Positions 1 through 39,865 of a stretch of DNA of 39,865 nucleotides are shown piece by piece. Origin of the DNA: Candidatus Poribacteria bacterium. GTDB lineage: Bacteria > Poribacteria > WGA-4E > WGA-3G. Location of the stretch: positions 1 to 39,865 of the forward strand of contig JAPOZO010000013.1 in NCBI GenBank assembly GCA_026706025.1, in the 5' to 3' direction. Positions within the stretch are counted from its first letter, which is position 1; each line of letters starts with the position of its first letter. The notes under the pieces are model-generated. The model made no database searches. It was not told where the DNA came from and saw only the letters and a list, made by a program, of their open reading frames with translations. The translations under genes and the position numbers were made by a program.

Positions 1-1
1 A

Positions 2-544
2 CAATCAACCCTTTTCAACCGACGCGCTGGTGGTCTTTTGATTGCTGGCGCGTTGATTTTACTCGGAACCCTTGTCATTGTGGCGCATTTTCCCGCGCCT
101 TCGCCACCGATACCTGAACCCTCACCTGTCAAGGATATCCCACCGAATGCACTCTCTCGCCTCGACAATCAACCCCGCACCCCGGTGCGCCCCTTCCACG
201 CTTCCGATCTTCCGCCCTATCAATCGGATTTCTACCGCACCATCATAAACAACAACCTCTTCCGTCCGCTGGGTTGGACTCCGCCACGTCGAAAAGAACC
301 GTATCGGTTGCTCGGCACAATGGTACCCAAAGACGGAAAAACACCACTCCAGGCGATTATCCAAGTTTCCACTGCCGGAAATCAGACGCACATCGTCAGC
401 ATCGGTGATACTTTTGACGCGGACACCAAAATCGTTGACATCCAACCCAAGCAGGTAACCCTTGACCGCGCAGGACAACAAACCACCCTGAAGTTAAATA
501 CATCTCCGTGGATAAGCACTGCCAAAGGTAGATTCTCACGTTAA
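2..544 (+). CDS. GspC/PulC-like type II secretion protein, 5' truncated by window edge
   Basis: The reading frame is open from the first bases, so the true start lies outside the window; the TTG at 38 is internal. The visible protein has a short basic stretch, a membrane segment (IAGALILLGTLVIVAHF), a proline-rich linker and then a periplasmic domain. This domain has the pattern of the GspC homology region: an NNLFRPLGW segment, YRLLGT, then a small beta domain with a conserved 'IGDTF' turn. In type II secretion GspC is the inner-membrane clamp that links the inner platform to the outer-membrane secretin. No other secretion gene adjoins it here, but a GspG-like pseudopilin and a prepilin peptidase lie near 10 kb. 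A PilP-like protein of type IV pili is an alternative. The gene converges on AnmK. Confidence 0.6.
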   Translation, partial: QSTLFNRRAGGLLIAGALILLGTLVIVAHFPAPSPPIPEPSPVKDIPPNALSRLDNQPRTPVRPFHASDLPPYQSDFYRTIINNNLFRPLGWTPPRRKEPYRLLGTMVPKDGKTPLQAIIQVSTAGNQTHIVSIGDTFDADTKIVDIQPKQVTLDRAGQQTTLKLNTSPWISTAKGRFSR

Positions 545-595
545 AGATAATCGTTAACGTTGTCCTTTCTTGCAAAGAAATTTAACGGTGCTGCT

Positions 596-640
596 GAAAT
601 ACCGAGAACCGATTGCTGATGGAAACCGACAGCCAGTAAA
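596..640. repeat. Possible degenerate TCAGTTA-type intergenic repeat
   Basis: The spacer between the two convergent genes contains degenerate repeats of the form ACCGAnnNCTGATGG / ACCGACAGCCAGT. They resemble the arms of the inverted elements near 3050, 10240 and 18440. No clear terminator with a T tract was seen. Confidence 0.25.
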
Positions 641-1840
641 TCATGGACACACGAACTTGCCCAAAATTTTCCGGACGGATGCCCCCGTCGCTGAAGGTAG
701 ATTCCCAGCGTTTCCATGGAGGGTCTCGTTCGCCAGAATCGCGAACGCAATTGCCTCCTTCGCATCCGCTGAGATGCCAGAATTGTCCACAGATTCAACT
801 ATTGTATTCGGTAATTGTTCGCTGAGTCGTCGCATGATCGTCTGATTGTGGACACCACCACCGCTCACATAAAGCGTATCTATCGGGTTCTGTCCTGTTA
901 TGAATCGTTCGATATAGCCGACAATCGTCTGGACCGTCAGTTCGGTCAGTGTCGCGATGCAATCGTTGTCTGAAAGTGCGTGTTCACGGCAGTCCGCCAG
1001 ACATTCCATTGCATAAGTGTGTCCAAACATCTCGCGTCCGGTGGTTTTCGGGGGAGACAGTTGGAAAAACGGGTGCTTTAACCATTCGTCAATGAGCGGT
1101 TGGTATGGCGTGCCGTGTGCGGCGCGTTTGCCGTCTTTATCGTAGTGTTCCACCCCTTCCGTAATTTCTGTTACGACAGCATCAATACACATGTTGCCGG
1201 GACCCGTATCCGCAGCACAGACGGAATCATACGTTCCGTTTGCAGGCAGCACCGTGAGGTTCGCGATCCCGCCGATGTTCAACAATCCAACTGTTTTAAC
1301 ACTGTTATGGAACAGTAGATAGTCGATGTATGATACCAACGGCGCGCCTTGCCCGCCCGCTGCCATATCAGCGACCCGAAAATCCGCTATCGTTGGAATT
1401 CCAGTTTCGTGCGCGATGACCGCAGGTTCGCCGATCTGTAGCGTTGAGGGATAACGAGAATCGTTGCAATCCGCGCTTGTGTCTTTTGGCAGATGATGAA
1501 TTGTTTGACCGTGTGAGCCGATGAGATCAATATCGCTGGCGCGCATTCCACTTTTTTGCAGGATGTGTTTCACCGCTTCTGCGAAGAGATGTCCGATATA
1601 GAAATTCATCTCGCAGATGTCATCAACGCGACCGGTATCGGGTTGGCTGAGGGAAAGGATCCGTTGTGGCACGCCGGATGGAAAGGGAAAGGTCTCAAAA
1701 GCGATGAGGTCTACTTCAGTTCCCAAGCCGTGTCCGGTAATTTCAACGATGGCAGCATCAATGCCATCAACAGAGGTACCGGACATTAAACCGATAACAA
1801 GTTTTTTATCTTTTTTAAGAAGTTCAAAAAATTCTTTCAT
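641..1840 (-). CDS. anmK: Anhydro-N-acetylmuramic acid kinase AnmK
   Basis: AnmK phosphorylates 1,6-anhydro-MurNAc (opening the anhydro ring) to MurNAc-6-phosphate in cytoplasmic cell-wall recycling. The 399-residue product has the family's hallmarks: VIGLMSGTSVDGIDAAIVEI near the N-terminus (nucleotide-binding loop), GSHGQTIHH, NIGGIANLT, and DTGPGN with the adjacent metal and phosphate contacts. The length is close to the family norm (about 370-390), with a short N-terminal extension. The ATG at 1840 is preceded by AGGA at about 6 nt. It lies only 8 nt after the NamZ stop, so the two are almost certainly co-transcribed. Its place last in the operon after NamZ and an AmiE-like hydrolase fits a muropeptide salvage pathway. 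Confidence 0.95.
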   Translation of the reverse strand: MKEFFELLKKDKKLVIGLMSGTSVDGIDAAIVEITGHGLGTEVDLIAFETFPFPSGVPQRILSLSQPDTGRVDDICEMNFYIGHLFAEAVKHILQKSGMRASDIDLIGSHGQTIHHLPKDTSADCNDSRYPSTLQIGEPAVIAHETGIPTIADFRVADMAAGGQGAPLVSYIDYLLFHNSVKTVGLLNIGGIANLTVLPANGTYDSVCAADTGPGNMCIDAVVTEITEGVEHYDKDGKRAAHGTPYQPLIDEWLKHPFFQLSPPKTTGREMFGHTYAMECLADCREHALSDNDCIATLTELTVQTIVGYIERFITGQNPIDTLYVSGGGVHNQTIMRRLSEQLPNTIVESVDNSGISADAKEAIAFAILANETLHGNAGNLPSATGASVRKILGKFVCP

Positions 1841-1848
1841 CTATGTTC

Positions 1849-3033
1849 CTAAGCGTAGGCGTGATACTCTTTTGCTTTGTCAATCCACGTCTGAAGTTCT
1901 CGCTCCCACCGCGCCCGAATCGTATCCACTGATTCTCCATTTGACAGAGCATCTCGGAGCCAAGTGTTTCCTACTAACCTATCAAAATGGGCGGGTAAAA
2001 ATCTAAAATGGTCTCTATACTCGGTGGTTAAAACGGATAACATCTGGAGAGCGGTCTCTATTGGACGGAAACGTTCTCTGTCGGTAATGTGGATTGCAAC
2101 GCCTCCGCAGGTCTGTTTTGCGTGTTTTGTGGTATCAGCGACCGGCGCGGGTGTGAAAACAACAGGACGGAACCGAACCCCCGGTAGTTGGCAGTCATTC
2201 AGTAGTTCTGCCCATCTTTCGCCATTGCACCAAGGCGCACCTATGTATTCAAACGGCTTTGTCGTGCCACGTCCCTCGCTCATATTTGTGCCTTCAAAGA
2301 GACATAACCCCGGGTAAAGCACTGCGGTTGTAAGCGTCGGCATATTCGGTGATGGCGGCACCCATTGCAAACCGGTGTTATCGTGCCACATGCCTCGTTT
2401 GTATCCATACATCCATGCCACTTTTAGTTGACATGACAGCACGCGCTCCGCTTTCAATAACATTGCCAATTCACCGACCGTCAACCCATAACGAACTGGA
2501 ATCCTATGTATACCTACGAAAGATTCAGAGCCGCTCGCCAATACCGGTCCCTCCACAGCAGTGCAGGTAATTGGATTCGGTCGGTCAGCAACGATAAGCT
2601 CAAGTCCATAGTCACTGGCTGCCTCCATCGCATGTAGTAAGGTCGAAATGTAGGTATAATAACGCGCGCCGACATCCTGCATATCATAGACAAGCAGATC
2701 TATACCTTCAAGTTGATTTGCTGTAGGGCGCATCGATTGTCCATACAGACTGAAAATCGGCACGCTTAATGGATTTTCATCAGAGGTGTCAACACTATTG
2801 ATAGCGATACCGTCTTGTACCGCTCCCCAGAGTCCGTGCTCTGGCGAAAAAATCGCGGAGAGTTGACACTCGGGTGCTTCAGCAAAAAGCCGATAGTTGC
2901 TACGTAGAGCAGCATCAACCCCAGTATGATTTGTAATCAGCCCGATTGATTTCCCTCGAATCCAATCACTTTTCTCGCTGAGTAAAATGCTCAACCCTAA
3001 TTCTGTTTGTTGTGATTTTGCCGGAACATCCAT
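1849..3033 (-). CDS. namZ: NamZ-type exo-beta-N-acetylmuramidase (DUF1343)
   Basis: DUF1343 proteins include NamZ, an exo-acting enzyme that releases non-reducing terminal MurNAc from peptidoglycan fragments. The 394-residue protein shows the family blocks in order: GKSIGLITNHTGVDA (about 28-42), SPEHGLWG, DMQDVGARYYTYISTLLHAM, ADRPNPI, an EGTNMSEGRGTTKPFEYIGAPW block, and FxRP near 290. There is no N-terminal signal or lipobox; Gram-positive NamZ is secreted. So either this enzyme is cytoplasmic, or the annotated ATG at 3033 misses an export signal. Upstream in frame there is only the repeat-derived spacer, which favours a cytoplasmic enzyme. AnmK follows at 8 nt and an AmiE-like hydrolase precedes it, a pairing that supports peptidoglycan salvage. 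Confidence 0.85.
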   Translation of the reverse strand: MDVPAKSQQTELGLSILLSEKSDWIRGKSIGLITNHTGVDAALRSNYRLFAEAPECQLSAIFSPEHGLWGAVQDGIAINSVDTSDENPLSVPIFSLYGQSMRPTANQLEGIDLLVYDMQDVGARYYTYISTLLHAMEAASDYGLELIVADRPNPITCTAVEGPVLASGSESFVGIHRIPVRYGLTVGELAMLLKAERVLSCQLKVAWMYGYKRGMWHDNTGLQWVPPSPNMPTLTTAVLYPGLCLFEGTNMSEGRGTTKPFEYIGAPWCNGERWAELLNDCQLPGVRFRPVVFTPAPVADTTKHAKQTCGGVAIHITDRERFRPIETALQMLSVLTTEYRDHFRFLPAHFDRLVGNTWLRDALSNGESVDTIRARWERELQTWIDKAKEYHAYA

Positions 3034-3049
3034 CTTTTCGTTTTTTATA

Positions 3050-3130
3050 GTTATCGGTTATCAGTTATCAGTTACAAGAGGTTTCTGATTAAACAATACC
3101 CTCTTTAACTGACAACTGACGACTGAAAAC
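3050..3130. repeat. Intergenic inverted-repeat element (TCAGTTA family)
   Basis: The left arm at 3054-3081 is built from TTATCAG units and ends in AAGAGG. The right arm at 3100-3126 begins CCTCTT and continues with AACTGAC units. With one bulged base the arms pair almost throughout around a loop of about 18 nt. The right half lies inside the 3' end of the AmiE-like gene. A 16-nt stretch, CAGTTACAAGAGGTTT, recurs exactly (as its complement) in the spacer near 10302-10317. Confidence 0.7.
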
Positions 3131-4150
3131 TATTTCATGGAACATCCTCCGAAATTCGATAATACCGCGTCGGTCAGCATCAGGGTGTACCCGATTTGTC
3201 AACAGAATAGCAGCGAGTTTCCTCTTCAAACATATCCGTATTGAAGTACCAGTGAACCCTGTATGATAAAGACATTCATCATCCGTCACTGCCCAACCGA
3301 TGCAGCGGCGTTCTCCTTCTGCTGAGACGACTTTACGCATTGTGTCGAGGCTCTCCAAACGTAATAGGACACCACCGTTATCCATTAACGCGCTGCAAAA
3401 TTTTCTGAGGTCTGTTGACGTAGCGAAGAGTCCCGCATTGCCTGAAACACCGCCGAGAAAATGCGCGTTTTCATCGTGGACCTGTCCGATAATCACACCT
3501 TCTCGCCAGTCGTAGCGTTCATAGTTTACCATCCGACGTTCAAAACTGTTGGAATCCTCAGTGGCAGCACAGTTTCCATGCCACGCTTGGGGCGGATTGA
3601 ACCACGTCTGCTCCATACCGAGTGGTGCGAATATCCGCTCTCGCGCCAATTGATCAAGCGGCTGTTTCGTTACCTTTTCAAGCAGCGCACCGAGCACAAT
3701 ATACCCTAAGCAACTGTATACCGCCTTCTCTCCAGGTTGAGATTCCAATGCCACCTCACCGAGATAAGAAATAACATGCTCGCGGGATCCTGCCCGTAAG
3801 TAGAGCGGTACCCATGCCGGAAGACCTGAAGTATGTGTCAACAGATGGGTAAGCGTTACGCCTTTCTGTCCGAAGGCTGGCAAGTATTTCTCAGCAGGTG
3901 TACTCAGGGAGAGCCTGCCTTTCTCAACAAGCTGCATGCAGAGCGTCCCGATGACAATCGGCTTTGTCAGCGATGCCAAGTCGAACAGGGTCGTCCGAAG
4001 CATGGGCAGTCGTTTCGGCTTTATAGATCGGCAGCCAAAAGCTTCGTGGTAAAGCACCTCTTTATTCGTAAGGATACAAGCAACTGCCCCAGGAAACACC
4101 TTTTCCGTAATACTATTTTCAATGAGTGCTGAAATCGAATCTTTAAACAT
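3089..4150 (-). CDS. Beta-lactamase-fold serine hydrolase (class C superfamily), possibly AmiE-like
   Basis: This is a PF00144-type penicillin-recognising serine hydrolase of 353 residues. The catalytic S-x-x-K is ASLTK (S60, K63). The second motif reads YSCLGY (Y145), with Cys where the commonest family pattern has Asn or Asp. HTGFTG near the C-terminus replaces the KTG element. There is no signal peptide. Bacillus subtilis carries a relative, AmiE/YbbE (N-acetylmuramyl-L-alanine amidase), beside namZ and nagZ. By that analogy this enzyme probably strips stem peptides from muropeptides before NamZ and AnmK act. The ATG at 4150 is preferred over an upstream GTG at 4162, because the latter lies inside a hairpin repeat. 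The last residues (about RQLSVKEGIV) are encoded by an intergenic repeat, so the original C-terminus has been altered. Esterase function is possible. Confidence 0.75.
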   Translation of the reverse strand: MFKDSISALIENSITEKVFPGAVACILTNKEVLYHEAFGCRSIKPKRLPMLRTTLFDLASLTKPIVIGTLCMQLVEKGRLSLSTPAEKYLPAFGQKGVTLTHLLTHTSGLPAWVPLYLRAGSREHVISYLGEVALESQPGEKAVYSCLGYIVLGALLEKVTKQPLDQLARERIFAPLGMEQTWFNPPQAWHGNCAATEDSNSFERRMVNYERYDWREGVIIGQVHDENAHFLGGVSGNAGLFATSTDLRKFCSALMDNGGVLLRLESLDTMRKVVSAEGERRCIGWAVTDDECLYHTGFTGTSIRICLKRKLAAILLTNRVHPDADRRGIIEFRRMFHEIVFSRQLSVKEGIV

Positions 4151-4151
4151 G

Positions 4152-4222
4152 GTAGTAGGCACGCTCCGTGTGCCGTAACGTTGAAGTCATAGTAGTAGGC
4201 ACACTCCGTGTGCCGTAACGTT
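4152..4222. repeat. Two tandem REP-like hairpins
   Basis: A unit of about 31 nt (GTAGTAGGCAC...GTGCCGTAACGTT) occurs at 4152-4182 and 4192-4222, a 40-nt period. Each contains a 7-bp stem with a 3-nt loop. The second (4198-4214) is perfect, GGCACAC-TCC-GTGTGCC; the first (4158-4174) has one G-T wobble. A related copy lies at 11149-11175. On the minus strand the loop of the first copy reads GGA, placing a possible GGAG ribosome-binding core of the hydrolase gene in the hairpin. Confidence 0.8.
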
Positions 4223-4237
4223 AAATGGTTTCTACTG

Positions 4238-4269
4238 AAAACTGGATGCCTCTGGTGGACTCCAGTTTT
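4238..4269. promoter_or_regulatory. Inverted repeat upstream of the cupin-pgi operon
   Basis: Perfect 9-bp arms AAAACTGGA (4238-4246) and TCCAGTTTT (4261-4269) flank a 14-nt loop. It ends three bases before a TTGACT hexamer at 4272. It could be an operator or an RNA hairpin; no T tract follows, so termination is less likely. Confidence 0.4.
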
Positions 4270-4271
4270 GG

Positions 4272-4299
4272 TTGACTATCGGACTGCCTATATGATACA
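4272..4299 (+). promoter_or_regulatory. Candidate sigma-70 promoter for cupin-pgi
   Basis: TTGACT at 4272-4277 is followed after 16 nt by GATACA at 4294-4299. The -35 is good and the -10 weak. It lies about 64 nt upstream of the cupin ATG. Confidence 0.3.
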
Positions 4300-4362
4300 C
4301 TATCTATCGTATTTTTGTAAGCATTTTTTCATAGATGTGCATCGCAGTTCGGAGAATAAATT

Positions 4363-4728
4363 ATGGAATTATCCGCGCAAGAACTTCAAGAGATCACAAC
4401 AGTTGAAAAACCTTGGGGTGGCTTCATACAATATGTACTTAATCAACCTGTCACTGTCAAAATCTTAGAAATTCGGGCAGGGGAGCAGGTGAGTTATCAG
4501 TATCATCATCATCGGAGTGAGTTATGGATTCCGCTTGATGAGGGTGCCTGTTTGAAACTTAATGGCACCATTCAACGTCCTGAACCTATGGAACCTGTGT
4601 TTATTCCACAAGGTGCGAAGCATCAACTCATCGGTGAATCGAAAGACTATCGGATCCTCGAAATCTCGTTCGGGCACTTTGATGAAGAAGATATCGTCCG
4701 CCTCTCGGACAAGTATGGAAGAATTTAG
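4363..4728 (+). CDS. Cupin of the mannose-6-phosphate isomerase type II family
   Basis: The 121-residue single-domain cupin matches the C-terminal domain of bifunctional mannose-1-phosphate guanylyltransferase/mannose-6-phosphate isomerases. Visible blocks are EKPWGGF, the metal-binding HHHRSELW, the second cupin motif PVFIPQGAKHQL, and the diagnostic ending DEEDIVRLSDKYGR. The metal ligands (His pair, Glu, and the later His) are all present, so it is probably an active fructose-6-P/mannose-6-P isomerase or a closely related sugar-phosphate cupin. The next gene is glucose-6-phosphate isomerase, which shares fructose-6-phosphate, so the pair would branch glycolytic sugar toward mannose-based glycans. 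The start ATG follows a CGGAG ribosome-binding site at about 8 nt. Confidence 0.85.
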   Translation: MELSAQELQEITTVEKPWGGFIQYVLNQPVTVKILEIRAGEQVSYQYHHHRSELWIPLDEGACLKLNGTIQRPEPMEPVFIPQGAKHQLIGESKDYRILEISFGHFDEEDIVRLSDKYGRI

Positions 4729-4744
4729 CAAAAAGGAGATTTTG

Positions 4745-6181
4745 TTGGATAGAAAACTTTGTTTCTCGATTGGTGAAGGGACAGCAGCCTCGTTCCCCGC
4801 TACCGGCAGCGAGGGGAAGACAGCAAAACAGAAGGTTGATACCGCTTTGCAGAGAATTCACGCGCTATTTCAGGAGGAGGCATCAGCACCACTTGTCGAA
4901 TTGGAACGTGGACTTCGTGCTTGGACCCGCAGTCATCTCCAAGAGACAGATATCGTCAAAGTTACGACGTTAGCCACGCGTGCCCGCGAAGACTTTTCGG
5001 TGTTGGTCGTCATCGGTATAGGCGGCTCTGATCTCAGTGCTCGCGTCTTCCACGATTCTTTCAATCACCCCCATCATAACTTGCTGTCAGTTGAAGAACG
5101 CGGCGGTGCTCCAGAGGTTTATTTTACGGGTGATACCTTTGATCCGCGCAAACTCGTCGGCTTAATTGAGATGCTCAAAACGCGGAATCTCCTCCAGAAA
5201 ACACTCTTCAACGTCATCAGCAAATCTGGCACGACAACCGAGACAATGGCGACATTGATGATTATCCGTGAAGTGCTTGACGATGAAAACTGGCGGCAAC
5301 ATGTCCTCGCGACAACTGGACTCACTGCTGAGAGTGTGTTGTTCCGAATGCATGAACAATCATCTTTCTACGGTGACACGTTGCTTCCTGTCCCCGATGG
5401 TGTCGGTGGACGGTTTTCAGCCTTCTCGCCTGTTGGTCTGTTCTTCCTCGCGATGACAGCCGGAAAAAATGAAACCCCAAAGACTCGCGTCCGTGCTGCA
5501 CTGGACGGTGTGAAACAAGCACATGAGGATTTCTTTCTGCCGTGTGAACATCAAGACAACGTTGCCTATCAACTCGCTCGGTGGATCCATTTCGCTGAAG
5601 AAGTTGAGGACACCAAACACCCAAGCAAAAATACTATTGTTTTCTATAACTATGCCGATAACAGCTGCCTCGGTGAGTGGTTTGTTCAACTCTGTACAGA
5701 ATCTATTCAAGAACGGGGAACGGGTCCTAACGTCATAAATGCCAAGGGGCCTACGAGTAATCACTCAATCCTCAATGGCATCATCGCCGGGCCGCGAGAT
5801 AAAGTCGTCCTATTTATCCACTGGCGGGAACTCGGACCCGATTTAGTGCTACCGAGAGATACTCAGATGGACAGGAAATTAACCGACTTTGAAGGGTTAT
5901 CAATGACACACCTGCAGACCGCCTCCTATCGTGGCACTGCCTTAGATTTTAGCGAGAAAGGTGTATCTAATGCAACGTTAACCCTTCCGAAACGGGATAT
6001 CCAGTCTGTTTGTCAACTGATGCGTGTCTTAATGGATGCCATCGCCGTAAAAGGCAGGCTCCAAGATTTGCACCTTGACACCGACGGTGGAAATGAGTTA
6101 ACATATCTCCAAGATGGTGTTGAAGGCTACAAGCGGAACTTCCGATCTTTTGCCTTAGCACCGATGGCGGATAGCAAGTAG
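4745..6181 (+). CDS. pgi: Glucose-6-phosphate isomerase
   Basis: It interconverts glucose-6-P and fructose-6-P. The protein has the two SIS sugar-binding modules. Motifs seen are VIGIGGSDLSARVFHDSF (phosphate loop), VISKSGTTTET, the PGI signature GGRFSAFSPVGL, and GTGPNVINAKGPTSNHSILN. From the TTG at 4745 it is 478 residues, a normal length. AAGGAG at 4733-4738 sits 6 nt before this TTG, which argues for it. The ATG at 4715 is in frame, lies inside the cupin's last codons and has no clear ribosome-binding site; it would overlap the cupin by 14 nt. Either way the two genes are translationally close and form one operon. Confidence 0.9.
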   Translation: MDRKLCFSIGEGTAASFPATGSEGKTAKQKVDTALQRIHALFQEEASAPLVELERGLRAWTRSHLQETDIVKVTTLATRAREDFSVLVVIGIGGSDLSARVFHDSFNHPHHNLLSVEERGGAPEVYFTGDTFDPRKLVGLIEMLKTRNLLQKTLFNVISKSGTTTETMATLMIIREVLDDENWRQHVLATTGLTAESVLFRMHEQSSFYGDTLLPVPDGVGGRFSAFSPVGLFFLAMTAGKNETPKTRVRAALDGVKQAHEDFFLPCEHQDNVAYQLARWIHFAEEVEDTKHPSKNTIVFYNYADNSCLGEWFVQLCTESIQERGTGPNVINAKGPTSNHSILNGIIAGPRDKVVLFIHWRELGPDLVLPRDTQMDRKLTDFEGLSMTHLQTASYRGTALDFSEKGVSNATLTLPKRDIQSVCQLMRVLMDAIAVKGRLQDLHLDTDGGNELTYLQDGVEGYKRNFRSFALAPMADSK

Positions 6182-6258
6182 GTGGTTAAAAATAATCCCT
6201 CTCGTGTCACATATTTTCTGAGTTTAAAGCAAAGACAATTTACAAGTTGTGCCATAAA

Positions 6259-8325
6259 ATGAGGAATAGACTCTCCACTTTACAGTTTCATGATAAGATT
6301 TTTATCGCTTACGGCTTCGTTTTCCTCGTCATGTTTGGTGTTGTTTTTGGGAGTACCAGTTTCCTAATTCGACTCGCTTTTAAACGGGACATTGATGCCT
6401 CTGTTGAGACGCTTCGCGCCCAAATTTCAAATAATTACCAAGCTTTCCTCAACAAAGTTGAGAAGGACGTTCAGGCCACAGCTGCCGACGAAAGATTGCT
6501 TCGCGCCATAGAAAGAGAGGCTACCTTTGCTAATCTACCCACACCAGATTTTGATCTCTTTGAGTATGGCACCGCAGACGGTAAACTGCTATATCCGAAC
6601 CTAAAGACTCGGAGAAATCCACGCATATATAATTCGGTTGACAACGAGGGGGGACACATACAACTCAGGTATATTCCGCAACAGAACGATCTCGGACTAC
6701 AGTTTGTGGTTCAAGTAACGGAATCGGGCGAGTGGGGCTTCGTTACAGGCGGCTACCGTTTGCAAACATGGCTGGAGACAACCCAAACGAATATTCAGTC
6801 AGACGAACATCCGATTTTTCTTGTCGGAAAGCCGCAAACATCGGACACAGCAGGCTTTAGTACCGAATCGAAAATGGTGGAATCAGAGCATTGGCTTCCA
6901 TTGAATAATGCCGCCCGACACGTCCCACTTGACGATCGATTTCAATTACTTTCCGGTTCGCAACTCCGACAAAAAGTGACTTTAGAGGCGTCAGAAGAGA
7001 CCGAAGGGAGTACTTATACCGCTTCTCGAATAACACCTTTCAATTCAGCCTTCGCGACGACACGTGAGACACCACCTGTTGACTTAATCGTCGCATATTC
7101 GCACGCACGCCAGATGAAATGGCAGCAGGAGCTTACACTCACACTGCTTTTAAGTGGTGTCGTTGGGCTGGTATTGGTTTACCTCATTAGTTATATCATC
7201 AGTCGTCGTATCACCCGTCCGATTGCGACCCTACGTGAAGGAGTTGGCCATATCGCTGCCGGTAATCTCGATCATCGCGTTGTCATCCAATCACACAATG
7301 AGATAGGACAACTCGCAGATGGGTTCAACCGAATGGCGCGAGACCTGAAACTCAGTTTAGAGGAACGTATGGCGGCAGAACGGGCAGCAACATGGCGAGA
7401 CGTCGCACGACAGGTGGCGCACGAAATCAAAAATCCGCTTTTCCCGATCCGACTCTCTGTCGAAAATTTACAGCAGGCAAAATCTAAACCTGAGGTTTTC
7501 GAGCAGATATTTAGGGAGTGTACGGACACCGTCATTGAGGAAGTTGACCGCATCGGAAAGTTAATAGATGAGTTTCATCAATTTGCACGGATGCCGAAAC
7601 CACAGAAAAAACCCAGCCAACTCAATGATATTGTGAAATCTATCTTGACGTTATACACGGGGGGCCAGGTACCGGTTCTTGATCGGGAAAATGAAGGTCC
7701 GGCGGTGATTTCAGAACACGAGAACTTGACGCACTCGAATGCTACCGATGAATTTTGGCTCGAAAACATTTCTAAGATTCAGGTTGAAACTGAGCTAGGA
7801 GCACTTCCACAACTCTTGATTGACCCAGAGCAGATCGCACAGGTGCTCGGTAATCTCCTGAAAAACGCGATTGAAGCGATGCCTGATGGCGGGACACTTA
7901 CGGTGAAAACCTATTTCACGCCAAATTCACCACAGGCGGATCCACAGAACAATGAAAACAGTAAAGACGATGGGACAATAAACACGGACACCCACGGCAC
8001 GGTTTCACTGGAAATCCACGATACGGGGCATGGTATGTCCGATGAAACGATGGCGAATCTTTTTGTACCGTATTTCACAACGAAGTCAGAAACAGATGGA
8101 CGCGGACTCGGAATACCAATTGTCAGACAGATTGTTGCCGAACATGGGGCTGAGATTAATTTTCAAAGTACCGAGGGCGTAGACACAACGGTCCGTATTC
8201 ATTTTCCTAACGACCCAAGTGAACATTCCGAAGAATTAACGCCAGAACCGGAAGAATTGACACCCCTCATAGGTTTGGGACCTAAACTGGAAACAGAAGA
8301 ACGGTCAACAAATACTCAAGAATGA
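6259..8325 (+). CDS. NtrY-like membrane sensor histidine kinase
   Basis: The 688-residue protein has a TM segment at about 14-37, a roughly 250-residue extracytoplasmic sensor region, and TM2 at about 291-315. A HAMP domain follows (RRITRPIATL to about 375), then HisKA with VAHEIKNPLFPIRL (phospho-His 388). The HATPase_c domain has the N box LLKNAIEAMPDGGTL, G1 DTGHGMSD, F box FVPYFTTK, and G2 GRGLGIPIV. The pattern 'AERAATWRDVARQVAHEIKNPL' is typical of NtrY-type kinases. No PAS domain is evident between HAMP and HisKA, unlike classical NtrY. It is followed after 31 nt by its sigma-54 response regulator. ATG 6259 is preferred to an upstream TTG at 6247. Confidence 0.9.
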   Translation: MRNRLSTLQFHDKIFIAYGFVFLVMFGVVFGSTSFLIRLAFKRDIDASVETLRAQISNNYQAFLNKVEKDVQATAADERLLRAIEREATFANLPTPDFDLFEYGTADGKLLYPNLKTRRNPRIYNSVDNEGGHIQLRYIPQQNDLGLQFVVQVTESGEWGFVTGGYRLQTWLETTQTNIQSDEHPIFLVGKPQTSDTAGFSTESKMVESEHWLPLNNAARHVPLDDRFQLLSGSQLRQKVTLEASEETEGSTYTASRITPFNSAFATTRETPPVDLIVAYSHARQMKWQQELTLTLLLSGVVGLVLVYLISYIISRRITRPIATLREGVGHIAAGNLDHRVVIQSHNEIGQLADGFNRMARDLKLSLEERMAAERAATWRDVARQVAHEIKNPLFPIRLSVENLQQAKSKPEVFEQIFRECTDTVIEEVDRIGKLIDEFHQFARMPKPQKKPSQLNDIVKSILTLYTGGQVPVLDRENEGPAVISEHENLTHSNATDEFWLENISKIQVETELGALPQLLIDPEQIAQVLGNLLKNAIEAMPDGGTLTVKTYFTPNSPQADPQNNENSKDDGTINTDTHGTVSLEIHDTGHGMSDETMANLFVPYFTTKSETDGRGLGIPIVRQIVAEHGAEINFQSTEGVDTTVRIHFPNDPSEHSEELTPEPEELTPLIGLGPKLETEERSTNTQE

Positions 8326-8356
8326 ACTTTAAACACGATGTGTTAGGACGAAGATA

Positions 8357-9784
8357 ATGGAAACTTTTTTGATCGTAGACGACGAAAAAAATACGCTTAA
8401 GATGCTATCCCAAGGCCTCAAGATGCGGGGTTATCAAGCACTTACAGCTGCGAGTGGTGAGGAAGCCTTGCAACAGGCGATGAAAACTGATGTTGATCTG
8501 GTGCTGTTGGATATCCGTATGGAAAACGGCATGGATGGTGTCCAAACGCTTGTGAAACTCCGTGAACGCTATCCAGAATTAAATGTCGTGATGATGTCTG
8601 CGCAACAAGATATCGAAATCGCCACTAAAACAATGGAGCTCGGTGCAAAACGGTACATCACCAAGCCAATTAGTATCGATAAAATCCTGTCCAGTGTCCA
8701 GCCGTTTCTTGAGATATCGCGTTTATCACAAGAAAACGAGATTCTAAAATCTCAAATTATAGCAATTGATGAGATGGTGGGTGAAAGTGCCACCATTTCA
8801 CACCTTCGCTCACAAATTGATCGGGTCGCCGGAAGCGGACTCGGTGTCCTGATCTCTGGCGAAAACGGCACCGGCAAGCAGCTTGTCGCCAACGCTATTC
8901 ATCAAAAAAGCGAACGTGCGGCAAAAACTTTCATTCCACTCAACTGCGCTGCCTTACCCGATGAACTCATTGAGAGCGAACTCTTCGGACATGAGCGCGG
9001 CGCGTTTACGGGCGCGGATTCCCGAAGGCAGGGACGTTTTGAACTCGCTGACGGTGGAACCCTTTTTCTTGATGAAATTGGAGATATGAGCCTAAAAGCA
9101 CAAGCAAAAGTACTCCGCGTCATTGAAACCGGAGAAGTTGAACGCCTCGGCGGCAACCAGATCCGGACAGTTGATGTCCGTATTATCGCTGCAACTAACA
9201 AAAACCTTCCTGAAGAAATTGACAACGGACACTTTCGACGGGATCTCTTCTATCGACTAAATGTTGTACCTATTACGGTGCCACCGCTTCGGGAACGTGC
9301 GGAGGATATTCCGTTATTAGTCCAGCATTTCGCCGAACACCTGCAACTCAATATGGGGTCTACTCCCAAAGCCATTGATCCGGGGGCTTACGCTGTGTTT
9401 CAAAGTTACAACTGGCCCGGGAACATCCGCGAACTAAAGAACATCGTCGAACGCCTCCTTATTATGGTGAATAGAGATGTCGTCATGGCACCCGATGTTG
9501 CGGAGGCACTGTCCCTAATACCACAATTATCCGCGTCATCTCAACTCGCAGATGAGGCACTGGATCTTGGTGCCTTACAGTCGCTCCCAAGCGTAGCACT
9601 CTACAAACCCGGGACCGCCTTAAGTCAGATGATGGATACCGCCGAGGCGCAGTGCATTCTCGCGGCTTTGGAGGAATTTAACTGGAACATCCGGCGTACC
9701 GCGGAGGCATTAGAGGTTGAGCGGAGCAACTTGTATAAAAAAATGAATAAGTACGGTATTTCCCGTCCGGATTCCGAGGAATAG
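8357..9784 (+). CDS. Sigma-54-dependent response regulator, NtrC/NtrX family
   Basis: This 475-residue regulator receives phosphate from the upstream kinase and remodels sigma-54 RNA polymerase. Its receiver domain is at 1-120, with acidic residues VDDEK and phospho-Asp 52 in LLDIRM. The AAA+ domain carries Walker A GENGTGKQ (168-175), with Asn and Gln where GESGTGKE is usual. It also has the sigma-54 contact loop GAFTGA (215-220), Walker B LFLDEIGD, and an arginine-finger region REDLFYRL-like (RRDLFYRLNVVPI). A Fis-type helix-turn-helix closes the protein (NIRRTAEALEVERSNLYKKM). All motifs needed for sigma-54 activation are present. Targets cannot be read from the window; the next genes are pseudopilin and prepilin peptidase, so control of surface appendages is one possibility. 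Confidence 0.93.
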   Translation: METFLIVDDEKNTLKMLSQGLKMRGYQALTAASGEEALQQAMKTDVDLVLLDIRMENGMDGVQTLVKLRERYPELNVVMMSAQQDIEIATKTMELGAKRYITKPISIDKILSSVQPFLEISRLSQENEILKSQIIAIDEMVGESATISHLRSQIDRVAGSGLGVLISGENGTGKQLVANAIHQKSERAAKTFIPLNCAALPDELIESELFGHERGAFTGADSRRQGRFELADGGTLFLDEIGDMSLKAQAKVLRVIETGEVERLGGNQIRTVDVRIIAATNKNLPEEIDNGHFRRDLFYRLNVVPITVPPLRERAEDIPLLVQHFAEHLQLNMGSTPKAIDPGAYAVFQSYNWPGNIRELKNIVERLLIMVNRDVVMAPDVAEALSLIPQLSASSQLADEALDLGALQSLPSVALYKPGTALSQMMDTAEAQCILAALEEFNWNIRRTAEALEVERSNLYKKMNKYGISRPDSEE

Positions 9785-9796
9785 TTTGGGCTAAAG

Positions 9797-10231
9797 ATGC
9801 TACAGAATAACATCATCAAAAACGGCGGGATGACCCGCCTTCAATTGCTTATTCTCATTGCCATAATTGCTGTGATTGGCGTACTCTCTTTTCCACCCTG
9901 GTTAGAACAGCGTAAGGTCAGCACAGCAGATATAGACGTTGAAACCGTCGCTGTTGCTATCAAGAAATACCACAGGCATACGGGGAATTATCCGACGAGT
10001 TTGGATGCACTGGTGACGGATCCGGGTGTTGCGGGGTGGCGCGGGAATTATCTGGGATCTGTTCCTGAAACGCCTTGGGGAGGTCGTTATGTACTTCTTC
10101 AAGATAGCTATAAGGTAGGGATAGCAAAAAATCACCCACGCGCCCCCGAAAAATATCGAGTCGGCGGTGTTGCGGAAATCAGCAGAGTTTATCACTCCGA
10201 CGCGCAGCTCGGTGAGAAATATTGGTGGTAA
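9797..10231 (+). CDS. GspG-like type II secretion pseudopilin
   Basis: The 144-residue protein has an 11-residue leader ending GG, then MTRLQLLILIAIIAVIGVLSF, a typical class III prepilin membrane helix. The second half has the GspG C-terminal pattern: 'AIKKYHRHTGNYPTSLDALV' followed by GWRGNYLGSVPETPWGGRY. This matches the major pseudopilin of type II secretion. Two deviations are visible. Position +1 is Met, not Phe, and +5 is Gln where the conserved Glu normally sits. The Glu is important for methylation and assembly in the family. The prepilin peptidase gene follows, so processing could be coupled. Calcium-site residues near the C-terminus are not obvious. Confidence 0.75.
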   Translation: MLQNNIIKNGGMTRLQLLILIAIIAVIGVLSFPPWLEQRKVSTADIDVETVAVAIKKYHRHTGNYPTSLDALVTDPGVAGWRGNYLGSVPETPWGGRYVLLQDSYKVGIAKNHPRAPEKYRVGGVAEISRVYHSDAQLGEKYWW

Positions 10232-10345
10232 TTAGTTATCAGAGTATCAGTTCCCAGTAGCCAGTGGCCAGTAACCAGAAAGAAACTTCGGAACTATCCC
10301 AAACCTCTTGTAACTGGAAACTGGAAACTGGAAATTGAGGACTAA
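10232..10345. repeat. Intergenic inverted-repeat element (CCAGT variant)
   Basis: The spacer between pseudopilin and peptidase is one repeat element. The left arm (about 10234-10280) has CAGT units separated by two to four bases; the right arm (about 10312-10337) has AACTGGAAACTGG units. The core AAACCTCTTGTAACTG is the exact complement of the core of the element at 3050-3130, but the arms have drifted to CCAGT. No ribosome-binding site of strength is seen before the peptidase ATG. Confidence 0.65.
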
Positions 10346-10358
10346 CAACAAAAAAAAT

Positions 10359-11147
10359 ATGTGGGTCTTTATTTTCTTCTTTGGTTTAGCAATCGGCAGT
10401 TTTCTCAATGTCTGTATCTACCGAATTCCACGCGAAGACCTATCGATTCATTCACCACGCCGCTCCTTTTGTCCCGAATGTAGTGAACCGATAAGCCCTT
10501 ACGACAATATCCCTATTTTGAGTTACCTGCTTTTGCGGGGAAAGTGTCGGCATTGCAAGGCGACAATTTCCGTGCTATACCCCTTCATTGAACTTGCTAC
10601 GGCAGGGATATTTCTCTTTCTATATTACCGTTTCGGGCTGACCCTCGAATTTCTGCTCGCGCTCGCTTTCGTCTCAATGCTACTGCCGATCTCCGTCATT
10701 GATGCACAGCACTATATTATTCCAAATGTCCTCATCGCAACAGGGGCAATTCTCGGTTTTGTTATTGTTTGCACAATTGCGTATCAACGCGCCGATGTCT
10801 GGTACCTCCTGATACGCCTCATTGGTGCTGTTGCCGGTGGTATGGCGTTATGGTTAGTTGCAGTGATTGGAAGTGCAGTCTTACGCAAAACAGCGATGGG
10901 CGGTGGAGACATCAAACTGATGGCACTCAACGGATTGTTCCTCGGTGCCTGGCCCGAATTGGCAATGGTCATAGCCTTTTCTGCCTTCAGCGGTGCGGTT
11001 GTGGGAACTATTCTCATTGTCTCTGGCGTGAAAAGTCGGCAAAGCCCTATTCCGTACGGTCCCTTCCTCGCAGGTGCCGCCGTGATCGTCCTTTTGTGGG
11101 GCGATACCCTCTGGCATCTCTACTTGCAATCGGTTGGATGGAATTAA
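10359..11147 (+). CDS. Prepilin peptidase (leader peptidase/N-methyltransferase)
   Basis: This membrane aspartyl protease cleaves and N-methylates type IV prepilins and type II pseudopilins. The 262-residue protein begins MWVFIFFFGLAIGSFLNVCIYR, followed by the cytoplasmic zinc-type loop with CPEC and CRHC pairs. The catalytic aspartates are in SVIDAQHYIIPN and the GGGDIKLMA motif; both are present. About seven to eight hydrophobic segments follow the family pattern. ATG 10359 is chosen over a TTG at 10335, because the latter would add a polar lysine-rich extension. It probably processes the pseudopilin immediately upstream. It could be shared between secretion and pili. Confidence 0.92.
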   Translation: MWVFIFFFGLAIGSFLNVCIYRIPREDLSIHSPRRSFCPECSEPISPYDNIPILSYLLLRGKCRHCKATISVLYPFIELATAGIFLFLYYRFGLTLEFLLALAFVSMLLPISVIDAQHYIIPNVLIATGAILGFVIVCTIAYQRADVWYLLIRLIGAVAGGMALWLVAVIGSAVLRKTAMGGGDIKLMALNGLFLGAWPELAMVIAFSAFSGAVVGTILIVSGVKSRQSPIPYGPFLAGAAVIVLLWGDTLWHLYLQSVGWN

Positions 11148-11148
11148 A

Positions 11149-11175
11149 AGTAGCAGGCACACGCCGTGTGCCGTA
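11149..11175. repeat. REP-like hairpin, third copy
   Basis: GGCACAC (11156-11162), GCC loop, GTGTGCC (11166-11172), a perfect 7-bp stem flanked by AGTAG and CGTAG. It is related to the copies at 4152-4222. It lies directly between the peptidase stop and the next gene's ribosome-binding site. Confidence 0.75.
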
Positions 11176-11199
11176 GCTGTCCAATACAATGGAGAAAAT

Positions 11200-12540
11200 A
11201 TGAAAACCTTTTACATCATCACTTATCTACTGATATTAGCCCTGAACCAACACGTTGCGTATACACAACAACTGCAAGTTAAAGGAGAATCTGCTGAAGA
11301 CTTTGTTAAATTAGGAATACCTCTGGAAGAAGCACTCACCAAAACTACGTTTGTCGTTGAGTGGTTAAGCGGAGACGGAAGTACTGAAGTAATTTTTCAA
11401 GGTGAGAACGTAATCCGCACCTCTGATTACATAGAACTCCCCTCCGATAACAATAAAGATGGCAGGACCGATAGTTATTATAGAATCCTATCTAAGTATG
11501 CAGTTGAAACGAATCGGTACATTTTTGTCCCTTTAGACGACTGGGGCGGGGGTTCGGGAATCTTTAGGAATCTCCACGCGGTTGACAAAAAAACGCTCAG
11601 AACTGTTGAGGAAATCGCGTTAGGGGATCGATCAGGTATCTGGGGGCTGACTGCCGCCGATCCAGCCACGAACACGATCGCTATGACTTATATAAGAGAA
11701 GAGGATTGGCGCGGTAACCTTACAGATTCCCTCGATAAAGCAATCACAGGACATCTTAGAATGATAGATGGTAAACTTCGAGATGTGGCAGGTCCGCGAA
11801 GTCCGATCCCACCTGATATGGCGTTCTTTAGGGCAGGCAGATTTTTTACAATGGGAAGCTGGCAAAAAGATGCCGAAACTGATGAGAAGCCACAGCACAA
11901 CGTCCACCTTGATGCGTTCTATATGGACAAATACGAAACGACAAATGCACAATACAAGGAATTTATTGATGCTAACCCGCAGTGGCAGAAAAATCGTATC
12001 CCAAAAAAATACCACGACGGAGATTATCTGAAACATTGGAATGGAAACGATTACCCACCCGACAAAGGCAACCACCCCGTTGTTTATGTAAGTTGGTACG
12101 CAGCAATGGCTTATGCAGAGTGGCGCGGGAAACGCCTGCCGACAGAAGCAGAATGGGAGCGCGCCGCGCGTGGGGCTTGGCGTACCATCAATGCCGACAG
12201 AGCAAACTATGGTGAAAATGTCGGCGATACGACACCCGTCGGAACGTATCCTCCGGACAAAAGCGGCTTGTACGATATGGCAGGCAACGTCTGGGAATGG
12301 TGCCTTGATGAATACAATCCCAACTTTTACGCCATTTCTCCAAGTCATAATCCACTTGCCGGTGGAACCATGGATAATATCTTATCTGATTGGACGAATG
12401 TTAAAACCGTCCGTGTGTTACGCGGCGGCTCTTGGGTAAGTAACGCCAAGTTTGTGCGAGTCTCTGATCGCACAAGGTTCACCCCAAAAATCGCAAACAA
12501 AGCTCGTGGATTCCGTTGTGTGAGATCTGTAACGCAGTAA
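11200..12540 (+). CDS. Secreted sulfatase-modifying-factor (FGE-sulfatase) domain protein without catalytic cysteines
   Basis: The 446-residue product starts with a signal peptide (MKTFYIITYLLILALNQHVAYT). The N-terminal 200 residues have no recognised fold and include a DNNKDGRTDSYYR segment that looks like a calcium-type EF-loop. The C-terminal 230 residues form an FGE-sulfatase/SUMF1 domain with FTMGSWQKD, PQHNVHLDAFYMDKYETTNAQY, HPVVYVSWYAAMAYAEWRGKRLPTEAEWERAAR, GLYDMAGNVWEW, VLRGGSW and ARGFRCV. True formylglycine-generating enzymes carry two Cys just after GGSW; here that segment reads GGSWVSNAKFVRVSDR, with none. So it is probably a binding or structural member, not an active FGE. ATG 11200 has GGAG at 5 nt; the frame is open upstream but would read through a hairpin repeat. 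Confidence 0.85.
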   Translation: MKTFYIITYLLILALNQHVAYTQQLQVKGESAEDFVKLGIPLEEALTKTTFVVEWLSGDGSTEVIFQGENVIRTSDYIELPSDNNKDGRTDSYYRILSKYAVETNRYIFVPLDDWGGGSGIFRNLHAVDKKTLRTVEEIALGDRSGIWGLTAADPATNTIAMTYIREEDWRGNLTDSLDKAITGHLRMIDGKLRDVAGPRSPIPPDMAFFRAGRFFTMGSWQKDAETDEKPQHNVHLDAFYMDKYETTNAQYKEFIDANPQWQKNRIPKKYHDGDYLKHWNGNDYPPDKGNHPVVYVSWYAAMAYAEWRGKRLPTEAEWERAARGAWRTINADRANYGENVGDTTPVGTYPPDKSGLYDMAGNVWEWCLDEYNPNFYAISPSHNPLAGGTMDNILSDWTNVKTVRVLRGGSWVSNAKFVRVSDRTRFTPKIANKARGFRCVRSVTQ

Positions 12541-12629
12541 ATCTTTTGTTAAAGATGATTGGATATGGCGAAGGTTCTATACTTCTTCTTTGTTCCGACT
12601 GTAATGCGAAATTCAGAAAAAACGATGGT

Positions 12630-12658
12630 TTGCAATTAACGGCACAATACGGTATAAT
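12630..12658 (+). promoter_or_regulatory. Sigma-70 promoter of the nitroreductase gene
   Basis: TTGCAA (12630-12635), 17-nt spacer, and the perfect -10 TATAAT (12653-12658). The gene starts 28 nt after the -10, with AAGGAGG 10 nt before the ATG. This is a strong, near-consensus promoter. Confidence 0.75.
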
Positions 12659-12685
12659 TCAATTTCATAAGGAGGATGCAACATA

Positions 12686-13255
12686 ATGGATGTTAAAGAC
12701 GCGATTCTTTCACGACGCACTATTTTCAAGTTCAAACCGGAACCCGTACCGAACGATGTCATCGAACAGGTTTTCAGTTTCGGAATATGGGCACCGAATC
12801 ATCATGTCACCGAACCTTGGCGGTTTACAGTGATTGGCAAGGAAACAAAACTAATCCTTGCAGACCGCTACCGCGAAATTAAGATAGAGGATACACCCGA
12901 CCACGTTGATGCCGAAAATCTCGCCAAAATCGGTGAACTGGCTTACGAGAAGTTCATGTCCAAGCCGACAATTATTGCAGTGTCCTGCGTCCAAGACGGC
13001 GACGAACAACGTCAACGGGAAGATTATGCCGCCGCCTGCTGTGCAATGCAGAACGTCCAACTCGCCGCATGGGATGCCGGCGTTGGGATGCAGTGGAGCA
13101 CCGGTAGAATCACCATGGAAGAACAGACGTATCAGCTGCTGGACATTGATTCATCGCAAGAGTACATCATCGGCTTCTTCTATACCGGTTATCCCGAAGA
13201 AATTAAAGAACCGAAACGGCAACCAGCAGGTGAGTTTATGCGTTGGGTAGCGTAA
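12686..13255 (+). CDS. Nitroreductase-family FMN oxidoreductase (YdjA-like)
   Basis: The 189-residue protein has the nitroreductase N-terminus 'DAILSRRTIFKFKPEPVPNDV', the substrate loop FGIWAPNHHVTEPWRF, and the FMN-contact region CCAMQNVQLAAWDAGVGMQW. It is the size of the short YdjA-type subfamily and probably forms an FMN-binding dimer using NAD(P)H. The physiological substrate cannot be inferred. The gene stands alone under a strong promoter (12630-12658) with AAGGAGG as ribosome-binding site, and it converges on an amidohydrolase gene. Confidence 0.88.
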   Translation: MDVKDAILSRRTIFKFKPEPVPNDVIEQVFSFGIWAPNHHVTEPWRFTVIGKETKLILADRYREIKIEDTPDHVDAENLAKIGELAYEKFMSKPTIIAVSCVQDGDEQRQREDYAAACCAMQNVQLAAWDAGVGMQWSTGRITMEEQTYQLLDIDSSQEYIIGFFYTGYPEEIKEPKRQPAGEFMRWVA

Positions 13256-13298
13256 GAGCCATCAACCCTCAGTTTCTGTCTGGAAAGTTAGCAAGTAA

Positions 13299-13350
13299 AA
13301 AGTGTGCTAAAGTTGGGAAGTTGTCATCTTTACGAACTTTAGAACACTTT
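13299..13350. terminator. Inverted repeat between convergent genes
   Basis: Arms AAAGTGTGCTAAAGTT (13299-13314) and AACTTTAGAACACTTT (13335-13350) pair at 15 of 16 positions, around a 20-nt loop. A second short palindrome, AAACCTT-CA-AAGGTTT, follows at 13353-13368. It could act as a bidirectional terminator; there is no long T tract. Confidence 0.4.
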
Positions 13351-13385
13351 ACAAACCTTCAAAGGTTTTCGATGGCTGATAGCCA

Positions 13386-14222
13386 CTACACAGATAATTT
13401 GTACGCTGCCTTGGCATTCTGCCAGAAGTACTTCGCCTTGATAGCATCGCCTTTCGCGCTGAAATAGTCGTCCACAATCTGTTGCACGACTTTATACGGC
13501 GCGAAACGTTCCGAGACGGGCCAGTTGCTTCCATAGATGAGTCTATCCTCGCCAAACGCGTCCCATAGGACATCAATAGTTGGCGTGTAGTAGGCAACAT
13601 CCGTCGGTGCTGGCGTTTGTCCGGTGTGTTCTACCAAGCCTGAGACCTTGCAATAGATGTTTGGATAGCGCGCCACTTCATTGATTGCGGAGACCCATCC
13701 CGCGTCGGGTGGCTCTTCTGATATACGCACCCCCGCAATATGGTTGATGACAATGCGCATCTCCGGTGTATGTTCGACCAATGCTGGCAGCGTTGATAGC
13801 ATTTCGGGATTAATCAGCAGATCCAAGGTGAGTTCTTTCGCTGCTAACTTCTCAATATTCGCCATAAAAGTAGTTTCGCCGATGGCTTGTAAGTGTCCGC
13901 CGCCGAGACGTATCCCGCGAAAAAGTGGATTTGCGGAGAACTGGTTCAGGTTATCTTCAAAATCCGCGTCGTCGGGTTCCAAGTGTCCAACAAACCCGAC
14001 AATAAAAGGCTCATCTGCGGCAAGGTCAAGAATCCACTGGTTATCCTCAAGCCACTTACTTGCCTCCACGACGACTGTACCCGTCGCGCCTTCGGGGACA
14101 GCGAGGGCTTTGAAATCTTCCGGCATCACCCGTCTGTAAAGGACTTCGTCGTTAGGGTTGGGCCAGGGTACACCTTCAGGTCGCGTTGGATCGTAGAAAT
14201 GTGTATGTGTATCAATAATCAT
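13386..14222 (-). CDS. Amidohydrolase_2-family metal-dependent hydrolase
   Basis: The protein is a TIM-barrel hydrolase of PF04909. It has the N-terminal metal motif IIDTHTHFYDP, VVVEASKW, a GIRLGGG strand end, NHIAG (metal or active-site His region), YCKVSGL, and 'RLIYGSNWPVSE' carrying the catalytic Asp-equivalent (the usual GSDWP is GSNWP here). At 278 residues from ATG 14222 it is a normal length for L-fuconolactonase or 2-pyrone-4,6-dicarboxylate lactonase relatives, so a lactonase of sugar or aromatic breakdown is likely. The Asn in place of Asp in GSDWP is noteworthy, because that Asp is usually the catalytic acid-base. A GTG at 14237 is an alternative start, but it falls within the AGAGGTG ribosome-binding region. 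Confidence 0.82.
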   Translation of the reverse strand: MIIDTHTHFYDPTRPEGVPWPNPNDEVLYRRVMPEDFKALAVPEGATGTVVVEASKWLEDNQWILDLAADEPFIVGFVGHLEPDDADFEDNLNQFSANPLFRGIRLGGGHLQAIGETTFMANIEKLAAKELTLDLLINPEMLSTLPALVEHTPEMRIVINHIAGVRISEEPPDAGWVSAINEVARYPNIYCKVSGLVEHTGQTPAPTDVAYYTPTIDVLWDAFGEDRLIYGSNWPVSERFAPYKVVQQIVDDYFSAKGDAIKAKYFWQNAKAAYKLSV

Positions 14223-14245
14223 TTTTTTAACTATCACCTCTTGCT

Positions 14246-14270
14246 ATGACCAGCACGTTGTGCTGATCAT
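14246..14270. repeat. Imperfect palindrome between divergent genes
   Basis: CAGCAC-GTT-GTGCTG (14251-14265) is a perfect 6-bp stem with a 3-nt loop. It extends to 11-bp arms ATGACCAGCAC / GTGCTGATCAT with one mismatch. It is similar in plan to the GGCACAC hairpins. It lies in the short spacer between the amidohydrolase and TPR gene starts, so it could be an operator or a repeat. Confidence 0.45.
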
Positions 14271-14298
14271 CGGTTTCTGATTAAGTTGGGACGTTTCC

Positions 14299-15141
14299 GT
14301 GAATAAGTACGTTCTTATTTTCCTTTTTCATGTCAGGCATTTCACCGTAATATTAATCGCGCTTTTAGTAAGCGGGCTGTTTGGATGTACGCCTCCGGAT
14401 CCGGAGCAGCAACAGAAGCGCGAGCTGCAACGGGATGCCCTAAAACTAAGAATGGGACAAGCACTCAACCCGACAGATGCGGAAGGACACCTTGAACTCG
14501 GTAAAATCTATCGTGAATTAGGTGAGTCCGAGAAAGCGATAGAATCCTTCCAAAACGCCATCGCGCTTGATGACAAACACGAACATGCCTATAACAATCT
14601 CGGTTTGGTTTATACCGATCTCCGTCTGTTTATCCTTGCGATTGAGATGTTTCAAGCTGCATTGGAGTTGTCGCCGGAAAACCCGGTCTTCTATAACAAT
14701 CTCGGCTACGCCTACAATATGACAGATCGGTTTGAGGAGGCACTCGCAGCCTACAGCAGCGCAATTGAATCGGAGCCAACCTTTGTTGATGCCTATTACA
14801 ACCTCGCCGATGCTTACCTTAACCGCAATATGTATGAGGATGCCATTAAGTATTATGAGTCAGCACTTGAAATCGAAGCGGGCGACGCGGATGTCTATTT
14901 CAACATCGGACTCGCTTACGAGGAAAACGGACAGTTCCTCCGCGCGATCCAATCCTACGAAAAAGGGCTATCTCTTGACGACAGCGATGCGGAGGCTTAT
15001 TATCGCCTCGCACACGCCTATAAAAAAAATGGCGATCCGCTCATGATGCGCCGCTATCTGGAGACGTTTTTGGATCGGGCAAAGGGACTTCCGCATCTTG
15101 AAGAAGAGATCCGCGATGCGGAGCAGCTGTTTAATAGATAG
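14299..15141 (+). CDS. TPR-repeat lipoprotein
   Basis: The 280-residue protein starts at GTG 14299 with a signal sequence and lipobox VSGLFGC (lipidated Cys 30). About six TPR units follow from residue 54 to about 260. Diagnostic repeats include HLELGKIYRELGESEKAIES, AYNNLGLVYTDL, FYNNLGYAYNMTDRFEEALA, AYYNLADAYLNRNMYEDAIK and VYFNIGLAYEENGQFLRAIQ. TPR lipoproteins of this type are scaffolds in the periplasm or at the outer membrane (pilotins such as PilF/PilW have a similar layout). No specific partner is evident. The 3' end overlaps the convergent methyltransferase gene by 11 nt. Confidence 0.88.
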   Translation: MNKYVLIFLFHVRHFTVILIALLVSGLFGCTPPDPEQQQKRELQRDALKLRMGQALNPTDAEGHLELGKIYRELGESEKAIESFQNAIALDDKHEHAYNNLGLVYTDLRLFILAIEMFQAALELSPENPVFYNNLGYAYNMTDRFEEALAAYSSAIESEPTFVDAYYNLADAYLNRNMYEDAIKYYESALEIEAGDADVYFNIGLAYEENGQFLRAIQSYEKGLSLDDSDAEAYYRLAHAYKKNGDPLMMRRYLETFLDRAKGLPHLEEEIRDAEQLFNR

Positions 15142-16450
15142 CGTTCTTTCTCAAGATCAGCAAGAATTCTGATCTCATCCCGTCCGGGTTCTTATTCTTC
15201 CGCGCCCCGAATAACTTCCGCGTTTTAATCCTATCCTCATAGACCTTTTCAAACGCGAATCCACGTTCCGTGAAATACTCCGCCAATATCCGCCATATTT
15301 CGACAACTATACCGTCAATCCGTGGATTACCCACAAAGATACAAGCTGCCGCGTTCAGTTTCAATTGACGCATCGAATTTTCAAGCGCGTTGACTGTATG
15401 GCAAAAATAGGAATCCAACCGTTTTTGGAGGTCATCCCGCGTGAGTATCCCCCGAATTTTATCCAATGTTTCCGTCTGAATTATCCGATCTGCCTTCCGA
15501 TACGGGATTTCAAGCCGCGATAACGCTTGTACCTCTCCCTCGGTGTGTCCTAACCAAAACAGTTCCATCTTCGTGGATCGGATATATTCCTGTGCCTGCA
15601 GATAAGGCGGCGACGTTATGAGGGCATCACATACTCGCGGCACAGCGACATTCGACGAATCAACCCCTCCATGAAATTCAACTTGTCCAGAATCTTCAAG
15701 ATGGTGCTGCTGTGTATATACCACGAAGTCGTTGAGGTTTCTTAACGTTTTCAAGGAGAGGCTCTGAAGCATCTCATCTAATTGTTCTCTCCAATTTTCC
15801 TTAAGCAACGCCTCTATAGCCTGCAGCTTGCGCTTGGATCTGGCGAGTTTAGGTGTCCTATCTTCCGTATAGGAAAAGCGTTTGCTCACCTTCAACAATG
15901 CAGATTTAATAATAGGGGCATAGATTCCGTCATCTGTATGGTTGATGAAACCCCAATAGTGTGATAAAACCTCTAAGATTTCAGGTGGGTACCAGTAGGC
16001 AACATTCGACCAAGCAGGTATGAATTGGTGATTACTCTCTCGGATCGTCCCTAACAGTTTGAACAAATCTGCTTCGTGCAATCTCTCTTTACCACGATAA
16101 ACCTTGAGGGGCATGATATGATTTAAAAGAAAGTTCAAGTCGAGTAAAACAGCGTTGCGTTTGCACAAATACGCCTCAACACCGACTGTTCCTGAACCCG
16201 AGAACGGATCGACAATCCAATCTCCTTCCTTTGTATAGGTATTGATTGCGTAACGGACGATCTGTGGGATGAATTTCGCGGGATAGGCATAAATAGCGTG
16301 TGTCAGGTACCCCGTATCATTGATTTCGGGGACTAACTCTCGGAATGAAACCAACTCTGCCCCGTCAGAGGTCGTTTCCTCTTTTGGGACTTCAAATTCG
16401 TTATCTACCGGAAAAAGGGTGAATTGTGCTTCCAGATTTCGGTTTTTCAT
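15131..16450 (-). CDS. Site-specific DNA methyltransferase (N4/N6 type)
   Basis: The 439-residue protein carries SAM-binding motif I DPFSGSGTVGVEA (from residue 81) followed, about 195 residues later, by catalytic motif IV TSPPYLQAQEYIRSTKMELFWLG (near 280). The catalytic SPPY form is typical of N4-cytosine methylases, but the order motif I then motif IV is the reverse of the usual beta class. The leading HAIYAYPAKFIPQIVRYAI block matches a known group of permuted orphan methylases that begin HPYPAKFxP. No restriction endonuclease gene flanks it; the neighbours are a TPR lipoprotein and cytochrome b. A type II solitary methylase or an epigenetic regulator is likely. Sequence specificity cannot be read. 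Confidence 0.85.
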   Translation of the reverse strand: MKNRNLEAQFTLFPVDNEFEVPKEETTSDGAELVSFRELVPEINDTGYLTHAIYAYPAKFIPQIVRYAINTYTKEGDWIVDPFSGSGTVGVEAYLCKRNAVLLDLNFLLNHIMPLKVYRGKERLHEADLFKLLGTIRESNHQFIPAWSNVAYWYPPEILEVLSHYWGFINHTDDGIYAPIIKSALLKVSKRFSYTEDRTPKLARSKRKLQAIEALLKENWREQLDEMLQSLSLKTLRNLNDFVVYTQQHHLEDSGQVEFHGGVDSSNVAVPRVCDALITSPPYLQAQEYIRSTKMELFWLGHTEGEVQALSRLEIPYRKADRIIQTETLDKIRGILTRDDLQKRLDSYFCHTVNALENSMRQLKLNAAACIFVGNPRIDGIVVEIWRILAEYFTERGFAFEKVYEDRIKTRKLFGARKNKNPDGMRSEFLLILRKNAIY

Positions 16451-16474
16451 AAAGCTGCAAACGCATCAAGAGAG

Positions 16475-17677
16475 TTATTGCGATGCTTCCACTTCTACTG
16501 CGTCTTCAATCTCTTCCTCTGTGAGTTGGAAGTCAAACACCTCTTCTCCTTCTTCGGCCTGTTCTGTTTCCGTATCCGGTGTTGCAGTTCCTTGAATTGC
16601 CTCTGTGGGTTGCGCGGTTTCTTGTGTTTCAAGTTTCTTTGAAGTGCCACCGAGGATCGTCAAAACCACAATCCCTATAACGCTGACACTTGTGACCGTC
16701 AGCGCAATTGGACGTTTCCAGAGGACAGCCCGCTCGCTTCTGTCCAAGAAGGGGAGGAATAGGAGTAGCAGCATGCCGACCGTCGGAATTATAAACGTTC
16801 CGATAACTTCAAAGGGACCTTGGAAATACTTCAGGAGTTGGAATAGGAACAGGAAATACCATTCAGGACGCGGATCATAATCCGCATTCGTCGGATCAGC
16901 GACATCTTCGAGCGGAACAGGAACGAACAACGCCACAACCGCAAGAACTATAAAAAGAATCAACATGCCGACAACATCTTCAAATACCTGATGCGGATAA
17001 AACGGTTTTCCGGTTTTCATCTCCTCTGGTGTATTTTTTGGTGTGCCTGAAGAACCGTAATATCTGACGAAGAAGAGATGCACACCGACCAACCCGAACG
17101 CTAACCAAGGTAGCCAGATTGTGTGGAGTGCGTAAAACCTCGACAGCGTCACCGCTCCGATTTCTGCACCGCCGCGCATCACCTTAGCAACAAAATCACC
17201 TAATCCGGGTGCAGTGCTGGCGATTTCCACACCGACGACTGTTGCCCAATACGCCTTTTCATCCCACGGAAGCAGGTAGCCTGTGAATCCGAAACCGAGG
17301 ACAATCAAGAGAAGAAGCACACCGAATATCCAAGTCAGTTCTCGCGGGGCTTTGTATGAACTGTAGAGCACGACACGAAGCAGATGTAGAACAACGATGA
17401 TGACCATCGCGCTTGCACCCCAATGGTGCAAACCGCGCACGAACGCGCCGAACGGGACCTCTGTGCTGATATAGGTTACCGCGTTATGCGCATGTTCGGG
17501 TGAAGGCGAGTAGTAGAATGCGAGAAATGCGCCTGTCACTGCTTGCAATAGGAGCAGAAACATTGCCAAACTGCCGAGTGAGAAAAGCAGGTTGATGTGT
17601 TTCGGCAGCGGTTTGCGCAGATGTGCGGAGAACTCCCCTAACGGGAGACGTTCGTTCAGAAATTGTTTTATAGTCAT
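16475..17677 (-). CDS. Cytochrome b (b/b6-type, fused core and subunit IV regions)
   Basis: It is the membrane quinol-oxidising subunit of a bc-type complex. From ATG 17677 (AAGGGA ribosome-binding site) it is 400 residues with about eight TM helices. Heme ligands are the pairs HHWGASAMVIIVVLH (14 apart) and HTIWLPWLAFGLVGVH (15 apart). The second spacing is the cytochrome b6-type. The quinol site PEWYFLFLFQLLK corresponds to the subunit IV PEWY motif, so both halves are in one chain. The last 55 or so residues are a hydrophilic Thr/Glu-rich acidic tail (for example EQAEEGEEVFDF) not found in standard cytochrome b. The Rieske gene lies upstream on the same strand. No c-type cytochrome gene adjoins. 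Confidence 0.93.
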   Translation of the reverse strand: MTIKQFLNERLPLGEFSAHLRKPLPKHINLLFSLGSLAMFLLLLQAVTGAFLAFYYSPSPEHAHNAVTYISTEVPFGAFVRGLHHWGASAMVIIVVLHLLRVVLYSSYKAPRELTWIFGVLLLLIVLGFGFTGYLLPWDEKAYWATVVGVEIASTAPGLGDFVAKVMRGGAEIGAVTLSRFYALHTIWLPWLAFGLVGVHLFFVRYYGSSGTPKNTPEEMKTGKPFYPHQVFEDVVGMLILFIVLAVVALFVPVPLEDVADPTNADYDPRPEWYFLFLFQLLKYFQGPFEVIGTFIIPTVGMLLLLFLPFLDRSERAVLWKRPIALTVTSVSVIGIVVLTILGGTSKKLETQETAQPTEAIQGTATPDTETEQAEEGEEVFDFQLTEEEIEDAVEVEASQ

Positions 17678-17860
17678 GCCTCGATCCCTTGAAGGTTTCA
17701 GGGTTGTCAACGCGTGAAAACCTCGTCAAACACCACCACATTTCAGTTAATTAGCGAAAAAAGACTCCAAATTTGTCAGAAACCCGATTTCGACAAGGGT
17801 CCCACCCGTTACTGGGAAGAGGCTGAAAAATTGGAGCGAAAACCCAATCGTAAAAAGAAA

Positions 17861-18328
17861 CTATGTTTCCTTTACGTATAGAATACCCGCTTCAACCTTG
17901 GTTTCGAGTTTCTGCAACGGTTCTGGTGGTGGACCGGCAATAACAGCACCCGTCTTATCGAATATTGCGCCGTGACAGGGACAGAGAAACGATTCTTTCT
18001 GTCCATCCCACCGGACGAGGCAACCGAGATGTGAACAGGTTCGCGAAAAGACGCTCCACTCTCCGTTACCGGTATCAGTTACATAGACGGAACGTTTTTT
18101 CGTTGCTTTGACCCAGCCGTCTTTTGCCGTGAAGGTATAGTCCACCTTTTTAAAATGGCTGTTTTTGAGTCGGTCAGCGAGACCCAAATCGACCCATTTC
18201 GATTCGCCTTTTTTGAAAGCCGGTGAAATCGCGAAACCGATAAGCGGAATACCGGCAGCAAGGCCGAGTATTCCACCGATAAACGCAGTCGCAATTTCTA
18301 AAAATGAGCGTCTACCCCTCTTCTCCAT
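17861..18328 (-). CDS. Rieske [2Fe-2S] iron-sulfur subunit
   Basis: This is the high-potential iron-sulfur subunit that passes electrons from quinol to a cytochrome c1-like acceptor. The 155-residue protein begins with a twin-arginine-like motif (KRGRRSFLEI) and a single TM anchor (about 14-34). It ends in the cluster domain with CSHLGC and CPCHGA, giving the required Cys-His pairs plus the disulfide Cys. It is followed on the same strand, after 183 nt, by cytochrome b, so the two encode a minimal b-Rieske complex core. ATG 18328 has AAAGGAG at 7 nt. The TAT signal fits export of the pre-assembled cluster. Confidence 0.93.
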   Translation of the reverse strand: MEKRGRRSFLEIATAFIGGILGLAAGIPLIGFAISPAFKKGESKWVDLGLADRLKNSHFKKVDYTFTAKDGWVKATKKRSVYVTDTGNGEWSVFSRTCSHLGCLVRWDGQKESFLCPCHGAIFDKTGAVIAGPPPEPLQKLETKVEAGILYVKET

Positions 18329-18339
18329 CCATTCGCTCC

Positions 18340-18464
18340 TTTCCCATTTCAGTTACCAGCGGAAAGGTCATCAGTCCTTGAAAGCGTAATCTGCATAAAA
18401 CACCTTACAATAACCGAATACTATCCCCACCGATAACTGACAACTGAGAACTGAAAACTACAGA
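18340..18464. repeat. Intergenic inverted-repeat element, third member
   Basis: The left arm, with TTTCAGTTACCAGCGG and TCATCAGT, starts about 18346. The right arm, CGATAACTGACAACTG-type units, ends at about 18460. It shares its unit design with the elements at 3050-3130 and 10232-10345. It separates the Rieske start from the 3' end of the Gfo/Idh/MocA gene. Confidence 0.55.
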
Positions 18465-19529
18465 TTACCGCTTCCGCGTTTGCCCTTCAAACGGCGCGCG
18501 CAGATCATAGCGTCCCTCTTCGAGAACAGGCAGCGTGCCATCGTTAACCATGAGTTCGAGCGGCAATTCTTTGGTTTCCATCGGCATGTTGACGACATCC
18601 TTGATGCGCAAGGATTCGTAGATAGCCAACATGATTTCAAGCGTGTAACGCGCCTGCACGCCACTGCCGCGATGGTCAGAGATATCGCCCTCAATCCACT
18701 CGATCAGTTCCTGAAACTGGTTCTTAGGTTCTGGTGGCGGTGTAATGGTCTGCCATCCCTGGGCATCTCCGTTTTGGAGGAGAAGTGTCCCGTCAGGTCC
18801 GTTGCGAATTTGCCCCTCTGTACCAGCAATTTTAGGCATTGAGACGGGCGGATCCGGTAAGTCGCCTTCATAGATCCCCCGCGCGCCACCTTCAAAGCAG
18901 ACTAACCCCATACAGAGGTCTTCACAAATCGTACGGCGTTCCCACCGGTCAGTCGTACGGGATGTCTGCCCGATCACCCATAAAGTTTCAGGGTCGGACA
19001 AAGTGAATCGCCAACCGTCGATCGCGTGCGTGCCTGTATTGAGCAGTCCCGCGTGTTTTTTTGCACTGTGGTGGAGCGTTGTCGGTTCACCAATCGCCCC
19101 TGCAGCGACGAGCCTACGTGCCTCTATATTTGCGGCGGAATATCTGCCTTGGTGGCCGATGATAAGTTTGACATCGTTCCCTTGGCAAGCATCAAGCATA
19201 GCGTCAGCTTGTCCGAGTGAGGCAGCCATAGGTTTCTCACCGATAATCCCCTTTACGCCTGCCTTCGCTGCCGCGACAGTGGCTTCCGCCCGCGGGCCTT
19301 GCCATGTTGTGATACTGACGATATCCAAATCTTCTTTTCCCAACATCTCATCAACGTCGGTGTAAATAGCAGGGACATCGTACTCGTCTGAGACGCGTTG
19401 CGCTGCTTCTTCAAAGATGTCCATCGCTGCGACGACTTCTGCCCTGGGATTGTTACCCCATGCCCTGGAGTGAGACCTGCCCATCCCGCCACAACCGATG
19501 ATTCCGACGCGATATGTCTGATTTGCCAT
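18465..19529 (-). CDS. Gfo/Idh/MocA-family NAD(P)-dependent oxidoreductase
   Basis: The 354-residue protein has the Rossmann nucleotide motif VGIIGCGGMGRSH at the N-terminus, the family's EKPMA motif (about residue 98-102, with the catalytic Lys), and an alpha/beta substrate domain containing GTHAIDGWRF. The family oxidises or reduces sugars and inositols. The adjacent divergent enolase-superfamily enzyme points to a sugar or sugar-acid catabolic unit, but the substrate is unknown. AAGGAG lies 8 nt before the ATG and a sigma-70 promoter is visible further upstream. Confidence 0.9.
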   Translation of the reverse strand: MANQTYRVGIIGCGGMGRSHSRAWGNNPRAEVVAAMDIFEEAAQRVSDEYDVPAIYTDVDEMLGKEDLDIVSITTWQGPRAEATVAAAKAGVKGIIGEKPMAASLGQADAMLDACQGNDVKLIIGHQGRYSAANIEARRLVAAGAIGEPTTLHHSAKKHAGLLNTGTHAIDGWRFTLSDPETLWVIGQTSRTTDRWERRTICEDLCMGLVCFEGGARGIYEGDLPDPPVSMPKIAGTEGQIRNGPDGTLLLQNGDAQGWQTITPPPEPKNQFQELIEWIEGDISDHRGSGVQARYTLEIMLAIYESLRIKDVVNMPMETKELPLELMVNDGTLPVLEEGRYDLRAPFEGQTRKR

Positions 19530-19588
19530 CTGTTCGTCTCCTTATCTTGGCGTAGTTTGCAAACCAACCGTTTGAAATCCTGTTGCAC

Positions 19589-19618
19589 TATTCTATCACT
19601 CCTTCGTTGTTTTTGTCA
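19589..19618 (-). promoter_or_regulatory. Sigma-70 promoter for the Gfo/Idh/MocA gene
   Basis: On the minus strand TTGACA (complement of 19613-19618), 18-nt spacer, TAGAAT (complement of 19589-19594). It lies about 60 nt upstream of the ATG. Confidence 0.55.
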
Positions 19619-19708
19619 AATCGTTTTCCTTGACAAACCTATGGAAACGTTGCAAACTATACAGCAAATATAGACTTGTAGACTCCATCAAAAGAGAGGA
19701 ATTATCAG

Positions 19709-20806
19709 ATGGCAGATTATGAAGATAAAGGTTCCCAGATTCGGGTGACAAACCTTGAGGCTTTTCCAATGGGTGTGAAAGCCTACGTCAAGATTGAAAC
19801 GAATATGGGTGTTACGGGGTGGGGTGAGATCAATAATATGGAGACAACTGTCACCTGCGAATTGGCACGATCCTTATCCGAAATGATTATCGGCGAAAAC
19901 CCGACGCGGATTGAGCACCACTGGCAACGACTGTTTCGTGCGCATCGCAATATCCGAGGCGGCGGATTGATGGTCCATACCATCTCGGCTATTGACATGG
20001 CATTGTGGGATATTGCTGGGAAGCTTTGGGGTGTGCCGGTGTACCGACTACTTGGTGGTCCCTGCCGCGATAAGATTTGGAAATATCCGAGTCCGAAAGC
20101 AATTAAAACGGGACCCGGAGGTTCTAAACCATTCGCAGGCACTCCTGATGAGATTGCTGACATGGTTGAACGCGTGCATGATGCGCGGGAAAAGGTCGGT
20201 TCCGATGGCGCGGTGATGTTTGATGCACACAGTTGCCTACCGCCGCCTATCGTCAAACAATTCGCGAGTTACCTGAAGCCTGATGACCTACTTTTCCTTG
20301 AGGAGGCATGGGTGCCAGGCAATATTGAGGTGATGCGGAAAATCCGAGAATCCGTCCCCGTGCCGCTGGCGACTGGAGAACGCGACCGCACAATATGGGA
20401 GGTCCGCGAAATCCTTGAAGCGCAGGTGATTGATATTCTTCAACCGGATTGTGGACACGGCGGCGGCATCACACAGGTTAAGAAGGTCGCTGCACTCGCG
20501 GAGGCGCATCACGTACCGATCGCACCGCACTGCACGATGTCCTATCTCGGTCTGACCGCGAGTTTCCACTTGTCAGCTGCCGTGCCGTTTTTCCTTATCC
20601 ACGAAGGCTATGAGAACGTTCTTCCAGCGGGAGTTGCCCATAAAACATGGGAGATGGATGAGGAAGGTTACGTTTCGCTGCCTGAAGGACCGGGTTTAGG
20701 TGTTGTTGTAGATGAGGCAAAGGTTATTGAAGTCGGACAGGATCAGGGTAGACGCTTCACATGGCCCAACAGCCGATTGGCAGATGGCTCCATCGCTGAT
20801 TATTAG
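19709..20806 (+). CDS. Mandelate racemase/muconate lactonizing enzyme family (acid-sugar dehydratase-like)
   Basis: The 365-residue enolase-superfamily protein has the N-terminal capping domain and a C-terminal barrel. The metal ligands are placed in DAHSCL (Asp with an adjacent catalytic His, as in the D-x-H motif of acid-sugar dehydratases), EEAW and GERDRT. 'QPDCGHGGGITQVKKVAALAEAHHVPIAPHC' contains the downstream His that normally acts as base. The D-x-H pattern and EEAW favour an acid-sugar dehydratase of the D-galactonate or D-mannonate type over mandelate racemase proper. The divergent oxidoreductase upstream would fit a sugar-acid oxidation-dehydration route. GAGGA lies about 9 nt before the ATG. 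Exact substrate is not assignable from sequence. Confidence 0.85.
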   Translation: MADYEDKGSQIRVTNLEAFPMGVKAYVKIETNMGVTGWGEINNMETTVTCELARSLSEMIIGENPTRIEHHWQRLFRAHRNIRGGGLMVHTISAIDMALWDIAGKLWGVPVYRLLGGPCRDKIWKYPSPKAIKTGPGGSKPFAGTPDEIADMVERVHDAREKVGSDGAVMFDAHSCLPPPIVKQFASYLKPDDLLFLEEAWVPGNIEVMRKIRESVPVPLATGERDRTIWEVREILEAQVIDILQPDCGHGGGITQVKKVAALAEAHHVPIAPHCTMSYLGLTASFHLSAAVPFFLIHEGYENVLPAGVAHKTWEMDEEGYVSLPEGPGLGVVVDEAKVIEVGQDQGRRFTWPNSRLADGSIADY

Positions 20807-20834
20807 TCCAACATCAATATGGTCATTATAATTG

Positions 20835-20859
20835 TAGGCGCGCCTTAGCAGCGCGCCTA
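20835..20859. terminator. Perfect 9-bp hairpin between convergent genes
   Basis: TAGGCGCGC (20835-20843), 7-nt loop, GCGCGCCTA (20851-20859). It lies between the dehydratase stop and the STAS gene stop. It could terminate both transcripts or be a relative of the REP hairpins; there is no T tract. Confidence 0.5.
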
Positions 20860-20883
20860 AACCTGAAGTTAGACCAGATCTCG

Positions 20884-21234
20884 TTAGTGGTACTGTAATA
20901 AGGCACTAACGGCATCGTCTTCACTTTTAAAACATTCAAGAATGGCGATGACTCGCGTTCTGACAACGACGTTTCGGATATGTTTGTTCATATTAATTGC
21001 TGCAATTTTCCCCCCACGCGGGAAGATCCTAACATGGATTTTCATGAGCGTACCGAGCCCAGCACCATCTATTTGAGTTACTTTTCTAAAGTCAAACACA
21101 AGTCTTGGAGATGAGGCATGTCGGGTGAGTGTTTCCTCCACAGTTTCCAAAACCTTTTTGATACTTGGAGAGATCACCCTACCCTCCAACCGAAAAATAA
21201 GGACTTCTTCTTTTTCAGATACGGTGATTTTCAC
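20884..21234 (-). CDS. STAS-domain anti-sigma-factor antagonist-like protein
   Basis: This 116-residue single STAS domain has the fold pattern of SpoIIAA/RsbV. Beta strands such as VLIFRLEGRV and LVFDFRKV are followed by the phosphorylation loop. In SpoIIAA and RsbV that loop reads D-S-S/T-G-L-G with a phosphorylated Ser. Here it is IDGAGLGTL, so the phospho-acceptor is absent and control by a serine kinase such as SpoIIAB is unlikely. It starts with GTG behind a GGGGG run and a TATATATATA stretch. It lies 63 nt downstream of the diheme lipoprotein gene on the same strand. No anti-sigma factor gene is nearby. Confidence 0.8.
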   Translation of the reverse strand: MKITVSEKEEVLIFRLEGRVISPSIKKVLETVEETLTRHASSPRLVFDFRKVTQIDGAGLGTLMKIHVRIFPRGGKIAAINMNKHIRNVVVRTRVIAILECFKSEDDAVSALLQYH

Positions 21235-21297
21235 AGTATATATATACCCCCAATGCTGCTGATTATTTGCGTCATGAGTGGGCTTCTCTAATCATTG

Positions 21298-22512
21298 CTA
21301 AAGTGACTCAAGGAAGGTGATGACTGCCTGTTGCTGTGCCTCAGAGAGATTGAAGAACGCTTCCTTTGCGTTCTGTGCCTCACCACCGTGTGCGCGGATG
21401 GCCCCTTCAAGCGTCGTTGCGCGACCATCGTGAAGGAAAAAAGGTGTGCCGCCCAAGAATTCTGCGACCAATCGCGTTCCCCAGAGCGGTGGTGTCCGCC
21501 ATTCTGTCCCCGTAGCATCACCATCAGGACGGTTATCCGCTAACTCCTCACCCATATCATGCAAAAGGAAATCAGAGTAAGCGTGGATATCTATCTTGTT
21601 CAAAGCCGCAATCGGAGAGGGGCCCGTTTGCATTGTTGGAACGTGGCAAGAAGCACACCCAATCCTGTTGAAAATCGCATCTCCCCTTTTGACTTCTTCT
21701 GTGATCTCACCACGGGGTGGCGGCGCAAGCAACCGCATGAAGACTACAATATCCAGGACCGTTGAACTGCCAATCTCTGGGTCCAGAACAGTGTCACCTG
21801 TATCGGAAGGCTCCTCTTGTAGAAAACTGTTGGTAACACCCATGTCTTGCTGGAATGCTGTCGCAGTCTGCTGAACTAACGACGAGACGGATGCCTTGCG
21901 TCCGAACCTCCCAAGTTGTTCTGCCGGTCCACTACCAATCTCCGTAGTCGGCACAAAATCCGGGGCAGCTACCCAGTGCGGTCTGCCAGAAATACCATCG
22001 CCATCAGTATCGGCTTCATCGGCGTAGGATAAGATAGTCTCAACAGGTATATTTTCGATAAGTCCCATTCCGAAAACCGGTGGCGGCAGACGTGTCGATT
22101 TATCCACACCCATCGGAAGTGTCTCGTAAGGTACACCAGGGATGGCTTTGTCTTGAAGTTGGGGGCCCCCCATATCAGGTATGAGATTATGTCCCATGCT
22201 AAATCGGATGAGCGATAGGTCTGGCATACCGCGCCCATTTCCGGGATGGCAACTGACACATCCCGCCTGATTAAAAATAGGTCCTAAGCCTTCTTCCACT
22301 GTGAAGACTTTCATAAATGCCGCTTCACCGCGTGCAAATGTGGCACTCAGATCAGAAGGTAGCATTTCAAAAGGGGTCTGAAAATCACCAAACGGGGGTT
22401 CGACATTATCGTCTTGGGGTATTATTAGCTGCGGAAGTTTAATCCTACCGTCACACCCATTTATGGATGCAAGCGCGATAAAAACAAGAAAAAAAATGTA
22501 AAATCTTTTCAA
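21298..22512 (-). CDS. Diheme c-type cytochrome lipoprotein (DUF1111/DHOR family)
   Basis: The protein has a lipoprotein signal with lipobox SINGC (Cys 20) and two heme-binding motifs: CVSCH near residue 85 and CASCH near residue 290. Around them are GRGMPDL, FGMGLIENIP and FFLHDGRATTLEGAIRAHGGEA. These match the thiol-oxidoreductase-like/diheme oxidoreductase family (DUF1111), which is distantly related to cytochrome c peroxidase. It should sit on the periplasmic face of the envelope as an electron carrier or peroxidase. The TTG at 22512 is chosen because AAGGAG lies exactly 6 nt ahead; an in-frame TTG at 22518 abuts the ribosome-binding site directly. The total is about 404 residues. Confidence 0.88.
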   Translation of the reverse strand: MKRFYIFFLVFIALASINGCDGRIKLPQLIIPQDDNVEPPFGDFQTPFEMLPSDLSATFARGEAAFMKVFTVEEGLGPIFNQAGCVSCHPGNGRGMPDLSLIRFSMGHNLIPDMGGPQLQDKAIPGVPYETLPMGVDKSTRLPPPVFGMGLIENIPVETILSYADEADTDGDGISGRPHWVAAPDFVPTTEIGSGPAEQLGRFGRKASVSSLVQQTATAFQQDMGVTNSFLQEEPSDTGDTVLDPEIGSSTVLDIVVFMRLLAPPPRGEITEEVKRGDAIFNRIGCASCHVPTMQTGPSPIAALNKIDIHAYSDFLLHDMGEELADNRPDGDATGTEWRTPPLWGTRLVAEFLGGTPFFLHDGRATTLEGAIRAHGGEAQNAKEAFFNLSEAQQQAVITFLESL

Positions 22513-22604
22513 TTTCAACTCCTTGTAAACGTAGACAGGTCAATATATGTTAGATTTTATAGTGACTGAGACACCCTCAATGCCTAGGCAACCGCTAACC
22601 CGCG

Positions 22605-22700
22605 CCCCATAATCTCCCCTTATAAAGGGGGTAGGGGATTAACCCCTAAATCCCCTATCCCCTAATCCCCAACGTCCCATATCCCCCTATCAGAGGGTAG
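22605..22700. repeat. C/G-rich repeat tract with hairpin
   Basis: CCCCTT-ATA-AAGGGG (22616-22630) is a perfect 6-bp hairpin. A run of short repeats related to CCCCTAAATCCCCTATCCCC follows to about 22700, ending in a second partial hairpin (CCCCCTATCAGAGGG). The tract is part of a spacer of about 880 nt without a convincing gene. Confidence 0.55.
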
Positions 22701-23068
22701 GGAACTTTGGAGGCTTCACGAAGAGATCAAACTACTGGTAAGTGGCTACTTATTCCTACAATTCACCATAGTTGCAACCGAGGATTGCCTACAGAAAAAA
22801 TAGGTCTATTGTCGTTAGCGTTTCTCCAACGCGCGCCTCATCACAACCTGTAAAAAGGGGAACGACACTACAGATAAAAATCGTCAAAGCCACTGAAAAT
22901 CTGTTGAAAACAGATACCATATACCTATTTCCTCCGTTTACACAATTTATTTTGAACACTGTGCCTTATCGCACTTAGAAGTAGCTGTAACAGATAAACA
23001 AATAGGCTTTACGATACGATGAATAGAGAGTTTCTATCACAGCGAGAACACAACTCAGTTAACATAAA

Positions 23069-23125
23069 TGATATTAGGACAATTTTAATAATTTGCGTAT
23101 TTTATAATAAATCGTCCTAATATCA
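23069..23125. repeat. 17-nt inverted repeat with AT-rich loop
   Basis: Arms TGATATTAGGACAATTT (23069-23085) and AAATCGTCCTAATATCA (23109-23125) match at 16 of 17 positions, around a 23-nt AT-rich loop. It may be a small mobile-element remnant (MITE-like) or a protein-binding site. It is about 170 nt upstream of the promoter for the 1132-residue protein. Confidence 0.6.
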
Positions 23126-23293
23126 GTAAATTATACTTTATCCTGATTGATAAGTCAAATTAAATTTGCAGAAAAATTGCTTAACTTGCGAAAAAAACGT
23201 CTATTAAACTCAGAAAGCCATGTAAAATTGCACAACTATGATCTTTTCTATCTGAATATGTATGGCTTTCCACCTCTCTTTTCCCTGAAAAAC

Positions 23294-23323
23294 TTGAATT
23301 AGAGAGATAAACTTTGATATAAT
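23294..23323 (+). promoter_or_regulatory. Sigma-70 promoter of the large unknown gene
   Basis: TTGAAT (23294-23299), 18-nt spacer, TATAAT (23318-23323). The predicted 5' UTR is about 60 nt. The gene then has TAGGAGG 6 nt before its ATG. Confidence 0.6.
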
Positions 23324-23391
23324 ATAGGTTAATAATAGTAGTATTCGTCAGTGCGAGAATAGGTTTTACAATTTAGTTTAGGAGGCTCCCA

Positions 23392-26300
23392 ATGGCGATG
23401 GATTCCCTGAAAAACATTGTTCAGCGCTGTCATCAACGGCATGAAAAGCCTCTTCGACAACGCAAGACAGTGGCAACACCGGCAATGTATACAAAGGATC
23501 ATCCGCGCCAGTACACAGTTTACTGTGCGCACCGCTACCCTGTCATGCTTCATGACCTGGAGCAAGCCGATATCTCAATCATGCCTATGGGACACGCCCC
23601 TTGGCATGATCGGGGCCCTGGAGATTTTAAGGGCAAGCGATTCTTGAAACGCCAAGGCATAACGGATTGGGGCATTAAACGATGGGATGCCTCGTGGGGT
23701 ATTCAACTGTATACAGGCGTTCCTTCGGAACGCAATGGGGCGCGATGGCACGATCTGCACTTCAAGTATGAGGTGATCTGTGCTGCACCAGAGGCCGTTG
23801 TCGCTTGTATTGAGGCACTCGTCAATATTGTTAACAACCCGCTTCTAACATTAGGAAAATCCGGTGGACTCCGCTTCTCCTGTAGAGTCCAGGATTATCT
23901 CCACCCGAATACCGAAGCAGCGAAGTTGTATATCTATAAAGACACTCCGACACCAGAAAATACGTACCAACGCGACGTGTATCTTGAAATATTTGGCGAA
24001 AAAGGGCACACACGCTGGGATGCACGCTATGAGATTCTGATTGGTGACCTATTAGCCCCACCGGTCGTTGCCAAAGAAGTCCTATTCGCGCCTATTGATG
24101 CCCTCCGTGCGAAACTTCATGACCCTGCCCCTGATGACACAGAAGCGAAACAGATTGTCAGCCGTGTGCCGCTATCGCTCGGTTCAGAGCACCTTGATCT
24201 TGCCAGAGAGGCGTTCTTGCGGTGTGGATTTTCTTATGTCCGACAAGAAGATGGTCTTTACTACTGGACGCAACCTGAAAGCGATGTTGGCAGTGAAGAC
24301 GCATTACTATCAGAAAGAGATGGTGTCGTATGGGTCCGCGCATTTACACCTGACATAGGGCTGCCGACGCAATCTACGCCAATCACAGATGTTTGGGACG
24401 ATACAGGTATTCCGTCCCCGATAGATGCTACAAGCACCCCTACCCCCGTGAAAGTGAAGCAGGTACGCGAAGATGAACTCAGCCCGCTGGCGATCAAACG
24501 TCCCCCGCCGGTATTAGGACAACATGATAACACCGAAAACGATGAAATACTCCAAAGGGATGTGTTTCAGATAGAAAGCATTTTCGACCGCGGCGTACGT
24601 ATTCTTGGCGTTATTACAGGGACAGGTCCATGGGACAAACAGTCAGAAGACTCGTATTTCCTCAGTGGCGGCGTAATTTCCGTCAATACGCCGGAGGCTA
24701 AATTCGCAGAAAGCGCGGAAAAATACTTTCGAGAGCAGAATATGCCATCGGTGGTTTACTGGAAACCTCGAACACACCTCTGGCAAGAAGTAAAAGATAT
24801 CCCTATTGAGGCGCGTATAAAAACACCCTTTCAACGCGGAAATGTCTGTGAAGACTCAGAACGGTGCACCGCGCTTGAGGAAAAGGGCGGGAACCCCAAT
24901 GAAAGTATCTGTCCACAGTGCCCCGTCTATGCCGAATGTCAGCAGCGTGGATACTTATCCCAATTTGCTGCATTACAACAAGCAAAAGTACAAATGTTAA
25001 CGATCCCGCAACTGTTTTTTGATCCCCAATATACCGAATTGGTAGAACAGATTCTCAAACCAGAAGGTGAAACCGAACGACTTTGTGTTCTCAACCAAGA
25101 GCGCACACATAAGTTATTCCTCGAATGTAAACTCTCAAAAAACACTATGGAGGAATGGGCTACTCACTGGCAGGGTTGTGCCTTAGGGAACTTCGCCAAA
25201 ACATTGCTGAGTGCTTTGGAAATTAAGGGCAAACTTTACGGCGATGCCGTCAAAGGTGTGCGCGCGGTGATGCAGACCTTTGAGTGGCAAGAGGAAACAC
25301 TTATCCAGCAGATGTGTCAAGTTAGAGTGCGTGGCAGAGCAGTAGCACATCGGATCGTTGACGCTGATACCGGAAAACCATTGGCACGCTTTAGCATCGA
25401 GTTTGAAGGTGGTGCCTCCGCCTACATCCCCTTAGACAGTAACGCCGCAGACAAACTCAGGGCAAAAGGACTCAGCGTCTTTCCGCAATCTGTTCCACTT
25501 AATGAAGACCTGAAAGTTGTGATGCCGATGACGCAAGCGATTGCGTTAGGTATTTTGGATACGGAAACTGTAGAAAGCATTCAAGCGTTTCCAACCGTCT
25601 GTCGGGAGCAAAACTGGACATTTTGGCACCAACTCAAGCGTTTCTTCGCGCATTACACGCGAGACACAGATGCACCGATCCGCTGGGATGGTGAAGTTCT
25701 GCGGTTTTGGGTGCCACCTGTGCTCCACGCAAGCGTCAAACGTCTTTTGTTGGTATCCTCCGTATTCTCAGAGCAACATCTTCACAGAGTGTTCCCCGAT
25801 GAAAACCTTGAGTCCTACTGGACTGACCCCATACCATGGAGTCCAGGGAACCGAGTTTTTCAGATACGCACAGGCGTCTACCCATCAGAAACCATCCTCG
25901 ACTACCACAACTGGAGTAATGTAGGTGTCTCCGAAACAGGACGACGTTTTCTTCGCGGGATCCACGCCGAACTTGAGGCGGATTTGGACGTTAAACACGG
26001 AATTGTAACCAATAAAGATATTGCCAGACGCTTGGACGACATCGCAAAGAAAAGGAACGTCTCCTTCGTAGATGATTTCGAAAAGATGAGCATGTCAGAC
26101 ACGCTTTCTGAAGCAGCAGATGTCGTTTGGGTCGTTGGAACACCGCGACGACCGACGATGGCTATTTGGCAGCGCGCCCAGATGTTATTTGGGAACGATG
26201 AAAAACCGCTCTCTTACGAAGACGAAATAGAGTCGGGAACCTACAAAGACCTACGGCTCCAAAGTATTTACGAAGAAGAGGCTGTTTATGCCCTCACAGA

Positions 26301-26790
26301 GGTTATTGTGCAGGCTGAGTTGGATCGATTGACGGATAGACGGATTGTGTTGATTACCGGATTGCCACTTCCGAACATTACCGATAGACCTGAAACTTCC
26401 ATCTTTGACTGGGAAGATTTTGAGATTGCCGGTGGATTAGATAAACTCCCTGAGGCGATAGCGATACGCGAACGCTTTGAACAGGAGCGTGAGAATCTAA
26501 CGGCTGAGTCCAGTCGCGAAGAAGTTCAACGGGTCTTAGGTTGCTCCGAAAGACAGGCGAACCGCGTGTTGCAAAGACTTAGAGGCGGGAATATCCCACG
26601 TGTCCCTTTCCGTCAGCAAATTCTTTCCCTTCTTACTGATGGCGAGAAAAAAACAGCCGAACTGACTTCAGCCATTGACGGACATCCAGAGGCAATACAA
26701 CATGAACTCACCCGTCTTGTGGAGACTGGGGAGATTGTCAGGATTCGCCGAGGTGTATATGCCTTACCGGTTAAAGATGGCAAACGATAA
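23392..26790 (+). CDS. Large protein of unknown function resembling a degenerate Fe-S helicase/replication protein
   Basis: Not recognised with confidence. The 1132-residue protein has no signal or TM segment. Around residues 486-516 there are five Cys in the pattern C-x5-C-x14-C-x2-C-x5-C (C486, C492, C507, C510, C516), ending CPQCPVYAECQQRGYLSQ, like an iron-sulfur or zinc cluster of helicase-related mobile-element proteins. Upstream, GVITGTGPWDKQSED (near 406) sits where a Walker A should be but lacks GKT. Downstream LCVLNQERT (near 564) sits where a DExx box would be, but reads NQER. The region 909-1010 (VVWVVGTPRRP, LFGNDEKPLSYEDE, RLQSIYEEEAV, ITDRPET) has the feel of a helicase C-terminal half without the QxxGRxxR finger. 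Two winged-helix-like segments end the protein (about 1040-1125). It is therefore possibly an inactive helicase relative with DNA-binding ends. The N-terminal third, with KSGGLRFSCRV and LEIFGEKGHTRWDARYEI, could be primase-like, but this is weak. Confidence 0.4.
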   Translation: MAMDSLKNIVQRCHQRHEKPLRQRKTVATPAMYTKDHPRQYTVYCAHRYPVMLHDLEQADISIMPMGHAPWHDRGPGDFKGKRFLKRQGITDWGIKRWDASWGIQLYTGVPSERNGARWHDLHFKYEVICAAPEAVVACIEALVNIVNNPLLTLGKSGGLRFSCRVQDYLHPNTEAAKLYIYKDTPTPENTYQRDVYLEIFGEKGHTRWDARYEILIGDLLAPPVVAKEVLFAPIDALRAKLHDPAPDDTEAKQIVSRVPLSLGSEHLDLAREAFLRCGFSYVRQEDGLYYWTQPESDVGSEDALLSERDGVVWVRAFTPDIGLPTQSTPITDVWDDTGIPSPIDATSTPTPVKVKQVREDELSPLAIKRPPPVLGQHDNTENDEILQRDVFQIESIFDRGVRILGVITGTGPWDKQSEDSYFLSGGVISVNTPEAKFAESAEKYFREQNMPSVVYWKPRTHLWQEVKDIPIEARIKTPFQRGNVCEDSERCTALEEKGGNPNESICPQCPVYAECQQRGYLSQFAALQQAKVQMLTIPQLFFDPQYTELVEQILKPEGETERLCVLNQERTHKLFLECKLSKNTMEEWATHWQGCALGNFAKTLLSALEIKGKLYGDAVKGVRAVMQTFEWQEETLIQQMCQVRVRGRAVAHRIVDADTGKPLARFSIEFEGGASAYIPLDSNAADKLRAKGLSVFPQSVPLNEDLKVVMPMTQAIALGILDTETVESIQAFPTVCREQNWTFWHQLKRFFAHYTRDTDAPIRWDGEVLRFWVPPVLHASVKRLLLVSSVFSEQHLHRVFPDENLESYWTDPIPWSPGNRVFQIRTGVYPSETILDYHNWSNVGVSETGRRFLRGIHAELEADLDVKHGIVTNKDIARRLDDIAKKRNVSFVDDFEKMSMSDTLSEAADVVWVVGTPRRPTMAIWQRAQMLFGNDEKPLSYEDEIESGTYKDLRLQSIYEEEAVYALTEVIVQAELDRLTDRRIVLITGLPLPNITDRPETSIFDWEDFEIAGGLDKLPEAIAIRERFEQERENLTAESSREEVQRVLGCSERQANRVLQRLRGGNIPRVPFRQQILSLLTDGEKKTAELTSAIDGHPEAIQHELTRLVETGEIVRIRRGVYALPVKDGKR

Positions 26791-26909
26791 GTAGAAGATC
26801 GTCAGCGTAGATTGGGTAAGCGAAAAATAAGAACTCAAACCGATCCACTTCAAGAACTCCGAAATCTCCAAAAAACTTGACCCCTTAAAACCACCATGAT
26901 AGCAACTCC

Positions 26910-26999
26910 GCAGAGGCAGACATCCGTAGGGAACTCATCCGCTACCGTTACATCAAAGGCATCACCGGGCTACCCGCAAATTTGTTAAGTTTTCGCTAA
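26910..26999 (+). pseudogene. Fragment of type I restriction methylase subunit (HsdM)
   Basis: A frame at 26910-26987 translates as AEADIRRELIRYRYIKGI followed by TGLPANLL, then stop at 26997-26999. The block IRxxLIxxxxIxGIxGLPANLF is characteristic of HsdM and related N6-adenine methylases, just before the FYGTGIPA segment. Here it ends after ANL. Upstream the frame is interrupted by a stop at 26886-26888, and no start or ribosome-binding site is seen, so this is a degraded remnant of about 30 codons. It shows that a restriction-modification locus once lay here. Confidence 0.6.
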
Positions 27000-27050
27000 G
27001 CGCGCCATTCATTGAGATACATCCCCATTTTCCCGTCAACGAAAAAATTT

Positions 27051-27073
27051 TGCATAAAAATGCATTTTATGCA
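27051..27073. promoter_or_regulatory. Perfect inverted repeat overlapping the ECF -35 element
   Basis: TGCATAAAA-ATGCA-TTTTATGCA (27051-27073): 9-bp arms with a 5-nt centre. It overlaps the first bases of the GCAACC -35-like element at 27071. This could be an operator for the sigma-fusion gene. Confidence 0.55.
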
Positions 27074-27101
27074 ACCTTTCCTCCCTTAAAATACGACATA
27101 A
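27071..27101 (+). promoter_or_regulatory. Candidate ECF-type promoter of the sigma-fusion gene
   Basis: GCAACCTTT (-35-like, 27071-27079) and CGACATAA (-10-like, 27094-27101). The same pair recurs at 38373-38401 ahead of the third permease. AAC-rich -35 and CGAC/CGTC -10 are common for ECF sigma factors, so autoregulation is likely. The spacer here is 17 nt from GCAACC to CGAC, against 15 nt at the second site. Confidence 0.5.
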
Positions 27102-27170
27102 CGTCATGAGGCATTTCGGCGAAACTCACAGGTTTCCGAAACTTACTATCAAACGACTTTGGAGGATCGC

Positions 27171-30137
27171 ATGAAAAACGAAGATGTTGACCTGATTCAT
27201 CGCATCTTGGCAGGTGATGAGGCTGCGTTCACGACTCTGGTGGAAAGGCACCGGAAGTGGATTCATTCACTCGCATGGCGTGAGATTGGTGATTTCCACG
27301 CGGCACAAGAAATCACACAAGACACCTTCATTCAAGCTCTTAAATCGCTGCCTACCTTGAGGGATCCCAACCGTTTTTTGGGATGGCTATATGTGATAGC
27401 AAAGCGTCAGTGCATTGAGTGGCTGCGGCGAAAGCCGATTACGATGCAGTCCTTAGATACAATGCCTAAAGCTGAGTTAGAAACGGTATCCTATACGAAA
27501 TATCTTGACGAAAAACAGACGCAAGCGTCAGCAGATGGGTTACGTGAAGTTGTAGAACGCCTCCTCCGAAAGCTGCCAGAATCTGAACGTTCTGTGATGG
27601 TCCTGCACTATTTCAACGGCTTAACCTGTGAAGAAGTGAGTGAGCGTTTGGATGTATCTTTGAACACAGTAAAAAGTCGGCTATATCGGGCGCGGAAGCG
27701 ACTGGAGCAGGAGGAGTCGATGCTGCGAGAAAACTTGGGTCCAAATTTATTTAAAAATGAACCGCGATACATTAGTATCCAAGCGAACGCGACAACAGAA
27801 AGCGGAGAACACTTGGCAGAAGGCGGTTTTGAACTCACGCAAACTGATAAGGTTTTCACGTCTACCGGCTCCCGCACGATGGGGCTCCATGGCGACTACC
27901 CACTGCCAATGTATATGTTGCTGCACTATATTATCCACCCTAATGCGATAGATCTCTTTAAATTTCCTTTGGGTATTGGGAATCGTTGGGAGCCGGAGGG
28001 TCCTCATAAATCTAAAGCAATGATAACTTTGGAAGCGCATGAAACAGTCAAGGTCTCAGCAGGAACCTTTCCATCGTGCCTGAAGCATATAACTGTGTTC
28101 ACAGACGCTGACGTAGAAGAACCCGACGCTGAAGAGGGAAACGCATACCTAAACGGCACGCGCTATCTGTGGTTCGCTAAAGGCGTTGGACTCGTGAAGA
28201 TGCGTTATGAGCATTCTAATGGTGTCATTACAGAAGCAGAATTACTTGAATATGAAACACCCCTTGCGGATGAAGAATATTTCCCATCCCAAATAGGCAC
28301 GCAGTGGACATACAAATGGCACAACGATTATAACGACGCGGCGATTATTGAAAGTTGGCACGTCACCAGGAATTTTAGTCACCCCAAAAATCTTGATAAC
28401 CCCTTGGCACTTGCCTCGGCGAGATATGAGGTGAAAATAAGTGACGATGAACCGCGGGTCGCACATGTCAAGTGTGTCCTAACACCAAAAGCAGATAGGG
28501 GTCCGAAAGGGGACCGAAAGTCGTTGCTCTTGTCCATGACTCGTTTTGGAACAGAATGGTTGTACGATGGATATGCCCGGTATCTTCAAGATTTAACGGT
28601 TACCGATGTAAACGGTGAAACATTACTAATAGAGGAAATTGGTAAAACACAATGGGTTGTCGAGGTAGAAAGCACATCACCTTTAACCCTGCAATACAAA
28701 GTGTTAATAAATCACGATGAGCGGGATTGGCCCTTTGGGCGGAATGAGGCACCATACGTCCAAGAGGATTGCATTTTCTTGCCGGGATATGCGCTGTTTA
28801 TCGTCGGTGAAGTCAAGGATCTTCAACTAAAAGTCGACGTGCCGGATAACTGGCATGTCTCAACACCTTGGGAGCAGATTGCGTCGGATGAACATCATTT
28901 CGTATGTGAGGATCAGGACGACCTGATGTTCGCGTATCTCGTGCTTGGTGAATACAGTAAACGTGTGGCAAAATTGGGAGAGGCAGAGGTCGTGATTGCA
29001 ACCGGCGGACGTTTTAAAGCATCTATTGATGAGGTCCAACCTACCATCGAGTCCCTCCTGCACGGGTATTCAGATGTATTTGATGCTACCCCAACAGGTA
29101 AGATACTTTTTGTTGCCAACCCGTATGGCGAAAAAGGATATCCCGGTGGTGGGGCATCTGGACGCAGCATCAGCGTGCACGTCGGCGGCGAGTTAGATAA
29201 AGCGAGCAGACGTTTTTGGTTACCGCTTGTCGGATACATGGTTTCCTCTCTCTGGGTTGGGACTCAGGCTATCAATTTTAGAGGACAAGAATATTGGTTT
29301 AGCGCGGGTTTCACGGGATATTATTCAGATATTGTCTCTGTCCGCCTTGGATTTACTTCTGAAAGCGATTTTCTCAGAAGTTTTGAACGCGGGTGGGAAT
29401 CGTATCTATCTCGACAGGGTGAACTTTCTATTCGCGAGGCAGGGGAAGACAAATCCGCCAACCGAGAACTTGTCTATGACGGCGGCAGTTTAATCGCTGC
29501 GGCTTTGGACTTGCAAATTCGCACACTTACACAAAACCGAAGCAGCTTGGACGATGTGATGAAGCAGATGTATCGGGAATTCGGTCTTACCGACGTTACC
29601 TATACGATAAACGATGTCATCAGGATCGTTAGTCAGATTGCAGGTAAAGATTTTAAACCCTTCTTCAGCAAATATGTGCAAAGGACAGAGCGACTGCCAT
29701 TAGAGCAATATCTTAAAGCGGCAGGTATGAATACCGAGATAGCCTTTGGCGAGAGACTTCCGAGTCTCAATTATATCCTTTTTGAGATGCTTCAAATCAA
29801 ATCGCTTGGCGGTCCAACAGGACGAGGTATGTTCATCCATCATTCATCACAGTATCAGGATGACGACGAATTGATAGGCATCAACGGCACACCGGTGAAA
29901 ACATTTGACGACATCAGAGAGGTTGCCAAAGATTGGAAATCCGGTGATGCCGTAGCCTTAACCCTTAAAAGGGAAGGCAAAGAAATTATCCTGCCCATCA
30001 CACTATCAGGTGACACCTCGAAAAAACCACCACTGGAACCAGGACCCCTTGATGTTACTATCACGAAAAATATGGATAGCACAGACCTACAACGCGCCAT
30101 CTGGTCGAGTATTGTGGGCGATAAAGGAGGAAATTGA
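27171..30137 (+). CDS. ECF sigma factor fused to DUF3108-like domains, a degenerate M61-type peptidase and PDZ
   Basis: The 988-residue protein starts at ATG 27171 with TGGAGG 5 nt upstream. Residues 1-190 are an ECF sigma factor: region 2 (EITQDTFIQALKSLPTLRD, RFLGWLYVIAKRQCIEWLRR) and region 4 (LPESERSVMVLHYFNGLTCEEVSERLDVSLNTVKSRLYRARKRL). Next come one or two DUF3108-like domains (VSAGTFPSCLKH, RYLWFAKGVGLVKMRYEH), then a peptidase M61-like region and a C-terminal PDZ domain (GTPVKTFDDIREV). The zinc motif is lost: residues 689-693 read YMVSS where the neighbour has HEICH, and AGFTGY (A712) replaces EGFTEY. No signal or TM segment is seen, so the whole chain appears cytoplasmic. The stop overlaps the next gene's start. 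It probably regulates the cluster and uses the former peptidase as a ligand- or peptide-sensing domain. Confidence 0.85.
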   Translation: MKNEDVDLIHRILAGDEAAFTTLVERHRKWIHSLAWREIGDFHAAQEITQDTFIQALKSLPTLRDPNRFLGWLYVIAKRQCIEWLRRKPITMQSLDTMPKAELETVSYTKYLDEKQTQASADGLREVVERLLRKLPESERSVMVLHYFNGLTCEEVSERLDVSLNTVKSRLYRARKRLEQEESMLRENLGPNLFKNEPRYISIQANATTESGEHLAEGGFELTQTDKVFTSTGSRTMGLHGDYPLPMYMLLHYIIHPNAIDLFKFPLGIGNRWEPEGPHKSKAMITLEAHETVKVSAGTFPSCLKHITVFTDADVEEPDAEEGNAYLNGTRYLWFAKGVGLVKMRYEHSNGVITEAELLEYETPLADEEYFPSQIGTQWTYKWHNDYNDAAIIESWHVTRNFSHPKNLDNPLALASARYEVKISDDEPRVAHVKCVLTPKADRGPKGDRKSLLLSMTRFGTEWLYDGYARYLQDLTVTDVNGETLLIEEIGKTQWVVEVESTSPLTLQYKVLINHDERDWPFGRNEAPYVQEDCIFLPGYALFIVGEVKDLQLKVDVPDNWHVSTPWEQIASDEHHFVCEDQDDLMFAYLVLGEYSKRVAKLGEAEVVIATGGRFKASIDEVQPTIESLLHGYSDVFDATPTGKILFVANPYGEKGYPGGGASGRSISVHVGGELDKASRRFWLPLVGYMVSSLWVGTQAINFRGQEYWFSAGFTGYYSDIVSVRLGFTSESDFLRSFERGWESYLSRQGELSIREAGEDKSANRELVYDGGSLIAAALDLQIRTLTQNRSSLDDVMKQMYREFGLTDVTYTINDVIRIVSQIAGKDFKPFFSKYVQRTERLPLEQYLKAAGMNTEIAFGERLPSLNYILFEMLQIKSLGGPTGRGMFIHHSSQYQDDDELIGINGTPVKTFDDIREVAKDWKSGDAVALTLKREGKEIILPITLSGDTSKKPPLEPGPLDVTITKNMDSTDLQRAIWSSIVGDKGGN

Positions 30138-32536
30138 TGAAAAAAACAGATAAATCCGAACGCAACATTGTTTTAAGTGCCAGTGCTGCTACAGAAAGCG
30201 GGAATCATTTGGCAGAAGGGAATTTCACCCTTAAGAAGACCGATAGGGCTTTGACATCCATCGACTACGGTACAGCAGGACACGGTAGTGGTGATCCATC
30301 GCCGAGGTATATGTTGCTATACTACATGAGCCACTATGAAATCGACCTCTTCAAATTTCCGCTGGATATCGGGCAAACTTGGAAAGAAAAAGGGCACTGG
30401 CGTATGCAGACGAAAAGTAGTTTGGAGGGTTATGAACCTGTAGAAGTCTCAGCAGGCACGTTCTCGAACTGCCTAAAGCATAAAACTTTCTTCACTGACG
30501 CTGATGTACAGGATACGAAGGCTGAGCTGCGAAACGCGCTTTTGAACGGCACCCGTTATCTATGGTTTGCCGAGGGTGTTGGCCTTGTTAAATTGAGATA
30601 TGAACATTCCAACGGGGTCGTTACAGAAGCCGAATTGCTTGAATACAAGATTCCTGTTGAAGACCAAGAATACCTCCCTTTGCAAATTGGCAATGTATGG
30701 ACCTATAAATGGCAAAACGATTATCGGGACGAGGCTGCCATTGAAGAGTGGCGCGTCATCCGAAATTTTAGTGAACCTGAGAATCTTGATACTCCGATGG
30801 AACTTGCATCGGCGAGATATGAGGTTAAAATAGATGCCAATGAACGGCGCGTGGCAAATGTTGCGTGTGTACTAACGCCGAAGACAGACAATCGTGCTAA
30901 AACGGGCCGAAAGCCGTTGCTCTTATCTATGAGCCACTTTGGTACTGATGGTATGTACGATGGATATGGTAGGTATCTCCGAGATCTAACGGCTACCGGG
31001 TCTAAGGGAAAAAAGATACCAGTCACAGAGATTGGAAAAACGCAATGGATGGTTGAAGTCGAGAATGATTTACCTGTGACGTTGCGTTACAAAGTGTTGC
31101 TGAATCATGATGAACGGGAGTGGGCATTCGGTAGGGATGAAGCACCGTACGTTCAAGAAGACTGTATGTTCTGTCCCGGATATGCGCTGTTTATCGTCGG
31201 TGAAGTGGTGGATATTGAACTGCGTGTTGATGTTCCAGATGACTGGCACGTCTCGACCCCTTGGAATCGTATTGGAAACGAAAGGTATCGTTTTGCTATA
31301 ACAGACCAAAACGATTTGATGTATGCGTATCTTGTGCTTGGAAAGCATTCCGAGAGAATGGCGGAATCTGAAGGGACAGAGGTGCTGCTCGCTTTGGGTG
31401 GACACTTCAAAGCATCTATGGATGAAGTTCAAAGAACAGTTAAATCACTTCTGCATACATATTCGGGAATTTTCGGCGGTACCCCAAAGGATCGTATGTT
31501 GTTTGTGGCGAATCCTTGTGATATATACAGCGGGGGCGGCGTATCTGGTCGCAGCATCAGCGTTCTGATGGACGGAACATTAGATACAGGCAACAGACAA
31601 TCATGGACACCGCTCGTAGCACATGAAATTTGCCATATCTGGAATGGAAAAGCTATCAATTTTAGTGAACAGGAATACTGGTTTAGCGAAGGGTTCACCG
31701 AGTACGCTTCAAAAATTAGCTGCGTGCGTCTTAGCGTAATTTCTGAAGAGGAGTTTCTCAAGGACCTTGAACGCAAGTGCGAATTGTATCTGTCTAAACA
31801 GGGTGAACTCTCTATCCGAGAGGCAGGCGAAAACAAGATGCCGAACAGAGGACTTGTCTATGACGGTGGAAGCCTAATTGCTGCTGCTTTGGACTTGCAA
31901 ATCCGCAAGCACACACAAAACCGGAACAGTTTAGACGATGTAATGAAGCAGATGTATCGGGAATTTGGACTCACCAGAAATGAATACACAATGAATGATG
32001 TCATCAGAATTGTCAGCCAAATTGCAGATGAAGATCTTGAATTGTTCTTCAAAAAGTATGTTTCAGGAACGGAACGTTTGCCGCTGGCGGAATATTTCAC
32101 GAATGCGGGTATCGATGTCGAGATAGCATTTGGCGAAAAACTTCCGAGCCTTGGATACATTCTTTTTCAGATGCTTCAAATCAAGTCAATCGGTGGTTCA
32201 ACAGGAGGGGGCATGTTCATCCACCAATCCCCGCAGTATCAGGATGATGACAACTTGATAGGCATCAACGGCACACCGGTGAAATTTTTTGATGACATCA
32301 GAAAAGTTGCCAAAGATTGGAAACCTGGTGATGTCGTTGAGCTAACCGTTGAACGAGAGGGTGAAAATGTCACCCTACCTATCACATTAGGGGGAGATCC
32401 ATCTGAAAATCCGCCATTGGAACCGGGGCCTATTGACGTTACCATCACGAAAAAAACGGATAGCACGGAGCCGCAACGCGCCATCTGGTCGGGAATGTTA
32501 GGCAAAGGAAACTGTTCTCAAGTTGAAACACTATAG
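30137..32536 (+). CDS. M61-type zinc aminopeptidase-like protein with DUF3108-like and PDZ domains (intact paralog)
   Basis: The 799-residue protein is a tandem paralog of residues 190-988 of the preceding gene, but without the sigma part. Its start ATG overlaps the preceding TGA (TGATG), with AAAGGAGG 6 nt upstream, so translation is coupled. The DUF3108-like region is at about 10-290 (VSAGTFSNCLKH, RYLWFAEGVGLVKLRYEH). The M61-like peptidase has intact HEICH (H496, E497, H500) with W502 in HIWN, and Glu 518 in EGFTEY as third zinc ligand. A PDZ domain follows (IGINGTPVKFFDDI). M61 glycyl aminopeptidases cleave N-terminal Gly. There is no signal peptide, so it may act in the cytoplasm. The nucleotide identity to the upstream copy is high across the 3' half, indicating recent duplication. 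Confidence 0.8.
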   Translation: MKKTDKSERNIVLSASAATESGNHLAEGNFTLKKTDRALTSIDYGTAGHGSGDPSPRYMLLYYMSHYEIDLFKFPLDIGQTWKEKGHWRMQTKSSLEGYEPVEVSAGTFSNCLKHKTFFTDADVQDTKAELRNALLNGTRYLWFAEGVGLVKLRYEHSNGVVTEAELLEYKIPVEDQEYLPLQIGNVWTYKWQNDYRDEAAIEEWRVIRNFSEPENLDTPMELASARYEVKIDANERRVANVACVLTPKTDNRAKTGRKPLLLSMSHFGTDGMYDGYGRYLRDLTATGSKGKKIPVTEIGKTQWMVEVENDLPVTLRYKVLLNHDEREWAFGRDEAPYVQEDCMFCPGYALFIVGEVVDIELRVDVPDDWHVSTPWNRIGNERYRFAITDQNDLMYAYLVLGKHSERMAESEGTEVLLALGGHFKASMDEVQRTVKSLLHTYSGIFGGTPKDRMLFVANPCDIYSGGGVSGRSISVLMDGTLDTGNRQSWTPLVAHEICHIWNGKAINFSEQEYWFSEGFTEYASKISCVRLSVISEEEFLKDLERKCELYLSKQGELSIREAGENKMPNRGLVYDGGSLIAAALDLQIRKHTQNRNSLDDVMKQMYREFGLTRNEYTMNDVIRIVSQIADEDLELFFKKYVSGTERLPLAEYFTNAGIDVEIAFGEKLPSLGYILFQMLQIKSIGGSTGGGMFIHQSPQYQDDDNLIGINGTPVKFFDDIRKVAKDWKPGDVVELTVEREGENVTLPITLGGDPSENPPLEPGPIDVTITKKTDSTEPQRAIWSGMLGKGNCSQVETL

Positions 32537-32557
32537 TTAACGTGAATTCCGTATTTG

Positions 32558-32583
32558 TAGCGCAAACTTTTAATTTGTGCCTA
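32558..32583. repeat. Hairpin after the peptidase gene
   Basis: GCGCAAA (32560-32566), 7-nt loop CTTTTAA, TTTGTGC (32574-32580), stem with one G-T wobble. A T-rich stretch (CCTTTTTATAAG) follows a few bases later, so it may be a weak terminator or a further repeat family. Confidence 0.4.
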
Positions 32584-32639
32584 TCCTTTTTATAAGAAGT
32601 GTCTTTAATAGACAAACTCCAAACTTTTAAGGAAGCATC

Positions 32640-34127
32640 ATGTTACGAACACTTATCCGCCAAGAGCTTCTAACACATCTGATGAGTGCGCGTTTTTTTG
32701 CTGCCGTTGTCATTACGCTTCTACTCGTTGTCGCCAATTCTGTCGTGCTTCTTGAAGATTACGAACGTCGATTGGCGAAATACAGCCAGCAGGAAAATGG
32801 CCATCGTGAGAAGGCACAGGAAGCGAAAACCTACTCAACTTTAAAACTATCTGTTGAACGTCCACCGAACCCCTTAAGTCTTTTTAGCGCCGGATTGGAT
32901 AAGCGGCTTGGCACCACTTTTGACATTTACCACGGTTTCGTCCCAATGATTTCGGATGGCTCGGCGCGAAGTCTTGATAACACATTTCTTAACCTCTTTT
33001 CAAAGATCGATCTCGTCCTCATTTTTCAAGTCGTTTTGAGTTTGATGGCACTGCTTTTCGCTTACGACGCAATCGCAGGAGACTGGGAAAGTGGCACCTT
33101 ACGCCTGATTATTTCCCATCCAGTGAGGCGTGGATCCATTCTACTTGCGAAATATATTGGAGCAATGATCTGTCTGCTGCTCCCCGTGCTAATGAGTCTG
33201 CTGATGGTCCTGATTTTGTTAGCCACTGCCGACGCAATCCAATTGGATGGAGAAGATTTTCTTCGGATCGGCGGGATAATTCTGACAACAACCATCTACT
33301 TGTCTGCTTTTTATCTCATTGGACTGTTGATTTCTACAACTACACGCCGCACTGCCACATCCCTGATGCTCTGTATGTTTCTGTGGGTAGTTTTGGTACT
33401 CATCTATCCAAACTGGAGTCGGTTTACCATTACCCCCGTTGGTGATACACGCGCACTACACTCATCAGCAGATCAACAGGTTGAACAGATTTGGGAAGAG
33501 GTTGACAGAGAAGAAAGCCGGTTTTTAGCGAACAGTCCACTTGAAGGTGAACCTCAAAAATTTAATCTGGATGTTCCGTCAAGTAATAGTTTCTCGTCAG
33601 GGAGGCACTTCAGCAAACGGTATGGAATGGATATGACACTGGGAAAACGCTCAGAACCGTTAGTGCCTCACGTTCAAAAGTATCATGCCACTATGGGTGC
33701 GTTGTACCTCCGTTCTGCGGAACAAATCGGTTTAGTCCGAAAACAGACTTTGGATAGCACCTCCCTCCGAGAATCAATATGGCATGAACGTCTCATGAAA
33801 CTCAGTCCTGCAAGCCTCTATACGTTTGCTACCTCTGCTTGGGCCGGCACTGATCTGGACGGCATGTTTGATTTTGTTCAAGCCGTTCAAGGTTACCGGC
33901 GTACCATCGTTGACTATTTCCACGATAAAGATGCGTTCGGCAGTCGGCAATGGTTCGCCTCTGACAGAGGTGCAGTAGACTGGTGGGATTTGCCACAGTT
34001 CCGTTTTACGCCGACGGGTGCTTGGGAAAACGCAACACGCGCACTGCCAGAATTATTTTTACTCTTACTCATCAACTTGGTTCTCTTCACAGGGAGCTTC
34101 CTGATTTTCACTAAAATCGAAGTTTAA
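32640..34127 (+). CDS. ABC-2 type transporter permease 1
   Basis: The 495-residue membrane protein has an N-terminal TM (about 19-38), a long extracytoplasmic loop to about 120, then TMs including IDLVLIFQVVLSLMALLF. The conserved cytoplasmic coupling motif FAYDAIAGDWESGTLRLIISHPVRRGSILLAKY follows, then further TMs, a second large loop (about 270-455) and a last TM. This layout matches the ABC2_membrane/GldF-like permeases with large periplasmic domains. It is followed after 12 nt by permease 2, which shares the motif. The start has AAGGAAG 8 nt ahead. No ATPase is encoded in the window. Confidence 0.88.
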   Translation: MLRTLIRQELLTHLMSARFFAAVVITLLLVVANSVVLLEDYERRLAKYSQQENGHREKAQEAKTYSTLKLSVERPPNPLSLFSAGLDKRLGTTFDIYHGFVPMISDGSARSLDNTFLNLFSKIDLVLIFQVVLSLMALLFAYDAIAGDWESGTLRLIISHPVRRGSILLAKYIGAMICLLLPVLMSLLMVLILLATADAIQLDGEDFLRIGGIILTTTIYLSAFYLIGLLISTTTRRTATSLMLCMFLWVVLVLIYPNWSRFTITPVGDTRALHSSADQQVEQIWEEVDREESRFLANSPLEGEPQKFNLDVPSSNSFSSGRHFSKRYGMDMTLGKRSEPLVPHVQKYHATMGALYLRSAEQIGLVRKQTLDSTSLRESIWHERLMKLSPASLYTFATSAWAGTDLDGMFDFVQAVQGYRRTIVDYFHDKDAFGSRQWFASDRGAVDWWDLPQFRFTPTGAWENATRALPELFLLLLINLVLFTGSFLIFTKIEV

Positions 34128-34139
34128 AGGGGAATCCCA

Positions 34140-35666
34140 ATGATCTGGCATATCATCAAACGAGAACTCTTTGACCACATCAATAGCCTGCGCTTTATTC
34201 TAACGGTTGTGATACTTTCCGCCTTAATGGTTACCAACGCTGTAGTGCATCTTCGGACGCACCCCAAAAGGGTCCGTAACTATTCCGAGAAGGTTACCAA
34301 ATCCGCTAACGAGTTGAAATCCCGAACAGGGTTGTATGCTCTGGCGCGGAAGGGACCCGGTGACCTCAACAAACGTCCCTCTTCGCTCTCCTTTATCGCA
34401 GACGGCGGGGATGCCTATTTGCCAAAAAACATATCAAACGGGGAGACTTGGTCCAAAAGCGGTCAAGGGGGTGAGGTCAAAAGCAACTGGTGGTTGAATT
34501 ACGGCACCGTGAACCCGGATGCGACAGATCTTCGTCCCTATGCAATAAAGATAGATTGGGTATTTATTATCACTTACCTGCTCTCGTTCATTCCGCTCCT
34601 CTTCACGTTTGATGCACTCTCTGGCGAGCGAGAACAAGGGACCTTGCGATTGTGTCTCGCGAATCCGATTTCGCGTCCCATCCTATTAATCGGTAAATTC
34701 TTGGGGACCTTAATAACCGTCCTCATTCCTTTCATTTTTGCAGTGCTGCTGAATTTGGCAGTGATTTCCGTCGATAGTTGGACACAACTGAGTGCAGACA
34801 ACTGGGGACGTTTAGGGTTGATCCTGTTGATTGCTGCCTGCTATGCGGGTATCTTCGTTGGATTGGGATTGATGGTTTCTGCTGGCACGCGAGAGCCTCG
34901 GGTGAGCCTTGTTGTGCTCTTATTGATTTGGGTAGCCGCTGTGATTTTTATGCCATCCACCCTCGGCACCCTTTCCACAAAATGGATGCCACCCGTTCAA
35001 ACAATGGATCAATTTCGTGATACAAGAAAAGCAGCCCTTAAGCAGATTAGTGACGACTATAGTGCCCGAATGCGTGCTATTAAAGAAAAAAAGAACCCGA
35101 ACCTCCCAAGTCTAAGTGAACTTCAGCAACTTTATGAAACGTCACCTGAAGCTGCCATGGCCGCAGCAGAAAAGTTAAGAGGAGCCTGGGAAACGGAAGG
35201 TGATGAAGAATTGGCACTCAAGGCTGAACTCATTAAGGGAGATGTAGAAACCCGAGAACGCCTTAATCGCGAGCGTTTGGATGCACAAGTCGCGCAGGTG
35301 CAGCGCGCAAGGGCGGTAACCCGGCTTTCACCGGCAGCGATTGTCCAATACGCGCTTGAATCAATGGCAGGCACCGGTTTTAATCGGCACTTGCAATACT
35401 TAGAACATGTGCATCAGCACACAAAACAATTCCGACAATTCATCATCGAAACCGATAGAGCAGACATCCAAAGTCGTCACCTCATCGGCATCCCCAAGGG
35501 CATGTCTCAGAAACCAGTTTCGAGTGAGGCAATTCCGCAATTTGAGGATAAGATCGCCTTTAGCGATACCTTCAACACCGCAACTTTGGACCTGCTGTTA
35601 CTCGTGTTACTACTCGGCGTATTTATTTCAGGGGCATTCCTTGTCTTTATACGTTCAGAGGTATGA
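34140..35666 (+). CDS. ABC-2 type transporter permease 2
   Basis: Paralog of permease 1 with 508 residues: N-terminal TM (about 16-34), a loop of about 100 residues, then TM and the coupling segment FTFDALSGEREQGTLRLCLANPISRPILLIGKF, several TMs, a charged coiled region (about 290-400) and a C-terminal TM (LLLLVLLLGVFISGAFLVFI). The region between, with many Glu/Lys/Ala residues, may be helical and extend into the periplasm. It likely forms a heterodimer with permease 1. The start follows AAAGGGGAA at about 6 nt. Confidence 0.87.
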   Translation: MIWHIIKRELFDHINSLRFILTVVILSALMVTNAVVHLRTHPKRVRNYSEKVTKSANELKSRTGLYALARKGPGDLNKRPSSLSFIADGGDAYLPKNISNGETWSKSGQGGEVKSNWWLNYGTVNPDATDLRPYAIKIDWVFIITYLLSFIPLLFTFDALSGEREQGTLRLCLANPISRPILLIGKFLGTLITVLIPFIFAVLLNLAVISVDSWTQLSADNWGRLGLILLIAACYAGIFVGLGLMVSAGTREPRVSLVVLLLIWVAAVIFMPSTLGTLSTKWMPPVQTMDQFRDTRKAALKQISDDYSARMRAIKEKKNPNLPSLSELQQLYETSPEAAMAAAEKLRGAWETEGDEELALKAELIKGDVETRERLNRERLDAQVAQVQRARAVTRLSPAAIVQYALESMAGTGFNRHLQYLEHVHQHTKQFRQFIIETDRADIQSRHLIGIPKGMSQKPVSSEAIPQFEDKIAFSDTFNTATLDLLLLVLLLGVFISGAFLVFIRSEV

Positions 35667-35728
35667 ACACCCATAATCACCGATGGGCATTAACGGCTCG
35701 TCACCAAACAAAAGGAGAAATAACTATA

Positions 35729-36592
35729 ATGTTGAAAAGATTTCGCACCTTTTTTACGCTTTTACTCGTCTTTGGGCTCAGTGCAATGCTTATGGGCGAC
35801 GCATCGGAAATTACCCAATATTTTCCAAAAACACTCGGAAGTTACTGGGTTTACGAAGACCCAGATGGAAACGAATTAACGCGGCGTGTCGTTGAGGACA
35901 AAGAGATTGCCGGGGAAATGTATCACGCCTTCAGTTATGAACCCGTGTTGGAGAATCCGGCAGATTATGACTATCATATCCATCCAAATTTCTACCAGGT
36001 TGGTGAAGAAAGGGTTACGTTCCTGCTCGGGGATGAGGTAGAGAAAGCTGTCAAAGCACACCTTACTGAAGAGATGAAGGCTTTTCAAAAAATATTGGAG
36101 AAAATGGGAGCACCGTTTATTATGCTCTATAATATTGAGATAGAGGCACAAGACCCGTTTTATGCGCTGCCAATACCTGTCACGCCCAACGAAAAGTGGA
36201 AGGCAACACAGATAAAAGCCAAAATCACGATGCAACCTGTCCCGCCACAAGACCCTCCAAAAGCCACAATCGAATTCACTATTGTCGAAACAGGAACTGT
36301 TGTGAGCACAGAAAACGTTGAGACACCCGCTGGCACTTTTAAAGACTGTTTGAAGATTGAATACCGAACAGAAACAGAGATGGAAGTATCCGCAGCGGAA
36401 TTTGGATCAGAAACGCCCGGCGAATCCCTTACAACGCTGTGGGTGGCACCCAACATCGGGATTGTCAAGTTTCATCAAAAAGCTGAGGATATTTTTCTCA
36501 AAACTACCCCTATGCCTCCTGGTTTTGAGGCACCATCTCCAGTCAGACCCCCTGAGTTAAACCTTGAATTAAAGAGGTATGAAGTCAAGTGA
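35729..36592 (+). CDS. Secreted DUF3108-like protein 1
   Basis: 287 residues with a signal peptide (MLKRFRTFFTLLLVFGLSAMLMGDA). The mature part has the pattern YFPKTLGSYWVYEDPDGNEL, HIHPNFYQVGEERVTFLLGDE, then ETPAGTFKDCLKIEYRTE and TTLWVAPNIGIVKFHQ. The GTF-x-DCLKI and LWxAxxxGIVK motifs are those of the DUF3108-like (TapB-type) domains in the two upstream proteins, so the domain is shared across the cluster. ATG 35729 is chosen over an in-frame ATG at 35663, because it gives a clear signal peptide and has AAAGGAG 11 nt ahead. Function is unknown; a periplasmic or extracellular ligand-binding role is possible. Confidence 0.82.
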   Translation: MLKRFRTFFTLLLVFGLSAMLMGDASEITQYFPKTLGSYWVYEDPDGNELTRRVVEDKEIAGEMYHAFSYEPVLENPADYDYHIHPNFYQVGEERVTFLLGDEVEKAVKAHLTEEMKAFQKILEKMGAPFIMLYNIEIEAQDPFYALPIPVTPNEKWKATQIKAKITMQPVPPQDPPKATIEFTIVETGTVVSTENVETPAGTFKDCLKIEYRTETEMEVSAAEFGSETPGESLTTLWVAPNIGIVKFHQKAEDIFLKTTPMPPGFEAPSPVRPPELNLELKRYEVK

Positions 36593-36613
36593 AGAAAAAA
36601 TAAGGAGAAAACT

Positions 36614-37423
36614 ATGCGGATATCCCACACGCTTATGTTGGGTATCATTGTCATCGGTTTATTGTCCATTGCCGATGCAGAGGCTGATAGTATAAAAACT
36701 CAACTTGAAGTATCTCGGCGACACAGCGAATGGGTGAAAGTTACGACCTCCGATGAGCGTATCGTCAATGCGTTTATCGTTTATCCAGCGGTGAAAGAAC
36801 CCGCAACGGCTATCATCGTCATCCACCAGGGTCGCGGACTCACCAATTGGATCCAGCTCGTCGCAGACACGCTCGCTGCCGAAGGGTTTGTCGCAATTTG
36901 TCCAGATCTGCTTTCCGGCATGGGGCCCGGCGGTGGAGGCACAGAAAGTTTCGACGCAAGGGACGACGTACCATGGGCTATCAGTGAACTCCCACCCGCC
37001 CAAGTCACATCCGACCTGGATGCCATCGAAAAATATGTCCGAAATCTACCTTCAACCAATGAAAAAGTTGCAGTCTCCGGATTCTGCTGGGGAGGTGGTC
37101 AAACGTTCAGTTACGCTGTTCATTCCACCACAATAGCCGCTAGTTTTGTGTTTTACGGTCCTGCCCCATCAACGGAAGATATCCCCAAAATATCAGCACC
37201 GGTGTATGGCTTCTACGCCGAGAATGACAATCGTATCAATGCCACAATTGATGCTACTAAAGCCGCGGCGGATGCCGCAAACATCACCTACGAACCCATC
37301 ATCTATGAAGGGGTCGGCCACGCCTTTCTGATGCGCGGTATGGCAGAAGATGCCAACGAAGCACAGAAAACTGCCACCAAAGCCGTATGGAAACGGTGGG
37401 TATCCCTCCTAAGAGAGCTCTAA
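36614..37423 (+). CDS. Secreted dienelactone hydrolase-family protein
   Basis: 269 residues with a signal peptide (MRISHTLMLGIIVIGLLSIADA). It has the alpha/beta-hydrolase fold of the DLH family: oxyanion region IVIHQGRGLTNWI, nucleophile elbow GFCWGGG (catalytic Cys as in dienelactone hydrolase), Asp in YAENDNR and His in GVGHAFL. So the Cys-Asp-His triad is complete. DLH proteins open lactones or thioesters; an exported form may act on small acyl substrates. It is placed between two paralogous secreted DUF3108-like genes, so it probably belongs to the same exported system. The ATG has AAGGAG at 6 nt. Confidence 0.9.
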   Translation: MRISHTLMLGIIVIGLLSIADAEADSIKTQLEVSRRHSEWVKVTTSDERIVNAFIVYPAVKEPATAIIVIHQGRGLTNWIQLVADTLAAEGFVAICPDLLSGMGPGGGGTESFDARDDVPWAISELPPAQVTSDLDAIEKYVRNLPSTNEKVAVSGFCWGGGQTFSYAVHSTTIAASFVFYGPAPSTEDIPKISAPVYGFYAENDNRINATIDATKAAADAANITYEPIIYEGVGHAFLMRGMAEDANEAQKTATKAVWKRWVSLLREL

Positions 37424-37438
37424 AGGAGTACACTTAGT

Positions 37439-38332
37439 ATGTTGATAAGATTTCACTTTAATGATGTCGTTTACAAACCTATCTGTATCTTCTTCAGTCT
37501 ATTACTTATTTTTTCTGTCACCGCGACAGCGGCTGACGAACAGTCAAACGACTATTTCCCACATACGCCGGGAAGCTTCTGGGTTTACGCGGATCAGGAC
37601 GAAAACAAATTAACACGCCGTGCCGTAGAGAAAAAAACGATTGAAGGTGAGACGTATCATGCCTTCAGTTATGAACCTACTTTGGAGGATTGGACAGATT
37701 ACGAGCATCACGTCCATCCCAATTTTTACCAAATTCGTAAAGATGGAATCGCCTTCTTTGTCGGTGATAAGGTTGAAAAAGCGTTTGAGGCAAAACTCCG
37801 TAGAGATATGGAAGCGGATAGCAAAAAACAGCAAGGGATCTCAACATCCCCCGGAGTTAGTGCTGATTTCAGTTATGAGATTGCGGTCGAAGCGAAAGAC
37901 GATTTCTATCTTCTCCCAACCCCTATTGTTTTTGATAAAGAGTGGACGGCAATGCGGATCAGTGGCTCCATAACGCTCAAGGTGAAAATGCAAAGTCCTG
38001 ATTTTCAGATCCCGGGCGGTGATCAGGTTAATGCTATTCCTATTGATTTGGTTGAAAAAGGGAAGGTGACAGCCAAAGAGACTGTAAAGACCCCCGCGGG
38101 GACATTTGAAGATTGTTTGAAAATTGAGTATTGGTATGCCGAGGCAAGAGAAAAAAAGGACGCGACAAAACCGACTTCTTCAGATACGTCTGGTATAGAG
38201 TTAACAACGCTCTGGTTGGCACCTAACGTCGGGATTGTGAAATTTATCCGTGTCTCCGCTGATTCAAAGGTAAAAAAGAACCTTGAACTAACACAATACG
38301 AAATCAAGTCCACGGGTTCCGGCAGCGAATAA
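37439..38332 (+). CDS. Secreted DUF3108-like protein 2
   Basis: 297 residues, paralog of the protein at 35729-36592. It has a signal-anchor near residue 11-32 (YKPICIFFSLLLIFSVTATA). The mature part repeats the family pattern: YFPHTPGSFWVYADQDENKL, HHVHPNFYQIRKDGIAFFVGD, KTPAGTFEDCLKIEYWYAEA, TTLWLAPNVGIVKFIRV. The two copies flank the DLH gene. A GGAG ribosome-binding site lies about 11 nt upstream of the ATG at 37439. Function unknown. Confidence 0.8.
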   Translation: MLIRFHFNDVVYKPICIFFSLLLIFSVTATAADEQSNDYFPHTPGSFWVYADQDENKLTRRAVEKKTIEGETYHAFSYEPTLEDWTDYEHHVHPNFYQIRKDGIAFFVGDKVEKAFEAKLRRDMEADSKKQQGISTSPGVSADFSYEIAVEAKDDFYLLPTPIVFDKEWTAMRISGSITLKVKMQSPDFQIPGGDQVNAIPIDLVEKGKVTAKETVKTPAGTFEDCLKIEYWYAEAREKKDATKPTSSDTSGIELTTLWLAPNVGIVKFIRVSADSKVKKNLELTQYEIKSTGSGSE

Positions 38333-38449
38333 ACGCTGCAGATGAGGAAGATTGCCTAAAGGTGAAAGTCACGCAACCTTTTCTCTTAAAGCGCGACATA
38401 ATATTATAAAACAATCCACTTTCCAACGGAAGTTAGGAGAAAACAAGAA
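38333..38449. other. Spacer with a second ECF-type promoter
   Basis: The spacer after the second secreted protein holds the ECF-like promoter at 38373-38401. No other gene is visible here. Confidence 0.4.
38373..38401 (+). promoter_or_regulatory. Second candidate ECF promoter
   Basis: GCAACCTTTT (38373-38382) and CGACATAA (38394-38401). It matches the element ahead of the sigma-fusion gene (27071-27101) in both hexamers, but with a 15-nt spacer instead of 17. It points to control of the permease by the same sigma factor. Confidence 0.45.
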
Positions 38450-38557
38450 ATGACAAGCATTCGTGCGTCAAATACTGATTTGATCCAGCAAGATATAACA
38501 CCTCCAAAAGTGGAAAAGACTATTCCCGACTTGTCTGAGACAGTTCCAAGGCGATGA
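38450..38557 (+). CDS. Small 35-residue ORF of unknown nature
   Basis: ATG at 38450, TGA ends at 38557; the start has AGGAG 10 nt upstream. The peptide, MTSIRASNTDLIQQ then polar and proline residues, has no recognisable domain. It lies between a candidate ECF promoter and the third permease. It could be a leader peptide, the remains of a longer gene, or chance. Confidence 0.3.
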   Translation: MTSIRASNTDLIQQDITPPKVEKTIPDLSETVPRR

Positions 38558-38609
38558 AATTGTTGAAATCGTTCCACACCAATATCCGTCTCAGAAATGA
38601 GGTGAGTTT

Positions 38610-39865
38610 ATGGCTATGCTTTGGCTCATTATCCAACGAGAATTCGTCTCAAATGTGTTGACATCCCGATTCATGATTGGGTTTATCGTGTGCTTACTCT
38701 CAACCGCTGTTGCGGTTTTCGTTCAGGTGGATGACCACGAAAAACGGTTGGTCGGATATAACACGGCTGTCCGGGAATCTCAGGCGGAAGCGCAGAATTG
38801 GAAACTCTACACCGATATTAGCGCAAAGGTCCACAGAAAACCGAATCCGCTCGGCATTTTTAACATCGGGATGGAAACCTCTGGTGTAAATACCGTCGTT
38901 GTTGAGCCTGACAAACCGATTTGGACGCGGGATAGCCGTTCCCCCGGTTGGGGCGAAACGACGCAGAAGATAGGAGCAGACAACCCTTTTCTCGCAATGT
39001 TTCTCTCCGTTGATGTGGTCTTCATCTTCAAGATCGTACTTAGCGCATTAGCGATTCTGTTTGCTTACAACACGATTTCAGGCGAAAGAGAGGACGGCAC
39101 GCTGAAACTTGTGTTGTCCAATGCGATACCGAGGGACACGGTCGTTTTAGGGAAATACCTCGGTGGTATGTTGTCGCTATTCCCGATTGTTGTGGTGAGT
39201 CTGATTGTAGCACTGTTGCTCACACTCTCTTCACCTAACATCGCCTTTGACGGGAACGACATTGCACACGTTGTCCTGATATTCGCTGTTTCGCTGTTGT
39301 ACGTGTCAACATGGTATCTTTTAGGACTCCTCTTGTCTGTTTGGACGAAGGAAGCAACGACGACATTGATTCTTTCGATGTTTCTCTGGGTCGTTCTGAC
39401 AAGTGTTCATGCAAACGTAGCGACCTTTGCGGTGGCAAAGTTTTCGCCACATAAACCGGACTCGGAAGAGAAAGTTTTTCAGCAGACGATTCAACTCTAT
39501 GATGATTTCAGGAAAGAACGCGACGACTACCTCAAAAGTTTCAAGGGAAAGGCATACGAGGATCCAACAAAGACGGTTTCTTGGCGAACTGACGAGCAGG
39601 GTAAAACGGGAGGGTCTTCTGGTACTTCCTCTACCTCTGCGCAGTGGTTTGTTACGGAGAGTTATCGCATTGGAAATATCAAGTACGCCGATGTTTCTGT
39701 TCTCCAGGAATTTTTAAGTTATCAAGAACCACTTCGGATTGCGTATACGGATAGGGCAGAAGAAATTCTCAGAAAACCTGCAGACGACCGAGAGCGGAAC
39801 GCGAAGTTCGCAGATCTTCTCTCCCGTATCTCCTTCGCAGACGTGTATCACTTCGCTGCTGGTGC
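38610..39865 (+). CDS. ABC-2 type transporter permease 3, 3' truncated by window edge
   Basis: The frame from ATG 38610 (GAGGTG ribosome-binding site at about 5 nt) is open to the window's end, about 418 codons. It has an N-terminal TM (about 23-43), a loop including a KPNPLGIFNIGMET segment like permease 1's PPNPLSLFSAGLDK, then TMs and the coupling segment FAYNTISGEREDGTLKLVLSNAIPRDTVVLGKY. TMs follow at about 185-290, then a large soluble region that ends at the edge with FADVYHFAAG, like permease 1's SPASLYTFATSAWAG. It is a paralog of permeases 1 and 2 and probably part of the same transporter set. Confidence 0.87.
   Translation, partial: MAMLWLIIQREFVSNVLTSRFMIGFIVCLLSTAVAVFVQVDDHEKRLVGYNTAVRESQAEAQNWKLYTDISAKVHRKPNPLGIFNIGMETSGVNTVVVEPDKPIWTRDSRSPGWGETTQKIGADNPFLAMFLSVDVVFIFKIVLSALAILFAYNTISGEREDGTLKLVLSNAIPRDTVVLGKYLGGMLSLFPIVVVSLIVALLLTLSSPNIAFDGNDIAHVVLIFAVSLLYVSTWYLLGLLLSVWTKEATTTLILSMFLWVVLTSVHANVATFAVAKFSPHKPDSEEKVFQQTIQLYDDFRKERDDYLKSFKGKAYEDPTKTVSWRTDEQGKTGGSSGTSSTSAQWFVTESYRIGNIKYADVSVLQEFLSYQEPLRIAYTDRAEEILRKPADDRERNAKFADLLSRISFADVYHFAAG

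Follow-up and report, generated by a model that had tools for sequence, protein, structure and literature searches.

A probably domesticated PrimPol–helicase protein with a degenerate ATPase site in Candidatus Poribacteria

The gene and its surroundings

The window, that is the whole stretch of 39,865 nucleotides analysed here, belongs to a Candidatus Poribacteria genome of 6.27 Mb in 103 contigs. The gene under study is an uninterrupted frame of 1132 codons (Table 1). The open reading frame proposed by the initial annotation is real, as the frame is open and full-length relatives with 45–95% identity are present in dozens of genomes. A promoter of its own had also been predicted beyond an AT-rich spacer. 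A sigma70-like element is indeed found at this place and is kept by the orthologs, as is the ribosome-binding site.

Table 1. Positions of the features in and around the gene (numbering of the window)
Feature	Position	Strand	Residues	Basis or remark
Gene of a PrimPol–helicase protein, probably domesticated and ATPase-dead	23392..26790	+	1132 aa plus stop	ORF, family and dN/dS
Inverted repeat, 17-nt arms 23069-23085 / 23109-23125	23069..23125			Kept in eight genomes of the genus
Divergent promoter TTGACT-17-TATAAT	23130..23158	-		Conserved; start would fall at the inverted repeat
Sigma70-like promoter TTGAAT-18-TATAAT with TG extension	23294..23323	+		Conserved in orthologs
Ribosome-binding site AGGAGG	23380..23385	+		Sequence; kept in orthologs
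Predicted PrimPol (archaeo-eukaryotic primase) domain	23515..24120	+	42-243	1-340 model against pRN1 ORF904; identity to L125
Predicted small α/β domain	24181..24411	+	264-340	Models; weak KA1-like matches only, Z 5
Predicted XPD/DinG-like SF2 helicase core	24553..26469	+	388-1026	Foldseek and VIA
Degenerate motif I (Walker A) TGTGPWDK	24616..24639	+	409-416	Aligned with GKT/GKS of relatives
Five-cysteine cluster, probable Fe–S (or Zn) site	24847..24939	+	486-516	Conservation, strong constraint
Degenerate motif II LCVLNQER	25081..25104	+	564-571	Aligned with LCIIDEA / LAIDEPN of relatives
Degenerate motif III SSV	25756..25764	+	789-791	SAT in some paralogs
Degenerate motif VI EVIVQAELDR	26299..26328	+	970-979	IIGRxGLNR in motif-intact paralogs
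Predicted helix-turn-helix	26512..26580	+	1041-1063	Model; 71% mean identity over 1035-1066, 57 members
Predicted AbiEi-like winged helix	26593..26775	+	1068-1128	PF13338; ZBP1 winged helix
'HsdM relic' fragment	26892-26996		35 codons	Sub-threshold N6_Mtase match, E 0.045

Further upstream, an inverted repeat lies directly downstream of a conserved promoter of the minus strand (23158-23130). Its arms show compensatory changes among eight genomes, for example TGATGTTGGGACAATTT/AAATTGTCCCAACATCA at the ortholog L042. In the window's genome the 17-mer has no second copy with up to one mismatch, and the repeat is confined to the upstream regions of the ortholog group of the window gene, being absent at L044, L050 and the other paralogs. 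A family-wide operator was sought upstream of the paralogs and no common one was found. Judging from its sequence, the repeat may serve the window gene as an operator or mark where a small RNA starts. The Rfam family mir-4922 also aligns with it, at a sub-threshold 30.6 bits versus 82, and was discarded as a chance hairpin match.

The same locus with the same flanks is present in the orthologs L039–L043, L045 and L046 and, for the upstream side, in L050; nine genomes have this locus, and the common flanks are stretches between ~15 and 32 kb. L044, from a second genus, is placed at a different locus. The neighbouring genes of the window encode an enolase-superfamily enzyme, oxidoreductases, a di-haem oxidoreductase and ECF-sigma/M61 proteins, and the immediate neighbours are the di-haem oxidoreductase and an ECF sigma/M61 protein. 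No Rep initiator, integrase or relaxase stands beside the gene, and its flanks are ordinary and shared with the orthologs. An AbiEii toxin is likewise absent beside the gene; a winged-helix fragment is all that recalls an AbiE system. PADLOC reports this fragment only. The stable locus among ordinary chromosomal genes thus does not bear out the placement of the gene in a mobile or defence island. The 'HsdM relic' invoked behind the gene is a tiny, weak match and is not conserved: for several orthologs, the blastn alignments do not include the stretch that holds it.

Predicted domain architecture

The full protein was modelled with AlphaFold2 from 57 sequences of the window and its homologs (mean pLDDT 77, pTM 0.70), and residues 1–340 were modelled separately (pLDDT 76). 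From the N- to the C-terminus, the predicted order is a PrimPol domain, a small α/β domain, an XPD/DinG-like helicase with a cysteine cluster, a helix-turn-helix (HTH) and a winged helix.

For the N-terminal model, a plain Foldseek search against the PDB gave no significant match (best LigD PolDom, E 0.1). PrimPol matches emerged only on VIA re-ranking, with pRN1 ORF904 first (Z 10.1, rmsd 3.3, 170 residues), NrS-1 PrimPol second (Z 7.2) and the next entries at only Z 5. By these two matches the model adopts the AEP/PrimPol fold.

The initial annotation had proposed structure prediction and a fold search as a check on its helicase reading, and both yield RecA domains of the XPD/DinG type. XPD ranks first when the full model is compared with the PDB by Foldseek (9p55, E 1.2e-9). 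VIA-align over the predicted core gives Z 14.6 for XPD and Z 11.5 for DinG, and the structure comparison recovers the two RecA domains of this fold. In a viral structure library, the full model matches R9ZWI1, a bifunctional primase/polymerase (E 1.4e-7), as well as DinG/Rad3 helicases.

At the C-terminus, the Pfam domain AbiEi_4 (PF13338) matches residues 1101–1126 above the cut-off (E 5.9e-7), and this part of the model resembles the winged helix of ZBP1 (Z 10.0). It is the sole Pfam domain found, which leaves the family invisible to standard annotation. Sequence searches of the window protein in PDB, PHROGs and NCBIfam returned HTH-type or chance matches only. Winged helices had been expected at both ends of the protein; the C-terminal end indeed carries an HTH and a winged helix, but a PrimPol domain is predicted in place of the N-terminal one.

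Helicase motifs, cysteine cluster and primase site

The window protein has neither the GKT/S of Walker A, nor the DExx of motif II, nor the arginine region of motif VI. The first two alterations had been recognised early on: in the alignment, the sequence of motif I stands at the GKT of intact relatives and that of motif II at their IDE. The Lys and the Asp/Glu which are essential for ATP hydrolysis are missing. Motif VI of the element proteins described below reads QAILRLRQ.

The five-cysteine cluster, also noticed from the start, comprises C486, C492, C507, C510 and C516. It lies between motifs I and II, in the place of the Fe–S insert of XPD and DinG. All five cysteines are retained in 46 of the 48 aligned members which hold the segment, and also in related intact helicases. 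The segment is missing altogether from nine of the 57 aligned members, hence it is dispensable for some of them.

Primase motif I is defined as hhhDhD/E (PMC5862659). The window protein shows D121-L-H123 at this site and has lost one metal ligand of the primase; Asp or Glu occupies the second position in 38 of the 57 members. Motif II, sxH, is replaced by R161 in all 57 members, and the element proteins L124 and L125 likewise have Arg. Motif III, hD/E, assigned by alignment only, is represented by E199, which is kept in 51 of the 57. With D121 and E199 in place, residual nucleotide binding at the primase site is possible.

We infer that the window protein neither hydrolyses ATP nor primes DNA synthesis. 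The intact fold and cysteine cluster and the two retained acidic residues could be read as signs of an ATP-dependent helicase or primase which is still active with non-canonical motifs. However, motifs I, II, III and VI are degenerate together, the hydrolytic residues are absent, and the primase site has His for its second acid and Arg in its motif II, so that continued activity appears very improbable.

A multicopy family in two genera

The homologs found are Candidatus Poribacteria throughout. A search of 85 genomes from the phylum gave strong matches in two genera of one family, with 32 of 38 genomes positive in the genus of the window and 16 of 18 in the second; no strong match was found outside these two genera. 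The single-contig genomes of the window's genus contain twelve (G021), eleven (G028), nine (G010) and five (G005) genes, and G045, a single-contig genome of the second genus, contains one gene plus a broken one. In the window's genome, seven other contigs carry further copies of ~45–60% identity, and two of these contigs perhaps hold the halves of one gene.

Some family genes are arranged in tandem. The neighbours of the paralogs are ordinary chromosomal genes, and no conserved neighbours specific to them were found except within groups that share an orthologous locus. Besides the full-length members of ~1130 amino acids there are forms of ~990, which lack the cysteine segment and residues ~645–722, and forms of ~790, which lack residues ~262–551 and ~660–740. 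A few members contain stop codons. Relatives of the family were sought in viral contigs and in phage records and none were found. A literature search revealed no paper describing the family, which, as far as we could find, is previously undescribed.

Intact relatives in plasmid-like settings

The family profile detects an ORF in the sister genome G019 (L117/L122, E 4.1e-9) in which GSAAGTGKTT and ILILDEVNP flank the same five-cysteine pattern and which carries a BT4734-like primase domain (E 3.1e-12). As a query, the L117/L122 protein finds many family members (E 1e-7 to 1e-10). Since the matches are obtained in both search directions, the helicase relationship is reciprocal. The same protein has four strong helicase matches in the 85 genomes.

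L125 (G054) and L124 (G057) have a more similar plan and combine an N-terminal PrimPol domain bearing DLD or DFD with TPAQTGKTTV and LAIDEPNP. The first 250 residues of L125, a protein with GKT, DE and DLD, are 41% identical to the PrimPol region of the window (E 1.2e-44); over the whole alignment, family members share 21–24% identity with it. L126 (G026) resembles L124 and L125 and is cut at its N-terminus. L164–L168 are more distant helicases of the same kind, found in other Poribacteria as well as beyond the phylum. A survey for homologs with intact GKT/DExx, suggested by the initial annotation, was thus successful with L117/L122, L124, L125 and some of the paralogs.

The surroundings of three relatives were read and all three are plasmid-like: Rep_3 initiators are encoded near L122 and L170, and a tyrosine integrase and a Dam methylase near L169. 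L125 has no match in phage or plasmid records, and viral contigs hold no relative of the intact element protein.

Graded motif loss and selection

Among the 57 family members, eight have both Walker A GK[ST] and DE, thirteen have one of the two and 36 have neither. A tree rooted on L124/L125 implies at least four changes for motif I and at least six for motif II; it is a quick tree, with one family row and the outgroup on long branches and with the states scored from one alignment. The clade of the window protein has full support, and its members show degeneration of all four helicase motifs. The window's own genome also encodes a motif-intact paralog, G000_L002, with AETGAGKTYA, IIDEAS and IVGRVGLNR; a motif-intact paralog of this genome is located at G000:C56:136339-139731. 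Complete genomes typically have one or two motif-intact copies beside many dead ones, and in G005 and G045 no copy has both motifs.

Dead copies could be regulatory subunits which pair with motif-intact paralogs in a hetero-oligomeric repair or replication machine of the host, by analogy with the inactive subunits of other ATPase families. Intact and dead copies do occur together in the window's genome and in G010, G021 and G028, sometimes in tandem. However, G005 and G045 have family members and none with both motifs, which rules out a live partner in every genome. A live partner from the family is therefore not obligatory, and we regard this arrangement as improbable.

Ten orthologs of the window gene (77–95% identity) evolve with a dN/dS of 0.11–0.17, and by region the values in most pairs are ~0.06–0.10 for the cysteine region and 0.03–0.14 for the HTH region. 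Other motif-dead pairs show 0.17–0.32, indistinguishable from the 0.21–0.28 of pairs with both motifs. A mobile-element origin is likely and a few family members contain stop codons, as would be expected of a functionless, decaying relic. This explanation is scarcely credible for the window gene in view of its strong purifying selection, its full-length intact frame, its promoter and ribosome-binding site, and a locus kept in nine genomes.

Averaged over the 57 members, identity reaches its minimum in the RecA1 segments bearing motifs I and II (43–44%). It is highest in the cysteine cluster (76%), followed by the hinge or stretch before the HTH (74%), the HTH (71%), the PrimPol domain (66%) and the winged helix (63%). 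This pattern suggests that selection acts to keep the metal-cluster region and the parts presumed to face DNA but has relaxed on the ATP site, which favours ATP-independent DNA binding.

Dead copies may instead be interference factors, acting as dominant-negative forms or decoys of the element primase–helicase and protecting the host through occupation of origins or inactive mixed oligomers. Such a role would be in keeping with intact relatives encoded by Rep_3 or integrase elements of sister genomes, with many dead copies per genome and with conserved DNA-contacting parts next to a decaying ATPase. However, the family is only distantly similar to L125 over the whole alignment, the window's locus is stable and its low dN/dS gives no sign of rapid arms-race change. 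Furthermore, few intact elements occur in the genomes that were searched, so that a present-day pressure is not evident. We consider interference unlikely.

Proposed origin and function

The reading we prefer, with a probability of about 0.6, is that of a domesticated element primase–helicase which was duplicated in the host, lost its ATPase in the window's clade and now serves as an ATP-independent DNA-binding protein. The strong purifying selection and the stable locus in nine genomes argue for domestication and against both a decaying relic and an island. A protein that has lost its ATP-burning parts and is nevertheless strictly preserved should have another job, probably DNA binding. Its likeliest role is to bind DNA without ATP, as a regulator or a competitor.

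The ancestor would have been the primase–helicase of an integrative, plasmid-like element in Poribacteria, followed by duplication in the host lineage and by loss of the ATPase in the clade of the window. The direction from element to host depends on rooting with the element proteins, with no independent root. The HTH and the winged helix would set the protein on a DNA site. Single-stranded or branched DNA would be clamped there by the PrimPol domain together with the helicase frame and its metal cluster, and transcription or replication at the site would thereby be regulated.

The initial annotation had suggested a relative of helicases that is inactive but may retain DNA binding. This agrees well with the predicted XPD-like fold, the homologs with intact GKT/DE and the putative DNA-binding domains at the ends. 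It did not include the primase domain, the multicopy family, the motif-intact paralogs or the link to plasmid-like elements.

Across the paralogs, few parts are better conserved than the HTH, which argues for a common target rather than divergent ones. A tentative extension, which we hold to be rather unlikely, is that the replication protein of a plasmid-like element has given rise in Poribacteria to a large family of mostly catalytically dead, DNA-bound factors, with 5–12 genes per complete genome in one genus, whose members act jointly as a host system, either in defence by occupying the origins of cognate elements or as a chromosomal regulatory network.

With motif-dead copies under purifying selection, the preferred reading, if true, would be a clear case in which a replication enzyme of mobile elements has been domesticated. 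Among related genomes there are intact relatives on elements, motif-intact chromosomal paralogs and every state of motif loss. This natural series invites the questions of which function a primase–helicase frame can have when ATP is not used, and of the reason for up to a dozen copies in a sponge-associated lineage.

Comparison with known systems

XPD and DinG are Fe–S helicases of the Rad3-type SF2 group. The window protein shares with them the predicted fold of its helicase core and the placement of the cysteine cluster. It differs by having five conserved cysteines instead of four, by the degeneration of motifs I, II, III and VI, and by its fusion to a PrimPol domain and to an HTH/winged helix.

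Primase–helicase fusion proteins have been described for plasmids and integrated elements (PMC5862659). As in PrimPol–helicase fusions of this kind (pRN1 ORF904 for the fold), the window protein has an N-terminal PrimPol domain followed by a helicase and a terminal winged helix, and intact relatives of its family adjoin Rep_3 and integrase genes. Unlike them, it has an XPD/DinG-like helicase with a cysteine cluster, has lost catalytic residues, and is encoded by solitary, multicopy chromosomal genes. The herpes UL9-like helicase–primase fusions of phages and plasmids (PMC5862659, All3500 family) also follow the plan of a primase plus an SF2-like helicase, whereas the helicase of the window is closest to XPD and has the cysteine cluster. 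L119, another Poribacteria protein, has a similar HTH and winged-helix end.

With AbiEi-type regulators, the likeness is limited to half of the PF13338 winged helix; the AbiEi body and an adjoining AbiEii toxin are both lacking. Since it fails the catalytic tests of membership for primases as well as for helicases, the window protein is best filed as a derived, inactive relative, neither a primase nor a helicase. By descent, as judged from sequence and model, its family is a domesticated variant of the mobile-element primase–helicase fusions, with a helicase of the XPD/DinG kind.

Surroundings of the helicase-like gene

A conserved inverted repeat with compensatory changes lies upstream of the gene, directly behind a conserved minus-strand sigma70-like promoter. 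It is a candidate operator or small-RNA element, specific within the genus to this locus. On the 3′ side, two M61-type genes follow one another, and they look like tandem paralogs since each resembles the other's ortholog at ~70% DNA identity.

Features flanking the window gene
Position	Feature
23069-23158	Inverted repeat and minus-strand promoter
27171-30134	Fusion protein: ECF sigma factor (regions 2 and 4), then a C-terminal part of Peptidase M61 type
30134-32533	Second M61 protein, next after the fusion

Family variants and related proteins

One ortholog of the window gene (L043:7001-10228) has lost residues ~648-703 in frame, the same segment that is absent in the short paralogs. At two loci (L062 and L080), three to four family members form tandem arrays in which short (~790 aa), motif-dead and motif-intact members are mixed. 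A further large helicase-like Poribacteria protein (L119, G055:C71; 1363-aa frame) ends in an HTH and winged helix of the same kind as the family (profile E 3.9e-4).

Three loci (L122, G019:C61; L169, G054:C33; L170, G026:C56) are integrated, plasmid-like Poribacteria elements. Their Cys-cluster helicase part, which is not recognized as a helicase by Pfam, is fused to an intact primase of PrimPol or BT4734 type, and a Rep_3 initiator, an integrase or Dam is present in these elements.

Follow-up and report, generated by a model that had tools for sequence, protein, structure and literature searches.

The few C-terminal extensions of ECF sigma factors that have been studied either bind ligands or are inhibitory (PMC8103513, PMC8999054), and a review names only three groups with such extensions that have been investigated experimentally (PMC8103513); signal sensing by one-protein ECF sigma factors is thus still largely an open question. 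ECF41 (SnoaL-like), ECF42 (TPR) and CorE-like proteins combine a sigma factor and a C-terminal regulatory domain in one polypeptide, as does P0001, the protein described here, and no separate anti-sigma gene is seen near any of them; their extensions, however, are small (SnoaL, TPR or metal-binding), and none described in the two reviews is a dead peptidase beside a live paralog (PMC8103513, PMC8999054). A second layout, with a membrane helix between the sigma factor and an extracytoplasmic domain, is represented by IutY (ECF243), SCO4117 (ECF52) and ECF48/53, with regulated proteolysis shown for IutY and proposed for SCO4117 (PMC8999054); the wider Poribacteria family around P0001 has this layout, but P0001 lacks the helix, and the extensions in Poribacteria vary far more and often resemble enzymes. 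Expanded ECF sets with long C-terminal repeat domains have been described for ECF57 and Gemmataceae/Tuwongella (PMC8999054, PMC8567305), and several Poribacteria fusions carry WD40-like or propeller-like sequences reminiscent of the ECF57 WD40 fusions; the latter belong to another phylum, however, and no dead/live enzyme pairing was found there (PMC8999054, PMC8567305).

Outside the sigma factors, the MocR/PdxR/GabR regulators are comparable with P0001 in that a DNA-binding domain is fused to an enzyme-fold sensor, although they join a helix-turn-helix to a PLP-enzyme fold where P0001 joins a sigma factor to a dead peptidase (PMC4944035). In the pseudoprotease germinant sensor CspC a dead protease senses a signal for an active relative (PMC4619724), but, unlike P0001, CspC is not fused to a transcription factor. 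One-protein ECF sigma factors with extensions, dead-protease sensors and enzyme-fold regulators are therefore already known; the literature searched gave us no example of a sigma factor joined to a dead peptidase that has a live paralog (a listing in the main ECF reclassification is possible), and no report of repeated enzyme-to-sensor conversion.

Candidatus Poribacteria are uncultured, sponge-associated bacteria, a phylum known almost entirely through metagenomes. The window, by which we mean the whole stretch of DNA analysed, is the complete contig C13 (39,865 bases) of a 6.27-Mb assembly placed in this group, the relatives found by sequence being nearly all metagenome-assembled Poribacteria genomes, and its features are collected in Table 1. 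P0001 has the two-region make-up of an ECF sigma factor, matching Sigma70_r2 (E 3e-15) and Sigma70_r4_2 (E 3e-17) in Pfam as well as TIGR02937 (E 1e-27), with no region 3 family matched in Pfam. A preliminary description of this DNA had assigned sigma, DUF3108-like, M61-like and PDZ domains to the protein; Pfam confirms the sigma and M61 N-terminal domains, while the PDZ and DUF3108 labels rest on sub-threshold matches (PDZ profile scores of 18.4 and 20.5 bits, both below the curated cutoff of 27) and are plausible, strands being present at both regions in the predicted structures of both proteins. The Peptidase_M61 match of P0001 falls just below its cutoff (21.2 against 22 bits, Pfam).

Table 1. 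Features of the sigma-m61x locus, in window coordinates.
Feature	Position	Strand	Basis or remark
Predicted ECF-type autoregulatory promoter, TGCAACCTTTCCTCCCTTAAAATACGACATA	27070..27100	+	Conserved in 23/24 genomes, flanks not
P0001 (sigma-m61x), ECF sigma factor fused to catalytically dead M61-like protein	27171..30137	+	Single ORF, 988 aa, ATG at 27171
P0001 ECF sigma domain, region 2 aa 23-88, region 4 aa 126-178	27171..27734	+	Pfam, TIGR02937
P0001 DUF3108-like beta-rich region, aa 199-362	27765..28256	+	Sub-cutoff Pfam match aa 287-347; beta-rich in model
P0001 M61 N-terminal domain, aa 418-586	28422..28928	+	PF17899 (Peptidase_M61_N) E 2.6e-12
P0001 erased HExxH, YMVSS, Y689 to S693	29235..29249	+	HExxH lost in 28/28 clade members
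P0001 third zinc ligand, Glu replaced by Ala712	29304..29306	+	Ala in 26/28 clade members, Glu in 2
P0001 PDZ-like region, aa 897-941	29859..29993	+	PF13180 18.4 bits, cutoff 27
GGAGG ribosome-binding site and overlapping TGATG joining P0001 to P0002	30126..30139	+	Sequence
P0002, M61-like paralog without sigma, zinc site intact, without signal peptide	30137..32536	+	799 aa, ATG 30137
P0002 intact HEICH, aa 496-500	31622..31636	+	Sequence
P0002 intact third ligand Glu518, within EGFTEY	31688..31690	+	Sequence
ABC-2 permease with DUF3526 region	32640..34127	+	PF12679 E 1e-29, PF12040 E 3e-8; family F1, downstream of fusion in many genomes
Second ABC-2 permease with DUF3526 region	34140..35666	+	PF12679 E 5e-30, PF12040 E 2e-8
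DUF3108-like protein, N-terminal hydrophobic stretch, probably exported	35663..36592	+	PF21347 E 1e-9; family F2, conserved downstream

The M61 zinc site, an HExxH motif plus a third-ligand Glu, is complete in P0002 and absent from P0001; the replaced residues of P0001 and the intact motifs of P0002 are exactly as first described. The earlier claim that the second gene encodes the same protein without the sigma factor, started on an overlapping TGATG, is likewise borne out: the two proteins are 65% identical over 785 aa, and the TGA of P0001 and the ATG of P0002 have one base, 30137, in common. No membrane helix lies between sigma factor and extension in P0001 or its 23 full-length orthologs, whose hydropathy maximum is 0.2-0.9 as against about 1.7-2.6 in tethered family members, and no anti-sigma domain family (ZAS/ASD) is among the Pfam matches of the extension at E<1.

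AlphaFold models of P0001 and P0002 (mean pLDDT 72.3 and 80.9) both find M61 peptidases as their best PDB matches in Foldseek (4fgm, 8j9c, 7xyo); for P0001 the fold assignment comes from 4fgm (E 5e-25) together with PF17899 (E 3e-12). These M61 glycyl aminopeptidases share their fold with both proteins, and their HExxH and third Glu with P0002; they have zinc ligands that P0001 is without, and the GGxEH-type motif of 4fgm is absent from P0001 and P0002, which have GGxSGRS instead. The dead half of P0001 is a maintained pseudo-peptidase that is probably folded. The sigma part of the P0001 model has low pLDDT.

M61 homologs were gathered from 36 genomes of the same genus; a further 24 genomes, belonging to other genera of the order or class, gave no match at E<1e-20. 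The cytosolic fusion is present in 28 copies, 24 with the sigma factor in the same ORF and four without it, these mostly cut by contig ends. All 28 form one clade (UFBoot 100, aLRT 99), and its sister consists of 14 live cytosolic partners, sigma-less, signal-less and all intact (100/98); outside both clades are mostly live M61 copies with a signal peptide or membrane helix, plus four signal-less live copies. The HExxH motif is lost in 28 of the 28 fusion-clade members, and by parsimony a single loss of the zinc site, on the stem leading to the cytosolic sigma fusions, accounts for this. The preliminary description held that homologs in which the fused peptidase keeps HExxH would weaken its reading: the cytosolic clade contains none, but two sigma-TM-M61 fusions with a membrane helix do keep it, one in this genome (C56:59479-62790, with an intact HEIFH) and one, likewise HEIFH, in genome G015. 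Fusion alone therefore does not force death of the enzyme, and the idea that a sigma-M61 fusion is always dead was rejected on these two cases.

Nei-Gojobori estimates of dN/dS across pairs are about 0.13-0.23 for the dead catalytic domain, as against about 0.15-0.26 for the live one, and about 0.07-0.19 for the sigma domain; these ratios indicate purifying selection on the dead domain, as on its live paralog. Compared with P0001, the copies in genomes G003 and G025 have diverged more at synonymous sites of the sigma part than at those of the extension, but since the divergence profile is gradual and has no clear breakpoint, we make no claim of sigma-domain swapping.

Fusion and live gene overlap or adjoin in all 14 genomes that have both. 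The cytosolic live copy is nonetheless absent beside 14 of the 28 fusions, and a whole-genome search showed that 10 genomes, the single-contig G021 among them, have the dead fusion without any close live M61. Because the partner is missing beside half of the fusions, the sensor cannot depend on it, and an obligatory dead/live pair was rejected on the same count. The tree points to the live partner being probably ancestral and later lost in one subclade.

Alignment of the regions upstream of the 24 orthologs reveals one sharply conserved block, TGCAACCTT-N-TTAAAATACGACATA or near variants, in 23 of the 24. It has the form of an ECF promoter, with an AAC-type -35 and a CGAC -10, and its consensus is TGCAACCTT-N-AAANNNCGAC(A/T)TA; with its AAC-containing -35, this predicted promoter, TGCAACCTT...CGACATA, stands ahead of the fusion's own operon in the same 23 genomes. 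The pattern TGCAACC-N14/18-CGAC(A/T)TA has a single match in the 6.27-Mb genome, at 27070-27100. Nine of ten fusion-bearing relatives gave 16 matches to the strict pattern, all within the homologous locus; the tenth, G021, escaped only through a spacer one base too short for the pattern. In four relatives lacking the fusion the strict pattern had no match, and the reversed control pattern had none either. In relatives, further predicted sites stand ahead of genes for live M61 proteins whose N-terminal segment is hydrophobic, for LamG proteins, for a large hydrolase-like protein that is exported, for an ABC-2 permease and for a second sigma fusion. Given this conservation and locus restriction, the simplest reading is that P0001 is probably a sigma factor that controls its own gene, its regulon being limited to the locus.

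In the window the genes of Table 1 are followed by those for a dienelactone hydrolase and a further DUF3108-like protein. Many genomes likewise have permeases and DUF3108-like proteins downstream of the fusion, and permease pairs also follow other sigma fusions of this genome, on contigs C15, C35, C3 and C52. No exporter ATPase was found within the operon; several relatives have a nearby gene in the opposite orientation that resembles an ABC ATP-binding protein. Upstream, at 23392-26790, the window encodes a 1132-aa protein with an AbiEi_4-type C-terminus, members of whose family lie upstream of the fusion in six examined loci.

On balance we consider it fairly likely that P0001 is a cytosolic one-protein gene switch, in which an ECF sigma factor is joined to a dead-peptidase sensor while the live P0002 processes the same kind of ligand. 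The N-terminal part would function as an ECF sigma factor and act on the promoter directly ahead of its own gene; in relatives it would also act on the promoters of adjacent operons within the locus. The C-terminus would descend from an active M61-type peptidase, its fold kept, with neither helix nor zinc site and hence unable to hold zinc in the manner of M61 enzymes; it is most likely regulatory, and the peptide or protein ligand that it would bind would release the sigma part or block it. P0002 is the live version in that compartment, probably translated from one transcript with P0001 and probably acting on ligands of the same kind; the dead copy would then sense what the live copy, where present, consumes. 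The peptide- or substrate-sensing switch proposed in the preliminary description is partly supported: it gains from the fixed erased site, selection, fold, promoter and recurrence, and loses in that the active neighbour is not essential and two fusions keep HExxH. Where an enzyme has a dead and a live copy, the substrate of the live one predicts what kind of ligand the dead one would bind, and the predicted promoter provides a ready-made reporter.

The main rival, which we regard as unlikely, takes the dead domain for a protein-protein module that pairs with P0002, as an active/inactive heterodimer, or with the permeases, the contact holding the sigma factor inactive. The overlap or adjacency of the genes in 14 genomes speaks for it, as do the conserved downstream permeases and the 65% identity of P0001 and P0002, which could allow hetero-oligomers, and WD40-type ECF57 extensions have been proposed to act by protein contact (PMC8999054); yet P0002 is not conserved wherever the fusion is, the 10 genomes with a dead fusion and no close live M61 being the clearest cases. 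It is improbable, in our estimate, that the C-terminus is instead a fused inhibitory domain removed by proteolysis, as in IutY or ECF52, with the loss of enzyme function incidental: although the wider family is membrane-tethered (40 linker/TM matches), which would fit regulated proteolysis, P0001 and its 23 full-length orthologs have no such helix, and a mere inhibitory tail need not retain a whole M61 fold under purifying selection.

The view of the dead half as a relic of gene fusion in the course of decay is largely refuted and highly implausible. Its catalytic residues are lost, and the copy in G022, with a stop inside the match, is possibly broken, but the reading frames are intact in 24 genomes and dN/dS is near 0.2, and a decaying pseudogene was rejected on these grounds. 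An assembly or sequencing error joining two genes near 27.7 kb, which the preliminary description had named as a threat to its reading, has practically no probability left: nothing was found in its favour, and it is refuted because 24 genomes carry this fusion as one ORF, in many independent assemblies of which some are a single contig.

This genome has about 55 ECF-sigma fusions in all, P0001 among them. Their standard layout is a sigma factor, a linker of the FQ-PNLTENIMRE type, one membrane helix near residue 220-245 and then a variable domain (WD40-like, propeller-like sequences, M16, transglutaminase and others); the helix is absent from the S9, AhpC/TSA and Bmp-type sigma fusions, and P0001 is a further family member without it. 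The linker-helix segment matched 40 times in this genome, 2-63 times in each congener and 0-3 times in other genera of the order; the ten further genomes tested from the class gave no match.

The 15 sigma-TM-M16 fusions with a visible motif read HL(V/I)N(Y/H), HLVSS or QLITH, and all have lost the Glu of HxxEH. The 16 stand-alone M16 paralogs, mostly signal-peptide-bearing and mostly adjacent, read HLIEH, and the two sets separate in the M16 tree (98/99). In sigma-S9 fusions the nucleophile Ser is replaced by Gly (GYGSGG) in 11 of 11, the stand-alone paralogs having G-x-S-x-GG. Sigma-fused thioredoxin-like proteins with a visible motif have lost the first Cys of CxxC in all 12 cases, and stand-alone ones nearly all have WCxxC, with one exception (WSRPS, in a 906-aa frame open at its start). 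Dead and live copies have the same predicted compartment for M61, M16 and S9, but seemingly not for the thioredoxin-like proteins. Since each family represents one event or a few, the losses that count as independent number about four, as against at least two intact-looking fusions (sigma-TM-M61 and sigma-TM-transglutaminase); with two sigma-TM-M61 proteins keeping the zinc site and a sigma-TM-transglutaminase apparently keeping its triad, a dead sensor is no universal rule of the family.

Together, these results suggest that the conversion of an enzyme to a probable sensor recurs with three unrelated folds, a so far undescribed way of building gene switches, and there is a fair chance that such recurrent conversion is a new principle. 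More tentatively, it is possible that Poribacteria repeatedly duplicate an enzyme, fuse one copy to an ECF sigma factor and erase its site while the live copy stays free; the M61, M16, S9 and thioredoxin-like fusions would then be independent products of one rule, pseudoenzyme-sigma sensors that read the substrate level of the live enzyme. If the four-fold recurrence holds, enzyme-to-sensor conversion would be a general and testable route by which transcription regulators originate.

Several individual loci of this genome deserve mention. At C31:100818-104389 a stand-alone HLIEH M16 gene with a signal peptide is followed by a sigma-TM-M16 gene with HLVNY, a split that is genus-wide. The sigma-S9 fusion at C35:35638-38451 is without helix and carries GYGSGG; in G005 and G006 a live stand-alone paralog lies about 3 kb off. 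A sigma factor is fused at C15:2139-4058 to an AhpC/TSA-like domain in which both Cys are lost (WNDFG), with two ABC-2/DUF3526 permeases directly following. About ten ECF-sigma fusions with different C-terminal domains occupy about 45 kb at C56:33500-78000, which resembles a domain-shuffling array; among the genes in this interval is the sigma-TM-transglutaminase fusion (C56:65682-68033), whose Cys-His-Asp triad appears intact. A short sigma-DUF3108-like fusion of 419 aa (C52:113236-114495), with a permease 49 bases downstream, is widespread in the genus; a single TGA or TAA often stands in frame within its homolog matches and may be no more than the end of the gene. At C54:20879-22441 a sigma factor is fused directly, without helix, to a Bmp/PnrA-type binding protein, a possible nucleoside-sensing sigma factor.
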